Notes under the pieces: model-generated
Told to the model about the DNA's origin: nothing
Seen by the model: the letters and a program-made list of their open reading frames with translations, nothing else
Database searches by the model: none
Program-made: the position numbers and the translations under genes
Shown: piece by piece, positions 1 through 64,000 of the stretch
Numbering within the stretch: the first letter of the stretch is position 1
How the letters are laid out: each line of letters starts with the position of its first letter
NCBI GenBank assembly: GCA_021778805.1
Contig: JAJYBV010000004.1
Coordinates: 1-64,000 of the forward strand
DNA length: 64,000 nucleotides
Direction of reading: 5' to 3'
From: Chloroflexota bacterium
GTDB taxonomy: Bacteria > Chloroflexota > Ktedonobacteria > Ktedonobacterales > JACDGC01

Positions 1-93
1 ACCTTCCGAACGGAACCAGGATTTCTCCTGACCGAGTCTGGTGAACGTGCCCTTGCGGGACTGGGCCTGGACTTTCGTGGCCGAAGCCACTGA
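1..93 (+). CDS. C-terminal fragment of a winged-helix (ArsR-like) regulator, truncated by window start
   Basis: Frame 1 reads ...TFRTEPGFLLTESGERALAGLGLDFRGRSH* ending at TGA 91-93; resembles the C-terminal 'LTxxGxxxLxxLGLDL' of ArsR-family regulators. Only 30 codons visible. Confidence 0.4.
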   Translation, partial: TFRTEPGFLLTESGERALAGLGLDFRGRSH

Positions 94-196
94 GTCTTCA
101 GCTCAGTGGTTGTTCACACATTACGTGCGCCTATCAAAATACCATTTGAACTAACGGATAAAATAGTATATACTAATAGTGTTGGCTTTTCAAAAT

Positions 197-269
197 GCGC
201 CTGTAGCTCAGCGGATAGAGCAACCGCCTTCTAAGCGGTGGGCCGTAGGTTCGATTCCTATCAGGCGCG
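197..269 (+). tRNA. tRNA-Arg (anticodon TCT)
   Basis: Full cloverleaf: acceptor GCGCCTG/CAGGCGC, D-stem GCTC/GAGC, anticodon stem ACCGC/GCGGT with loop CTTCTAA, T-arm GTAGG-TTCGATT-CCTAT, discriminator G. Confidence 0.95.
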
Positions 270-276
270 CCCAATA

Positions 277-1425
277 TTATACACCCCCATAACTGTGCAA
301 ACCAGGCACTAAAAAGCTGACCCCAATGTAAGTAAAGAGTGTTGCGGCAAATCCCGCTATAAGTACCCATGCGATAAATCGGCCGCGAATACTGTATATT
401 CCCCGTAAATGCAGATAAACAGCATATACCAGCCAAGTTATTAACGCTGATGTTTCCTTTGGGTCCCAGCTCCAATAATGTCCCCATGCGTAATTTGCCC
501 AATAAGAACCTAATATTATTCCAATTGCCAGCAGAGGAAATCCAACAATTACTGCGCGATATCCTAAGTCATCGGCTGCTTCAAATGTTGGCAGCCAAGA
601 ATAGCGGGCAACGCCGCTATCTCCTTGCGCCAGCATAATTACTGCACAGCCAAAAGAAACCATCAGGAAGGCATATGATATTATCATCATGGAAACATGC
701 AACGCTAAAATTGGATTATCTTGCAAAGCGGGAGTTATCTGCCCAAAACTCAGTGGCTGCGCCTGATGATAAACATCTCCAACCCATTGCGCATACAGCA
801 GCAGCAGGAAACTTGCGGTTGCGGCAAATATGCCAAGCGCATTGGTGTGGTAGCGAATTGCAAAAAAGAGGTAGGCAATCGTTAAAAAACATGCAAGAGC
901 AATTGTTGCCTCATACATATTCACCCAAGGAGCGTGGTGAGTAATTAATGTTCGGAACATCATAACCATAGCTAATGTGAACGCAAGGGTCCACGTAAAT
1001 ACCATCCCCAGCCGCCCAAGCGCAATAACATCCGGCTGCATGGCCAAATCTTTATCAGCCATTTCGTATTCGGTATCTGCGTCAGTTTCAAGGTTAATGC
1101 TTGAAGAACGATTTCTGTGCATTGAAATATTCAGCAAATCTAATTGCGCAGAGACAAAATGGGCAAACAGGTTTAATGGCCGCAGCTGCCTTCCGCTGCC
1201 TTGTGCAGGTGCAGGGACCATAGAAACAACTCGGGAAACTTTGCCTCCGGAAGTGTTTTTGGGGGATTTTGCTCCACGATAATTATGAAGCGCAAATAAA
1301 AAAAATGTAACCGTTGCAATGCCTGATACGATAAAAGAGGCGTCGAAGAATGTTGTGTACATGAGTTGCATATTGAAAAGTTCCTTTGCATAATCCGCCC
1401 AACCATACTGTTTGGGAAACACCAT
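277..1425 (-). CDS. Cytochrome c biogenesis protein CcsA/CcsB (ResC-like) with WWD-type haem-handling motif
   Basis: Multi-TM protein with WGHYWSWDPKETSALITWLVYAVYLHLRG near the C-terminus, diagnostic of CcsA/CcmC/CcmF proteins. Confidence 0.88.
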   Translation of the reverse strand: MVFPKQYGWADYAKELFNMQLMYTTFFDASFIVSGIATVTFFLFALHNYRGAKSPKNTSGGKVSRVVSMVPAPAQGSGRQLRPLNLFAHFVSAQLDLLNISMHRNRSSSINLETDADTEYEMADKDLAMQPDVIALGRLGMVFTWTLAFTLAMVMMFRTLITHHAPWVNMYEATIALACFLTIAYLFFAIRYHTNALGIFAATASFLLLLYAQWVGDVYHQAQPLSFGQITPALQDNPILALHVSMMIISYAFLMVSFGCAVIMLAQGDSGVARYSWLPTFEAADDLGYRAVIVGFPLLAIGIILGSYWANYAWGHYWSWDPKETSALITWLVYAVYLHLRGIYSIRGRFIAWVLIAGFAATLFTYIGVSFLVPGLHSYGGV

Positions 1426-1708
1426 ATACTAGATAATGTATCACTGCAAATGATAATTCGCAATAGGCTATTTTGTCTTGATTGGTTGCTATTTGACGCA
1501 AGAAAACATACTTTACAGCAGATTTACCGCTGATTTTGCAGATAGCTGGTGTGCGCCTATATGTGGTTTCGTGGTATACTCAAGTAATATGCAATTCGCG
1601 GATCTGCGCCGCTGCGCGTACAACATTCACAATGGCTTCTGCGCCGCACATAGTACATATTATAGCTGCTGAACAGACAGCACATTTTGATAGATACCTA
1701 TTTAAAAA

Positions 1709-3127
1709 ATGGAGGTTAAAAAGTTGAACGTCACGTTTGAAACAACCGAAGACAGTGAAGCAACTTTTACCGTTCAATTAGAATGGAATGAAATTCTTAA
1801 AGAATATAATAAAGTTCTGAACGGATATATTCAAAAAGCCAAAGTTCCGGGGTTTCGGCCGGGACATGCCCCCAAATCGATGATTGAACGCATGTATAAT
1901 AAAAATCTTTTGTTAAGCGAGGCTGTTGAAACACTTGCTGAAAAAGTTGCCGTCCAAAAAGCTATAGATAGCGATGTTACCATTTTAACTCATGCGCATT
2001 TCCATACCGAAATGGTCGATGAAGGGAAAGATGTTACTTTAACCGGAACATTTCCGGTTTTAAGCAAAGGTGTGCTAGGAGATTACAATGATATTCGCAT
2101 ATCTATCCCTGATGTTATTGTTTCAGATGAAGAAGTTGACCAAGTAATTGATTCGTATCTTAAAGAACGCCCCATCTTTAAAGCGTTGGATCGCCCGGCG
2201 CAAATTGGCGATTCTGTTACGGTTGGAATGACCTATATTGTGAACGAAAAAACTGTTGGAGATTTAGACCAAGATCAACAGTTTGAATTACTTGAAAACC
2301 GCACAGGTTTATTTGCAGGGATAGACGCTTTTTTATCTGGTATGTCTGAAGGGGATACAAAGGAATTTGAAACAACACTTCCTGATGACTATCCTTCTGA
2401 ATCATTTGCCGGTAAAACAGTGCATTTTACCGTAAATATGCGGCAGGTTTCTGTAAAAGAATATCTTGTGATCGATGATAATTTTGCAAAACAAGAAGCC
2501 GGCGTAGATACGGTTGAAGAGATGCGAAATTCGATTCGTTCCAACCAATATTTCCAAAAATTGCAAAGTATGGAACGAAACTTGCAGAATGATTTAATTG
2601 ATCAGTTAGTTGCTAAGTTAGAGTTAAGTGTTCCGAAAGAACTTATCGAGACGGAACTCAATGATATGATGCAAGATATGGCGGAACTTATCGGCCAATC
2701 TATGCCGCTTGCTGATTATTTAAAAATGATTGGAAAAGATGAAAATACATATCGTGAAGAACTTCGTCCAGACGCAATTCGCAGAATTAAGCAGCGAAGG
2801 GCGCTCAGCCTTGTGGCCGACCGGGAAAATATTACTGTAACTGCACAAGATATTCAAAATGTTGTCAATGAATATAATCAATCAAAACCGGGCCAGCATG
2901 TACGAGCTTCACAGTTAAGCAATAATCAGCGAATTGTTATTGTAAATAGGCTGCGTAATGATGAAGCTTTGAAATTGCTGATGAGGAAATGCTATGTATA
3001 CGAAAAAGTAGAAAATAGTGATTCATCTGCTTCAGAGCCGGCTGAAGATGCATTGCAAGAGCAAAATAAACAAATTGAGGAAGATACTCTTGCCTCAGAG
3101 CCTGTTACTGACGATACTATATCATAG
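1709..3127 (+). CDS. tig: Trigger factor
   Basis: N-terminal VPGFRPGHAPKSMIERMY ribosome-binding signature, central PPIase-like region and C-terminal chaperone domain; directly upstream of clpX. Confidence 0.9.
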   Translation: MEVKKLNVTFETTEDSEATFTVQLEWNEILKEYNKVLNGYIQKAKVPGFRPGHAPKSMIERMYNKNLLLSEAVETLAEKVAVQKAIDSDVTILTHAHFHTEMVDEGKDVTLTGTFPVLSKGVLGDYNDIRISIPDVIVSDEEVDQVIDSYLKERPIFKALDRPAQIGDSVTVGMTYIVNEKTVGDLDQDQQFELLENRTGLFAGIDAFLSGMSEGDTKEFETTLPDDYPSESFAGKTVHFTVNMRQVSVKEYLVIDDNFAKQEAGVDTVEEMRNSIRSNQYFQKLQSMERNLQNDLIDQLVAKLELSVPKELIETELNDMMQDMAELIGQSMPLADYLKMIGKDENTYREELRPDAIRRIKQRRALSLVADRENITVTAQDIQNVVNEYNQSKPGQHVRASQLSNNQRIVIVNRLRNDEALKLLMRKCYVYEKVENSDSSASEPAEDALQEQNKQIEEDTLASEPVTDDTIS

Positions 3128-3243
3128 TAAGAGAATATTGCCGGTAAGATAATTATTTTGCCGGCTCACTACTTCATAGTGATAAACCTTGTACTATTTA
3201 AGTGAAAATGGCGGGCTAACTTGCTGCCACGAAAGGGAAAAGC

Positions 3244-4512
3244 ATGACATACCGATGCTCATTTTGTCAAAAAAACCAAGATGAGGTGCAAAAGCTGATT
3301 GCTGGCCCGTCTGGTGTTTATATTTGTGACGAGTGTGTCGATCTTTGCCGGGAAATTATCGAAGAAGATCATTCGCATGCGCCGAAAACGCCACGAGCAT
3401 CCAGCGCTAAACTTCCAACTCCGAAAAAAATTCATGAGCAGCTTGACCAGTACGTCATTGGGCAAGACCGCGCTAAAAAATCACTCGCGGTCGCTGTATA
3501 TAATCACTTCAAACGCATCAATATGATTGGCCAATCGGATGATGTCGAAATTAGCAAAAGTAATATTTTGCTGGTTGGGCCAACCGGCAGTGGCAAAACT
3601 CTGCTGGCGCAAACTTTGGCTAAAGTGCTGGATGTGCCGTTTTGCATTGCAGACGCTACCGCGCTGACCGAAGCCGGCTATGTTGGCGAAGATGTGGAAA
3701 ATATTCTGTTGCGGCTGATTCAAGTCGCTGATTTTGATATTGCCCGCGCTGAACGCGGAATTGTATATATTGATGAAATTGATAAAATTGCGCGTAAATC
3801 AGATAATCCTTCCATTACCCGGGATGTTTCTGGTGAAGGCGTGCAGCAAGCTTTATTGAAGATTATTGAAGGCACTGTTGCAAATGTTCCCCCACAAGGC
3901 GGACGCAAACACCCCCATCAAGATTTTCTTCAAATAAATACCCAAAACATCTTATTTATCTGCGGCGGCGCATTTGAAGGCCTGGATAAACAAGTTGCTT
4001 CCAGATTAAATAGCGCCCGCTCGCTAGGTTTTACCTCTGCGCCGTTTGACACAAAAACTACCAATAATGCGCTGGCGCACGTTATGCAGGAAGATTTACT
4101 GAAGTTTGGGCTTATCCCCGAATTTATCGGCCGCCTTCCCGTGCTGGTTTCACTAGACAGCCTAGATTCCGATACATTAGTTCGCATTTTAACTGAACCG
4201 CGCAACGCTATTACTAAACAATACCAGAAAATTTTACAACTCGATCGGATTGAACTGGTATTTACCCCCGATGCTTTAGAGGCAACCGCTGAAGAAGCAA
4301 TAAAACATAAAACCGGCGCCCGCGGATTAAGAACTATTTTAGAATCCGTTTTGCTGGATGTTATGTTTGAAGCCCCTTCGCGAAATGATGTCCGCAAAGT
4401 AGTGATTAATGGTGACGCGATTCGTAAAATCACCAAACCGCAAATGCTGCTGCGCGATGGCAAACCAATCTCCGGATCTGTCACCGATGTACAGGGGTCT
4501 GCGTCGGCATAA
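3244..4512 (+). CDS. clpX: ATP-dependent Clp protease ATP-binding subunit ClpX
   Basis: N-terminal C4 zinc finger (CSFCQKNQ...CDECVDLC), Walker [40 protein letters not shown]. Confidence 0.97.
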
Positions 4513-4555
4513 CGCAGTACAGGTTTTGCAGTTTTATTAACATAACTGAAGCAGA

Positions 4556-4588
4556 AATAACCGAAGCAAAAGCTTCGGTTATTTTTTT
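4556..4588 (+). terminator. Rho-independent terminator after clpX
   Basis: AATAACCGAAGC-AAAA-overlapping loop-GCTTCGGTTATT perfect stem followed by a T-run. Confidence 0.85.
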
Positions 4589-4795
4589 GCTAATCAGATA
4601 TTCAGAAAATGTGGGATATTCCGATACATAAAATAAATGGTTCATTGAAAGCCTGCTATTTTTCACACACAGTACAAACTGTTCTGTTACCTGGTTGTGT
4701 TTGAGTTAACAGCATGCACCTCTTCTGTGTAAATGAATGCGTGTATTGCAAGCGGCTAAATTACTGAACACATATTATGTATTAAGGAGATAGTT

Positions 4796-6529
4796 ATGTT
4801 CTCTCGGTTACGGTGGTTGAATGATATCAAACTCAGCGTGAAAATCCCTGCTACATTTTTAATAATCATACTTTTAATGGCAATAATGGGCGGTCTCGCT
4901 ATCAGCGCGTTAACACAGCTCAATACTGTCGCTCAAGATTCTGCTAATCATCAGATTCCCAAAATTGTTGTGCTGGGGAAAATACGCCTAGGAGTTGTAA
5001 GTTATAAAGCAGATGTTTTAGCGGCGGTTGCTGCGCCGGATGCTGCCACTATGGCAATTTATAGTAATAATTTTACTGCTGACGCGAACCAAATTACGAA
5101 TAATATATCCAGTTATACTGCCCTTGTAACCAGTTCACAGGGAAAGGCAATGCTGCAAAATTTTCAAGCTGTGTATCAGCCATGGCTTGCAACGATACAA
5201 TCACTTACTCAGGCGCTGCAGCAAAATAACACCGGCCACACAAGCCAAATTGCGTATACCGCAACGCACGATCTTAATCAGCAAACGAATGCAGTTGTAA
5301 CTGAATTAACATCAATGGTTACCTATACTCAAAATAAGGTTAATAGCGATAGCGCCAATTTAAACAACACATACAGCCAAATGATAACCATTACTGTGAT
5401 TTTGTTCTTGCTGGCTATTATTATCAGTATGGTGTTAAGTCAACTTCTCAGCAAAATAATCGTCGATCCACTGCATGCCGTTGGTAAAACTGTGCGGGAT
5501 ATTTCTGACGGAATACTTGATGATATTTCAGATTTAGTAACTCAATATGGCGGTAAAGACGCAACGGGACAAATAGTAATTGGATTAAATGAATCTATTT
5601 TAAAATTGCGTACTTTAATTGGCAATGTAACCAAAATGAGCGCACGTATGACTAAATCAAGTGATCGGATCAATGAGATTGTCCATAAATCTCATGAAAT
5701 AACGGAGCAGGTATCGGAAACCATCCACCAAGTTGCGGTTGGCGCACAAGATCAAAGCGCTCAATTAAATGTGGTAACAACCGAATCCGATGTACTTGGG
5801 CAGCAAAGCCAGCAAATGCAAACTATGTCTTCGGAAACTATGTTGATTATGATGGCGTTGAAAAAAGACATTGAAACAACTGCACAGCAAATGAATGTAT
5901 TGGCTGCCGGCTCTATAGAGATTGGACAAATTGTACAAACTATTAACGATTTGGCCGACCAAACGAATTTATTGGCGCTCAACGCCGCTATCGAAGCCGC
6001 AAGAGCGGGTGAACAAGGACGTGGATTTGCTGTTGTAGCAGAGGAAGTGCGCAAACTTGCAGAACGTTCCGCAGCTTCAACTCAAGATATCCGCAAACTT
6101 ATCGGCACAACCCAAAGTGAAACGCAAAAAGCCGTTGAGTCCATGGAATTGAGTGTGCAGCAAGTAGATTCCGGTACTGCAAAGGTTGCGGGTACAGCTG
6201 ATGCCGCAAAACAAATGGCAGAGAGAATCCGTCGCGTCAACGAAGCTATTTTATCGGTTGCCAGTGTAAAAGAAGAAAACAGCGCTGCTGCCGAGGAAGT
6301 TTCCGCAGCTACACTCGAAATGCTGGAGCAATCTAACCAGATGGTGCAAACTATCGATACGGTAAAGAATATTGCTAGCGATCTCTATGACGCTGCCTTA
6401 GTATTTAAGTGGAACTATGAGGATAATTGGCCGGCCCGCGGCATGCGCGCTTCGGACGATCCCCCATATCATCCTGTGCCAGCAACTAAAGAAGAGCTGA
6501 AAGAGTTGACGTTCCGCAAGGCGGCATAA
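4796..6529 (+). CDS. Methyl-accepting chemotaxis protein (4HB sensor-like, HAMP, MA signalling domain)
   Basis: Two TM segments, HAMP-like stretch, and the highly conserved [35 protein letters not shown]. Confidence 0.93.
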
Positions 6530-6577
6530 CATACCATATCTTTCGAAATGACTGCACGTCTGCAAAAGACCGAGATA

Positions 6578-6815
6578 CGTAAGGGGCGCCCCTACCGGAT
6601 TGCATGGCCTCAGGTGTGACCGTGCGGCGTATGCTTTCAAATAAACGAGATGTAGCGGCGCTTGTGCTTCGGAGCGGTGTAGGTGGCTTGTTTTCCCCCA
6701 CTCCACCCATGTGTACCGTGCGGTGTTTGTTCAACAACAGGCACTATGGATGCTCAATGTACTCTGCTCTGTTGATCTTCATCCTGATGAAAATATCAAA
6801 GATCATAAAGGTCGC
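6578..6815 (+). repeat. Composite intergenic repeat (module C/D/B family), copy 1
   Basis: Shares GGGGCGCCCCTACCGGATTGCATGGCCTCAGGTG...GCGCTTGTGCTTCGGAGCGGTG...GTGTACCGTGCGGTGTTTGTTCAACAACAGGCACTATGG...ATCCTGATGAAAATATCAAAGA with 49434-49725. Confidence 0.8.
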
Positions 6816-6860
6816 CCTTGATGATCGACTGCCAATACTGTCCTATTGCAATTGCAAATT

Positions 6861-7832
6861 TTAAGAAGCATAATCCTTTAAAAGCGGATTAAAACCGGGA
6901 GCGCGCAATTTGCGCAGCGCCTTTACCTCAATTTGGCGAATCCGTTCCCGTGTCAGCCGAAACTCGTGGCTAACTTCTTCTAACGTATATGCATGGCCGT
7001 CTTTCAATCCGTTGCGCATTTCAATAATTTTTCTTTCACGCGGGTGTAGTGTTTCCAGCGCAGTATCTATTTGGTCGCGCATCGCCTGAATTGCAACTGC
7101 GTCTATAGGCGCAACGATCGATGGATCTTCAACAATATCACCCAAATGATATTGTTCGTCATCAGCAATCGGCGCATCTAGAGAAATCGGCTGTTCAGAC
7201 ATGCCTAACAATTCCACAACCTTATCTTTTGGTACGCCAGCCGCTTCAGCAATTTCTTCAGGGGTTGGCTCTCGGCCATTTTCTTGATATAAGTTGCGAT
7301 GTATCCGTTTCAGTTTAAAAATTAATTCCATGACATGCACTGGAATGTGTATTGAGCGCGAATATTCAGCAATTGCGCGTGATATTGCTTGGCGAATCCA
7401 CCAAGTAGCGTATGTGCTGAATCGGTTTCGCCTGCGATAATCGAATTTTTGTGCCGCACGCATAAGACCAAAATTGCCTTCCTGAATTAAATCCAGCAGC
7501 GGCATGCCCTGACTGGCATAGCGCTTAGCAATGCTTACCACCAGCCGCAAATTGCATTCAATTAATTTTGTGCGGGCATTTGTATCTCCACCGGCAATTC
7601 GCTCAGCCAAAATTAATTCTTCTTCGGCGTTCAACAGGGGATATCTGCCGATTTCCTTTAAATATTGCTTCACCGCATCATCCATGCGGTCGTCGTCGTC
7701 GCTTTCGGGTTCAAATTCCTCTAAAATATCAATATCCGAAATGGTTTCCGTTTGTTCCGTTTCCTGCTCTGCCTCGTGAGTATCACTTTGCTGCATGCGC
7801 AAAGTTGAAGTAAATCTGGCTTGAACGTTCAT
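6861..7832 (-). CDS. Sigma-70 family RNA polymerase sigma factor (RpoD/SigA-like, no visible region 1.1)
   Basis: Regions 2-4: [61 protein letters not shown] and [18 protein letters not shown]. Start set at 7832 because AAGGAG lies about 9 nt upstream; the ORF opens to 7871. Confidence 0.93.
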
Positions 7833-8296
7833 AGTCTGATGCTCCTTCAGTCTCAAAATAAGTAAATACATAAAATTTTTCTGCGCTTTCCTGCGCGTAA
7901 CACTTTATATTGCACACTATTAACCACATTTGAATTGTAAAGGATTATGCAAGATGTAGAATATGTGTTCTTGTATTAATAAATCTTGGAAAACAGTGGT
8001 CTTGTACAAATTTGGCAAATTTTTTAAGGATAAATCATATGAAAATTGCTCTAAAAAATAGGAGTTTCGGGTATCGTTACGGGTATTTCAGCCCGCCATT
8101 TATGGACCTTTCGGCTGTATGAACCGGAAAATTTTTCCGCTGAGTGGGGAATATTCCCCAATTTCTGTAAGTATCACCCAAACAAACTTCGGTTGAATAA
8201 TCCGGCTCACTTCACTATTCAAATCTCACAAATTTGCTACATGAGCGGAAGCGTCTTGAAATAATAGCTATGTGTAGTATATACTTGTTAATATAA

Positions 8297-8315
8297 ACCC
8301 CTACCCGGGGGGTAT
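8297..8315 (+). promoter_or_regulatory. Putative CsoR operator
   Basis: ACCCCTACCCGGGGGGTAT just upstream of csoR resembles the known C/G-run CsoR operator dyad (TACCC...GGGTA). Confidence 0.65.
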
Positions 8316-8350
8316 GGATAATTTCCGGCAGAAGGTAATGAGGCAAAATA

Positions 8351-8623
8351 ATGAAAGCAGATACCGATGACATTTTGAAACGTATGCGTTATATTGAAGG
8401 CCACTTAAGCGGCATTCGGAAAATGATTGAATCAGATCAATATTGTGTTGATATTTTGCGGCAAACTTACGCAGTGCGTAAATCTATTGAAAAAATGGAA
8501 GCTATTATTCTGGAAAATCATCTGCGTAGCTGTGTGCCTGATGGAATACGCGAAGGTCGTGAAGACGCGGTTATCTCTGAACTTATTCAACTTTATAATC
8601 TAGCCGGCAATCAGGAAAAGTAA
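8351..8623 (+). CDS. csoR: Copper-sensing repressor CsoR-family protein
   Basis: MKADTDDILKRMRYIEGHLSGIRKMI...YCVDIL...NHLRSCV: CsoR fold with the Cys-His-Cys copper ligand pattern; adjacent to copA. Confidence 0.9.
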   Translation: MKADTDDILKRMRYIEGHLSGIRKMIESDQYCVDILRQTYAVRKSIEKMEAIILENHLRSCVPDGIREGREDAVISELIQLYNLAGNQEK

Positions 8624-8647
8624 CGGGAAAGAAGGCTTAATGCTGCT

Positions 8648-11230
8648 ATGCTGAATCATCAAACTGTTTCCTCCGATTCTGAACCGATGCAGTCGGCTTC
8701 ATTTGCGCTGGAAGGTATGAGTTGCGCTTCATGCGCGCTTCGAATAGAAAAAAATTTAAAGAAAGTGCCGGGAGTACAGACAGCGTCGGTCAATTTTGCC
8801 AGCGAACGCGCCAGTGTTGTCTTTGATCCCTCTGCGGCATCCATTGAAGATCTTATTCAAAAAGTTCGCGACACCGGTTATGACGCCACAGTAGACGCTA
8901 AAGATTTGCCGACTGCGCCAAAAGAAGAAATATTGGAATTGGCGATTACGGGTATGACATGCGCCTCGTGCGCGCGCCGTGTTGAAAAAGCGTTAACAAA
9001 AACAGCTGGGGTATTGTCGGCTAATGTGAATTTGGCAACAGAACGCGCCACTATAACGCTCGATTCTTCCGTAGTGTCAACGCAAAACCTGAAAACCGCT
9101 GTTACTAACGCCGGATATGGAGCCGAAGAGATTATTGAGGCTCCGCCTGCGCTGGCAACGCAGGAAACGGAAACGCTGGAAGATCCGCATGCGCTGAAAC
9201 AGCGGTTAGAGCTGCAGCGCCGCCAAAATAAACTGCTGCTTGGCGCTGCCTTAACGGTTCCGGTCGCTATACTTTCTATGTTCTTTATAAATCGGTTTCC
9301 AGGTGAAAATTTTCTGCTTTTTGCACTGACATTGCCGGTTTGGGCCTATGTTGGGTGGGATTTTCATAGCGTATCTATCCGTGTATTGCGGCATTTCAGC
9401 GCAAATATGGATGTGCTGGTTAGTTTAGGGTCTACTGCGGCTTTTTTCATGAGTGTGGCGGCAACACTTTTCCCGGCCGCCACCGGTGGAGTTACGTTTT
9501 ATGACACTGCCGCGTTAATTATTACACTTATTTATTTGGGAAAATACCTCGAAGCCAAGGCAAAAGGCCAGACTAACGAAGCTATTCGGAAATTGGCGGG
9601 GCTTCGCGCGCATATTGCGCATGTTGAACGCGGCGGGCAAGTTTTTGATATTGCTGCTGACCAAATTCGCGTTGGGGATATTTTAATCGTGAAAACCGGT
9701 GAAAAAATTCCAACGGATGGTATTGTTGTTGGCGGCGCGTCCTCGGTTGATGAATCGATGATTACCGGTGAAAGTATGCCGGTTGAAAAGCATGAGCAAG
9801 ATGCTGTTATCGGCGCTACAATCAACCAAACGGGAATGCTGCGAGTGCAAGCGGTTAAAATTGGCAAGGATACTATGCTCGCTAATATTATTCGCTTGGT
9901 AGAGCAGGCTCAGGGATCAAAAGCGCCAATTCAGCGATTTGCCGATACGGTTTCGGGAATTTTTGTTCCGGTTGTGTTAGGAATAGCTGCCCTAACTTTT
10001 GTGGGATGGTATGCGGCGGGAGCAATTTGGGGAATTCACCTTGCCGGAAGCGCGCATACAATTACTTGGCTGAATGCGCTGATAGCGGCAATTGCGGTAG
10101 TGGTAGTAGCCTGCCCATGTGCGCTGGGATTGGCAACACCTACGGCAATTATGGTTGGAACTGGGGTTGGCGCAGAAATGGGCATTTTAATTAAAGGCGG
10201 CGAAAGTTTAGAGCGGATGGGATCGGTTACGGCAATTGCGCTGGATAAAACCGGAACTATTACTCGTGGCAAACCGCAATTAACCGATGTTGTTGTAAAT
10301 CCGAACAGCCGATATTCTGCCGAAGAAATTTTGCAAATGGCGGCCGGCGCTGAATTTGCATCGGAACATCCGGTGGCGCAAGCGATTGTAGCCGGTGTGA
10401 AACAAAGAAACATTGTTCCTTCTGCGGAAATTACCGGCTATTCCGCAGTTCCGGGCCGAGGAGTTCGCGCAGAAATAGCCGGGCATGCTATTGCTGTTGG
10501 AACTTGGGCATATATGCTGGAAATGCATGTATCGGCAGATTCGCTTGAGGCGCTGCACAGCGAATTTGAATCGTTAGAAAATGCCGCTAAAACGGTTATG
10601 ATCACGGCAATTGATGGCCAAGCGGAAGCTGCGCTGGCGGTTGCAGATTCAGTTAAAATTGGATCGAAAGAAACTATACAAAAATTGCAGCAGCAAGGCA
10701 AACAGGTTTGGATGGTGACCGGTGATAATAAACGAACTGCGGCAAGTATTGCTGCGGAAGTTGGAATAGACCCGGAACATATTCTGGCGGAAACCTTGCC
10801 TGAAGATAAATCGAAAACTGTGGAATATTTGCATAGCCGCGGTGAAATTACAGCGTTTGCCGGCGATGGGGTTAATGACGCTCCGGCTTTGGCGGCGGCT
10901 GATATTAGCATTGCTATGGGTTCGGGATCCGAAATTGCCATGGAAGCTGCAGATATTACACTGGTAAAAGGTAATTTGCGAAGTATCGTTACTGCCATAG
11001 ATTTAGCGCGAGAAACTATGAAAACTATTCGGCTGAATTTATTCTGGGCGTTTGGCTATAACGTTATTCTGATACCGCTGGCAATTATTTCTCCCGCGAT
11101 ACCGGTTTTGCGTGATACTGCGCCTATTTTTGCCGCCGCGGCAATGGCAATGTCTTCTGTTACGGTGGTGAGCAATTCACTGTGGTTACGTCGGCTGAGC
11201 AAACGCTATGCGTCTGCAACATCCGTGTAA
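8648..11230 (+). CDS. copA: Copper-translocating P-type ATPase with two N-terminal HMA domains
   Basis: [12 protein letters not shown] and [15 protein letters not shown] motif ([13 protein letters not shown]), [24 protein letters not shown]. Confidence 0.96.
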
Positions 11231-11420
11231 TATATTCTCGAGGTTATTGCTGAATATACGCGCATATATCTCTTTTTAGGTGACTGAGTGAGCGAATGTT
11301 GAATTGCGCATGCGATTCTCTGCGCATACCGCAGCATTAACCTTGAAGCATTTTTTATACATTATGAATCTGAGTTGCGGAGTTTCCGAATTTTCAGATT
11401 AAAAGGAAAGGTTTACACAT

Positions 11421-11642
11421 ATGTCTGCTTTGCAAGATATTACTTTATCAGTTCCTGATGTGAGCTGTGAGCATTGCGTTAAAACAATTAACGGCGCATT
11501 AAGCAAAGAAAACGGCGTGGATTTTGTTGAAACGAGCATTCCAACAAAATCGGTGCACGTTCGGTTCGATTCCGATACCATTTCTATGGCAAGGATTGAG
11601 GAAATTCTTGATGACGCCGGCTACACCGTAGCAAAAGCATAG
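11421..11642 (+). CDS. copZ: Heavy-metal-associated domain protein, CopZ-like copper chaperone
   Basis: 73 aa HMA domain with VSCEHC metal site, downstream of copA. Confidence 0.85.
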   Translation: MSALQDITLSVPDVSCEHCVKTINGALSKENGVDFVETSIPTKSVHVRFDSDTISMARIEEILDDAGYTVAKA

Positions 11643-11661
11643 CGTTCAGCTAGATTGTGCG

Positions 11662-12546
11662 CTACATCACCGGTTTGCCAAGGCGGTATATCCGCTGCAG
11701 CCGTTCAGGTTCCTGCGCGGCAAACCAAGGATCTTTTGCCAGAAGCGCAAATGCTTCCGCAAAATAGGGCCGGCTTTCATCTTGCCGGCCCAGCGCATTC
11801 AAACACTCGGCGATTTCTTCACTCACATAGCCGGCTTGTTGCTCGCCGGATGCCGCCCAATCTGCATAGAGCGCCTGCTGTAATTCTAATGCTTCCTGGC
11901 AATGATTCAGAGATCGCAATTCGCGGCCGATACACCAGCGCGCGATGCGAATTTCCTTAGCGTTGCCTGTAGATTGCTGAAACACATATGCGCGCTGAAA
12001 CATTTCCATTGCTTGTTCATATTGCCCAGCATCGTGATAGGTCCAGCCAATATTGTTATACAAAGCTCCACGCCAATTTTGCGCCTGTAGATCGCTTGTT
12101 TTTTCTGCCAGATCCAGCGCTTGTTCATTCCACTTTAATCGTTCCTCAGGCGGGGCAGCAATTCCAAGCATATGCAGCGCATCAATTGCATGGTATTCCG
12201 CATGTTGCGTAATTGCGGATTGATACGCGCGTGTAAACCAAAGAACGGCTTCATCAGGCTGGCCTGATGAATTAAAAACACGTCCGCGCTCTAAAAAATA
12301 CCGCGCCTGCGCCAGCGAAACCTCCGACTGAACCAGAGGCGCTACACCATCTAAAGTTAGGTGGGCTTCGGTAAATTGTCGCTGTAATCCCTGCGCCCGT
12401 GCAATTTGGGTTAGCAGCTGCAGATGGTATGAAATATTTCCGCTGGCTATAGCTTGGGGCAGCAATAGCCGAAATGTCGCCTCGGTATTTGCGGGGTTGG
12501 CGTAATCCCATAGCGCATCAAAGTTGGGAAGAGGATTTGTATGCAT
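11662..12546 (-). CDS. TPR-repeat protein
   Basis: Repeated helical TPR-like units, e.g. ALYNNIGWTYHDAGQYEQAMEMFQRAYVFQQSTGN. Confidence 0.75.
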   Translation of the reverse strand: MHTNPLPNFDALWDYANPANTEATFRLLLPQAIASGNISYHLQLLTQIARAQGLQRQFTEAHLTLDGVAPLVQSEVSLAQARYFLERGRVFNSSGQPDEAVLWFTRAYQSAITQHAEYHAIDALHMLGIAAPPEERLKWNEQALDLAEKTSDLQAQNWRGALYNNIGWTYHDAGQYEQAMEMFQRAYVFQQSTGNAKEIRIARWCIGRELRSLNHCQEALELQQALYADWAASGEQQAGYVSEEIAECLNALGRQDESRPYFAEAFALLAKDPWFAAQEPERLQRIYRLGKPVM

Positions 12547-12753
12547 AGCATTTATCTCACTTTTTGATGGAGGTATGTGGTCATTATAGCCTAATTTTTA
12601 GAACAGTGTCTACTATAAAAAATTGGCCATTTTTCAATGACGCAGATGTGATTTTACGGAAATTCGCATCATTATAATAAAAATATGTTATAGTGTATAT
12701 TATAAAAAATCATACTTAAATGCATTTATGGAATAGTTATATGAAGAGGTCTT

Positions 12754-13815
12754 ATGTTTATGTCCATTTTAAATAAGCAGCAACTTGAACAGGAAGCAGC
12801 AAATATTCAAACAGATCCTCAAAGACTTGATCAATTGGCATACAGTCCTGTTGCACGGAATATTATTGCGCAAAATATATCAACACCGCCGTACACCTTA
12901 AGGCGAATGATACAATCTTACAAAAATACTCGGGCGGTAGTTGCAGAAAATCCCAATATTTCTTTTGAATTGATACTTGAATTGCTTCCGGAATATCCCA
13001 ATCAGATAATTGAAAATCCTGCCTTTGATTTTTACTTGATTGAAAACCCAACCCTTTTGGAGAAATTTAATTCTGTTTTGCTTTGGAAAATTATTAATAA
13101 CGCTAATTTGCCGCGAGTCTTTTTATCTGAAGCAATGCGTTCATCCGATGAATTTCTGCGAATTGAAGCGCAAATGCATATCAATGCTACCAATACTATC
13201 GATGTAAATTGGCGTGCGGCAATGGTACGAATCATTGCTAAAGAGTTTCCAAAAGATTTTGTAAAGGAGCAGCTGTTCATGTTGCCTAGCTTTTTTAATA
13301 CAGAATTTTTGCAAACACTGAGTGAACGGCCGGGGTTTAAAAGGTTAGTAGCATTTTCAGCAAAACAATTAAGGAATCCAGCCAATACTATGGCAACAAT
13401 TCAAAATGATACTTCGACGCTTCCTGCTGAAATGACATTTGAAACATTGAAAACCAAATTCCAAGTATCTTTCAGTGAGGATGATTTGCAAGCCGTGGTC
13501 ATGAATGAGTATTGTACGGAAACCTTGCGAGGAGAACTTTATACCCAATATCTTATAAATTGGCTGAATAACTCAAAAAATTTAGAAAAATATTGGGTGT
13601 GTTTGTTAGGTTGCTGTACATCTCCGATGTTATGGGAAAACCATCTGAACATACATGATGAAGCGTTGCAAACGAATGCTTTAAACTGGTTTTGGAATTT
13701 GAACGCTGCAATGAATCCGCAAACATCAGAGGCCGTGCTGCTTGAATTATTGCAAAATAGTAATAGGTTTGTGCGTGCGGCTGCTTCTGAAACAATAAAA
13801 AATAATGCAAGATGA
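12754..13815 (+). CDS. Hypothetical helical-repeat protein (leucine-rich-repeat-variant-like), first gene of a MoxR/VWA operon
   Basis: Repeats such as RAVVAENPNISFELILELLPEYP / NQIIENPAFDFYLIENPTLLEKF; 12 nt upstream of the MoxR-type ATPase on the same strand. Confidence 0.6.
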   Translation: MFMSILNKQQLEQEAANIQTDPQRLDQLAYSPVARNIIAQNISTPPYTLRRMIQSYKNTRAVVAENPNISFELILELLPEYPNQIIENPAFDFYLIENPTLLEKFNSVLLWKIINNANLPRVFLSEAMRSSDEFLRIEAQMHINATNTIDVNWRAAMVRIIAKEFPKDFVKEQLFMLPSFFNTEFLQTLSERPGFKRLVAFSAKQLRNPANTMATIQNDTSTLPAEMTFETLKTKFQVSFSEDDLQAVVMNEYCTETLRGELYTQYLINWLNNSKNLEKYWVCLLGCCTSPMLWENHLNIHDEALQTNALNWFWNLNAAMNPQTSEAVLLELLQNSNRFVRAAASETIKNNAR

Positions 13816-13827
13816 TAAAGGATAATT

Positions 13828-14856
13828 ATGACACCGCAAGAGTTAGTAAAATTTTTGGATGAATTAATAAAACATCGGATTTTTATGAGTGCGATGATAT
13901 GGGGGCCTCCGGGTATTGGGAAATCGAGTATTGTAGAACAAACGGCAATTCATCATCAACTTTCGTTTATTGATGTACGTTTGTCGCAGCTTGCTCCGAC
14001 CGATTTGCGAGGATTGCCGGCCCCTGACCATGAAAATCATCTATCCCGCTGGTATCCGCCAGAGTTTTTGCCAACAAAAGGTCAGGGAATTTTATTTTTG
14101 GATGAATTGAATATGGCGCCACCAACTATGCAAGGTATGGCGCAGCAATTAATCCTGGATCGGCGGGTTGGTTCATATACAGTGCCCGATGGCTGGTTTA
14201 TCTGGGCTGCTGGCAACCGCAAAGAAGATAAAGCTTCTGTGTATGATATGCCTGCGCCGCTGGCAAATAGATTTTTGCATCTTTTTATAGATCCGGATTT
14301 TGAAAGTTTTAAGGCTTATGCTATTGTTCATAATATTCATGAAATGATCTTAGCGTTTATTTCGTATCGTCCTGAATTACTGCATAAATTAAACGCTACT
14401 CAATCTGCGTGGCCATCACCAAGATCGTGGATGATGGCCAGCATGCTTCATTCAGCTAACTTAACAATTGAGCCAGTTGTAGGGCAGGCGGCAAGTGATG
14501 AATTTCGAGCATATATCAAGATTTATAATAATTTGCCAAATATCGAGGCAATATTAAGCGGCAATGGCGCAGCGATCAATTTTCCCGATGATATTTCCGT
14601 AAGATACGCTGTTATAGTGGCTTTAACCCGCCGAGCAAAAACTTTGGATGAGAGATTGAACGCATTCCAATGGCTATATCAATCTGGGAATATGGAATGG
14701 ACGCAGGTGTATGCTGTGGATGTTTTGAATGTGTATAAATCAAAGAATGAGAAGGGAATTTTTATTAACGCAGTGAAGCAACGGCCGGGATTGCTCAAAT
14801 TTTTGAAAAATTATTTAAATTTGCTGGCTGAGGATTTAGCTGATGAAAATGTCTGA
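13828..14856 (+). CDS. MoxR-family AAA+ ATPase
   Basis: Walker A WGPPGIGKSS, Walker B GILFLDELN, sensor WAAGNRKEDKASVYDMPAPLANRF. Confidence 0.88.
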   Translation: MTPQELVKFLDELIKHRIFMSAMIWGPPGIGKSSIVEQTAIHHQLSFIDVRLSQLAPTDLRGLPAPDHENHLSRWYPPEFLPTKGQGILFLDELNMAPPTMQGMAQQLILDRRVGSYTVPDGWFIWAAGNRKEDKASVYDMPAPLANRFLHLFIDPDFESFKAYAIVHNIHEMILAFISYRPELLHKLNATQSAWPSPRSWMMASMLHSANLTIEPVVGQAASDEFRAYIKIYNNLPNIEAILSGNGAAINFPDDISVRYAVIVALTRRAKTLDERLNAFQWLYQSGNMEWTQVYAVDVLNVYKSKNEKGIFINAVKQRPGLLKFLKNYLNLLAEDLADENV

Positions 14857-15985
14857 CGCAACAAAGTCGCGGATTAATATAGCAATGGTGACTCTTCGGC
14901 GATTGGCGCCATTTTTAGCAACTGTAGCAATGTTTGCCCATTTTATTGAAGATGAACGTATTGAAACTGCCGCAACAAATGGGAAAGATATTATTATCAA
15001 TCCAAATTTTTTTAATTCGCTTTCAGCGCGGAACCGCGCCGGTGTACTGCTGCATGAAACGCTGCACGCTGCTTTATTGCATGTAACCAGGCGCGGTACT
15101 AGAGATCCCAAATTATGGAATATTGCTGCAGATATTGTTGTAAACGGGATGATCGCGAATATTCCGGAATTAGAACTACCGGAAGGTGTAATAAGAGTTC
15201 AAGAATTGGAAGCGCTGAGTGTTGAGGAAATCTATCATGAGTTGTTGGCAAATGCAAACAAATATACATTGCTCAAGCAAATATTTGACGCAAGTATGTT
15301 TGATTTACAGGAATATGGGGTTGCTGATGGCTCGATGAAATCTCAAATAGATCGAGACGCTGAAACATATTGGCGCAATGTTTTTAAACAAGCTGAGGTT
15401 ATTGCAAGAAACAATAATTTTAGTTTACAATCTTTGGGAATAGAGCGTGAATTAGAGGCGCTGACTCCAGGTTCTCTCGATTGGCAAGCGCTGCTTTGGC
15501 GATTTGTTGTTCAAACACCAACAGATTTTGGTGATTTTGACCGCCGGATGATTGGACAAGGATATTATTTTGAAACTTTGGTTGGCTTAACAATTGATAT
15601 TTCAGTGGCTATTGATACCAGCGGATCTATTACAAACAAAGAACTGAACGCTTTTATTGGAGAGATTCAACTGATTTTAAGCATATATCCACATATTCGC
15701 TGCGAATTATATTATGCCGACGCAGACCTTTATGGTCCGTATACTATAACTCCGGAAAGCACTATACCACAACCAACCGGCGGAGGCGGCACAGATTTCC
15801 GTCCTTTTTTTAACAAGATTGAAGAAAGGACAGAACCACCCGCGGCGTGTATTTATTTTACAGATGGGTATGGCGTGTTTCCAAGCGAACCGCCCAATAT
15901 CCCCGTTTTATGGGTTATTATGCCGGGTGGAATTGAACTGAATACATTGCCTTTTGGCGAAGGTGTGCGGATGATTATTGATTAA
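14843..15985 (+). CDS. VWA-like / putative metallopeptidase domain protein (DUF2201-type)
   Basis: Zn-binding-like HETLHAALLHVTRRG plus MIDAS-like SVAIDTSGSITNKELNAF; overlaps the upstream ATPase ORF by 14 nt. Confidence 0.83.
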   Translation: MKMSDATKSRINIAMVTLRRLAPFLATVAMFAHFIEDERIETAATNGKDIIINPNFFNSLSARNRAGVLLHETLHAALLHVTRRGTRDPKLWNIAADIVVNGMIANIPELELPEGVIRVQELEALSVEEIYHELLANANKYTLLKQIFDASMFDLQEYGVADGSMKSQIDRDAETYWRNVFKQAEVIARNNNFSLQSLGIERELEALTPGSLDWQALLWRFVVQTPTDFGDFDRRMIGQGYYFETLVGLTIDISVAIDTSGSITNKELNAFIGEIQLILSIYPHIRCELYYADADLYGPYTITPESTIPQPTGGGGTDFRPFFNKIEERTEPPAACIYFTDGYGVFPSEPPNIPVLWVIMPGGIELNTLPFGEGVRMIID

Positions 15986-16127
15986 TCTGCCTATCGGCTG
16001 CGCCAATGCGTATTGCGATGGACACAAATGGAATTATTTGGCGTATTGGAAGTTGGTTGAAAAGTGCGATATGCTGGATATAAGCATAATTTATATCTAG
16101 AGATATGCGCTGAAAGGTCCCAAAACT

Positions 16128-17117
16128 ATGGCAGACGGTGTAACCATTGTTACCGATTTTCCCTTTGATTCGGCTGATAAAGAATATTTGCAAAAATCTG
16201 TCGAATCCAACGCCATATGGCATTTTATCCGCGATGCGGCGGCGCTTCGCTTAAACGTTCCACACGCCGATATTATCTGCTCTTTTCGGCCGCCCAACGA
16301 TATTGCGCAAACTGCGCAGCATCTTAAATGGCTGCAATATCCCGGAGCCGGGGCAGATAGCTTAATTGAACAAGGTTTTGAATTAGCAAAATTGCCGTTT
16401 AAAATTTGCACCGCAAATATTGTGAACGCGGTTGCCACTGCAGAGTATGTTTTAAGCGCCGCATTACTGTTTGCCCATAAATGGGACGCCATTTTAAATA
16501 TGCAAGCAAAAAAAATCTGGGCTACCGGGCGTGAATTAAGCGAAATTCGCGGGTTTGAGCTGCAAGGCAAAACAATGGGCATTATTGGCTTGGGATCTGT
16601 AGGCAGGCATGTGGCCAAACTCGCGCGCGCATTTGGCATGAAAACAGTAGGTGTTCGACGAACAGAGACCCGAGAAGATGATGAAGATACGATTTGTGAC
16701 AGCGTTTTTTCCGCTGCATATTTAACGGAGGTGTTAGAAAAATGCCATTACGTTGTGCTTGCTTTGCCGCTAACTGCCGTTACCAAACACATCATCAATG
16801 AAACTGCACTGAAAGCAATGCGTCACGATTCCTATTTAATTAATATTGCGCGCGGATCAATCATTCACGAACCCTCATTAATTCGCGCAATGCGCGAACG
16901 ATGGATTGCCGGAGCCGTTTTAGATGTTACCGAAACAGAGCCATTGCCGGCCTCCAGTCCGCTTTGGACTATACCGGGGGTGTTTATTTCGCCGCATGTT
17001 TCCGGTTTAACTACCGGCTATAGCCACCGAGTCGCTGAAATATTTGCCCAAAATATCAATCGGTTTTTGCAAGGTATGCCGCTGCTGTATCAGGTGGATC
17101 CGGAAAGAGGCTATTAA
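16128..17117 (+). CDS. D-2-hydroxyacid dehydrogenase (NAD(P)-binding)
   Basis: GKTMGIIGLGSVGRHVAKLARAFGMK, DSYLINIARGSIIHEPSLIRAM, GAVLDVTETEPLPASSPLW. Confidence 0.9.
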   Translation: MADGVTIVTDFPFDSADKEYLQKSVESNAIWHFIRDAAALRLNVPHADIICSFRPPNDIAQTAQHLKWLQYPGAGADSLIEQGFELAKLPFKICTANIVNAVATAEYVLSAALLFAHKWDAILNMQAKKIWATGRELSEIRGFELQGKTMGIIGLGSVGRHVAKLARAFGMKTVGVRRTETREDDEDTICDSVFSAAYLTEVLEKCHYVVLALPLTAVTKHIINETALKAMRHDSYLINIARGSIIHEPSLIRAMRERWIAGAVLDVTETEPLPASSPLWTIPGVFISPHVSGLTTGYSHRVAEIFAQNINRFLQGMPLLYQVDPERGY

Positions 17118-17262
17118 CCTGCCATGAGAAAATATCTTGCAGAATATGATATGCTATGTATGCCCTAATGTTGGGGCGGCCGGTTAGTGAAACATATTTC
17201 CGGTATGAAACGCTGCAGCGATGTTTGCTGGCAGTATCTGTTATTATTGAGGCTTTCGTTTT

Positions 17263-18363
17263 ATGGCGTCGTATCGAGTAACCGTTATCCCCGGCGATGG
17301 CACCGGTCCCGAAATTATGCAAGCCGCTCAAAGAGTGCTTGAGGCAACCGGTATAGATTTTGAATGGGTGGTTCAGGAGGCCGGACAGGCGGTTTTGGAG
17401 CGTGAAGGAGTGATTCTTCCTGAAAGAGTTATAGAATCAATTAAAGACACCAAGATCTGTTTAAAAGGTCCCCTAACTACACCAATGCTGCGCGGCATTC
17501 GCAGCGCAAATGTTACCCTGCGGAAAAGTTTAGATTTATACGCTAATATTCGCCCGGCGCATTCGTATACCGGCATGCGTTCCCGCTATTCCCGGGTAGA
17601 TTTAGTAATTATACGCGAAAATACCGAAGACTTATATTCGGGCATCGAATTTCAGCGCGGCTCACCCGAAATGGCCGAACTGGTGCAGTGGCTGCAGGAA
17701 CGTGGCTATCAAAATGTATCAACAGATGCAGCTATCAGTATGAAATATATCTCGTTCGAGGCTTCGCACCGTATTGCGAAATTTGCTTTTGAATACGCCA
17801 CAGCCAATAATCGGCGCAAAGTTACGGCCGTACATAAATCTAATATCATGCGCTTTTCCGATGGACTATTTTTGTCTACTGCCACGGATGTTGCAAAAGA
17901 ATATCCCAATATTCAATTTGATGACCGCATTGTAGACAGTATGTGCATGCAGTTAACACAGCGCCCGGAACAATATGATGTGTTGGTGCTGCCCAACTTA
18001 TATGGTGATATTATTTCGGACCTTACCGCCGGTATTATTGGCGGGTTAGGTGTGGCGCCCAGCGCAAATATTGGGGAAAATTACGCCGTTTTCGAGCCGG
18101 TGCATGGCAGCGCGCCACGCTATACCGGTCAAAATAAAGTGAACCCAATGGCAATGATGTTTTCTGGAGCATTAATGCTTAGGCATTTGGGGGAATATCA
18201 GGCAGCGACGCAAATTGAACGGGCAATTTCTGATATTATTGCCGAAGGTAAATATGTTACCTACGATCTGAAACCTCACCAAGATGATCGAACGGCAGTT
18301 GGAACATCTCAGGTTGCCGATGCGGTAATAGAACGAATGCGCACTGTGCGAGCGGGCAAATAA
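17263..18363 (+). CDS. icd: Isocitrate dehydrogenase, NAD-dependent type (IDH/IMDH family)
   Basis: VTVIPGDGTGPEI, ANIRPAHSYTG, VIIRENTEDLYSGIEF, DRIVDSMCMQL, NLYGDIISDLTAGIIGGLGVAPSANIG. Confidence 0.85.
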   Translation: MASYRVTVIPGDGTGPEIMQAAQRVLEATGIDFEWVVQEAGQAVLEREGVILPERVIESIKDTKICLKGPLTTPMLRGIRSANVTLRKSLDLYANIRPAHSYTGMRSRYSRVDLVIIRENTEDLYSGIEFQRGSPEMAELVQWLQERGYQNVSTDAAISMKYISFEASHRIAKFAFEYATANNRRKVTAVHKSNIMRFSDGLFLSTATDVAKEYPNIQFDDRIVDSMCMQLTQRPEQYDVLVLPNLYGDIISDLTAGIIGGLGVAPSANIGENYAVFEPVHGSAPRYTGQNKVNPMAMMFSGALMLRHLGEYQAATQIERAISDIIAEGKYVTYDLKPHQDDRTAVGTSQVADAVIERMRTVRAGK

Positions 18364-18408
18364 ACGTTGCCTGCTCCCGCCGAAACATGGAAGGAAGATT
18401 GAAGGAAG

Positions 18409-20532
18409 ATGTCTCAGCAGCTTTCCGCCATTTTGCAAACTGCCAGAAGTGATTTAGAAAACCTTGCCATAACCCATTTAGCCGAGTATCAGCAGCGTAA
18501 TGATGAAGATTTGCATTTGCTGCTGGATTTATGTGACGAATCTCATTCGCTGCCGCTGGATGATATTGAGCAAGAAGGGGTTCGCATTGCTGAAGCAAAC
18601 GACCCAATAGATGTTAGGCTGGAAAGCATTGAAAGAACCGCCGACGCGGTTGGCGCTGCTATTGATATGCATTTTGCCGGAATAGAGCAAATGCGATTGT
18701 ATGCGCGAGAGCAGCTGCGCCGATCGCGTCGCGCTTATATTATGAGTTTAACCAGAGGGTTTCAGAACGCCATCAATCTTCTGAAAACCGAGGAAAATGA
18801 AAGAACACATCTTTTCCAAGAACGGCTGCGGGCTTTGCAGCGGGTAAATGCAACCATCAATTCAAATTTTAGTTTGGAAGAAACGCTATCCGAATCGGCA
18901 AAAATTATCAACACGCAAGCGCACAGCGATCTTTGCGCTATTTTTACCAGCGCTGGCGCGGAAGATCTTACTTTGCGAGCTACCAGCCAGGATCCGGTAG
19001 ATTTTATTGGACATTATGTAATACACGTAGGTGAAGAGCTTACCGGCAGGATAGCGCAGCGCGGTTTTCCTGCAGGGGTTGCGGATATTTCCGCTTTGGG
19101 ATATGAGGTGATTGAATCGGCGATGTTTGACAGCCGGTTTCGCAGTATTTTTGTTATCCCAATTATCTATTTTGCTAATGATTCTAATACGCTCGAAGGC
19201 GCCATAACACTTCTTTCCGAGCAGCCTCGCGATTATTCCGTTGAAGAGATCAGTTTTTTGGAGATGATTGCCGGGCAATTAGCAATGGGGCTGGAAAACA
19301 GCTTTATTTATAGTCGAATGGATGAGCAATTTCGCCGCCAAGTAAACAGCATTAACACATTGCAGCATATTTCCGCTACGGTTGCCAGCTCTTTTGACTT
19401 AAGCCGTGTGCTGGAATTAATCATCTCTCAGGCAACTCCGGCCAGCGGTTCGCACTATGGCGCTATCTTTGCCTTCAATAACAATAATGCGCTGCAACTG
19501 CAATCGCATTATCACCTGGACGCCCCAGGTTTGCGCGAAACTATTATTCGTCCCGGTGAATGCTGCGTGGGCCGCGCTATGGAACGCTGCGACCGCACTT
19601 GGGCGTTGGATTGCATGCACACCGACGCTACATGTTTTTTGCAGAAATTGTCACTAAAACTGCCAAACGCGCATTCATCCTTGGCTATACCCTTGGTAAG
19701 TAAAGGATTGATGCATGGTGTTATGCTGCTGCTAAGCCAAAGTCAGCAAATTCAGCCATATATGCGCGCCGAAATGGTTGAAACTTTGGCTCACGAAGCT
19801 GCGGTAGCGATTGAATCTACCCGGTTGTATGAAGAAACATTGCGCGCGTTAGAAGTAAAATCGCGGCTGCTTCAGGAAATGCACCATCGCGTTAAAAATA
19901 ATCTGCTTAGTATCGCAGCCATCTTGCGTATGGAACGCCGAAGAACCACATCGGAAGAAGCGGCAAAAATTTTGGCCGAAAGCGTCAGCCGAATCGATGG
20001 TATGGCCGCAACTCACGATTTGCTTTCGCGCGAAGAGCAAATCGGATCTGCCAGCCTGGAAGATTTAGCGCGGAAATTGGTTGGTGTAGTAAGCGCGCAT
20101 TTAGTGCCGCCAACTATGAAGGTAGATTTTGAAATTCGCGCCGCCGATAAAGTTGAAGTGCATTCCCGCGATGCGCTGGCGTTATCGTTGATTTTAAATG
20201 AACTAATAGCAAACTCGATTGAACATGGCTTCAAAAATTGCGATTATGGCAAAGTGAAAATTGGCGCATGGAAAGAGCCTGACTCGATTCATTTGATTAT
20301 TGCAGATCTTGGTCAAGAACTTGCAGACACAATAGACTTCAGCAGCCTTTCCAGCTTAGGGCTTCCATTGGTGCGAGATATCACCCGCGATCAACTTCGC
20401 GGTACTTTTACTTTGCGCCGCGCGCCATTACCTGAATTTTTACGCGATGAAGCCGATGATGAAACGAATTGGACGGTTGCAGAAATAATTTTTCCGGGTG
20501 AAATGCCTCCGATATCATCGCAGACGACATGA
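18409..20532 (+). CDS. GAF-domain sensor histidine kinase (HisKA_2/HWE-like)
   Basis: Two GAF-like regions and LLQEMHHRVKNNLLSIAAILRMERRR followed by ALALSLILNELIANSIEHGF. Confidence 0.88.
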   Translation: MSQQLSAILQTARSDLENLAITHLAEYQQRNDEDLHLLLDLCDESHSLPLDDIEQEGVRIAEANDPIDVRLESIERTADAVGAAIDMHFAGIEQMRLYAREQLRRSRRAYIMSLTRGFQNAINLLKTEENERTHLFQERLRALQRVNATINSNFSLEETLSESAKIINTQAHSDLCAIFTSAGAEDLTLRATSQDPVDFIGHYVIHVGEELTGRIAQRGFPAGVADISALGYEVIESAMFDSRFRSIFVIPIIYFANDSNTLEGAITLLSEQPRDYSVEEISFLEMIAGQLAMGLENSFIYSRMDEQFRRQVNSINTLQHISATVASSFDLSRVLELIISQATPASGSHYGAIFAFNNNNALQLQSHYHLDAPGLRETIIRPGECCVGRAMERCDRTWALDCMHTDATCFLQKLSLKLPNAHSSLAIPLVSKGLMHGVMLLLSQSQQIQPYMRAEMVETLAHEAAVAIESTRLYEETLRALEVKSRLLQEMHHRVKNNLLSIAAILRMERRRTTSEEAAKILAESVSRIDGMAATHDLLSREEQIGSASLEDLARKLVGVVSAHLVPPTMKVDFEIRAADKVEVHSRDALALSLILNELIANSIEHGFKNCDYGKVKIGAWKEPDSIHLIIADLGQELADTIDFSSLSSLGLPLVRDITRDQLRGTFTLRRAPLPEFLRDEADDETNWTVAEIIFPGEMPPISSQTT

Positions 20533-20661
20533 AAAACCCGCGGAAATATGGAAATTGTTTCTGATATGGTACAATTCAAGTAACATGAGGACACCGCTGA
20601 AACGAATATCCTGTATGCGGATACTCACAATACTGTAAGGCAATTGAAAGGAAAAAGCATC

Positions 20662-21588
20662 ATGCGAAAGAAAATTACGGTTGTTGGCGCCGGAAATGTT
20701 GGCGCAACGGTTGCCCAACGGGCTGCCGAACGTAATTATGCTGATATTGTTCTTGTTGATATAGTAGAAGGCCTTCCCCAAGGCAAGGCTTTGGATATGT
20801 TGGAGGCCGGCCCGGTAATAGGTTATGATTCCATGGTTACCGGAACTAATTCCTATGAAGAAACCGCAAACTCTTCGGTAGTTGTAATTACTTCCGGATT
20901 AGCGCGTAAACCCGGTATGAGCAGGGATGATCTCGTTCGCGCCAATCAAACTATTATCTCTTCGGTAACAGAGCAAGTTGCAAAATATTCTCCCGATGCA
21001 ATTATCGTTGTCGTCACCAATCCGTTAGACGCTATGGCGCAGTTGACGTTTTCCGTCAGCAAATTCCCTAAAAATCGTGTCGTTGGCATGGCCGGCGTTT
21101 TAGATACAGCGCGTTTCCGCACATTCCTAGCCGCGGAACTGAATGTTTCGGTTCGCGATGTGCAAGCGTATGTTATCGGCGGCCACGGTGATACAATGAT
21201 TCCGTTAACCAAAATGACAACTATTGCCGGGGTTCCGGTTACACAGTTAATTTCAGAGGATCGCTTGGCGCAAATTGTTCAGCGCACCCGCGATGGCGGC
21301 GCAGAAATCGTCAACTATCTGAAAACAGGCAGCGCCTATTATGCTCCATCGGCCTCTGTTATGGAAATGGTTGACGCAATAATGCTGGATCAAAAGCGTA
21401 TTCTGCCATGTTCTGCCTATTTGCAAGGTGAATATGGCATTCACGATCTGTTTGTAGGCGTTCCGGTAAAACTTGGCGCATCCGGCATTGAGCAGGTTGT
21501 GGAAGTAGAGCTTTCTGATGGCGATCGCGCGGCTTTGCAGCGTTCCGCAAACGCCGTAAAAGAAATAGTGGAAGTTATGGGTATATAA
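20662..21588 (+). CDS. mdh: Malate dehydrogenase
   Basis: [71 protein letters not shown]. Start at the internal Met preceded by AAAGGAA. Confidence 0.94.
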
Positions 21589-21670
21589 GCCCCTTAACTT
21601 GCATTTCGTCTGATAGATATTTACTGATCTTTAACAATTAAAGTGGGATAAGATATACCTCGTAATCAAG

Positions 21671-21722
21671 GATACGTAAGGGGCTGCCGCCCCTTACGCG
21701 GGGTTTGGGGTGTCCCCAAAAT
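21671..21722 (-). repeat. Dispersed A-family repeat, single copy in reverse orientation
   Basis: Reverse complement reads TTTTGGGGACACCCCAAACCCCGCGTAAGGGGCGGCAGCCCCTTACG, matching the array unit. Confidence 0.85.
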
Positions 21723-21783
21723 TATTGATAAAAACAATTACATATCTATCTCATAATTTAGAGCGGTTCTGCCGCAACTGCCG

Positions 21784-21818
21784 AAAGATCCGGAAGAAAT
21801 ACATCCGGATCTTTTTTC
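21784..21818 (+). terminator. Rho-independent terminator between mdh and queD
   Basis: AAAGATCCGGA-agaaataca-TCCGGATCTTT stem with T-run. Confidence 0.8.
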
Positions 21819-21853
21819 CGGCAGGTAATTATTGTAGTAAGCGTTTTTTAACT

Positions 21854-22228
21854 ATGTTTCAGGTTTGTAAAACATTCAGTTTTGACGCCGCCCATATTTT
21901 ATTGGGATATAACGGCAAATGCGCCAATTTGCATGGCCACCATTGGGAAGCCGCCGTATGTATTGAAGGCAATACCCTAGACCCGGTCGGCATGCTGATT
22001 GATTTTGGGGATGTAAAACGATATTTGCAGCAAACGGCCGGCAGTTATGACCATGCTATGTTGAATGATATACCGCCATATACCGACATTAACCCAACTT
22101 CGGAAAATGTCGCTAAAGCCATTTTTCATTCTTTGCAAAGCAAACTTGCCGAATCGGATCCACATTTGCGTGTAGCATATGTACAGGTTTGGGAAACACC
22201 GACTTCTTGGGCAAAATATTGGGAATAA
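21854..22228 (+). CDS. queD: 6-carboxytetrahydropterin synthase / 6-pyruvoyl tetrahydropterin synthase family (QueD)
   Basis: MFQVCKTFSFDAAHIL...CANLHGHHWEAAVCIEG...GMLIDFGDVK...YDHAMLND: Zn-binding His pattern of QueD/PTPS. Start chosen downstream of the terminator. Confidence 0.9.
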   Translation: MFQVCKTFSFDAAHILLGYNGKCANLHGHHWEAAVCIEGNTLDPVGMLIDFGDVKRYLQQTAGSYDHAMLNDIPPYTDINPTSENVAKAIFHSLQSKLAESDPHLRVAYVQVWETPTSWAKYWE

Positions 22229-22305
22229 GCCAGATCTTCGCCTATTCCGCATGCGTTTTTTAGCATAAAGCGGAAATATAGGCGCTGTATATGTTTCCCA
22301 TGAAC

Positions 22306-22334
22306 TTGTACCAATTCGTGAACATTGGTACAAT
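22306..22334 (+). promoter_or_regulatory. Palindromic promoter/operator
   Basis: TTGTACCAAT-tcgtgaac-ATTGGTACAA perfect 10-bp arms; TTGTAC and TACAAT fit as -35/-10 boxes with a 17 bp spacer. Confidence 0.6.
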
Positions 22335-22396
22335 GCAATGTGAAACACTTGCAACGCCAGAAAATTTTCCATGCTCTTCAGGGAAAGGGATGCATC

Positions 22397-23128
22397 ATGT
22401 CGAAAGAACCGGTTAATCCAAATTCGTTTATTAATCAATTTCACGATAAATGGGAACAAGATTCTAATTTTCGCGCAACGTGGAGCACTTTAGGCGCCGC
22501 CGCATTTCTAATCATTTTTGTTACCGCAACCGTTTTAGGCACAAAACTTGTTTCAAGTATTATGAACAGTAATTCTGCTTCGGCAAATACTTCAAACGGG
22601 TCTTCAATTTCTGGGCAGGTGGCTAACTTGAATCCCACATTCGCTGTGCCGCCCTATACACCATTGGCCAACAGTGCAACACCACCATCGTATACAATAG
22701 TAACCCCAGTTAGCGGCTCTCCGCTTCCGGCTACGGCTACCCCACCGCCGTTTTTGCCAACACCAACGCCTACGGTTTCGCCAACTGCAACGGCGGGTCC
22801 GGGTGGTCAAATTACGGTAACCGCCAGCCAAAGCCCGAGTATTTGGACAATGAATAATGGCAATAATAATAAAATTACGTCTGTCAGCACATCACCGGCT
22901 GCGCCAAATACTCAAGTGTCCATTTCATTGGATTTTGGCAACAGTTGTATTGAACAAGTAAATAATGTGCCAAATACTGATAATAATGGGCAAATAAACC
23001 AGCCAATTGCTATTCAATTGCCTACTTGCTTCACGAATCCAAGCCAAACGACTGTTATCGCTACATTCACCATCAATGGCTCTACGTCAACGGTGCAATT
23101 CCAAGCGCAAGCAATTAAACTGCCTTAA
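22397..23128 (+). CDS. Membrane-anchored hypothetical protein with Pro/Thr-rich linker
   Basis: One TM helix (LGAAAFLIIFVTATVLG), then P/T-rich stretch and extracellular domain; SD GGGAAAGGG before Met at 22397. Confidence 0.65.
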   Translation: MSKEPVNPNSFINQFHDKWEQDSNFRATWSTLGAAAFLIIFVTATVLGTKLVSSIMNSNSASANTSNGSSISGQVANLNPTFAVPPYTPLANSATPPSYTIVTPVSGSPLPATATPPPFLPTPTPTVSPTATAGPGGQITVTASQSPSIWTMNNGNNNKITSVSTSPAAPNTQVSISLDFGNSCIEQVNNVPNTDNNGQINQPIAIQLPTCFTNPSQTTVIATFTINGSTSTVQFQAQAIKLP

Positions 23129-23164
23129 GAACCGAACAGTGTTTATTTGAATGTGTTTTTTTCG

Positions 23165-23200
23165 ACCGGCTTTAGTGGCATCCCCCTAAAGCCGGTTATT
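23165..23200 (+). terminator. Likely terminator
   Basis: ACCGGCTTTAG-tggcatcccc-CTAAAGCCGGT stem followed by TATTTG. Confidence 0.6.
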
Positions 23201-23292
23201 TGTGATATGGTATTAAGTAGAGCGGCGTTTGCTTTAAACATCAATGGTGATGAAACAGTTGAATGCACACTTATAAACAAGGATTTCTTGTT

Positions 23293-24111
23293 ATGCCATT
23301 GAAATATCTGCCGCAGAAACCATCTGCAAAACACACCCGGCCATTTCGGCTTTTAGCAGGGGTTTCCTTCGTTTTAACCGCGGTTACTTGGCTGATTGTC
23401 AATGAGCAGCGGCGCAGAGCAAATATAAAAATCTATGACTCAATTCAGCGAATGCCGAAGCAGCCTAAACGCACTGCTGCTTCGGTGTGGGCCATTATCC
23501 GGAAGTATGTGGTAGATCCTTGGAGCCATTACCGGAAAGAATTAACCCAAAATGCCCAACAGCGTACATTAGAAGTTGGGGTAGATTATTGGCCGAATTT
23601 ACGGCATTATCGGAACGATATTGAGTTAACCGGTGTCGAATATAATTTGCAAACATTTTACCGTGCGCGAAAACGTATTCGGCAATTTCGGCCGCAAACC
23701 GCTGTTATTTATGCTGAAAACTCTCTGCTTCCTTTTCCCGACGACTATTTCGATACGGTAGTTACATCCCTTTCTTTATGCAGTGTGGAAGATATTCAAA
23801 CCGTTCTGCGTGAAATACACCGCGTTTTGAAAAAAGACGGACGGTTTCTATTTTTAGAGCATATTCGCTCGGAAAATACATTTGTGGCGGCTTTACAAGA
23901 TTGGCTGACTCCCCTATGGAGCCGGATTTCCTCTAATTGCCACTTAAATAGAAATACTATTGCCGAAATCGAATCCGCCGGATTTATTATTCTTACACGC
24001 AAAGCACTAAGCGGCGCATGGGGGCCAGTTCGGCCAACCATTATGGGAATAGCTGCCGCAGCAACGCAAGAAGCCCAATCACCAACACTTTTATTGGAAA
24101 CCGATTTATGA
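23293..24111 (+). CDS. Class I SAM-dependent methyltransferase (UbiE/Methyltransf_11-like) with N-terminal hydrophobic segment
   Basis: LEVGVDYWPNL...VEYNLQ...LPFPDDYFDTVVTSLSLCSVEDIQTVLREIHRVLKKDGRFLFLEHIRSE. Confidence 0.8.
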   Translation: MPLKYLPQKPSAKHTRPFRLLAGVSFVLTAVTWLIVNEQRRRANIKIYDSIQRMPKQPKRTAASVWAIIRKYVVDPWSHYRKELTQNAQQRTLEVGVDYWPNLRHYRNDIELTGVEYNLQTFYRARKRIRQFRPQTAVIYAENSLLPFPDDYFDTVVTSLSLCSVEDIQTVLREIHRVLKKDGRFLFLEHIRSENTFVAALQDWLTPLWSRISSNCHLNRNTIAEIESAGFIILTRKALSGAWGPVRPTIMGIAAAATQEAQSPTLLLETDL

Positions 24112-25400
24112 CCACACCAAGCGCGCAGACACAAATATTAACCAAACGTGATTTGCGCTGGAATTTTTGGTTTATGGGCTGGGATATCGCTTTTTTTACA
24201 TCAGCCTTAAGTGTCAGTTCTATTTCAACAATTTTACCGTTATTTATCAGCCATATTACAAAAGAAAATTGGCTCATTTCGTTACTCGTTTCTGTTCGCG
24301 CACTTGGATCTTTTTTGCCTATTTTGCTGGTTGCTTCTTTTGCGGAGCGTCGGCAGCGATTAAAAAGCACGATGTTATATCTTACCGTGCTGGAACGTTT
24401 ACCATTTTTATTGCTTGCTATAGCCGCCGTATCACTAACACAAATAAACAGCGCTGCAATGCTAATCTTTTTTTTCCTAATGATTTTTTTGCAAGCAGCC
24501 GGCGGCGGGTTAACCTACACACCATGGCTGGATATTGTTTCGCGCGCAATTCCTGAACAAATGCGCGGCAGATTTTTAGGAGGCTGGGTAGGCGCCGGCA
24601 ATGTATTGGGGATATTTGGCGCTGCATTGGCAACATATTTTATTGCCAATTTTTTTTGGCCGATCAATTTTGCTTTATGTTTTTTAGCAAGTTTCATTTT
24701 GGTAAGCATTTCATTTGTGTTACTAGCTCTTATTAAAGAGCCTCCTCGGGAAATGGTGCATCAACAGCAATACGCCAACACCGCCAAGCCAAAGTTTTAT
24801 GCTTGGGTCGCAGATATGTATACCGTCATTGCGCAAGACAAGCCATTTCGCCGGTATCTCTTAATCAGCACTGTTTACGGCGCGGCACAGATAGGTATGG
24901 GATTAATTGCAATTTCAGCGTTGAAGCAAGCCCATTTAAGCTCCGCTGAAGTAGGAATCGATACACCAATTGTGGCGGCTTCCTTAATGCTTGGATATTT
25001 TCTTTGGGGATTTATTGGAGACCATTTGGGGCATCGGACTACTTTGGTGTGGAGTTCAGTATTTGGTGCGCTATCTATGCTGTTTGCGTTGCTGGCGCAT
25101 TCATTTATTTTGGTTACATTAGCGTTTATTTGCTATGGATTAAACGCATCCGGCTTCCAGTTATCGCAAATGACCTTTGTGTTAGAGTTCGGTCCGCCGG
25201 CGCGGCGCCCGGTTTATTTGGGGCTGGCGTCGCTTATTATGGCTCCTTTTGTTGCGCTATTCCCTTTGATTGGCGGCATTCTTGCCGATAATGCGGGATA
25301 TACTCCGGTATTTTTAGCCGGTATCATATTTAATTTTATCGCAGCCGCAGGCTTTCAATGGTATTCTAAAAGCCCGGCGCAGTTAAGCGCCCAAGCTTAG
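24108..25400 (+). CDS. MFS transporter
   Basis: 12-TM pattern; start ATG overlaps the upstream stop (ATGA). Confidence 0.82.
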   Translation: MTTPSAQTQILTKRDLRWNFWFMGWDIAFFTSALSVSSISTILPLFISHITKENWLISLLVSVRALGSFLPILLVASFAERRQRLKSTMLYLTVLERLPFLLLAIAAVSLTQINSAAMLIFFFLMIFLQAAGGGLTYTPWLDIVSRAIPEQMRGRFLGGWVGAGNVLGIFGAALATYFIANFFWPINFALCFLASFILVSISFVLLALIKEPPREMVHQQQYANTAKPKFYAWVADMYTVIAQDKPFRRYLLISTVYGAAQIGMGLIAISALKQAHLSSAEVGIDTPIVAASLMLGYFLWGFIGDHLGHRTTLVWSSVFGALSMLFALLAHSFILVTLAFICYGLNASGFQLSQMTFVLEFGPPARRPVYLGLASLIMAPFVALFPLIGGILADNAGYTPVFLAGIIFNFIAAAGFQWYSKSPAQLSAQA

Positions 25401-25499
25401 TAAATCTTGCGCGGCGGCGCATGATGTTTTTCTTTTGCCATTATATTGCCCAAGCGTATATACTAAAGTAACTAAAATTCTCTTGGAGTAATTTACAAT

Positions 25500-26048
25500 A
25501 TGTATCAGGAAGCCGCAGATATAGACCACATTATTATTGATGAAAATCATTTGAAAGATCGTGTGGCCGAACTTGGCGCAGAAATTTCCCGCGACTATCA
25601 AGGAGAAGCAATTTTACTTGTTGGCATATTAAAAGGCGCGGTAATATTTATGGCTGATTTAGCCCGCGCGATTCAATGCCCAATTTCTATAGATTTTATG
25701 GCCGTTTCCAGTTACGGCAACCAAACAGAATCCCAAGGTGTTGTGCGTTTTATTAAAGACCTGGATGATCCCATTGAAAACAAACATGTGCTGTTGGTAG
25801 AAGATATTATCGACAGCGGGCTGACTCTTAATTATGTTATTGAGCATTTAAAGCTGAAAAATCCGGCCTCACTAAAAATCTGCGCGCTGCTCGATAAATC
25901 AAGGTCACGCGAGAAAGTAGTGAAAGTTGACTACACCGGATTTTATGTGCCCAATGAATTTGTTGTTGGGTATGGGCTGGATTATGCGCAGCGATACCGC
26001 ACATTGCCCTATATTGGGGTATTAAAGCCACAAATATATATGTCTTAG
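25500..26048 (+). CDS. hpt: Hypoxanthine phosphoribosyltransferase
   Basis: ILLVGILKGAVIFMADL, VLLVEDIIDSGLTL, VPNEFVVGYGLDYAQRYRTLPYIGVLKP. Confidence 0.95.
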   Translation: MYQEAADIDHIIIDENHLKDRVAELGAEISRDYQGEAILLVGILKGAVIFMADLARAIQCPISIDFMAVSSYGNQTESQGVVRFIKDLDDPIENKHVLLVEDIIDSGLTLNYVIEHLKLKNPASLKICALLDKSRSREKVVKVDYTGFYVPNEFVVGYGLDYAQRYRTLPYIGVLKPQIYMS

Positions 26049-26242
26049 TCAATTGTACGTTTGCCGCTCGCTCTAAATTCTTGTAAAAATAGTTGTGGAT
26101 CTCCGCTGCAATTGCGGTGTTCTTAACTATCCGGCCATTCATTTCCCACTCAAAGTGATTTTTTCTGTATAAACCAGCTTTTGGCGCCATTTCTGATAGC
26201 ATTGTGCGGAAGCATAACAGCCGCAGAAATGGGTGAAGTATC

Positions 26243-28639
26243 ATGCGCAGATGGCTTATCGTGATTATAGCAGTCGCTTGGACATTAGGAATATTATTGG
26301 AAAGTTTTGTAACTATTCCGGTTGTATGGTTGCTTATTACCACCGGAGCGTTAGTGACAGCTGGATTAACTGTGTTGGTTTTTCTGCGGCGCGCTCTTTC
26401 TTCACGCAGATATCTTCCGGCCGGCGGAATATTTTTGCTGGCGCTAGTTTTGGGAATGCTGCGCTTTATTATCAGCGCGCCGTCGGCAGACCCAATTTCG
26501 ATACGCCGGCTGCCTGATAAAACAACGGTTACTATAACCGGTGTGATACTGACTGCTCCGGAACTTGGCCCAAAAGATTTTTATTTTCCGTTGCAAACAC
26601 GCCAATCCGGAGCATCTGAATATGCATTGACGAAAACAGACGGAACCGTTGGGGTCTATATTGCGCCAACGAAGGCGCTAACTCCGCTGGCGGTTTGCGA
26701 TACGGTTATGCTTGACGGCACATTATATCATCCCTCCGCAGCTTCGCCGCCCAATATAGACGCCACGCTGATAATGAAAGATGTGTGGGTAACCGGCCAC
26801 AGTTCCTGTATTTCGCCACAGCCGCTGTTAGACGCTGTGCGCGGCCGCATTGCCGAAGGATTCGCTCAAACATTGCCTGCGCTGGTTGCGGCGTTTTTAA
26901 GCGGTATTGTTATTGGTTTAAAGACCCCGGAACTCAGGTCGCATTTGGCGTTATTTACTGAAACAGGCATAATTCATTTAGTTGTTACATCGGGATATAA
27001 AGTTACCATTGCAGCCGGAGTTGCTGCGGCGCTGTTCCGCCGCGCGCCGCGCTGGATTGGCGCTGCAGGATCATTTGCCGGAGTTTGGGGATATGTGCTG
27101 CTCAGCGGAGCGGGACCCGCAGCCGTGCGCGCCGGATTTATGGGAAGCGCATTGCTATTGGCAAACGTTACAAAGCGTGAATATGATACCTATAATGCGC
27201 TGGCGCTGACCGTTTGGATTATGACTTGCGCAGATCCTCAAACGTTGTGGGACGCCGGTTTTCAGTTATCTGCTTCCGGTGTACTGGGCATTGCAGTGCT
27301 TGGGCCGCGCTTCCATGCGCTATTTGCCGGCCCGGCGGCGCGCGTTCCCGGCGGAAAGATGTTCGCTGAAGCGCTTGCTTCCACAATGGCGGCGCAAATA
27401 GCAACTATGCCGGTGGTTGTTTCTGTATTTGGTGTTGTTTCACTTGTCAGCCCAATTGCCAATATGGCGCTGACCCCTTTGCTGCCATTCTTTCTTATAG
27501 CCGGAGCTTTTGACGCTGCAGCGGCACTGCTTTATCCGCCGTTTTGTCAAGTGTTTGCGCTTCTGCTCAATCTTCCGTTAACTTTGGCGCTCCAATTTAC
27601 CGAATGGCTTGCGCGTTTGCCGTTTGCGTTTGTTACTTTGAAAGAACCCGTGTTGTGGCTTGTTCCGCTGTGGCTTGGGCTAATCTGCGCTTTGCCGATT
27701 TGGTGGAACTATCAGCCCATTGAAGCGCATTCCCGAACGGATAAACCACAACTGCCGGCGTTTTTGCGCGCCGCTTTAAGCGTTACGGCGGCGTTAACGG
27801 TAGCTGCTGCCTCAATAGGCATAACTTTGCTGCGGCCGCTTACGCAAATGCAAATTCAGTTTCTTAACACAGGAACGAACGGCCCGGCGGCTCTTATTTC
27901 GGGCAGCGCCACACAAACCGCGCTAATCGACGCCGGAGGAACAGGCACGGCGCTGGCCGACGCATTAAGCGTAACACCGGCGGGGCAAACGCATCATATT
28001 GACGCAATATTTATTACCGATGTTCGGCCGGGGCACTTCAGCGGGATTTTTCCGCTGCTGGGAACCTATTCCATTGGCGCAGTTTATACACCGGGCGATC
28101 TGCGTCCAACTGCGGAGTATGCGCTTTTGTATTATGATTTACAGCAGGCCGGAGTACCGATTCGGCAAATGCGTCAAGGAATGACGTACCGGCTTGGCGA
28201 AACTGCTGAGCTTACAGCGCTGACGCCGCAAAGCCCGCTGAGTGATTCCGGCGGCAATATTAATGACACCAATGCGCTGACTTTGGAGCTGACCTCTGCT
28301 GCGTTTACACTGGTGTTTGCCGGAGACGCCGATTTGGAAAATATACAAACCGCAATGCGTTATGCTCAAACGCTGAATCCGCCGGTTATTTTGCAAATTT
28401 GCCAGCGCGCCGTGTCGGATCCCACTGAAGATCGCAGTCAAGCGCAGATATTGGCGCTAATTCAGCCCTCGATTACTGTTATCAGCGCTTCAGCGCTCCC
28501 GGAACCCAAAAACGCCACCCAAGCAGCGCTTTCTTTAACAGGATTTTCTGCGCTCTTCGCAGCCCCGCATCGCAGCGCTCAGTCTTCTGATGTTACAATT
28601 AGTGTAAGCGGCGCGCATTGGTGGTTTGCTACTCCATAG
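26243..28639 (+). CDS. comEC: ComEC/Rec2-family competence protein
   Basis: Competence domain (LVVTSGYKVTIAAGVAAALF...LLSGAGPAAVRAGFMGSALLLA) plus C-terminal degenerate metallo-beta-lactamase-like domain. Confidence 0.9.
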   Translation: MRRWLIVIIAVAWTLGILLESFVTIPVVWLLITTGALVTAGLTVLVFLRRALSSRRYLPAGGIFLLALVLGMLRFIISAPSADPISIRRLPDKTTVTITGVILTAPELGPKDFYFPLQTRQSGASEYALTKTDGTVGVYIAPTKALTPLAVCDTVMLDGTLYHPSAASPPNIDATLIMKDVWVTGHSSCISPQPLLDAVRGRIAEGFAQTLPALVAAFLSGIVIGLKTPELRSHLALFTETGIIHLVVTSGYKVTIAAGVAAALFRRAPRWIGAAGSFAGVWGYVLLSGAGPAAVRAGFMGSALLLANVTKREYDTYNALALTVWIMTCADPQTLWDAGFQLSASGVLGIAVLGPRFHALFAGPAARVPGGKMFAEALASTMAAQIATMPVVVSVFGVVSLVSPIANMALTPLLPFFLIAGAFDAAAALLYPPFCQVFALLLNLPLTLALQFTEWLARLPFAFVTLKEPVLWLVPLWLGLICALPIWWNYQPIEAHSRTDKPQLPAFLRAALSVTAALTVAAASIGITLLRPLTQMQIQFLNTGTNGPAALISGSATQTALIDAGGTGTALADALSVTPAGQTHHIDAIFITDVRPGHFSGIFPLLGTYSIGAVYTPGDLRPTAEYALLYYDLQQAGVPIRQMRQGMTYRLGETAELTALTPQSPLSDSGGNINDTNALTLELTSAAFTLVFAGDADLENIQTAMRYAQTLNPPVILQICQRAVSDPTEDRSQAQILALIQPSITVISASALPEPKNATQAALSLTGFSALFAAPHRSAQSSDVTISVSGAHWWFATP

Positions 28640-28654
28640 AGATATTTAAAATAT

Positions 28655-29110
28655 CACCCCTTGCGAATCCCTGCGGGCGTGGTGGGGTGTTTGATTTATG
28701 GATATATTTGGGAGGCTCCCCAAACCCCGCGCAAGGGGCTATCACCCCTTACTAATCCCTGCGGGTGTGGTGGGGTGTTTGATTTATGGATATATTTGGG
28801 AGGCTCCCCAAACCCCGCGCAAGGGGCTATCGCCCCTTACGAATCCCTGCGGGTGTGGTGGGGTGTTTTATTTATGGATATATTTGGGGACACTCCAAAT
28901 TCCGCGCAAGGGGCTACCGCCCCTTACGAATCCCCATGGGTGTGGTGCGGTATTGTTTTATAAAAGATGTTTTGGGGACGGCGCTTGTGTACCGCGCGGC
29001 GTTATTGGTCGGAGCGGTCATAAAACGAACACCACACGATGAAACGTGTGGCTTGTTTCCCCACCTCCACCACCTGCGCAAGGGGCTACCGCCCCTTATA
29101 TATCCTCGGT
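28655..29110 (+). repeat. A-family tandem array 1 (about 4 units, 88/88/87 bp period) plus module B
   Basis: GGTGGGGTGT/GGTGCGG anchor recurs at 28681, 28769, 28857, 28944; each unit carries TTTGGG(G)..CCCCAAA and AAGGGGC..GCCCCTT. Module B palindrome CCACACGATGAAACGTGTGG follows. Confidence 0.92.
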
Positions 29111-29363
29111 GGTTGTACCGATCCTTGTTTTAGGGGCTTATTTTTATTTAGCGTTCACCTAATGACGCCATCGTATAAATGGTATTCATCATGCCCCTCA
29201 CAATTCGTTGTCATGCCACTAAATCTTCCATTCGTGAAAGTTCCATTTCGATTTTTTGAACATGCTTGAATTGACCGATTCCAGAAAAAATGATACATTG
29301 GAAATAATCTTTCAAATGTTTATCAAAAGAGTGATAATGAGTTTATCCGATAGGAGATATTTC

Positions 29364-30020
29364 ATGAACCAACCGCCTCGCGCAGGTATGTATTCACTTC
29401 GTGCTGAGTTGTTTGCGCGCTTAAGTTTAGCTGGTATTGCACTCTATGTTGTGTTGGATATTATTGCGCAAGTACTGCCACCCCATTATAATCCTATTTC
29501 ACAGGCAGAAAGTGATTTGGCAGTTGGGCCATTTGGTGTAGTTATGGCAGTGAATTTTGTTGTGCGCGGGTTGCTGTCTGTTGCAGCGGTTACGGCATTG
29601 CAGAGCAGTTTGCCAGATAAAGCGCGATCTCGTGCAGGCGAATTTTTGCTTTCTATTTGGGCTATAGGGGCAATTATACTGGCCTTTTACCCGACAGATC
29701 TACAAGGACAGCATGCCACTGTACACGGTCTCATCCATCTTGCAGTTGCGCTAGTTGCTTTCGTGACTGGAGCCATCGGTGAATTGCTGTTGTCACTGCG
29801 TTTGCGGGCAAGTTCCCATATGCAACCAATTGCGTCTTTTTCACTGGGAATTGCCATTATTGCAATAATTATGCTTCTGATATTACTTGTAACTGAGCAA
29901 AGTGTAATTGGCCAGCATTACTTTGGTTTGCTTGAGCGCCTTTTTTTAGGAACAGTCCTTCTTTGGATTGCTGTTGTGATGGCGCGGTTGCAAACAGGAC
30001 AAAAAGAAAAATTATTATAA
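29364..30020 (+). CDS. DUF998-like integral membrane protein
   Basis: Six-TM pattern with YVVLDIIAQVLPPHYNPISQAESDLAVGPFGVVMAVNFVVRGLLS; AGGAG upstream of Met at 29364. Confidence 0.7.
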   Translation: MNQPPRAGMYSLRAELFARLSLAGIALYVVLDIIAQVLPPHYNPISQAESDLAVGPFGVVMAVNFVVRGLLSVAAVTALQSSLPDKARSRAGEFLLSIWAIGAIILAFYPTDLQGQHATVHGLIHLAVALVAFVTGAIGELLLSLRLRASSHMQPIASFSLGIAIIAIIMLLILLVTEQSVIGQHYFGLLERLFLGTVLLWIAVVMARLQTGQKEKLL

Positions 30021-30137
30021 CTACTCAGGAGGTTTTCAAAACTCAGCGTAAGAGGGACAAACACCACATGATAATAGTCTTATATATGGAAAGAGGGGCA
30101 ATCATTATTGCCCCATGGAATATTTTTACAATTTAAA

Positions 30138-30245
30138 GATTTTGGGAGGCGCCCCAAACCCCGCGCAAGGGGCAACGGCCCCTTATGTATTCAGATGCTC
30201 AACCACCAACGCTGCGCCGTAGCGCAAGCGCCACCGTCTATTTTA
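30138..30245 (+). repeat. A-family repeat, single copy
   Basis: GATTTTGGGAGGCGCCCCAAACCCCGCGCAAGGGGCAACGGCCCCTTATG. Confidence 0.85.
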
Positions 30246-30362
30246 ACAAAAGCATGGAACACCATAGCCGGCTGGATATGATGTTTCAAAACAAAGCAAA
30301 CGATAAAGTGATTAGAAGCTAAAAGTTTTAAGTTAACAATAAAAAAGGGTGAATTTTTAAAA

Positions 30363-31154
30363 ATGGTGAATTTGGTAACTTTAGGTGTAGAGCAGGTATT
30401 GATATTAGGGGCTATTACGATTGGTATAATGGGAATAGTTGATGGATTGGTTTTAAAAAAGATTCATCTTGGATATGGGCCATTTGAGGCAAGGATAATC
30501 AAAGGTAAATGGGCACAAGTTATCGGATTATTCAGCCTTTTATTCTTAGTACTCATTCTGAAGTTTACTATATCATATATATCTGAGTTATCAACATATT
30601 GCCATAATAGTGTTTTTTGTGAAATGACAACACCTATTACTTCAATGTTTAGCGAATGGCACATTCCTTTTGGTTATGTTATGTTTATTTTGTATTTTAT
30701 CCTATGGTATATATCACGGAAAAGAGATATCAATTTTGTGCCATTTGCACTGGCGCGAGGATCACAAACTGGCGCACAGATCCGCGCGCAAATTCATGAG
30801 CGAATAGCCCAGGAGCAAGAACCTCAGCTAAGCAACGAACGAATTGATGATATCCGAAGGCAAGTGGATAATACCATTCCCTTTCTTAGTTTGCGGTACC
30901 GAAAATACATATTTGAAAACCGAATGGTGAATACATCAAACCTAATTCAATTAGTTCTTGCATACCCAGATTTTAAAGTGATGAATCCGAGCGAGCGAAT
31001 TGCAGTGCAGATAATAGTTGAAATAACAGCATCAGTCATGAATAAAAACCAAGGAATTTTGTTTAAAAAACGGAAAGAAAAAGAACATGTGGAAACAAAA
31101 GCGCCTGAGGCAAGTAATCATTCAATAGACGAGAAAGAACTAGGCGCAAAATAA
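30363..31154 (+). CDS. Hypothetical membrane protein (about 3 TM, charged C-terminal tail)
   Basis: Open frame with TM helices at the N-terminus and soluble C-terminal region; no family recognised. Confidence 0.6.
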   Translation: MVNLVTLGVEQVLILGAITIGIMGIVDGLVLKKIHLGYGPFEARIIKGKWAQVIGLFSLLFLVLILKFTISYISELSTYCHNSVFCEMTTPITSMFSEWHIPFGYVMFILYFILWYISRKRDINFVPFALARGSQTGAQIRAQIHERIAQEQEPQLSNERIDDIRRQVDNTIPFLSLRYRKYIFENRMVNTSNLIQLVLAYPDFKVMNPSERIAVQIIVEITASVMNKNQGILFKKRKEKEHVETKAPEASNHSIDEKELGAK

Positions 31155-31254
31155 ATCTATTGCATATATTAAAAAAGCTCTATTTCAGCACAAAAATAAA
31201 TAGACGCAAGAATAAAAATCAAAGACGAAAGAAGCTTAGCGCTTCTATTTGTGC

Positions 31255-31765
31255 ATAATTACAACCGCCGCGCGGTACACATGGGTGGAGGCGGGGACAA
31301 GCCACACGATTCATCGTGTGGTGTTTGTTTTGTGGCCACCTTGCCACGGATGCCGCGCCGTAGCGTAAGCGCCACCGTAATACGCTTGTTTTATATCAAC
31401 CACCGCACGGTACACATTGAGGCAATGCAATCCGGTAGGGGCGACCCTTGCGGTCGCCCTTGCTGCCCGGCAATCAATATTGCCCTATGGGGTTGTTTAT
31501 AAAAAGAGATTTTGGGGACGCCCCAAACCCCGCGCAAGGGGCTATCGCCCCTTACGAATCCCCGCCGGCGCGGTGCGGTATTGTTTTATAAAAGATGTTT
31601 TGGGGACGGCGCCCCAAGCCCCGCGCAAGGGGCTATCGCCCCTTACGAATCCCCATGGGCGTGGTGCGGTATTGTTTTATAAAAGATGTTTTGGGGACGG
31701 CGCCCCAAGCCCCGCGCAAGGGCATTCGCCCTTTACGAATCCCTGCTGGCGCGCCGTAGAGCAAG
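31255..31765 (+). repeat. Composite element (reverse orientation) plus A-family tandem array 2 (about 3 units, 91 bp period)
   Basis: CCACACGATTCATCGTGTGG, GCAATCCGGTAGGGGCGACCCTTGCGGTCGCCC, then GGTGCGGTATTGTTTTATAAAAGATGTTTTGGGG recurring at 31572 and 31663. Confidence 0.92.
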
Positions 31766-31884
31766 CGCTAGCTTTTTGATAATTTTGTTATGGCGTATGG
31801 CGCATGATATATGCTATTTTTTAAATGGCGCTGAATTCGCAAACTGTAAAGCCGCATGCGGCGCGGAATGGATGATTTGAAAAT

Positions 31885-32634
31885 TTGTCACTATGGGAAA
31901 CAGCGGCGTTTCAGCCGATTTATGAAGATGAACATACTTTGGCGGTGTGTAAATCTGCTGGGGTGGTTGCGCATCCATCATATAAAAATCCTGCAGGCAC
32001 ATTAAAAAACGCAGTAGATGATTGGTACGCCCAGCAAAATAAACCTGCGCCTTGGCTGATGCATCGGCTGGATAAAGACACTTCGGGAATTGTGCTGTTT
32101 GCTCGCTCTGCGTTTGCTTTGAAGATGTACGCCAAGCAATTCAAGCGACATACCACTGCAAAGTGGTATATTGCCATTGTAAGCGGTTGCATCGCCGATT
32201 CTGATGGTACGATTACTTTGCCACTGCTTCGCGACCCGGAAGATCGCCGGAGAGTTATTTCCGACGCATCCGGCGCCATCGCCGAAACTCGCTATATCCG
32301 GCGATTTGTTGGCGAACAGGCTTCTTTATTATTTTTGCAGCCTGTTACCGGCAGAACCCATCAGCTGCGCGCGCATACCTCGCTTATGGGCTTTCCCATT
32401 TTGGGAGATACGGTTTATAATGCGCAGGATCAAGAGAATCCGGTTCGGGAATCGCGTATGTATTTGCATGCGGCGGCGTTGTCTATTATGGCGCCGGAAA
32501 GTGAGCATTCCGTTACCCGGAGGTTTCTGTATTCGGCTCCGCCTGGGGAATTTTACGAACGCGCGCCGGAATTAGCGCAGATAGATCTTGCAGCCGAGCT
32601 TACCGAGCTTATTGCGAAACAATTTGAGCGATAG
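31885..32634 (+). CDS. RluA-family pseudouridine synthase
   Basis: WLMHRLDKDTSGIVLFARSAFA, LLFLQPVTGRTHQLRAHTSLMGFPILGD. Annotated start is TTG. Confidence 0.9.
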   Translation: MSLWETAAFQPIYEDEHTLAVCKSAGVVAHPSYKNPAGTLKNAVDDWYAQQNKPAPWLMHRLDKDTSGIVLFARSAFALKMYAKQFKRHTTAKWYIAIVSGCIADSDGTITLPLLRDPEDRRRVISDASGAIAETRYIRRFVGEQASLLFLQPVTGRTHQLRAHTSLMGFPILGDTVYNAQDQENPVRESRMYLHAAALSIMAPESEHSVTRRFLYSAPPGEFYERAPELAQIDLAAELTELIAKQFER

Positions 32635-32723
32635 AAGGCGCTGAATATTTTTTGTTGGTGTTTATAGCGCTGACGCGGATGAACACAGCAGCTAGTTAAT
32701 TTATCTATGGGAGGAACGCATCA

Positions 32724-33524
32724 ATGCAGTTGCAAAGCATTGAAGACATTCAGCAAAAACACAGACATATTTATCTTTCACCCCATTTTGATGACGCGGT
32801 GTTATCTTGCGGCGGCTCAATTGCCATGCAAACCCAAATAAATTTGCAGCCGTTAATTATTACGATATTTGCGGCTCCGCCGGCTGATGGCGCCGCGCTA
32901 TCAGCATTTGCCAAGCAGGTTCAGACTTCTGCTGGTTTAGGTGAATCCGGCGCAGATGCGGTTGCCCGCCGCAGAGAAGAAGATCGCGCTGCGTGCGAAT
33001 ACATAGGCGCTGATTATCTATGGCTGAATTACGCCGACGCTATTTATCGCGGCTACGACAGCGGGGAATCTTTGTTTGGCGATATCAACAGAAATGATCT
33101 CGATTTGGAGGAAACCTTGGCGCAAGTCATGCTGAAAATTCATGAATTAGCGCCAAACGCCGTTATATATGCGCCGCTGGGCGTCGGCCACCATGTCGAT
33201 CATCAGTTGGTTACTTCCGCGGCTGCGCGGCTTATCAACGAAAAGGTGAACATTAAATTTTACGAAGATATTCCATACGTTACCAAGCCAAATACGTTAC
33301 AAACCAGGCAAACTGAATTAAAAATCAGTATGGAGCCTGAAATGAATGAAGTGTCGTTTCAATTGGACTATAAGTTAAACGCCACAGCGCTGTATGCTTC
33401 ACAAATTGCGCCGCTGTTTAAAACTGAAGACGTTATGCGCCGTGAGATTACCGCATACAGCAAATCAATTAAGCCCGCGAATGCGCATATTGCTATTGAG
33501 CGCTTTTGGGCGTGGGACGCTTAA
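32724..33524 (+). CDS. PIG-L family deacetylase
   Basis: IYLSPHFDDAVLSCGGSIA and GVGHHVDHQLV. Confidence 0.9.
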   Translation: MQLQSIEDIQQKHRHIYLSPHFDDAVLSCGGSIAMQTQINLQPLIITIFAAPPADGAALSAFAKQVQTSAGLGESGADAVARRREEDRAACEYIGADYLWLNYADAIYRGYDSGESLFGDINRNDLDLEETLAQVMLKIHELAPNAVIYAPLGVGHHVDHQLVTSAAARLINEKVNIKFYEDIPYVTKPNTLQTRQTELKISMEPEMNEVSFQLDYKLNATALYASQIAPLFKTEDVMRREITAYSKSIKPANAHIAIERFWAWDA

Positions 33525-33561
33525 TTCGTCTTTTCACGCCGCAGTTTAAAGAAAAGAGTGT

Positions 33562-35595
33562 ATGTTTACAATGTCGCAGCGAATGATTACACCGGAAGAT
33601 TTTTTCCGTATGAAACTAGTCAGCGATTCGCAAATTTCGCCGGATGGCTCTAAAATTGCCTATACGCTGCAAACCGTTGATAAGGAAAATTCCGAATATA
33701 AAGAGTCCATTTGGCTTGTTGGCGCAAATAGCCCCGCTGTTCAATTTACCTCCGACGGATCTTCTCCACACTGGTCTCCGGATGGTTCTACCCTGGCTTT
33801 TGTTTCCGGCCGCGAAGGCGTTTTGCCGGATCCACAGCCGGAGGAATCCGCGCAAGATCGCGATAAACGCTGCGGAAAAGGTAAGTCGCAAATTTGGGTT
33901 ATTTCCGCGTTCGGCGGCGAGGCGCGCCAAGTTACTTTTATGCGGTGGGGCGCTGCAAATCCCAAATGGTCTCCCGACGGTTCGCGCATATTATTTTCCG
34001 CGAAAACCGGCGAAATTCCAGAGACGCCTGAGCATGACGGCAAAAAAGAGCCACGCCTTCGCAAAATCGATCGCTTTATGTATCGCTTTAACGGCAGAGG
34101 CTATATGTATGAACTCCGTTCACACTTATTTGTTGTCCCCGCGGCTGGCGGAACACCCCAGCAGCTGACCGATGGCGATTGGGATGACGGATCTGCGCAG
34201 TGGTCGCCGGACGGCGCGCAAATTCTCTTTACATCTGATAGACGTGAAGACCGCTGGTTGATGCCCGTTTCGCAAATTTATTTGATGAACAGCGATGGCT
34301 CAGATCAACATCAGATCTCCGGACCAAGCGATACATTTGAGTATTTTTCACCAAATTGGTCTGCCGACGGCAAGAAAATTGCCAGCCTTGGCGGTAGAAT
34401 CTGGCGTAGCGGCGGTCATACCGATATCTTCGTTTTTGCGCCGCATGAAACTCCGCGCTTGTTGACCGAAAATATTTATGTCACTTTTTCCGACGCAATC
34501 GGCTCAGATCTGCGTGAAGACCACGCCGACGAAACACCAATTTGGTCGGATGATAACCGCACGCTATTTGTGCTGGGCAATGCGCGCGGCGCCGGCAATT
34601 TATATGCGTTCGACACGGAAACACTGGCGCTGACCGAATTGACGACGGGTAACCACCAAATTTTAGGGTATTCTTTTACCGAAGATCATCACCATATGGC
34701 GCTGGCAATTGCCGATACTCAGCAGATGGGTGATATTTTCCTTGGTGAAGTTCATGGCGCTGCGCCAACCCGATTAACCAATGTGAACGCCGAATTGCTG
34801 GAAGAACTGAATCTGGCTGTGCCCGAGGAATTTGAATTTACCGGAGCTGATGGCTGGAATATTCAAGGCTGGATCTTGAAACCGGCAGATTTTGATTCGC
34901 AGAAAAAATATCCCATGCTGCTGGAAATTCATGGCGGGCCTAATACCTGCTATGGATATACCTTTTTCCAAGAATTTCAAACACTGGTGGCAAACGGCTA
35001 TGTAGTGGTATACACTAATCCTCGCGGCAGCACCAGCTATGGGCGCGATTTTAGCCGCGCTGTGCATGGCGCTTGGGGCCTTGGTGATTATGAAGACCTG
35101 ATGGCCGGGGTAGACGCAGTGCTAGCGCGCGGCTATGTAGATGAAAAGCGGCTGGGTGTGCTTGGCGGCAGCTATGGCGGCTTTATGACCAACTGGATTG
35201 TTGGACACACGAATCGCTTCTCCGCCGCAATTACGGAACGCTGTGTTTCTAATTTGGTGTCGAAATACGGCACAAGTGATATTGGCCCCTGGATGGCGTT
35301 GGATAACTGGGATGGCAGCCCATGGGAGCAGCCGGAAAAATATCGGTTCCATTCCCCAATTACCTATGTGAATAATATTCAAACTCCGTTGCTGATTATT
35401 CACAGTGAAGAAGATTGGCGCTGCCCCATTGAACAAGGGGAACAGATGTTTACTTCGCTGAAATGGCTGAAACGCGATGTGGAATTTATCCGTGTTGAGG
35501 GACAAAATCACGATTTAACCCGTGATGGCCACCCACGACTGCGTATTGAACGCATGGGTGAAGTGGTAAAGTGGTTTAACAAATATTTTGCGTGA
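33562..35595 (+). CDS. S9-family prolyl oligopeptidase-like peptidase
   Basis: WD40-like TolB repeats then GGSYGGFMTNWIVGHTNRF, with downstream Asp/His (HSEEDWRCPIEQ, GQNHDLTRDGHP). Confidence 0.93.
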   Translation: MFTMSQRMITPEDFFRMKLVSDSQISPDGSKIAYTLQTVDKENSEYKESIWLVGANSPAVQFTSDGSSPHWSPDGSTLAFVSGREGVLPDPQPEESAQDRDKRCGKGKSQIWVISAFGGEARQVTFMRWGAANPKWSPDGSRILFSAKTGEIPETPEHDGKKEPRLRKIDRFMYRFNGRGYMYELRSHLFVVPAAGGTPQQLTDGDWDDGSAQWSPDGAQILFTSDRREDRWLMPVSQIYLMNSDGSDQHQISGPSDTFEYFSPNWSADGKKIASLGGRIWRSGGHTDIFVFAPHETPRLLTENIYVTFSDAIGSDLREDHADETPIWSDDNRTLFVLGNARGAGNLYAFDTETLALTELTTGNHQILGYSFTEDHHHMALAIADTQQMGDIFLGEVHGAAPTRLTNVNAELLEELNLAVPEEFEFTGADGWNIQGWILKPADFDSQKKYPMLLEIHGGPNTCYGYTFFQEFQTLVANGYVVVYTNPRGSTSYGRDFSRAVHGAWGLGDYEDLMAGVDAVLARGYVDEKRLGVLGGSYGGFMTNWIVGHTNRFSAAITERCVSNLVSKYGTSDIGPWMALDNWDGSPWEQPEKYRFHSPITYVNNIQTPLLIIHSEEDWRCPIEQGEQMFTSLKWLKRDVEFIRVEGQNHDLTRDGHPRLRIERMGEVVKWFNKYFA

Positions 35596-35607
35596 TAGTA
35601 AAGTCCG

Positions 35608-35645
35608 GGCAGGTAAGATGATTCTTAACCTGTCCGGCGTTTTGT
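35608..35645 (+). terminator. Probable terminator after S9 peptidase
   Basis: CCGGGCAGGTAAG-atgatt-CTTAACCTGTCCGG imperfect stem followed by CGTTTTG. Confidence 0.45.
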
Positions 35646-35662
35646 ATCTGCAAAAATAAATT

Positions 35663-36499
35663 ATGGATATTTTTTTTATGAGTGATTTAACAGAAAAACT
35701 GAGCCTTTACTCAACCGGAGATTCTATCGAAGCGCCGAAAAGTGAAACGGAAATACACCGAGCGGTTACCGTTTATTTGGTGCGCCATGGCCAGTCTGAA
35801 TTTAATGTCAGCCGGCGGTTGCCCGGCCAATTAAAAGGCATACACCTTACCGAACAAGGTAAAAAAGAAGCCGCAGATTTAGGTAACGCGATTCAGGATA
35901 TGCCTTTGACTGCGATTATTTCCAGCCCTTTGGAACGAGCGTATGAAACAGCAGAATTAGTGCGCGGTTCTCATAACCTTCCAATTTATACCGATGAACG
36001 CTTGATGGATACCGGTATGGGTGAATGGGCAGGGCAAGATGTGCACGAACTGGCAAAAATAAATCCGCAGTGGGCAGAGTATGTGCGCCGGCCAACTCAG
36101 CCGCCTGCCGGAGTTGATGGCGTAGAAGGATTTTACGCAGTGCTTCAGCGGGTAGTTGCCGCTGTGGAAGCTGCCCGGAATAACCCAGAGTATGGCGGGC
36201 ATATTATGTTTGTTGCGCACGCCGACCCTATTAAGCTGATTATTTCACATTATCTGCGGCTGCCAATTGAAAATTCATCGTGGCTGTTTATCCCTAATGC
36301 GTCAATGACGATTCTAGCTTTTAACGGTAAGGAAGATCCCCGCGTAAAAGCGCTGACCTGGACACCTGCTCCGGCATGGCTGCGCCCGAGCGCCGAACCG
36401 GAAATAAGCGCAGAGCCTCTGAAAAACGCCGAACAGCAGAAAAATTCCAAGCCTTCAAAGAACACCGAGCAGCGCAAGAAGGTACCCGCAGTAAAATAA
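35663..36499 (+). CDS. Histidine phosphatase family protein
   Basis: VYLVRHGQSEFNVSRRLPG, ISSPLERAYETAEL, MFVAHADPIKLII; low-complexity charged tail. Confidence 0.9.
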   Translation: MDIFFMSDLTEKLSLYSTGDSIEAPKSETEIHRAVTVYLVRHGQSEFNVSRRLPGQLKGIHLTEQGKKEAADLGNAIQDMPLTAIISSPLERAYETAELVRGSHNLPIYTDERLMDTGMGEWAGQDVHELAKINPQWAEYVRRPTQPPAGVDGVEGFYAVLQRVVAAVEAARNNPEYGGHIMFVAHADPIKLIISHYLRLPIENSSWLFIPNASMTILAFNGKEDPRVKALTWTPAPAWLRPSAEPEISAEPLKNAEQQKNSKPSKNTEQRKKVPAVK

Positions 36500-36563
36500 T
36501 GCGCGGGTAAGCGAATTTTGCCTTGCGCCAGACCAATTTTGCATAATTGGAAAACATTTATGG

Positions 36564-37520
36564 CTATTTTTTTGCTGCGACGTCAGGGTTCTGCTTCTGC
36601 ATAAGCTGCTGCATAAATTGCGGTGGTGGCGGAGGCAACCCGCGGCGCAGCAAATCCAAATACGCCTGCAGGGTAATAATATCTTCCGGTGGCAGATCGG
36701 GTAATTTCTCGCGTATTTCCTGAATATCTTTGATAAGTCCCGATACTCGCTCATGCGAAATAGCAATTTCAACTTGCGCCGCCAATTTATCTTTATTGCT
36801 GTCAAAATCAACCCAATAAACCGTTTCAAGAACCAGCCCGTATGGCTTAAAAATCTCGTTAACGCTGTCGCGCAGCACTTGAATAAAATCTTCGCGGGTA
36901 TCGATGCGTTCAAAAGCTTGCTTGGGGTAATGCAGCGCAAGATGTTTAGCGGCGACATTTATAGTTTGGTCTACCATCTGCCCAAGTTCATCGATAGATG
37001 TATCCGGTGATTTTTCGTTTAGCCGCAAATCCATAATCAGTGTCATTTTTATCATCTGATCAATCAGTGTTATTTCCGGTGAAATTCTCCAGCGAATTTG
37101 CAGTTCGGCGTAAAACCGCTCGTTGCTGTCACTTGGCCGCATGTTATTTAATTTAATTTTTTGCGAACGCAGTTGCATATTTACCGTGTGTTTTAGGTAA
37201 ATATTTTCAATGCCGGGAATGATAAATATAGCGCCCGGCTGCCCGATGTGATGCATATGCCCAAAACGATACACAATTGGCCGGCCCGGATCTACGGTTG
37301 TTTTAACAAACAGTTTAAAGCCTGCAATCAGCGCTGCCACGCAGAAAATAACGCTTAGCCACGCCAATCTTGGCGCATATACAATTGCCGTTATAGTCAA
37401 TCCAAGGACGGTTATAAGAAAAATTCGTATTGATGTGTTCATTGTAAAGGCAATCGCAGAAAACCTTGCCTTCTGGCGTGGGTTTGTTGTACTGCGCCAT
37501 CTCCTTTGATAGCTTTGCAT
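36564..37520 (-). CDS. SPFH/band-7 domain protein
   Basis: TM segments followed by a band-7-like region (LKHTVNMQLRSQKIKLNNMRPSDSNERFYAELQIRWRI). Confidence 0.7.
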   Translation of the reverse strand: MQSYQRRWRSTTNPRQKARFSAIAFTMNTSIRIFLITVLGLTITAIVYAPRLAWLSVIFCVAALIAGFKLFVKTTVDPGRPIVYRFGHMHHIGQPGAIFIIPGIENIYLKHTVNMQLRSQKIKLNNMRPSDSNERFYAELQIRWRISPEITLIDQMIKMTLIMDLRLNEKSPDTSIDELGQMVDQTINVAAKHLALHYPKQAFERIDTREDFIQVLRDSVNEIFKPYGLVLETVYWVDFDSNKDKLAAQVEIAISHERVSGLIKDIQEIREKLPDLPPEDIITLQAYLDLLRRGLPPPPPQFMQQLMQKQNPDVAAKK

Positions 37521-37601
37521 GGCAAAACTGGCGCCAATCAGCGCGCTGTACAGTGTTTCAGCGGATAAATTATTGAAACTGAAATTTTTTTAATTGCTAT
37601 T

Positions 37602-38039
37602 TCAGCGCTGTGTTTTTTCGCAATCAGCGCAAATTCCGGTCAGCGCCAAATGATCGGCGCGTATGCTGAAACCGTAGCGTAATCGCGCTTGTTCGCGCAG
37701 TTCAGTAAATATTTCGTCTGCTACTTCCCAGCGGCGCCGGCATTTTTCACAAATGAGGTGATGGTGCGGGTGTGCGCCGATAAGCTCGTATTCTGCGGCG
37801 CGGTCATCAAAGCGTGTTTCGGAAATAATGTTATGTTTGCGCAGCGTTTCTAAGGTGCGGTATACCGTTCCTTGGTGAATGGCCGGAATATGTTCGCGCA
37901 CACGTTCGCCAATAATCTCTGCGGTGAGGCGCTGATTCGTTCCTTCATCGATAACATGCAGGATAATAATGCGCTGGGTGGTTACTTTAACTCCAAACCG
38001 TGTCAGCAGCTCTTTATATTGGGAATAGGGATCGCTCAT
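37602..38039 (-). CDS. Fur-family transcriptional regulator
   Basis: VTTQRIIILHVIDE, GTVYRTLETLRKHNII, HHHLICEKCRRRWEV, ICADCE. Confidence 0.93.
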   Translation of the reverse strand: MSDPYSQYKELLTRFGVKVTTQRIIILHVIDEGTNQRLTAEIIGERVREHIPAIHQGTVYRTLETLRKHNIISETRFDDRAAEYELIGAHPHHHLICEKCRRRWEVADEIFTELREQARLRYGFSIRADHLALTGICADCEKTQR

Positions 38040-38172
38040 GAAGTGCTCTTTTCAACAGAATAATGTCCTTGCCATGGTAACCGGAACCTTGCGCACACAG
38101 AATAATTTTGGTAAAATAATGGGGTTTGCAGGGGGGATATGCCGCCCCCTGCGTTTCCCTGCTGCTGCGGTG

Positions 38173-39732
38173 TTATGGCAGCCCCGCGGCGTTGCGCGCC
38201 AGCTGAATAATTTCAGCGGGGGCTATGCCAAATCCAATTACGCCAACTGCTGCAATAAACAGCGCAATGGTGGCGCCAACTGGCAATGCCACTGCGGCGG
38301 CAGTGGCAATTGATACTTTGGCTGCCGCGGCAGATCCGCCTGCGCTGATGATTTCAGCGTGTAATGACTCGGATTCTGCGCTGCTTCCGGCAGGCGGAAC
38401 AAAATACATCATCCAAATAACCCGCAGGTAATAGAAAAAGCCCGCGGCGCTGGCAAGAACACCGATAATGGTTAACTCAATGTGCCCGCTGACTGCTGCC
38501 GCATAAAATACAGTATATTTGCCGATAAAGCCCGCTGCGCCTGGTATACCGGCCAGCGCAAAGAGAAATATTGCCATTGCCGCAGCAAGCAAAGGGCTGC
38601 GCGATGCAAGTCCGCGCAAATCATCCAGTCCAACGTTGGTGTCTATCTGCTGTTCTAGCGCCGAAAGAACGCCAAATGCTCCTGTGTTCATCAGCGCATA
38701 TACAGCTAAATAGGTTAATACGCCGGCGGTTCCCAGCGAATTGGCCACAGCGACACCAATCAGCATGTATCCTGCGTGGGCAACACCGGAATAGGCCAGC
38801 ATGCGCTTGACATTTGTTTGTGTGGCCGCCAGTATATTGCCGCCAATGGTGGTTATTATTGCCAGCGCCCAAATAATACCCTGCCATTCCGCTGTTACGG
38901 AGCCGAATGTTTCGGTGAACAGCCGAATAAACACCACAAAAGCGGCTGTTTTAGTGCCGGAAGCCATCATAGCGGTTATCGGTGTCGGCGCGCCTTCATA
39001 TACATCGGGTGTCCAAGCATGAAACGGAATTGCCGAAACTTTAAAAGACAACCCAATAATCAGCAACGCCATGCCCATAATAAAATAGGGGCCAAATCCG
39101 CTTGTCAGCGTAAATTGGTGGTTTGCAAGAAAATTTTGTATGCCGGCTAACTGTGTTGTTCCGGTTGCGCCGTAGGTTAACGCCATGCCATACAGCAAAA
39201 AGCCCGAGGCAAACGCGCTGAGCATAAAATATTTCATCCCGGATTCATAGGCCTTTGTTTGCCCCGGTGAAAACGCGCATAATATATAAAGCGGAAGTGA
39301 AAGTAATTCTATGCCTAAAAATATTGTCATTAAACTTGCGGCGCTTGTCAAAAGCAGCATACCCAGCGCCGCTAGCTGCACAAGGGTGTAATATTCGCCC
39401 TGCTGCGCTACACCTTGGCGTTCAATATATCCCGGCGCAATGAGCAGGGATAAGAATGTTGTCACCAAAATAATAACGGAGCCAAACAACGCGAGATGAT
39501 CGGTAGTGATCATACCATTAAACGCCAAGACATTCCCGCTTGATTGATAGAGCATATAAACTCCGGCCCCGGAGCCAGCAACACCGGCCAGCGCCACTGC
39601 AACCAACGCGCTGCGCGCTTTTGCCGGCAGAAAAATATCAATAAGCATGGTGAGCGCGGTGGTTACAACCAGCGGCGCCAGCGCCAGCAGATGTCCCCAA
39701 TCTGCATTGGAAACTGTATAGATAAAGTTCAT
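38173..39732 (-). CDS. nuoN: NADH-quinone oxidoreductase subunit N
   Basis: Antiporter-like complex I subunit; follows nuoM; KVSAIPFHAWTPDVYEGAPTPITAMMASGTKTAAF. Confidence 0.93.
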   Translation of the reverse strand: MNFIYTVSNADWGHLLALAPLVVTTALTMLIDIFLPAKARSALVAVALAGVAGSGAGVYMLYQSSGNVLAFNGMITTDHLALFGSVIILVTTFLSLLIAPGYIERQGVAQQGEYYTLVQLAALGMLLLTSAASLMTIFLGIELLSLPLYILCAFSPGQTKAYESGMKYFMLSAFASGFLLYGMALTYGATGTTQLAGIQNFLANHQFTLTSGFGPYFIMGMALLIIGLSFKVSAIPFHAWTPDVYEGAPTPITAMMASGTKTAAFVVFIRLFTETFGSVTAEWQGIIWALAIITTIGGNILAATQTNVKRMLAYSGVAHAGYMLIGVAVANSLGTAGVLTYLAVYALMNTGAFGVLSALEQQIDTNVGLDDLRGLASRSPLLAAAMAIFLFALAGIPGAAGFIGKYTVFYAAAVSGHIELTIIGVLASAAGFFYYLRVIWMMYFVPPAGSSAESESLHAEIISAGGSAAAAKVSIATAAAVALPVGATIALFIAAVGVIGFGIAPAEIIQLARNAAGLP

Positions 39733-41273
39733 AGTGCGCTTTGCCGTCCCATTATTTGAATGATGCGCAATCCGCTTGCGTGAAACTGCCCGGACAGCGC
39801 GGTAAATTGTGTTAGAGTCGGCCCAATACGGTCTGGTAGAAATGCGGGAGCCAATCCGATATAGAGCATCAGCGCAATCAGCAGCAGCATGGGCAGCAGC
39901 GCAGCAAATGAAATATCTGCGGATTTTGCGCGCGCGGCGGCGGTTCCGTTTGGCTGAGCGATAATGTCACTTTCGGGGCCTTCCATAACTCCCTGAAAGA
40001 ATTGCAGCATATACCATGCGGCGGGTATGATAACCAAAGTTGCCAGCGCGCCAAGAACTGCGTTTGCCTGAAATGCGCCCAGCAAAGTAAGAAACTCACC
40101 GGAAAAACTGTTCAACCCCGGCAACCCTAAGGAAGACAGCGCCGCTATGCAGAATACAACCGCCAAAACCGGAGTTTGCCGCGCCATGCCGCCAAATCTG
40201 CGAAGCGAGCGCGTTGCGTAGCGTGATTCGATGTAGCCGGCAATGATAAAGAGCGCGCCGGTGGTAACGCCGTGATTCAGCATTTGCAGAACCGAGCCTT
40301 CCAGCCCAAATGTGTTCAGCGCAAATATACCAAGGATGATAACGTTCATATGGCTTATGCTGGAATACGCCAGCAGCCGCTTCATATCAGACTGAGTAAG
40401 CGCTTGCACTGCGCTGTATAAAATGCCGATAACCGCCAGCACAGCTATATATGGAGCCGCTTGTTTTGCTGCCTGTGGGAATATTGCCGCGCCAAAGCGC
40501 AGGAAGCCATATACACCTGTTTTTGACATCGCTCCGGCCAGCATAACGGTAACCGGAGCAGGCGCTTCGGTGTAGGCGTCGGGCGCCCAAGAGTGAAATG
40601 GAAACAGCGGCGATTTTACTGCAAACGCCGCAGCAAACGCCAAAAATAAAATTAGCTGTGCGTTTGCGGGAACGTGACCCGCTAATTGGGCAAAGCTCAT
40701 GCCGGTTCCGCCGGAAACGGCGGCGTTTAAACCAATGACCCCGGCCAGCATAAGTAATGAGCCGACGGCGGTATACAAAACGAATTTTATCGCCGCATAG
40801 GTTCTGCGCGGCCCGCCGAATGTTCCCACCAGCAGATACGCCGGCACCAGCATAACTTCCCAGAACACATAAAACAAAAATGCGTTTTGCGCAAGAAATA
40901 CGCCTTGAATGCCGGTGGCTAAAAAGAGCATCAAAAAGTAAAATAGGCGTGGCTTATCGGAATTTTGCGAGACTTCTGCGGAAACCGAGATTGCGGTAAA
41001 TGTTAGTAAAGCAGTAAGAATAACCAGGAAGACGCTGACACCGTCTGCGCCGAGCGTATAGTTTAATCCCAGCCCGGGAATCCATGGCTGCGCTTCAGTA
41101 AATTGAACCGCGCCGGAGGCTGTAAACTGAAAGCCTGCGTATACGGCCAGGATCAATTCTATGGCAGAAACGCCAAGCGCCCACATGCGCGCTGCGCTGC
41201 GGGGAAACAGCGTTCCGGCCAAACCGCCGGCGGCCGGTAGAAAAATCAGCGCCGACAAGATGGGGAAATTCAC
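39729..41273 (-). CDS. nuoM: NADH-quinone oxidoreductase subunit M
   Basis: KSPLFPFHSWAPDAYTEAPAPVTVMLAGAMSKTGVYGFLRF; ATGA overlap with nuoN. Confidence 0.94.
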   Translation of the reverse strand: MNFPILSALIFLPAAGGLAGTLFPRSAARMWALGVSAIELILAVYAGFQFTASGAVQFTEAQPWIPGLGLNYTLGADGVSVFLVILTALLTFTAISVSAEVSQNSDKPRLFYFLMLFLATGIQGVFLAQNAFLFYVFWEVMLVPAYLLVGTFGGPRRTYAAIKFVLYTAVGSLLMLAGVIGLNAAVSGGTGMSFAQLAGHVPANAQLILFLAFAAAFAVKSPLFPFHSWAPDAYTEAPAPVTVMLAGAMSKTGVYGFLRFGAAIFPQAAKQAAPYIAVLAVIGILYSAVQALTQSDMKRLLAYSSISHMNVIILGIFALNTFGLEGSVLQMLNHGVTTGALFIIAGYIESRYATRSLRRFGGMARQTPVLAVVFCIAALSSLGLPGLNSFSGEFLTLLGAFQANAVLGALATLVIIPAAWYMLQFFQGVMEGPESDIIAQPNGTAAARAKSADISFAALLPMLLLIALMLYIGLAPAFLPDRIGPTLTQFTALSGQFHASGLRIIQIMGRQSAL

Positions 41274-41371
41274 GTTAAGAACCCCTCTTTCGTATTAGAG
41301 AATAGGTATTTTTTTAAAAGCTTTATGATTCATTGTACATCTATCATTGTACACCAAAACCGGCTATGCCG

Positions 41372-42073
41372 CTATTTGCGCTGCCGCCGGATCATTGGTA
41401 TCCGCTGGTTTTGCAGCGCCGCGTTGCACTGGGGGCAAATATACAGCCCGTCCGCTTCGCGATAGCGCAGTTCTTCAGCGGGAAACGCCATGTAGCACAC
41501 ACCGCAGTGCCCAGCGTCGGGGCGCGAAGAAACGGCGCGATAGGCAATAAAACTTTCGCGCAAATCATCCAGCATGTTGGTTAATTCTCCCACAGGTGTA
41601 GGTGTGTGTTGGGTAATAGTGCGGGTTTCATGCCCCGAAACACTGCGCGGCCGCGGCGTATTTGCCGTACTTTCGATTTTTGCAGGGTACGGCTCTATTT
41701 CTTGCGAGGGCACGTTCTCTGCCTCGGCCTCCGGTTTTTCAGCAGGTGTGTTTTCGGTAAATTCTTTATATTCGGTAAAATCGGTGTGTTCGGCGTGGGC
41801 AATGATATCAACGTCCAGCGGCTTATAATATTTTGAATGTGAATAAGCGCTGAGCGACTCAATATATTCACCGTGCGCGCCGTGAATTTCTACTTTGGCA
41901 AATTCTGTGCGCTCAATATGGATATGCGGCTGATCTTCTATGTGAATGTGCTCGGCCGCGTCTTCGGTTTGCCCGGCGTCTTCCGATTCACTGTCACCGC
42001 CGTGCGCTGCGTTCATTTGCAGTGTTGGTTTTTTTTTATCTCGAGAATGTTTATATCTTCGTTGGCTGCTCAT
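41372..42073 (-). CDS. Putative C4-type zinc-ribbon protein with acidic/His-rich N-terminal region
   Basis: C-terminal CGVCYMAFPAEELRYREADGLYICPQC; N-terminal Glu/His/Thr-rich low complexity. Confidence 0.7.
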   Translation of the reverse strand: MSSQRRYKHSRDKKKPTLQMNAAHGGDSESEDAGQTEDAAEHIHIEDQPHIHIERTEFAKVEIHGAHGEYIESLSAYSHSKYYKPLDVDIIAHAEHTDFTEYKEFTENTPAEKPEAEAENVPSQEIEPYPAKIESTANTPRPRSVSGHETRTITQHTPTPVGELTNMLDDLRESFIAYRAVSSRPDAGHCGVCYMAFPAEELRYREADGLYICPQCNAALQNQRIPMIRRQRK

Positions 42074-42242
42074 AATTAAAATCCCCTGGCGTAGGCGAAA
42101 ATACCGCCAATATGTTCAGCATATCACGAATTGAACAGTTTGGCAGTATCATGCCGAAGGTCCCGACCTTCTTGACATATTGAAAATATCTGATAAGGTA
42201 TTAATTACCACACTTTTTTCCTGTTTCGGGGAGGCGTATACC

Positions 42243-42572
42243 ATGATTCGAGACTCCGGCAAGATGGCTGCAGCGGCCCACACAGCCATGGGAAAAATTA
42301 TTCAGTTTCGCGCGTCTGCCACAGAAGAGCCGATGGCGCCAAGCGTTCAGGAACGCGGCAGACATTTTTTAAAGTTTGCCCTGCCGGCTATTCCGGTTGC
42401 GGTATTTACCAGCGTTTTTCTTTTATGCTACTCCGTTGAGGCGGCAGACGCCACAGCCGCCGGCCGTGTTATCGATCCCGCGGCGCCACTGCTGGGCGCG
42501 TTGGGCGTTACCTTTTTTATCAGCGTTTTATGCGTTGCCATCTATGAAATCTACCGCAAAGTTACGGATTAA
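42243..42572 (+). CDS. Small hypothetical membrane protein (2 TM)
   Basis: MIRDSGKMAAAAHTAMG... with two TM helices. Start uncertain; the ORF opens at 42180. Confidence 0.5.
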   Translation: MIRDSGKMAAAAHTAMGKIIQFRASATEEPMAPSVQERGRHFLKFALPAIPVAVFTSVFLLCYSVEAADATAAGRVIDPAAPLLGALGVTFFISVLCVAIYEIYRKVTD

Positions 42573-42653
42573 TGCGCGCCGCCGCCGTTTGATCGATGCG
42601 GTTTTACACGCATAAATCGGCGCAAAACAGCGGCGCACAGAAATTATTTCGCT

Positions 42654-43772
42654 TTAAGACCTCCGGGCAAATTGTTTTACCTGTTTTTCAAACCCGCGAA
42701 GATCCAGCCATGATTTTACTTCTCCGCCGATAATAACCGGCGCTTTTTGCAGCGCGGCGATGTTGCGCGAACCGGTAAGTTGCATGGCGGTTTTTAATTC
42801 CAGCAAAAATATATCCAGGTAATCAAAAACAGCTTGCTGGCTGGTTGAAGCAGCTTGCAGCATTGGAAACGCAACGCCGGCCACGCTTGCTCCCAAGGCT
42901 ATGGCTTTGGCGGCGTCCAGGCCGGACCTTACACCGCCGGTAGAGATTAAGGGCAGTTTGGAGGCACCGGCTTCAATAATGCTGATGGGTGTGGCGATGC
43001 CCCAATTACGGAAAACATTGCCAATAACGAATGTTTTCGTGTCACCCATTTTTTCGGCGCGAATAGCCTCCATGGCCGCCATGCTGCTGCCGCCGGCGCC
43101 GCCGGTGTCTATTGCCTGAACGCCGGTGTTTTTCAGCGCTAAGGCGCTTTCCTTGCTGATTCCGGCTCCGGTTTCTTTGGCGATGACCGGATGCTCTACG
43201 GCTTTTGTCAGCTGCGCAAGGGCTGCCAGCACACCGCGCGCGTTTAAATCACCTTCGGGCTGCGCCGATTCCTGCAAATAATTCAAGTGCAGGGCAAGCG
43301 CGTCTGCGCCTATCATGCTGATGGCGCCGCGAATTTCCTCGATAGTAAACGGCGCTTTGCCGGCTTGCGGAATAATTTGCGGCGCGCCGACATTTGCTAT
43401 TAAAAACGCCGATGGCGCCACCCGCCTTGTAATTGCATAGGTTTCCGCCAGCTCCGGCGCGGCAATACCCGCTCTTTGGCTGCCAACCCCCATAGCCAAT
43501 CCGTATTTTTCTGCCGCAATAGCCAGCCGTTCATTGATAATTGCCGCGCCGTCATACCCTCCGGTTATGGCAGATATAAATATCGGCGCGCGCAGTGTTT
43601 TCCCCAGAAACTCCACGCTGCAGTCAATTTCATCGCGGTCTGTTTCGGGAACCGCCTGGTGAATTAAATGGATATCTGCCCAAGACGCCTGCTGCGGCGC
43701 AGAAAGATCGTGCTCCAGCGCCGCAGCAACATGTTCTGCTTTTCTTTGCCGAATGGTGTTATTCGTCATCAA
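42654..43772 (-). CDS. fni: Type 2 isopentenyl-diphosphate delta-isomerase (FMN-dependent)
   Basis: RKAEHVAAALEHD, ISAITGG, GLAMGVGSQRAGI, VIAKETGAGISKESA, STGGVRSGLDAAKAIALGAS. Confidence 0.92.
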   Translation of the reverse strand: MMTNNTIRQRKAEHVAAALEHDLSAPQQASWADIHLIHQAVPETDRDEIDCSVEFLGKTLRAPIFISAITGGYDGAAIINERLAIAAEKYGLAMGVGSQRAGIAAPELAETYAITRRVAPSAFLIANVGAPQIIPQAGKAPFTIEEIRGAISMIGADALALHLNYLQESAQPEGDLNARGVLAALAQLTKAVEHPVIAKETGAGISKESALALKNTGVQAIDTGGAGGSSMAAMEAIRAEKMGDTKTFVIGNVFRNWGIATPISIIEAGASKLPLISTGGVRSGLDAAKAIALGASVAGVAFPMLQAASTSQQAVFDYLDIFLLELKTAMQLTGSRNIAALQKAPVIIGGEVKSWLDLRGFEKQVKQFARRS

Positions 43773-43857
43773 ACTATTCCTTTAAAAATATTATTGAATG
43801 CCTGGCCGACGCCGCAAAAAAATCGAAGGGATGCCATTGCGCATTTATATAAAAATT

Positions 43858-43915
43858 GTATTTGGGGACACCCCAAACCCCGCGCAAGGGGCAATCGCCC
43901 CTTACGAATCCCTGC
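43858..43915 (+). repeat. A-family repeat, single copy in a divergent intergenic region
   Basis: TTTGGGGACACCCCAAACCCCGCGCAAGGGGCAATCGCCCCTTACGAATCCCTGCC. Confidence 0.88.
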
Positions 43916-44035
43916 CTTGTTTTGCCCGTTGAGTAGTTACCATCTTAGTTTATAATACAATAAGATTATCGTTTTACACCAAGATATTTGCCGCAAGAAG
44001 CGCAGCAAGGCAATCAAGGAAGCAGAAGTTAAGTT

Positions 44036-45133
44036 ATGGAAAAACAGATTTTGTTCCGGCGCGAAGCTGATATGGCGCAATGGTGGCTGAACCATGCGCC
44101 GCTGAATATTCCGCTGCAAACAACCGATGGCGCCCAGCTTACAATCATGTTTCAGGGCCGGCCGGGTACCGGAAAGGGTCCCGATTTTTGCGACGCTGCT
44201 ATTCATCTGAACGGAGCCGCGCTTTCAGGTGATATCGAGCTGCATTTGCGCGCAGGCGGCTGGTTTACCCATGGCCACGCGGAGGATCTGCGTTACAGCA
44301 GAGTTATTTTGCATGTGATAGCTGCGCCAATGGCGGATGCAGGGCGCGCGGCTATCACTGCGTCTGGCGCGCGCGTTCCGTCGCTGCTGGCAGACGCGCA
44401 TCTTCTGTGGCGCAGTTTTGCAGCTGCCCAGCCGGTATGGCCGTGCCAAAGCAGCAATATTACTACTGCGGCGCTTATTCGGCTGGGAGAACGCAGATTT
44501 CAAGAAAAGAAGCAGCGTTTTATGCGCATGTTGCGGCAATCGGAATCGCCGGCGCGCAATTTGGAAGCGATTTTATTTGGCGCGATTGCCGAAGCGTGTT
44601 TGTATGGCAGGAATTATCTGCCCGCGCGCACGGAGTTTGCCGAATTGTTTCCGGCCGGCGAGCATTTTGCCGCAGTTGGCGGCGACGCAATAGGCGTTCG
44701 GCGCTTGAAAATGCTTGCCGAAACATATTCCCGCCGGGCTGCAGGGCAGCAGTTGGCAATATGGCTGTGCGGCGCAGCCTTTACGCAAGATCCCGCGCAA
44801 TTTTGGCAGACCCTGCGTCGCTGGCTGGCTGATGAACCCAAAGGCGGTATCGGAGTTGCGCGGGCAGATATCATTATATGGAACGCGATTTTGCCGGTTT
44901 TGGCGGCCTATGCTTCGGTTTGCGGAGCTGTGCGATTGGAAAGCGCCGCGCTGCAATGCGCGCTGCAGGCGCCGGGTTTGCAATCGAATATTTTAACGCG
45001 CTATATGAAATCGCTGTGGGGGTTGCGCCAACTTCCTCGCGGCGCAGCAGCGCAGCAGGGCATGCACGCAGTATATTCCGGATGGTGCAAGGAAAAGCGC
45101 TGCGCAGATTGTCCTATGGCGTATTTGGGCTAG
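44036..45133 (+). CDS. DUF2851 family protein
   Basis: PDFCDAAIHLNGAALSGDIELHLRAGGWFTHGHAEDLRYSRVILHVIA and C-terminal YSGWCKEKRCADCPM. Confidence 0.8.
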   Translation: MEKQILFRREADMAQWWLNHAPLNIPLQTTDGAQLTIMFQGRPGTGKGPDFCDAAIHLNGAALSGDIELHLRAGGWFTHGHAEDLRYSRVILHVIAAPMADAGRAAITASGARVPSLLADAHLLWRSFAAAQPVWPCQSSNITTAALIRLGERRFQEKKQRFMRMLRQSESPARNLEAILFGAIAEACLYGRNYLPARTEFAELFPAGEHFAAVGGDAIGVRRLKMLAETYSRRAAGQQLAIWLCGAAFTQDPAQFWQTLRRWLADEPKGGIGVARADIIIWNAILPVLAAYASVCGAVRLESAALQCALQAPGLQSNILTRYMKSLWGLRQLPRGAAAQQGMHAVYSGWCKEKRCADCPMAYLG

Positions 45134-45377
45134 TCCAAATGGAGTAATCAATTTGTAAACTACTGGCGTGAAACAGCAGTATTTCGATATTTGTATTATG
45201 ACTGTGATACATTTCATTGCGTCATTTCGCTGATAATCTGTATAATTAGGTCAGTTAATTTATAGTAAATGATACTGTTTTGCTCGAATTATGAAGGATG
45301 CGCCATTGCGCACATGTTGGCAGCGCAGGAAAGGATGGTGTAGCGCAGAGTAAAGCAAGCGAATGTGAGAGGTAAAT

Positions 45378-45830
45378 ATGGCAAAATTAGTTTTGCTTGT
45401 AGAGGATGATCGGGATTTGCGTGAATTGCTTGCCCAAGCGCTGCCTTATTTTGGCGCTTTTCAGGTGGTTACTGCAGAAAACGGCGATATTGGCTTGGAA
45501 AAAGCCTGTACGCTTGTACCGGATTGTATTGTGCTGGATGTAAAAATGCCGGGCTTAAATGGATTAGAGGTTGCCCGTGCGCTGCGCGGAGACAGCTCTA
45601 CCGAAAACATACCTATAGTTATTTTATCAGCGATGGCGCAGGATTTTGATGTGTTTGCCGGTCTGGCTTCCGGCGCAGACAAATACTTGCTAAAACCAAC
45701 GAAACCCCAAGTACTTGCCGCTGCAATTATTGAATCTATGAGTATTGCAGCGGGTGAACGTGATAGGATGTATAGTGAGTTTGCTCAAAAAAGTGAGGAA
45801 CGAGATGAAAACGTCGAACCAAGAATTTGA
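45378..45830 (+). CDS. Response regulator (receiver domain)
   Basis: LVLLVEDDRDLRELL, DCIVLDVKMPGLNGLEVARALR, KYLLKPTKP. Confidence 0.92.
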   Translation: MAKLVLLVEDDRDLRELLAQALPYFGAFQVVTAENGDIGLEKACTLVPDCIVLDVKMPGLNGLEVARALRGDSSTENIPIVILSAMAQDFDVFAGLASGADKYLLKPTKPQVLAAAIIESMSIAAGERDRMYSEFAQKSEERDENVEPRI

Positions 45831-47220
45831 AATAAATTCAGCCCCGCAAGAGCTTGATACTGCGCGAGGTCTTAGTTTATCCCGTTATGTCAGTGTATTA
45901 TTTGCTGTTGTAACAATATTGCTGATGACCGGAAGGCTGGTTTTAAATCATGTGCAGCTTGGCCACTTCAGCCGCGTCATTGTTATGGTTGCCGCGGCAA
46001 ATATCATCAGCATAAATTTGTACTTTTTTGCGTATTATCTTACCGCGTTTAAAAAAGGGAATTGGGCGGGCCGTTTCATTATTCTGGCGTTTCTTATCTC
46101 GTTGTTTTCGGTGCAGGCGTACCGCGTTTCACAATATGGATTAGATCCGCTAACAATAGCCAGTTTTACCGCAGAGTTAATTCCTATTGGGCTAGCAAGT
46201 GTGCTGGATGGTTCAGCGCTTATGTTTACAACAACAGTTATTATCAACATTGCGACTGCGGTTATTATTTTTATCATCGGCGGGAAGAACGCCCAATTTT
46301 CCTATTTAGTGTATGGAGCCTACGCAATTAACTTTGCGGTAGATTGGCTGATTGCAATGCTGGTATTTTTGGCGTCTACACTGTATAATCGCGCTTTGCT
46401 TGAAGTAGGGGCATTAAAACAGGCATATGAACGATCTGTGCAGTTAGAGAAGCTGAAAGATCAATTTATTACCCATGTCAATCATGAGCTGCGCACACCG
46501 ATTATGACGATGCAGGGCACTATCGAATTTTTAGGCGAGGCGCGCGATTCGCTGCCGGAATCTGCGCAAAATGATTTAATTCAGCAGGCGCGCCGCAACG
46601 CTCAGCGCTTGGTAGATTTGTTAAACAGCATTTTAGACGCCCGCCAAATTGAACGCCGTGTTGCAACTATGGAGACCGAGCCGGCGCACGCCCTGACATT
46701 AGCCAAAGCAGCGGTAGAAATTATCGATCCTTTGCAAGAGCGTGGCATTCAAATTACCGGTGATTCGCATATTTTTGCCATGGGACAGAAAACGGCGATC
46801 CTGCAAATTCTAACGAATTATCTTTCCAATGCGGTGAAATATTCTCCCGCCGGCGCACCGATTGCAATTTTTATTACGAAGGTTTCCGCGCCGGAACACA
46901 GAAGAGGCCGCCGCAAAGCTGAACAGGTAGTATTCAGCGTACAAGACGGCGGCCCGGGAGTGCCTCCCAATCAGATACCGTTGTTATTTAACCGGTTTGT
47001 CCGGCTGGAACATCATTTAGCTTCAAATATTCCGGGCAACGGCCTCGGGTTGTACCTCAGCAAAATATTAGCCGAATCAATGGATGGCTCTGTAGGCGTA
47101 GAAAGCCCTGCGGCGGATGGCGCAGGCAGTATTTTCTGGCTGAAATTGCCGGCCGCGCAGGTTGCGGATGACGAAGATACCGCTCCGCGCCCGGCTATTG
47201 CGCAAATTGTTTCCAATTAA
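45805..47220 (+). CDS. Membrane sensor histidine kinase
   Basis: Multi-TM N-terminus, HisKA FITHVNHELRTPIMTM, HATPase LTNYLSNAVKYSP, GPGVPPNQIP, GNGLGLYLSK. Confidence 0.92.
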   Translation: MKTSNQEFEINSAPQELDTARGLSLSRYVSVLFAVVTILLMTGRLVLNHVQLGHFSRVIVMVAAANIISINLYFFAYYLTAFKKGNWAGRFIILAFLISLFSVQAYRVSQYGLDPLTIASFTAELIPIGLASVLDGSALMFTTTVIINIATAVIIFIIGGKNAQFSYLVYGAYAINFAVDWLIAMLVFLASTLYNRALLEVGALKQAYERSVQLEKLKDQFITHVNHELRTPIMTMQGTIEFLGEARDSLPESAQNDLIQQARRNAQRLVDLLNSILDARQIERRVATMETEPAHALTLAKAAVEIIDPLQERGIQITGDSHIFAMGQKTAILQILTNYLSNAVKYSPAGAPIAIFITKVSAPEHRRGRRKAEQVVFSVQDGGPGVPPNQIPLLFNRFVRLEHHLASNIPGNGLGLYLSKILAESMDGSVGVESPAADGAGSIFWLKLPAAQVADDEDTAPRPAIAQIVSN

Positions 47221-48098
47221 TCCGGATTTGCGGGATTAATCAGCAGTACCGGCAGCGCAACTCGGTGCAGCACAGATTCCGCAACACTGCCAAACGCTAA
47301 TTTCTCCGGTCCGGTTCTGCCATGGGTTGCCATTGCAACCAAGTCTACACCGTGCGCCGGATCGGTGGCGTAATGCTGAATTTGCGCTACGGGGTCGCCC
47401 CAAAGCGTTTTCACACGAACGGCAAACCCTTCTTTTTGCATCCGCTGCTGCATGCTGAACAGATATGTTTCGCTTTGATGCGACAGATCCTCGGTTTTTT
47501 TGGGATCATGCGATGTTGTTGGAATAACTTGCAGAAGCGTTACTGCGCCGTGAAATACCTTGGCAATTGTTGCGGCGTATGGCAGAACGGTTTCCGCCAG
47601 CGGCGCGCCATCCAGGGGAATTAACAGCGAAAAAGGCTCTGCGCTAACGTTCTTGGCAAAGGTGAGTTCAGAAACTTTTAAAATCATGGTGGGAATATGC
47701 GATTTACGCGCAACATCTTCCGCAACACTGCCCATCGCAATTCGCGCTAAACCGGTGCGGCCGTGGCTGGTCATAAGGATGAAATCCGATTTCAATTCAT
47801 GGGCCTTCGCGCAAATAGTGTCGGACGGCACACCAACCTCTACATGCGCTTCTACATTCAGCTGGCCGAGCGTTTGACGGTGTTTTATATCATGCAGATA
47901 AGCGCTGCTGGTGTCTATGCCGCTATCTACCTGATAGGAAATGACTTGAGGATAATCATATGTGCCGGCCATCGTTGAAATTGTGATGACGGTTAATAAA
48001 TCAATTCGGGAATCCGGTGATTCACGGGCGATTTGCGCCGCTGCTCCCAGCGCGTATTCCGCCAGCTGCGAGCCATCAAGTGGAACTAATATACGCAT
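47217..48098 (-). CDS. Universal stress protein with tandem Usp domains
   Basis: Two copies of ILVPLDGSQLAEYAL / LLIPLDGAPLAETVL and two ...SHGRTGLARIAMGSVAEDVAR / ATHGRTGPEKLAFGSVAESVL. Start at 48098 downstream of GAGAGG. Confidence 0.92.
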   Translation of the reverse strand: MRILVPLDGSQLAEYALGAAAQIARESPDSRIDLLTVITISTMAGTYDYPQVISYQVDSGIDTSSAYLHDIKHRQTLGQLNVEAHVEVGVPSDTICAKAHELKSDFILMTSHGRTGLARIAMGSVAEDVARKSHIPTMILKVSELTFAKNVSAEPFSLLIPLDGAPLAETVLPYAATIAKVFHGAVTLLQVIPTTSHDPKKTEDLSHQSETYLFSMQQRMQKEGFAVRVKTLWGDPVAQIQHYATDPAHGVDLVAMATHGRTGPEKLAFGSVAESVLHRVALPVLLINPANPD

Positions 48099-48391
48099 AG
48101 TATTCGCCTCTCTCATTCCCGGTGTTTCCGCTCAGCCAATCCCTTTTGCGGCGCCGCTTTTCTGTTAGTATGTTCCGGGAATGATCCTTTCTATGTACAG
48201 CATACACCCGCGCGATCTCAATGTTGTCACAAACGGCGGCGGCGCTGTCACAACCGTTACACAGCTGCGGCTCCGCAGAAATTGTGTTGATAATTTTTCT
48301 TGCGCGAAGCGCCGTGATGATTTCATTCCAGCGGCTGCGCGCCTAGCCAAAACGCTATTTTGCGCCGCGGTGTTTTCTGTTGCGCGCCGAG

Positions 48392-49126
48392 TTATGGAAG
48401 ACCCAAAAAACCTTTTTTGCGGCGCGTTAGTGTCTCTAAAAGCAGCGCCGCGGCGATAGTGATAGCGCCGCCGATACCTAAATATAAGCCGCGATACGCA
48501 GGTTTCAGCGCGTTCGCTTCCGATAGAACCGGAAAGGCGTGCATCTGTGTATATATTGCTATACTTCCTATAGCCACAATGGCGACGCTGGGCAGCAGGA
48601 ACAGCCCTAAACAGCCCAGCATGGCAAAACAGCCCATGCGGGAGTGCAGCAGTATCAGCAGCGCAGCCAGCGCCGCAAAAACAGCCACATCAATGGTTCC
48701 GGCCCGGACTAAAGTGTTGTTGAGGAAGATGAGTTTTCCATTGGCGCCATAACCCCACGGCTGCGCAAGTGAAACATAGATCATGCTGATTCCTGCCGCC
48801 AGTAGCAGATGTTGCAGGGGCAGCCGGAAAGATGATTTGTGTTTGCGGCTTTGCCGGCCGCTCTTTTGCTCTGACTGCCCAAAAGGTGTATATTCTTTAT
48901 AGGAAGCAGATTGCGGATCATTGGCGCCGGGGATATTCCATGGCTCCGGCGCGGCGCTGCCTTTGGGCAGATTGTTTTGCGCCGGGGCGCCATAGCCGGT
49001 TGGCTGGGTATTTTGCTGCGAAAGCGGGCGGGTGTTGGCGCCGCTGTATTGCCGGAAAGCTTGGTTGGCGCTGTTATTGGCGCCGCTGTTTTCCGGCGGA
49101 AATATATACGGTGGAGTGCTGCCCAT
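48392..49126 (-). CDS. Hypothetical membrane protein with Pro/Asn/Gln-rich N-terminus
   Basis: Low-complexity N-terminal 90 aa then about 4 TM helices. Confidence 0.6.
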   Translation of the reverse strand: MGSTPPYIFPPENSGANNSANQAFRQYSGANTRPLSQQNTQPTGYGAPAQNNLPKGSAAPEPWNIPGANDPQSASYKEYTPFGQSEQKSGRQSRKHKSSFRLPLQHLLLAAGISMIYVSLAQPWGYGANGKLIFLNNTLVRAGTIDVAVFAALAALLILLHSRMGCFAMLGCLGLFLLPSVAIVAIGSIAIYTQMHAFPVLSEANALKPAYRGLYLGIGGAITIAAALLLETLTRRKKGFLGLP

Positions 49127-49319
49127 AGTTTGTTTTATCCTTTATGTTCTGAACATTCCGGCAATTCTGCGTTTTTCGCGGAAGCGGCCAAAAGGTTCAT
49201 AGGGCCTCCGTGCCCTGTGTGGAATCTGTCGCATAAAACTGTTTTTCCAATGTTTCGGTACAGATCTCTTGATCATATTGTATCAGAAATATGATTCATT
49301 AGAGATCTGAGCTTAAAAA

Positions 49320-49840
49320 GGAATAGGGGGAATTGGGGATACGGAAGGGGCGGAAGCCCCTTGCGCGGGGATTGGGGCGCCACCAAAAATATCTTTAATT
49401 TTAAAATATTCCACGGGCAATATTGGCAGCCGGGCAGCAAGGGCGACCGCAAGGGTCGCCCCTACCGGATTGCATTGCCTCAGGTGTACCGTGCAGTGTA
49501 TGCTATAAAACAAATGATATGTGGCATCGCTTGTGCTTCGGAGCGGTGTGGGCGCCAAGGGTGGCCATAAAACGAACACCACACGATGAATCGTGTGGCT
49601 TGTTTCCCCACCTCCACCCACGTGTACCGTGCAGTGTTTGTTCAACAACAGGCACTATGGGACACTCAATATACTCCATTATGCTGGTCTTTATCCTGAT
49701 GAAAATATCAAAGACCATTAGCAGATTTTAGAAGATATGATTCATTAGAGATCTTCGCCTAAAAAAGATCTGAGGGGAATCGGGGGATACCCCCAACCCC
49801 CGTTAGGAGGCTGGCTGCCTCGTGATTGATGTATGTTTAG
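49320..49840 (+). repeat. Mosaic repeat cluster: reverse A-family copy, full composite element, and a diverged A-like copy
   Basis: 49330-49390 GGAAGGGGCGGAAGCCCCTTGCGCGGGGATTGGGG; 49434-49725 near-identical to 6578-6815; palindrome CCACACGAT-GA-ATCGTGTGG at 49579-49598. Confidence 0.88.
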
Positions 49841-49878
49841 GCCAATAGTAATGCCGATAGGAAGCTGTGAACTGAATA

Positions 49879-50808
49879 ATGATAGATAGCGCTCGTGTAT
49901 ATTGGGATGAATTATTGCGCGCAATTCGGCGGGCGCTGCCCGAAAAAACTCCCCACGCGCAGGCAGACGCCGAGGCGAAAACCGAGGAGCGTGAATGTAC
50001 GGCGTTCGTGCTTTTAGGCGGGGGATCGCATGGCGCGGCGCAGGCCGGGGCGCTGAGTGAGCTGGTGGCGCAAGGGATTACGCCGGATATTGTAATTGGC
50101 GTTTCCGCGGGGTCTTGGAATGGGGCGTTTTGGACGCTGAACCCAACGGCTATGCGCGCGCGGGTGCTGGAAGCAATTTGGGCCTCGGCGAACAGCCGCG
50201 AATTGCTTGGCGCGGTTCCGTGGCGCGCTGCAATTACCGCGGTGACGAACCATGGCGCGATTTATGATAACGATGGCATGCGCAAATTTGCCGAACGGCA
50301 TTTAGGGTCCCTTACATTTGCGGATACCCGCATACCTCTGCGCATTTTAAGCGTGAATGTTTCCCGCGGCCTGCCGGCGCTGCTGAACACGGGATCGCTG
50401 ATCGACGCAGTGCTGGCTTCCTCGGCGATTCCGGGTGTGTTTCCTCCGGTGGAGATAAGCGGCGACCGGTATGTGGATGGCGGGCTGATGGAGGAAGCCG
50501 CTTGTGACGCCGCTGTGGCGTATGGCGCCACAACCATCTATGTGATATCTTGCGGATCGATGACCGGGCGTATTGCGAAAATTGATACGATGACGGATTT
50601 ACTGAATCGCTCGCTGGAGGTCAACGGGCATTTTCGCTTTTTGCGGATGGTTGATGAATTGCGGCGGCGCAATATCAATGCGATTGCCATTCACCCGGAA
50701 ATACCTTTTTACAGCGCGCTGGACTTTGATCGCAGCGGTGACCTGATTCAGGCGGGGCATATCGCTGCGCGCGCAGCCCTGGCTGAAATTGCCGCCGCCG
50801 CACAATAA
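49879..50808 (+). CDS. Patatin-like phospholipase
   Basis: LLGGGSHGAAQAGALSEL, nucleophile elbow GVSAGSWNG, catalytic VDGGLMEEA. Confidence 0.93.
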   Translation: MIDSARVYWDELLRAIRRALPEKTPHAQADAEAKTEERECTAFVLLGGGSHGAAQAGALSELVAQGITPDIVIGVSAGSWNGAFWTLNPTAMRARVLEAIWASANSRELLGAVPWRAAITAVTNHGAIYDNDGMRKFAERHLGSLTFADTRIPLRILSVNVSRGLPALLNTGSLIDAVLASSAIPGVFPPVEISGDRYVDGGLMEEAACDAAVAYGATTIYVISCGSMTGRIAKIDTMTDLLNRSLEVNGHFRFLRMVDELRRRNINAIAIHPEIPFYSALDFDRSGDLIQAGHIAARAALAEIAAAAQ

Positions 50809-51021
50809 ACATTTGCTTGCAGAACTGTTTTTGCGGCTTTGGTGGATTGTGCCGCTTTGTCCTACATTTGCTTGGTCCTGCGTAAACTCTGTCCTATTTG
50901 GGTAAGTTTTCTGAAACGGTTAAAGTTTCCAGCTTGAAAGGACTTCCCAAAATGGGGACCCCTTTATAATTACAGGAAAAGGTGATCACGTTTGCGATCA
51001 CCTTGAGAAAGGAAATAACCA

Positions 51022-51414
51022 ATGAATGATAACTTGCCAGTGCCAGCATTAATTCAGTTTGAGGAAATTCGACACACGGATGATCTAGGCGAATACTGGA
51101 CGGCCCGCGAATTGCAAAAAATCCTTGGCTATGCTTCATGGGATAAATTCGATGGGGCCATTGATGATGCAATAGCCGTATGTGCAAGAGAAGGTGAGGA
51201 GTCAGTAAAAAATAACTTTTCCCGTTCGGGAAAAGTTTCTGGAAAACGAGGCCCAACACAAAAAGATTACCGGATTACCCGCCATGCTTGCTATCTGATA
51301 GCAATGTCCTGCGATGGCAATAAAACAGAAGTAGCCCTGGCCAAAATTTATTTTGCGGTGGCCGTTGAGCTATGCGCAATTATTGAAAGAGCAAAAGGTA
51401 CGGCTGCGGATTGA
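51022..51414 (+). pseudogene. DinD/BRO-N-like protein, probably truncated or frameshifted
   Basis: EYWTARELQKILGYASWDKFDGAIDDAI...KDYRITRHACYLIAMSCDGNKTEVALAKIYFAVAVE matches the N-terminal part of DinD-like proteins, then ends; a second frame continues QLLKEQKVRLRIELENQLGLWAQLEEPDEQ* to 51469. Confidence 0.55.
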
Positions 51415-51499
51415 ATTGGAAAATCAGCTAGGGCTATGGGCGCAATTAGAAGAGCCTGATGAACAATAGGGCTTTTTGGGAATATTGTTAAAAAAATAA

Positions 51500-52078
51500 T
51501 GTTATGGCGGCGCTTGTGCTTTGGAGCGGTGTAGTGGCAAGGTGGCCACAAAACGAACACCACACGATGAATCGTGTGGCTTGTTTCCCCACCTCCACCA
51601 CCCATATCGCTATGCGTAATACTCATTATTTGGCATGAATTGCGTTATTTATACATACGCTGCACGGTACACATTGAGGCTATGCAATCCGGTAGGGGCG
51701 ACCCTTGCGGTCGCCCCTACCGGATTGCATAGCCATCAATATTTCCTTGGGGAAATTTTAAAATAAAAGAGATTTTGGGAGGCGCCCCAAACCCCGCGCA
51801 AGGGGCTACCGCCCCTTACGAATCCCCATGTGTATCGTGTGGTGGTTGTTTTATAAGAGATTTTTGGGAGGCGCCCCAAACCCCGCGCAAGGGGCTACCG
51901 CCCCTTACGAATCCCCGGTGGTGGTTGTTTAAAAAATAATATTTGGGAGGCGCCCCAAACCCCGCGCAAGGGGCTACCGCCCTTACGAATCCCCGGCGGT
52001 GGTTGTTAAAAATAATATTGGGAGGCGCCCCAAACCCCGCGCAAAGGGCATTCGCCCCTTGCGAATCCCTGAATAAGT
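51500..52078 (+). repeat. Composite element plus A-family tandem array 3 (4 units)
   Basis: GGGAGGCGCCCCAAACCCCGCGCAAGGGGCTACCGCCC(C)TTACGAATCCC repeated four times from about 51777 to 52070. Confidence 0.93.
51678..51734. repeat. 26-bp perfect inverted repeat
   Basis: GGCTATGCAATCCGGTAGGGGCGACC-CTTGC-GGTCGCCCCTACCGGATTGCATAGCC. Confidence 0.95.
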
Positions 52079-52253
52079 ACCTATTTTTAAGCTAAAAACT
52101 TCGGGATTTTCGCGCTTTGGTTGCTGAACCATGCGTTTAAGTAGGTGTACTTATTTGTCGCCTGTTCGGCGCCTATTTGCAGGCTGGTGTATGATGGTTA
52201 TGAAGGTCGCTAAAGGGACGATTCGCGACTGGCATGGTAAGGAGACACCAAAA

Positions 52254-55253
52254 ATGACAAAATTTCTATCCACAAAAAATTCTTCTACCCAAAAGACAAC
52301 CTTTTCGTCCAAAACCTATTTTTATGAGGTGAAAACTCGCATGCAACGTTCTCACTCTTTATCGCGCAGCTTCGCCTTCTACATGATTCCAATCATGTCG
52401 TTTCTGGCGATGGCGCTTACCCTTGTCGACCCGACAGGAGCGTTTGCGCGATCTATGCCTAAAATAACCCCCTTGGTAAACCAAATGCCGACGGGCGCTT
52501 GGTCTCAGCTAGGGCCGTTATCGCCGACCATAGGCACTACGATGGTTTCTAATGGTTTCGGCGTTTTGGCGGTAGATCCGACAACAAGCGGTTCTACAAC
52601 AACTATGTATTTGGCCCCAAGTGACGGTGGCCTCTTTAAAACAGCCAATGACGGAACATCATGGTCTTCTGTGATGGATACACTGCCCAGCGGTGTTACC
52701 TGGCCAACATTTACAAGTGTAGTGGTCGATCCGGAAAATCATAACACCGTGTTTGCTATTACTGAATCCGGCTCCAGTTTTCAAGGCATTCTTGAAACTA
52801 CCAACGGCGGCACAAGTTGGACACAGATAACAACATCAGAGTTATTAAACGAAACTGGTGTTATTAAGTTATTTGTCAACCCTTATAACGACCAAGATTT
52901 GTTTGCGTTAGCTACCAATGGCTCCAGCTATGAAGTAATGTATTCCATTAATGGTGGAACCAGCTGGACATCCAGCGCAATTGCCACAACAAATTGGGAA
53001 AGCGGCGCAGCCAATACGCTGGAAGATTTAGCGGTTGGTTTCAGCGGCACGACCAGCGCTTACACCGAGTATTTATACGCGGTTGGGTTTGATCCTAGTG
53101 GTGGTAACATTAATGAAGTTGACGTGGCATCGGCAACGGCAACTAATTCTTCAACCACACCAACATGGGCTGCAGCTGCAGCTTCGGATAAAGTTGAGGC
53201 AACATCTGGAACAGTGACAAGCGGCGCGGCAATTGCCCTTGCAGCTTCGGCTCCATCGTCATTGGCCGGTGTGTATGTTTCAGTACAAGCTTCTGCTGCG
53301 CCGGGATTCTATTATTATAATTCCGGTGGTAGCGCTTTTGCTCAGCAGACAATTGCGATTACAACTGTATTTACCGGTATGGCGGTTGACCCGCAGAACC
53401 CGACGATTGTGTATGGCGTAACAAACACTACTGCGCCGTATGTAATTAACGCAGCAACAACGGCAGGTTCGAGCGCTACTTCTATGAATTTGCCCGGAAC
53501 AACAACCGATCGAGAATTGCCGCAGTTCCCAACCTGCGCTTCCGGCACAGATCCGTGCCCGGCAGTGTTTGCGAATGACGGCGGTTTGTTCTACTCATCT
53601 GTTCCGAATGTCGCAACACCGGCAACCTCGGTGTTTGGCCTTTCAGGCGTAGCAGATATTTCATTCGGTTCCGCAAATGGCGCGATTGGCGCAAGCTATG
53701 GCTCCTCACCGGAGTTCTATGGCGTCAGCAACAGTGTTGGTAGTACCAACTATGGCTTGCTGTGGAACGGTTCGACATGGACGATGCCGGATTCATCTTC
53801 GCTTTCTGAGGATTCTATTGCAATCTCTCAGTCGAACAACGCGAAAATTTACTATGCAAATGGCACTGATGTTTATGTCAGCACCAACAGCGGAGCAACT
53901 TTTGGCCCAATTTCTGCCGCACGATCACCATTCGTCGTTGATCCTTCGAATGATTCGCATATTGTTGCATTCAGCACAACCGCGAATGATGTTTGGGAAT
54001 CTACCAATGGTGGTCTTTCCGGAAATAATTCTGCAGTTGGGTTTTCCACGACTTCTATTAGTTTAGACCAAGCAAACAGCGCTGTCGTGTTTGTTGGAGG
54101 ATCTTCGCATCTTTCCGAAGCAACAAACGCCAACGGCTCTTCTGCTGCAACGTATACATCGCTTTCAACTTCTTATACACCGGTTTCAATTGTCGCCGAC
54201 CCGCATGATTCCACCGGAAACACAGCGTATTTTGCGACATCCAGCAGTGTGTATGAAGTAAGCAGCGCAACATCAACACCGGCGTTCACAGCGTTCAGCA
54301 CAACTGGGCTGCCCGCTTCACCGGATATTGCGCAGTTTGGCATGTATTACTCGGGCAACACACCTGTGTTCCTGGCGTTGGCTAGTGGCACTCTTGCCAG
54401 CAACGCTTTGTATTACACAACATCGACCACAGGTTCGTGGACAAAATTGACCAGCGGTCTGACTGCAGCGCCAATCAATGGCTTCGCGGTAAATAAAGAC
54501 CACACCGCTATCACGGCGTATACCAAAGGCCGCGGCGCGTGGGTGCTTGTTTTGCCGACAGCCAAAGCGCAGTCGGTCGGTGTGTATGACCCAACTTCAG
54601 GCACATTCTACCTGAATTACACAAACACTTCCGGCAACGCCAACGTTGCTGTACAGTATGGCCCAACAAAATCCACACCGCTGATTGGTGACTGGACGGG
54701 TCAGGGATTCCAAACTGTTGGTGTGTATAATAACGGCGTGTTCTATCTGAAGAACAGCGACACACCGGGCAATGCGGATATCGCTTTCCAGTATGGTCCT
54801 ATCAGCAGCAGCGCAGTTCCGATAGTCGGCGACTGGACGGGTCAGGGTAAGAGCACCGTTGGTGTATATGTCAACGGCACATTCTACCTGAAGAACTCGA
54901 ACGCCGCCGGTAACGCCGATATTACATTCACATTCGGCGCCCCGGGAGATATTCCGGTGGTCGGTGACTGGAGCGGAGCTGGACACACATCTGTTGGTGT
55001 GTATGATCCTACAACCGGCACGTTCTATCTGAAGAACACATTAGCCGCCGGTCTGCCGGATTATACCTTCCAGTACGGCCCTGCAGGCGCAACGCCAATT
55101 GCCGGTGACTGGACTGGCCAAGGCTTCGCAACTGTAGGTGTGTACTACAATAACGTGTTCTACTTAACCAACACAAATGCAGCCGGCAACGCCAGCTCCG
55201 CGTTTATGTATGGCTACAGCGGCACGACTCCGTTAACAGGCAACTACAAGTAG
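52254..55253 (+). CDS. Large secreted beta-propeller (BNR/Vps10-like) protein with C-terminal 47-aa repeats
   Basis: Signal-like segment (FYMIPIMSFLAMALTLVDPTGAFARS), NDGTSW/TNGGTSW/INGGTSW motifs, C-terminal repeats GDWTGQGxxTVGVYxxGxFYLKNSxxxGNAD. Start 52254 (AAGGAG upstream) or 52341. Confidence 0.8.
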   Translation: MTKFLSTKNSSTQKTTFSSKTYFYEVKTRMQRSHSLSRSFAFYMIPIMSFLAMALTLVDPTGAFARSMPKITPLVNQMPTGAWSQLGPLSPTIGTTMVSNGFGVLAVDPTTSGSTTTMYLAPSDGGLFKTANDGTSWSSVMDTLPSGVTWPTFTSVVVDPENHNTVFAITESGSSFQGILETTNGGTSWTQITTSELLNETGVIKLFVNPYNDQDLFALATNGSSYEVMYSINGGTSWTSSAIATTNWESGAANTLEDLAVGFSGTTSAYTEYLYAVGFDPSGGNINEVDVASATATNSSTTPTWAAAAASDKVEATSGTVTSGAAIALAASAPSSLAGVYVSVQASAAPGFYYYNSGGSAFAQQTIAITTVFTGMAVDPQNPTIVYGVTNTTAPYVINAATTAGSSATSMNLPGTTTDRELPQFPTCASGTDPCPAVFANDGGLFYSSVPNVATPATSVFGLSGVADISFGSANGAIGASYGSSPEFYGVSNSVGSTNYGLLWNGSTWTMPDSSSLSEDSIAISQSNNAKIYYANGTDVYVSTNSGATFGPISAARSPFVVDPSNDSHIVAFSTTANDVWESTNGGLSGNNSAVGFSTTSISLDQANSAVVFVGGSSHLSEATNANGSSAATYTSLSTSYTPVSIVADPHDSTGNTAYFATSSSVYEVSSATSTPAFTAFSTTGLPASPDIAQFGMYYSGNTPVFLALASGTLASNALYYTTSTTGSWTKLTSGLTAAPINGFAVNKDHTAITAYTKGRGAWVLVLPTAKAQSVGVYDPTSGTFYLNYTNTSGNANVAVQYGPTKSTPLIGDWTGQGFQTVGVYNNGVFYLKNSDTPGNADIAFQYGPISSSAVPIVGDWTGQGKSTVGVYVNGTFYLKNSNAAGNADITFTFGAPGDIPVVGDWSGAGHTSVGVYDPTTGTFYLKNTLAAGLPDYTFQYGPAGATPIAGDWTGQGFATVGVYYNNVFYLTNTNAAGNASSAFMYGYSGTTPLTGNYK

Positions 55254-55289
55254 TCTCCTAACCATGTCCTTGTAAAGCAAGGATGAGAG

Positions 55290-55324
55290 TGCGCCTTCGG
55301 AATATTTCCGGAGGCGCATTTTGT
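55290..55324 (+). terminator. Rho-independent terminator after secreted repeat protein
   Basis: TGCGCCTTCGGAA-tat-TTCCGGAGGCGCA followed by TTTTG. Confidence 0.75.
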
Positions 55325-55538
55325 TTGTGTTTTTGCGGAAATGTGCTTTAAACCTGAGCATACGTAACGCATAAAGCAGGAAGCGCCGTGGGGACGCCCC
55401 ACGATTCTTCTTATTCTTTTTAGGCGCAGGTTTTTAGTTGCGCAAGCGCCTAACTACAAGGTTGACATTGCCGATGTTTTGCGCTTACAGTAAAAATGAT
55501 GGCGCAATTAAAAATATAAAAGGGCGTTCGTTACAACT

Positions 55539-56378
55539 ATGGCAGATTTTTCATTAACCGAATTAGTTCCCGGCGTTTTTGCCGCATTCGGCGGTGTTTG
55601 CAACCGAGGAATTATTGCCACTGAAGGCAGCGTTGTTGTTATCGATTCCGGAATAAGCCGGGCGGAAGCGTTGCCACTGCGCGAAGCTGCCCAGCAGAAG
55701 TCTGGCAACGGCAACATTATTTTATTTAACACGCACGAGCATTTGGATCACACATTTGGCAATGAAGTGTTCCTGCACGACACTATTATCGCGCAAGCCG
55801 CAGTGCGCGATGTGCTTGCCACGAACGGCGCAAAACAACTGGCTGATATTAAACAGAATCCGCAAATGGCCGAGAGAATTGGCGACGTGCATATTACTTT
55901 GCCGAATGTGGTGTTTGATCAGCAGTTAACGCTGTTTGCCGGCGGCGCTGAAATTCAGCTTATGCGCGCTGGCCCGGCCCACAGCCAAGGAGACGCATTT
56001 GCGTGGCTGCCGCAGCAGCGCGTACTGTTTACCGGAGATATTTTGTTTAATACGCTAGTTCCGGCTATGCCCGGCGGCGGTGATTCCTTAAAGTGGATTC
56101 AATCTTTAACCTACATGGAATCTTTGGGAGCCGAATATGTCGTTCCCGGCCATGGCCCCATCGAGCCGCCTTCTGCGCTGGGTGCGCTGAAGCATTGGCT
56201 GGAAACAGCGCGCAGCCGAGTTGTTGCGCAAATAGACGCCGGCGCCGAACGTGAGGCAATTATTGAACAAGTTGGAGCTTCTATGCATGCGGATTATCCG
56301 CGTGGCTCCGAAATCCGCATGCCGAACGCCATCGGGCAGATCTATTCCGATATTGTCCGTGAGCGCTCCGCATCATAA
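55539..56378 (+). CDS. MBL-fold metallo-hydrolase
   Basis: LFNTHEHLDHTFGN, GPAHSQGDAFAWLPQQRVLFTGDILFN, VVPGHGP. Confidence 0.92.
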   Translation: MADFSLTELVPGVFAAFGGVCNRGIIATEGSVVVIDSGISRAEALPLREAAQQKSGNGNIILFNTHEHLDHTFGNEVFLHDTIIAQAAVRDVLATNGAKQLADIKQNPQMAERIGDVHITLPNVVFDQQLTLFAGGAEIQLMRAGPAHSQGDAFAWLPQQRVLFTGDILFNTLVPAMPGGGDSLKWIQSLTYMESLGAEYVVPGHGPIEPPSALGALKHWLETARSRVVAQIDAGAEREAIIEQVGASMHADYPRGSEIRMPNAIGQIYSDIVRERSAS

Positions 56379-56514
56379 CAAAAAAGCGCTTGCGTCCCCC
56401 CGATTCTCATAATCATTAAGGCAGACGCAAGCGCCGCAATTTGCTAAGATATTTGGAAAGCGATGCGCAGCAGAACAGCGCCGCCTGCTGCGCATTTCAA
56501 TATCCCCCGCTGCG

Positions 56515-57576
56515 CTAATTTTCCGCCGGAGCCAGCGCCTCACTTTTTTGAGTACGCGATGGTAAATGCCCTGATGAAGTGATGAGGACGATCGCAAAAA
56601 CAATTACGATCGCGGCGGTAATTGCAGTTGGTGTTAATCGCTCGTTATCAAAAACTACACCTAAAAAAACAGCGACTACCGGGTTGACATACGCATATGT
56701 GGATGTAAGCGCCAGCGAGGTGTTGTTTAACAGCCAGATATATGCGGTGTATCCCGCGAGTGAACCAAAAATGATGAGATACACCAATGCAAGTATCGAT
56801 GACTGCGATACCTGCGCTGGCTGGAAATGGCTCCATTCGCCGATTAACGTTCCAATAATCAGCAGCGCCACGCCTCCGGCGAGCATTTCTATTGCGGTTC
56901 CCATTGCCGGTGATGAGGGCATATCGCTTTGCCGCGAAAAAACGGATCCTACGGCCCAAAGCACGGCCGCCACTGGTATCAGCAATGTTTCAAATAATTT
57001 AACGCTGCCGGTGTTTTTGAATAAATCCGGCGCAATCAATATTCCCACGCCAATCAAACCAATCAGCAAGCCCGCCGAAACAACAAGGGTCGGGCGTTTG
57101 CCGTTTGGCCGCGCCCAATCCAGCAGCGTCATCCAAATAGGAGTTGTGGAAATGAGCAGCGCCGCTAAACTTGATGGCGCCGATTGTTCGGCAAAAGAAA
57201 TTAGCCCATTTCCGCCAACCAGCAGAAACAGTCCGGTTATTGCCGCATTGCGCCATTGCCGCATAGTTGGTTTTGCCGATTTCATGAACAGCGCGGCGGC
57301 AAACGCAATAATTCCCGCCACCAAGAAGCGCGCCCCGGCCATCAGAAACGGCGGTATTGTTTCAACACTAAAGCGAATGGCTAAATAGGTCGATCCCCAA
57401 ATGATATAAATAGTTACTAACGCAATAACGGTGTTCAAGCCATTTTTCGAGCGTGTTCCGGAAGCCATGAAAGGAGAACCCCCAAAGAGGTGAAATATGA
57501 GGAATATGATACAAAGAGGTATCATAGAAACTACCAATATATTGTAACTTTTTTTAAGCGCTTCAGTCAACTGCAC
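56515..57576 (-). CDS. EamA/DMT-family transporter
   Basis: Ten-TM pattern with IWGSTYLAIRFSVETIPPFLMAGARFLVAG and second EamA half. Start may be internal. Confidence 0.88.
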   Translation of the reverse strand: MQLTEALKKSYNILVVSMIPLCIIFLIFHLFGGSPFMASGTRSKNGLNTVIALVTIYIIWGSTYLAIRFSVETIPPFLMAGARFLVAGIIAFAAALFMKSAKPTMRQWRNAAITGLFLLVGGNGLISFAEQSAPSSLAALLISTTPIWMTLLDWARPNGKRPTLVVSAGLLIGLIGVGILIAPDLFKNTGSVKLFETLLIPVAAVLWAVGSVFSRQSDMPSSPAMGTAIEMLAGGVALLIIGTLIGEWSHFQPAQVSQSSILALVYLIIFGSLAGYTAYIWLLNNTSLALTSTYAYVNPVVAVFLGVVFDNERLTPTAITAAIVIVFAIVLITSSGHLPSRTQKSEALAPAEN

Positions 57577-57604
57577 GGCGAATTCAATTTATAGCAATAA
57601 AAAG

Positions 57605-58215
57605 AAAATTTGGGGGGCGCTTTTGCCACCAATACCGCTCCAAAGCACAAGCGCCGCCACATATCGTTTATTTTAGAGCATACGCCGCGCGGTACACATG
57701 GGGCCATGCAATCCGGTAGGGGCGACCCTTGCGGTCGCCCTTGCCACACGGCAATCAATATTGCCCATCGGAAAATAAAATTAAAAGATAAATTGGGGAC
57801 ACCCCAAAACCCCGCGCAAGAGGCATTCGCCACTTACGAATCCCTGGTGCACCGTGTGGTGTTTCGTTTTATATTAAAAATTATTTGGGGACACCCCAAA
57901 CCCCGCGCAAGGGGCATTCGCCCCTTACGAATCCCCGTTGTACCGTGCGGTGTTTCGTTCTATATTAAAGATAAATTGGGGACACCCCAAAACCCCGCGC
58001 AATGGGCATCCGCCCCTTACGAATCCCCGTTGTACCGTGCGGTGTTTCGTTCTATATTAAAAATTATTTGGGTGGCGCCCGAAACCCCGCGCAATGGGCA
58101 TCCGCCCCTTACGAATCCCCGTTGTACCGTGCGGTGTTTCGTTCTATATTAAAAATTATTTGGTGGCGCGCCAAACCCCGCGCAAGGGGCATTCGCCCCT
58201 TGCGAATCTCCGGCA
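57605..58215 (+). repeat. Composite element (reverse) plus A-family tandem array 4 (5 units)
   Basis: Units from about 57790 to 58210, linked by GTTGTACCGTGCGGTGTTTCGTTCTATATTAAA. Confidence 0.93.
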
Positions 58216-58334
58216 ATTCATTCAAGATGTAGTAAACAATATAATTTACACGAGTTTTTCCCATAGTTTGCGCGAGGGAATTGGTTTTATCATATAATAT
58301 GGTAGAAGGAAATGTGATTGTGTTTTTTGTGTCA

Positions 58335-58513
58335 GCAACCCCACGACAAAAGCCGGGCGGCCAATTATGGCCCCTTCGCAAGAAGGAATTGTACGGATAT
58401 CCGTCACTTGGACGGTTAAGCCAATTCCATATAGAAAGAGAGGCTCGCCTGATGGCGAGCAGGCGCTTCCCTCCCTTGGCCGGAAGGCTGGGAGTTTTGT
58501 GTCTGTATGAAAG
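58335..58513 (+). ncRNA. Candidate structured 5' leader of ftsH (unclassified)
   Basis: Successive stems: GGCCA-ATTA-TGGCC, CCTTC-GCAA-GAAGG, GGAATTG..CAATTCC enclosing CCGTC-ACTTG-GACGG, GCTCGCC-TGAT-GGCGAGC, CTCCC-TT-GGCC-GGAA-GGCT-GGGAG. Confidence 0.5.
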
Positions 58514-60481
58514 ATGATAAATTCACCGGATCAGCGTGATCCTCACAACCAAGATCAGCAGCCGCCAAATACACCAAAAGGGAACCAGCCGCGAGGAAAT
58601 TTGCCATTTCCCATTAATGGCGCTATGTTTATTTGGATTATTCTGGGTGTTTTACTTGTCGGTTGGCTCATATTCTCTGTAATAGGCAGTAATTTTTCAC
58701 CAAAAGGCGAAACTATAAGCTATTCATATATGCTGTATCAAGCCGGGCAGGGCAATATTAAGTCCGTTTCTATAGATGGCAATACAGTTAATGGCGTTTT
58801 TAGAACTCCTATAAAATCAGATTTAAATTCACAAACAGACACCAATTTTATTGCGTATATTCCTAATATTGGCATTCAAGACCCCACTCAAACCTTAATC
58901 AATGATAAGGTGCAGGTGCAGGCTCCTAAACCCAATTCCGGAAGTTTCTGGAGCAGTTTCGGCAATATTTTCATATATGTTATTTTGCCAATCGGTGTCA
59001 TTGCGCTGGCGTTTTGGTGGTTTACCCGCCGGACTGCAAACGCGCAGCAAGGCTTATTTTCCTTTGGGCAAAGCAAAGCGCGTATGTATTTAGGCGGCAA
59101 AACGCAAACTACGTTTAATGATGTCGCCGGAGCCGATGAAGCCAAAGCCGATTTAGTTGAAATTGTAGATTACCTGCGCACCCCGGAACGCTACCAAAAA
59201 CTTGGCGGCAAAATTCCCCGCGGCGTACTGTTGGTCGGCCCTCCGGGAACCGGTAAAACGCTGCTTGCAAAAGCAGTCGCCGGCGAAGCCGATGTGCCAT
59301 TTTTTTCAATGTCTGGCTCAGAGTTTGTAGAAATGCTGGTCGGCGTTGGCGCCAGCCGTGTGCGCGATTTATTTGATAAGGCTAAAAAAAGCGCGCCTTG
59401 CATTGTGTTTATAGACGAGCTGGACGCCGTCGGACGACAGCGCGGCGCCGGGCTTGGCGGCGGCAATGATGAACGTGAGCAAACACTCAACCAAATTTTG
59501 GTTGAAATGGATGGCTTCGATCCCCGCCAAGCAATCGTTGTGCTGGCCGCAACTAACCGCCCTGATGTGCTGGATCCCGCTTTGTTGCGCCCCGGCCGCT
59601 TCGACCGCCGCGTGGTGGTGGATAGACCGGACCGCCCGGGCCGCGAAGCTATTTTGCAGGTGCATGTTCGCTCGATACCGTTAGACTCCGATGTAAAATT
59701 GGATGTGCTGGCGCGCAATACCCCCGGAATGGTGGGAGCCGATCTGGCTAATTTGTGCAACGAGGCCGCGTTGATGGCCGCGCGGCGCAACCTGAACCTG
59801 GTTAATATGAAGTGCTTCGAGGATTCGCTGGATAAAATTATTCTTGGCGCGCAAAGACCGTTGGTGCTTAGCCCGCTGGAACGGAAAATAACTGCGTACC
59901 ATGAATCTGGCCACGCTATTGTTGCCCTGATGACTCCGCTCAGCGACTCGGTTCATAAAGTTACTATTGTACCGCGCGGGCAGGCGCTTGGCGTCACTCA
60001 GTTTTCTCCCGCCGAAGACAGGCACAACTATTCGCGCAACTACCTGATGGCGCGCATCGCTGTTGGGTTGGGCGGCCGTGTCGCTGAAGAAGTAGCCCTT
60101 GGCGATGTTACAACCGGCGCCGAAAACGATTTCCAAGTGGTTACCAATATCGCCCGTGAAATGATCACACGGTGGGGTATGAGCGCGCGTATCGGCTCGG
60201 TGTTTTATGGCTCGGAACGCGAAGTGTTCCTTGGCAGAGAAATGAGCCTCGGCCAGCAGCGCGAATATTCTGAACAAACAGCTGCCACCATTGATGAGGA
60301 AGTGCATACCCTTATTATGGAACGGTATACCTATGTAAGAAAAACTCTTACTGATAACCGCGCATTCCTGGATAAAATGTCTGAAATGCTTTTGGAGCGC
60401 GAAACCATCGATAAAGATGAGGTTGAACAACTATTCAATCAATATGCGGCTAAACCGGAAAACGCAACGACGACAAACTAA
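58514..60481 (+). CDS. ftsH: ATP-dependent zinc metalloprotease FtsH
   Basis: [36 protein letters not shown] region [31 protein letters not shown] Zn motif. Confidence 0.97.
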
Positions 60482-60818
60482 TCCGCTAATTGCCGGCGCC
60501 GCTTCATCCTCTTACAGACCTGAGCTTAAAAAGGCAAAAGAGGAAATGGATGGCGCCCCCCGACCCTATCAGGAGGCCTGCTGCCTCCTGATTTTTGTAT
60601 ACTTTGGTTTATAGTGCGGCGCGCGCCGCCTTCGTGATAGAATGATTGCAAGAAGCTTTCCGCTTCTTGTAATAGTTACACAGCGCACAATAATTCTGCG
60701 CCAAAACTCCCATCCAAACTGTGAAAAACTTCTTAATCTCTGCTTTATTATTTCACAGTAAAAAGGCTAATAGTTATCTTATAATCAAAGTGATTATTCA
60801 GGCTATAGGGAGACGCCA

Positions 60819-63299
60819 ATGCTTTTGCGTATTTATTCATGGAATTTACATAACAAACAATCCGCTAGCGGCGCCGCGGCGCAGCCTATGCGCTTTGCCG
60901 AACACACCGGCAGCCGAAACGCTTCGGTTTTGCGCATGATTTTTGCCGCCGCCGCAGCGCTGACACTGGCTTTGTCATCATTTATTACTGCTCCTCGCCC
61001 TGCGTTGGCGGCAACTCAAACTTCCGCCGGGCATGTAACCATCATTATTCTCGATATGTCCGGCTCTATGTCGCAAAACGATCCCAATGGTTTGCGCTGT
61101 TCCGCCGCCAACGCCTACATTGACCTTAGCGGATCGGGGGATGAAATTGGCGTCATTGGTTTAGATAGCGGCGCCAATCCGCAGCCGGGTGCGCAAGGTT
61201 TTCAGGCAGCGCAAACTTGGGCTAATCCTGTTGATGTTTCTACGCTCAGCGCCAGAACAGCGCTGCTGCAAACCATCAGCCAAAAATCGCAGAACTGCCG
61301 GCCCGATGCAAACACACCTACATTCGATGCGCTCAGCAAGGCGTATGCTATGCTGCAATCCGCTGCGGCAGGCGGGAAAACCGGCTCGGTCATTCTACTG
61401 ACCGATGGCGCGCCTTACCCATCTGCGCAAAATCAAATACAAGCCATAAACACACAGCTGGTTCCGAAATATCAAGCAAATAACTGGCCGATAGACACTA
61501 TTGCCTTGGGTTCCGACACCGGTTTCCACAGCTTTCTCAGCGGAGTTTCCAATGCGACGAACGGACTTTTTTTTGATGACAGCCATGGTCCCGTTCCCGG
61601 CGTTTCACCTCTGAATTTAGCCGATTTTTTTGTATCTATCTTTAAGATTAGAAACGGCCGCTCCGTTGGGCCAACCATTGCCCCGGTTATGATTAACGGG
61701 TCTTTGCAGCATGATTTTAGTGTTGGAACCTTCGTCAGCCATTTAGATATTGTTGCCATTAAAGATACGCCTTCTATGCAAGTAACAGTAACGGCTCCCG
61801 ATGGCCAAACCATCCCTCCGGCGCTGCCCGGCGCGTTTATTGCCAACGATCCGCATTTTGCCATCTTTTCTATCGATCAGCCGCAGTCTGGCGACTGGCG
61901 CGCCAATATACAAGGATCCGGCATGTTTTTAATGGATAGTTTGGTTGTTTCGCCGATTACCGTCAATGTTGCGGCGCCGCAGGCGGGTAAAGCTTTTCCC
62001 TTGGGGCAGCCAATTACCGTTTCCGCGTCGCTGCTGGAAAACGGCGCAACAATCATCGGCTCGAACTACCAAGTAACCGCAACAATTACATACGCCGGCC
62101 GCGGCAGCCACCCGGTTTCATTGGTTTCTCAGCTCAGCGATCCCCAGCGCACGGGTAACTATTCCAACACCGTTACCATACCGCTTACCGATCCTGCGGG
62201 GTCATATCAAGTTACGGTTGCGGCAGAGGCCGCCAGCGAAACGGCTGCGGCGAATTCCGTTGTCGCCACATTTATTCCGTTTCCTACACCCACGCTGCTG
62301 GCTCCGGGATCTTCTCAGCCGACTACCGGACCGATTTCAGACACTGTCATCACATGGGATCCGGCGCTGCGGTTTATATATTCACTGCCCGTCATCGGCT
62401 GGTCTATTGCGGGGTTTCGCCCGGCAGATTTGCCGCTTCAGGGGGCAGCCGCACAGCCGCAGGCTCAGTTAAACGGCGAGACGCTGCTGGGAGGCGCACT
62501 TTACCAAAGCGCAACGGTCACAGGCGCGGCGGTAAACGGCGCGGGCCAATCTACTGCGGTTACAATTCTTCCAAATGGCTCCGGGCGGTTTTTAATGAAT
62601 CTGCCGCAATACGCGACGGGAAAATTCACCGTAACGTTAACGGCGCGGGGAGCGTTTTCCGATACGTTCGGCCAAGCGGTGAGCAAAACAACTGTTGTCA
62701 ACGTATTAATTGCGGCGCCAACCTGGCAAGATGAACTGCGCGCATGGGCGCTTACCCTGCTGTATTTGCTGCTGCTGGGCTTATTTACGGTCTTTTTCAT
62801 CTATGGGCCAATTAATTATTTGGTTCGCGCCAAGCCCGGCTCCGGAGATCGGTTAGTAGATGTTGGAGCTAACCTGCGGGCGCAAAATCGTTCACAACTA
62901 AGCGCCGGTGTTCCGATACGCCGAAAAAAAATGTCACTAAGCCGGTATTTTTCACCGAATATAGTGCCGGCAAGCGAAATGGGGCTGCCCGAAAACTTGC
63001 AATTTGTGTTTCGGCGCGGCAATGAAGTTGCTGTGCGGCTGGTTCGCTCAAAAAATTCTGCGGCAACATGGCAGATAGACGGCAGAAATCTTGGCGCGGA
63101 AACGCAAACTATTCTGCCGGGCATGCAATTAACTTATACGGAAAGCGGCGCTTCAACAAAATTAAAATTTGAACAGGATCGCAACGCGGCCTTTACATCC
63201 GGTGGCTCCGGCGGTATCGGCGCGCGTTTGCAAGATGCGGGCGCGGCCGTTGGCGCGCGGGACTTTATCCGCCGCCGCAAAGGTCTTCGCAATGACTGA
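60819..63299 (+). CDS. Secreted/membrane-anchored VWA-domain protein
   Basis: Signal segment then VTIIILDMSGSMSQNDPNG (MIDAS), VILLTDGAPYPS; C-terminal TM (LTLLYLLLLGLFTVFFIYGPINYLV) and basic cytoplasmic-like tail. Confidence 0.88.
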   Translation: MLLRIYSWNLHNKQSASGAAAQPMRFAEHTGSRNASVLRMIFAAAAALTLALSSFITAPRPALAATQTSAGHVTIIILDMSGSMSQNDPNGLRCSAANAYIDLSGSGDEIGVIGLDSGANPQPGAQGFQAAQTWANPVDVSTLSARTALLQTISQKSQNCRPDANTPTFDALSKAYAMLQSAAAGGKTGSVILLTDGAPYPSAQNQIQAINTQLVPKYQANNWPIDTIALGSDTGFHSFLSGVSNATNGLFFDDSHGPVPGVSPLNLADFFVSIFKIRNGRSVGPTIAPVMINGSLQHDFSVGTFVSHLDIVAIKDTPSMQVTVTAPDGQTIPPALPGAFIANDPHFAIFSIDQPQSGDWRANIQGSGMFLMDSLVVSPITVNVAAPQAGKAFPLGQPITVSASLLENGATIIGSNYQVTATITYAGRGSHPVSLVSQLSDPQRTGNYSNTVTIPLTDPAGSYQVTVAAEAASETAAANSVVATFIPFPTPTLLAPGSSQPTTGPISDTVITWDPALRFIYSLPVIGWSIAGFRPADLPLQGAAAQPQAQLNGETLLGGALYQSATVTGAAVNGAGQSTAVTILPNGSGRFLMNLPQYATGKFTVTLTARGAFSDTFGQAVSKTTVVNVLIAAPTWQDELRAWALTLLYLLLLGLFTVFFIYGPINYLVRAKPGSGDRLVDVGANLRAQNRSQLSAGVPIRRKKMSLSRYFSPNIVPASEMGLPENLQFVFRRGNEVAVRLVRSKNSAATWQIDGRNLGAETQTILPGMQLTYTESGASTKLKFEQDRNAAFTSGGSGGIGARLQDAGAAVGARDFIRRRKGLRND

Positions 63300-63475
63300 T
63301 TTTTCAACTGTAGCGCTATCTTCGAGGCTTTTTACTGTTTACACGATGCTGGGCCGCGGCAAAAAAATTGGCTGTGCGCTCACTTTGGCGGGAGGATCCG
63401 GAATAGTTTCGGTTTCTGCGCGCCGGCGAATATGAGAGAACACAAAGCCCGAATATTTAGAGGAGAATAATTTTT

Positions 63476-64000
63476 ATGCAGAACAACACCGTAAAACGCG
63501 AAACATCATCCCTTGCAGCGCAGCGCATCACTCGCCCTGTTTTAAATATATTTATTGGAACCAAAGCTTCTTACGCCGGTTTATGGATTGCAAAATATGA
63601 GCTGCCGTTTCTCAATCGGGCGGATCAAGAGCGCGTGGGCAGTTTATATTTAGATTTAGAGCCGCTTTCTGATGAGATTGATCGCGCGCACTACGACACC
63701 AACGACGCATCGCCGATGATCAAGCAGACATTGCGCTTTCCGGATCTTTCCCAATATGTTACCAGTCTTTCGGAAGAGCAGAAGCATTGGCTGCAAATTA
63801 CCAGCCCGGCCGGAGTTCGTCTGCCGGAATATACGCGCATGGGCGCCGGCGGAATACGGCAGAACGGGTTCGGCGCGGTGTGGTACAATTCACCGATTGT
63901 AGCGCAGCATATCGAGGCGCTCATCAACAACATCTGCGCGGTAGACAGCGCGGGCCATGCGCCGGACGCCGATTTAATCACCATCAACATTGTGTGTTTT
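63476..64000 (+). CDS. N-terminal part of a putative Tubulin_2-like (tubulin/FtsZ superfamily) protein, truncated by window end
   Basis: Open frame of 175 codons with SD AGGAG; RPVLNIFIGTKASYAGLWIAKY... GAGGIRQNGFGAVWYNSPIVAQHIEALIN... DLITINIVCF-, the layout seen before the GGGTGSG motif in Tubulin_2 proteins. Not in the ORF track because it runs off the window. Confidence 0.55.
   Translation, partial: MQNNTVKRETSSLAAQRITRPVLNIFIGTKASYAGLWIAKYELPFLNRADQERVGSLYLDLEPLSDEIDRAHYDTNDASPMIKQTLRFPDLSQYVTSLSEEQKHWLQITSPAGVRLPEYTRMGAGGIRQNGFGAVWYNSPIVAQHIEALINNICAVDSAGHAPDADLITINIVCF

Follow-up and report, generated by a model that had tools for sequence, protein, structure and literature searches.

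An FtsZl1/vWA locus of Ktedonobacterales with a probable membrane pseudo-tubulin partner

The window, by which is meant the whole analysed stretch of 64,000 nucleotides (bases 1-64000 of the 70,089-base contig JAJYBV010000004.1, contig C120 of genome G000), closes with a gene for a VWA protein and, on the same strand, the beginning of a tubulin-like gene, TUB. It raises the question of what kind of system these genes encode, and of what might connect a cytoplasmic GTPase of this type with the membrane. Operons of FtsZl1 and vWA genes have been described by Makarova & Koonin 2010 (PMC2875224). The present locus is interpreted, with a confidence that stays a little short of even, as such an FtsZl1 (Tubulin_2)/vWA operon that also includes a further tubulin-type protein, the membrane-anchored partner P3. 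The gene order on the same strand is VWA, TUB, P3 and P4, followed by scpB on the other strand (Table 1).

Table 1. Features of the locus, numbered from the first base of the contig, which is also the first base of the window.
Feature	Position	Strand	Remarks
Intrinsic-terminator-like hairpin	60568..60592	+	Between ftsH and VWA gene; 10-bp stem, then TTTTTG; consensus match only
VWA gene	60819..63299	+	826 aa; GGGAG ribosome-binding site ahead of ATG
N-terminal hydrophobic segment, VWA protein (signal peptide core)	60936..60992	+	Hydropathy; around residue 40
MIDAS motif DMSGSM, VWA domain	61053..61070	+	Residues 79-84; invariant in 12 orthologs
Single C-terminal TM segment, VWA protein	62745..62801	+	Hydropathy; residues 643-661
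TUB gene, 5' part	63476..64000	+	Full gene to contig base 65995, 839 aa
NIFIGTKASYAG, first strand and T1-type loop of GTPase domain	63545..63580	+	Ortholog alignment; AF2 model
GAGGIR motif, TUB	63842..63859	+	Invariant in 12 orthologs
INIVCF strand, TUB	63983..64000	+	Residues 170-175; leads into G-box LGGGTGSG just beyond window edge
P3 gene	66140-68710	+	856 aa; past window end
P4 gene	68698-69252	+	184 aa, about four TM; membrane protein, overlaps P3

The gaps between the first three genes are about 177 bases (VWA-TUB) and about 145 bases (TUB-P3), and VWA-TUB-P3-P4 is regarded as a putative, not proven, single operon. The hairpin between ftsH and the VWA gene has the longest stem among the matches of a promoter and terminator scan of the region, in which the total match count equals the shuffled expectation, and it is the probable upstream border of the operon. 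The position of VWA as the first operon gene is consistent with this strong hairpin-T stretch. An Rfam search gave no match. Two other features of the window lie further upstream. A tandem array at 57780-58213, between an EamA-transporter-like ORF and ftsH, comprises 4.7 copies of a 91-92-base unit (90% matches) with the palindromic core CGCAAGGGGCATTCGCCCCTTGCG, and a 1040-aa secreted-looking protein encoded at 52131-55253 carries C-terminal repeats of the type VGVYDPTSGTFYLNxTN...GDWTGQG.

The VWA protein consists of an N-terminal signal/anchor segment, a VWA domain, a beta-rich extracellular region, one C-terminal TM segment and, in the cytoplasm, a basic tail about 160 aa long. A signal-bearing VWA protein with a DMSGSM MIDAS and one C-terminal TM segment had been described in the earlier note, and the ORF, its hydropathy and the comparison of 12 orthologs are all in agreement with that description. 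The MIDAS pattern DxSxS...T...D is present, and the positions D79, S81, S83, T166/T168 and D196 are all invariant among the orthologs. The match of the protein to Pfam VWA_2 has an E-value of 1e-5 and a score of 26.6 bits, slightly below the 27-bit cut-off. An association of VWA with a MoxR-type ATPase was rejected, as none is seen among the ORFs of the cluster.

The tubulin-like ORF, noted earlier as cut by the window edge, is cut there only, and the contig continues to its natural end. Directly after the INIVCF strand, the full TUB sequence reads LGGGTGSGS, exactly where a G-box had been predicted just past base 64000; the GGGTG(S/T)G box after the hydrophobic strand is present, as evident from INIVCFLGGGTGSGS. 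The GAGGIRQNG element is also genuine, with an invariant core in the alignment of 12 orthologs. Pfam analysis revealed a match of TUB to Tubulin_2 (PF13809) with an E-value of 1.3e-17 and 64.6 bits (cut-off 27), in line with the family call made in the earlier note, while the score to PF00091 is 14.1 bits (cut-off 33) and no FtsZ/tubulin C-terminal domain match was found in Pfam. The AF2 models of TUB and P3 were built on the ortholog L043 and not on the window's own proteins. The L043 TUB ortholog is 70% identical to TUB, and its model (mean pLDDT 69.9) returned only tubulin or FtsZ among the top 50 PDB matches in Foldseek (E 2e-4 to 1e-3), as expected from the tubulin fold proposed earlier. 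The secondary structure of this model displays a coiled-coil middle and a mostly helical C-terminal region, with helices in place of the tubulin C-terminal domain. A PDB sequence search with the TUB and P3 profiles gave nothing significant.

The possibility of TUB being the cell-division FtsZ was rejected on the basis of the missing FtsZ C-terminal domain and of three separate PF00091 (FtsZ-type) genes that the same genome possesses (C92:5685-6164, C87:989-1468 and C133:6079-6558), with which no role in division need be assumed for TUB. The number of PF00091 genes is two or three in close relatives of the same family, and none to two in other Ktedonobacterales families.

The TUB sequence also bears on whether filaments are formed at all. 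TUB and P3 may instead constitute a GTP-regulated signalling or secretion complex devoid of filaments, in which TUB would be the switch, P3 and P4 the membrane parts and VWA an exported or sensing component. The helices that replace the tubulin C-terminal domain, together with T7-type residues that are not conserved in the alignment of TUB orthologs, imply that a classical FtsZ-type polymerisation is not assured. However, the well-studied relatives in the tubulin superfamily polymerise, and both the G-box and the GAGGIR motif are strictly conserved in Ktedonobacterales TUBs. Transport or signalling was also suggested for FtsZl1 by a reviewer of the 2010 paper (PMC2875224). A switch complex of this kind is considered unlikely, though with a share of probability large enough to be reckoned with.

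The interpretation of the locus as an operon with an extra tubulin-type partner depends on P3, for which no Pfam or NCBIfam match was obtained. Weak second Tubulin_2 matches in relatives were located in the gene adjoining TUB, and this prompted the comparison of P3 with TUB. In a comparison of profiles, P3 matches TUB with an E-value of 3.1e-7 and a score of 72.2 (at most 27.2 over 40 block shuffles), and an independent TUB profile of non-Ktedonobacterial Chloroflexota with an E-value of 2.1e-8 and a score of 77.2 (shuffled maximum of 38.6). As these E-values refer to a single comparison, shuffled controls were used, and for both independent TUB sets the similarity lies far above the shuffled and reversed controls. 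Within the GTPase domain, P3 and TUB align colinearly for about 290 columns, from the first strand (RPTIVL) across the G-box region up to the FPRAQAExYCA helix. The secondary structures of the P3 and TUB models agree at 145 of the 158 jointly structured aligned positions (92%). On the other side, the C-terminal halves of the two proteins show only a weak similarity. Eight members of the P3 alignment (A3) match Tubulin_2 singly, the best at 1.2e-4, under the family cut-off; no P3 reaches the PF13809 cut-off, the best of Ktedonobacterales having 24.7 bits against 27. One row of A3, and of the P3 TM survey, is a Bro-N protein (L044 12948-14117); it was left out of the alignment used for the profile comparisons, and made up one of the 14 rows in the input alignment of the P3 model (L043 ortholog).

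The G-box is absent from all 15 aligned P3s, which display IVGxAxSPLL-type sequences in place of GGGTGSG. Hydrophobic segments, usually a TM hairpin, are situated within the coiled-coil region of the P3s, and no TM segments were found in the TUBs. A tubulin-type ancestry of P3 is strongly indicated, and the results indicate that its GTPase domain is a degenerate tubulin-type domain, which has lost the G-box, in a protein that has gained a TM hairpin. Judged from its sequence, P3 is probably a degenerate relative of Tubulin_2, and is not filed as a member of that family. A tubulin fold of P3 is only putative, since none of the 50 best PDB matches of the full-length P3 model (mean pLDDT 68) in Foldseek is a tubulin, and no match has an E-value <0.001. 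The search with the full-length chain was dominated by long coiled coils, and VWA/Rossmann and coiled-coil proteins were returned.

This Foldseek pattern and the scores below the Tubulin_2 cut-off would also suit an FtsZl1/vWA operon of the ordinary kind known from the 2010 paper. P3 would then be an unrelated coiled-coil membrane protein specific to its lineage, with a Rossmann-type N-domain merely resembling the tubulin GTPase domain; according to PMC2875224, FtsZl1 is often adjoined by lineage-specific membrane proteins in which no domain can be recognised, and these are numerous. Such an origin is nevertheless improbable in view of the profile similarity to two TUB sets, the long colinearity that includes the FPRAQAExYCA helix region, and the agreement of secondary structure.

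Of 12 retrieved Ktedonobacterales loci that show all three positions, 11 have the order VWA-TUB-P3. The order is also found on the window's own contig and in additional copies inside a single genome, and loci ending within the cluster show the partial order expected of them. The exception is G005 (L044), where VWA-TUB lie on C35 with a Bro-N gene after them, and P3-P4 on C42, inside a 121-kb contig (L096); the cluster is split and both halves are kept. The 389-aa ORF after TUB in G005 (L044 12948-14117 = L031 3246-4415), which stands where P3 would be expected, was rejected as P3, being a Bro-N (phage antirepressor-type) protein. Among the relatives obtained by protein search, MAGs labelled as Ktedonobacteria, Ktedonobacterales or Chloroflexi predominate, and Ktedonobacter racemifer is one of the others; the host, a soil bacterium, is accordingly of the Ktedonobacteria type within Chloroflexota. 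In Ktedonobacter robiniae (L056:9660-12346), TUB appears divided between two overlapping ORFs of 185 and 751 aa that lie in different frames, due to a frameshift or sequencing error.

Across 41 genomes, TUB and P3 occur together in 13, TUB only in two (G030 and G037, with no P3 detected), P3 only in one and neither in 25 (Fisher P 8e-8); in the sole genome with P3 only, a fragment of TUB lies at the edge of a contig. The trees of TUB and P3 have 9 of 12 splits in common, against a null maximum of 3, and the P3 branches are longer than those of TUB in most lineages. Between the VWA and TUB trees, agreement does not exceed the null maximum; VWA trees are the less concordant ones, and VWA is thus the looser partner. 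The VWA-tubulin neighbourhood, whose conservation the earlier note proposed to check, is conserved in the Ktedonobacterales loci, and the adjacency recurs across Chloroflexota and in Accumulibacter. The pair had also been taken as the unit, and here the claim stands for the linkage and not for the extent, as the pair belongs to a larger unit with P3. A merely shared genomic location, with VWA, TUB and P3 acting separately, would accord with the width of the gaps and with the VWA-TUB tree result, and is very improbable in view of the order kept in second copies and across Ktedonobacterales whose TUB identity falls to about 20%, of the VWA-TUB adjacency outside this order, and of the split halves kept in G005.

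Tubulin_2 genes are present in 29 of 251 sampled Chloroflexota genomes, often adjoining a VWA gene, and in the phylum of the Accumulibacter match 3 of 200 genomes have a match. Three other Chloroflexota lineages possess a TUB-type GTPase together with a tubulin-like protein that lacks the G-box; the latter adjoins TUB in L071 and L078, and in L073 it is encoded on a separate contig. The companions of TUB in L076, L040 and L062 have no tubulin match beyond the first strand, or none at all. Tubulin_2 proteins of 1208-1387 aa, in which a single chain has both an intact GGTG box and TM-like hydrophobic segments, are encoded at L080:3752-7378, L081:8612-12244 and L083:3509-7672. Each adjoins a VWA-type gene, which in L080 and L083 has an HMM match; these single-chain proteins appear to be another route to a membrane-placed tubulin-type protein. 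Altered G-boxes occur in the Tubulin_2 proteins of L039, L041, L079 and L082 (AVGATGSG, FGLTGS; none in L082).

As compared to known systems, the VWA-TUB pair is a further case of the FtsZl1/vWA arrangement and not a new system, and the new element is the probable membrane pseudo-tubulin partner P3. FtsZl1, as described in the main text of PMC2875224, has an N-terminal FtsZ-like domain with GGGTG(S/T)G, a coiled coil and a helical C-terminus, and most often adjoins vWA genes with an intact MIDAS; a membrane-remodelling role was proposed there, and Chloroflexus was already in the 2010 set. TUB resembles FtsZl1 in its score above the PF13809 cut-off, in all these parts and in its vWA neighbour. 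The differences are that a second tubulin-type gene without a G-box and with a TM hairpin is absent from that main text, and that the present cluster has no recognised gene for a protein kinase, OmpA or a P-loop GTPase. Among the later papers examined that cite the 2010 description, none reports a tested function of these operons.

Bacterial FtsZ (PF00091 and FtsZ C-terminal domain) with its FtsA and ZipA anchors belongs to the same superfamily as TUB, and is likewise a soluble polymer-forming GTPase in need of a membrane tether, if TUB polymerises as supposed. However, TUB has no FtsZ/tubulin C-terminal domain and occurs besides the three PF00091 genes of its genome, and the proposed tether P3 is itself of tubulin type. 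The BtubA/BtubB operon of Prosthecobacter with Bklc, as presented in PMC3232192 and PMC5372463, is similar in having two tubulin-type genes and a factor linking filament and membrane. BtubA/B are described there as eukaryotic-type tubulins without TM segments, whereas P3 is divergent and G-box-less, with a TM hairpin of its own.

In the preferred reading, an FtsZl1/vWA operon with P3 as additional partner, TUB is a cytoplasmic GTPase of the tubulin superfamily, in which the G-box is intact and the tail forms a long coiled coil; GTP binding is expected from the motif and the fold, and assembly into polymers is probable. P3 resembles TUB in architecture, with the G-box gone and a TM hairpin in the coiled-coil region, due to which both of its ends should face the cytoplasm. 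It is then most probably a pseudo-GTPase, unable to bind GTP at the G-box site, that pairs with or caps TUB and so keeps the polymers of TUB membrane-bound. The VWA protein, with its domain outside, one TM segment and a basic tail inside, would be an envelope-side client or the ligand-binding part of the complex. Architecture and co-inheritance point to the TUB-P3 pairing and to the VWA contact, and the complex may have a role in envelope or surface organisation. P3 is a better candidate for the membrane link than the VWA-tubulin pair alone. A more far-reaching form is a two-tubulin membrane cytoskeleton, in which a GTP-binding tubulin and its co-inherited, G-box-less TM pseudo-tubulin would form a mixed or capped polymer mechanically linking a cytoplasmic filament to the extracellular VWA domain, the pairing of active and pseudo forms being widespread across Chloroflexota; this form is doubtful.

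If the proposed role holds, P3 would be the missing membrane link for FtsZl1/vWA, and a tubulin-type TM protein lacking a GTP site. The P3-bearing cluster occurs in Ktedonobacter, a cultured filamentous genus, which makes its biochemistry feasible.
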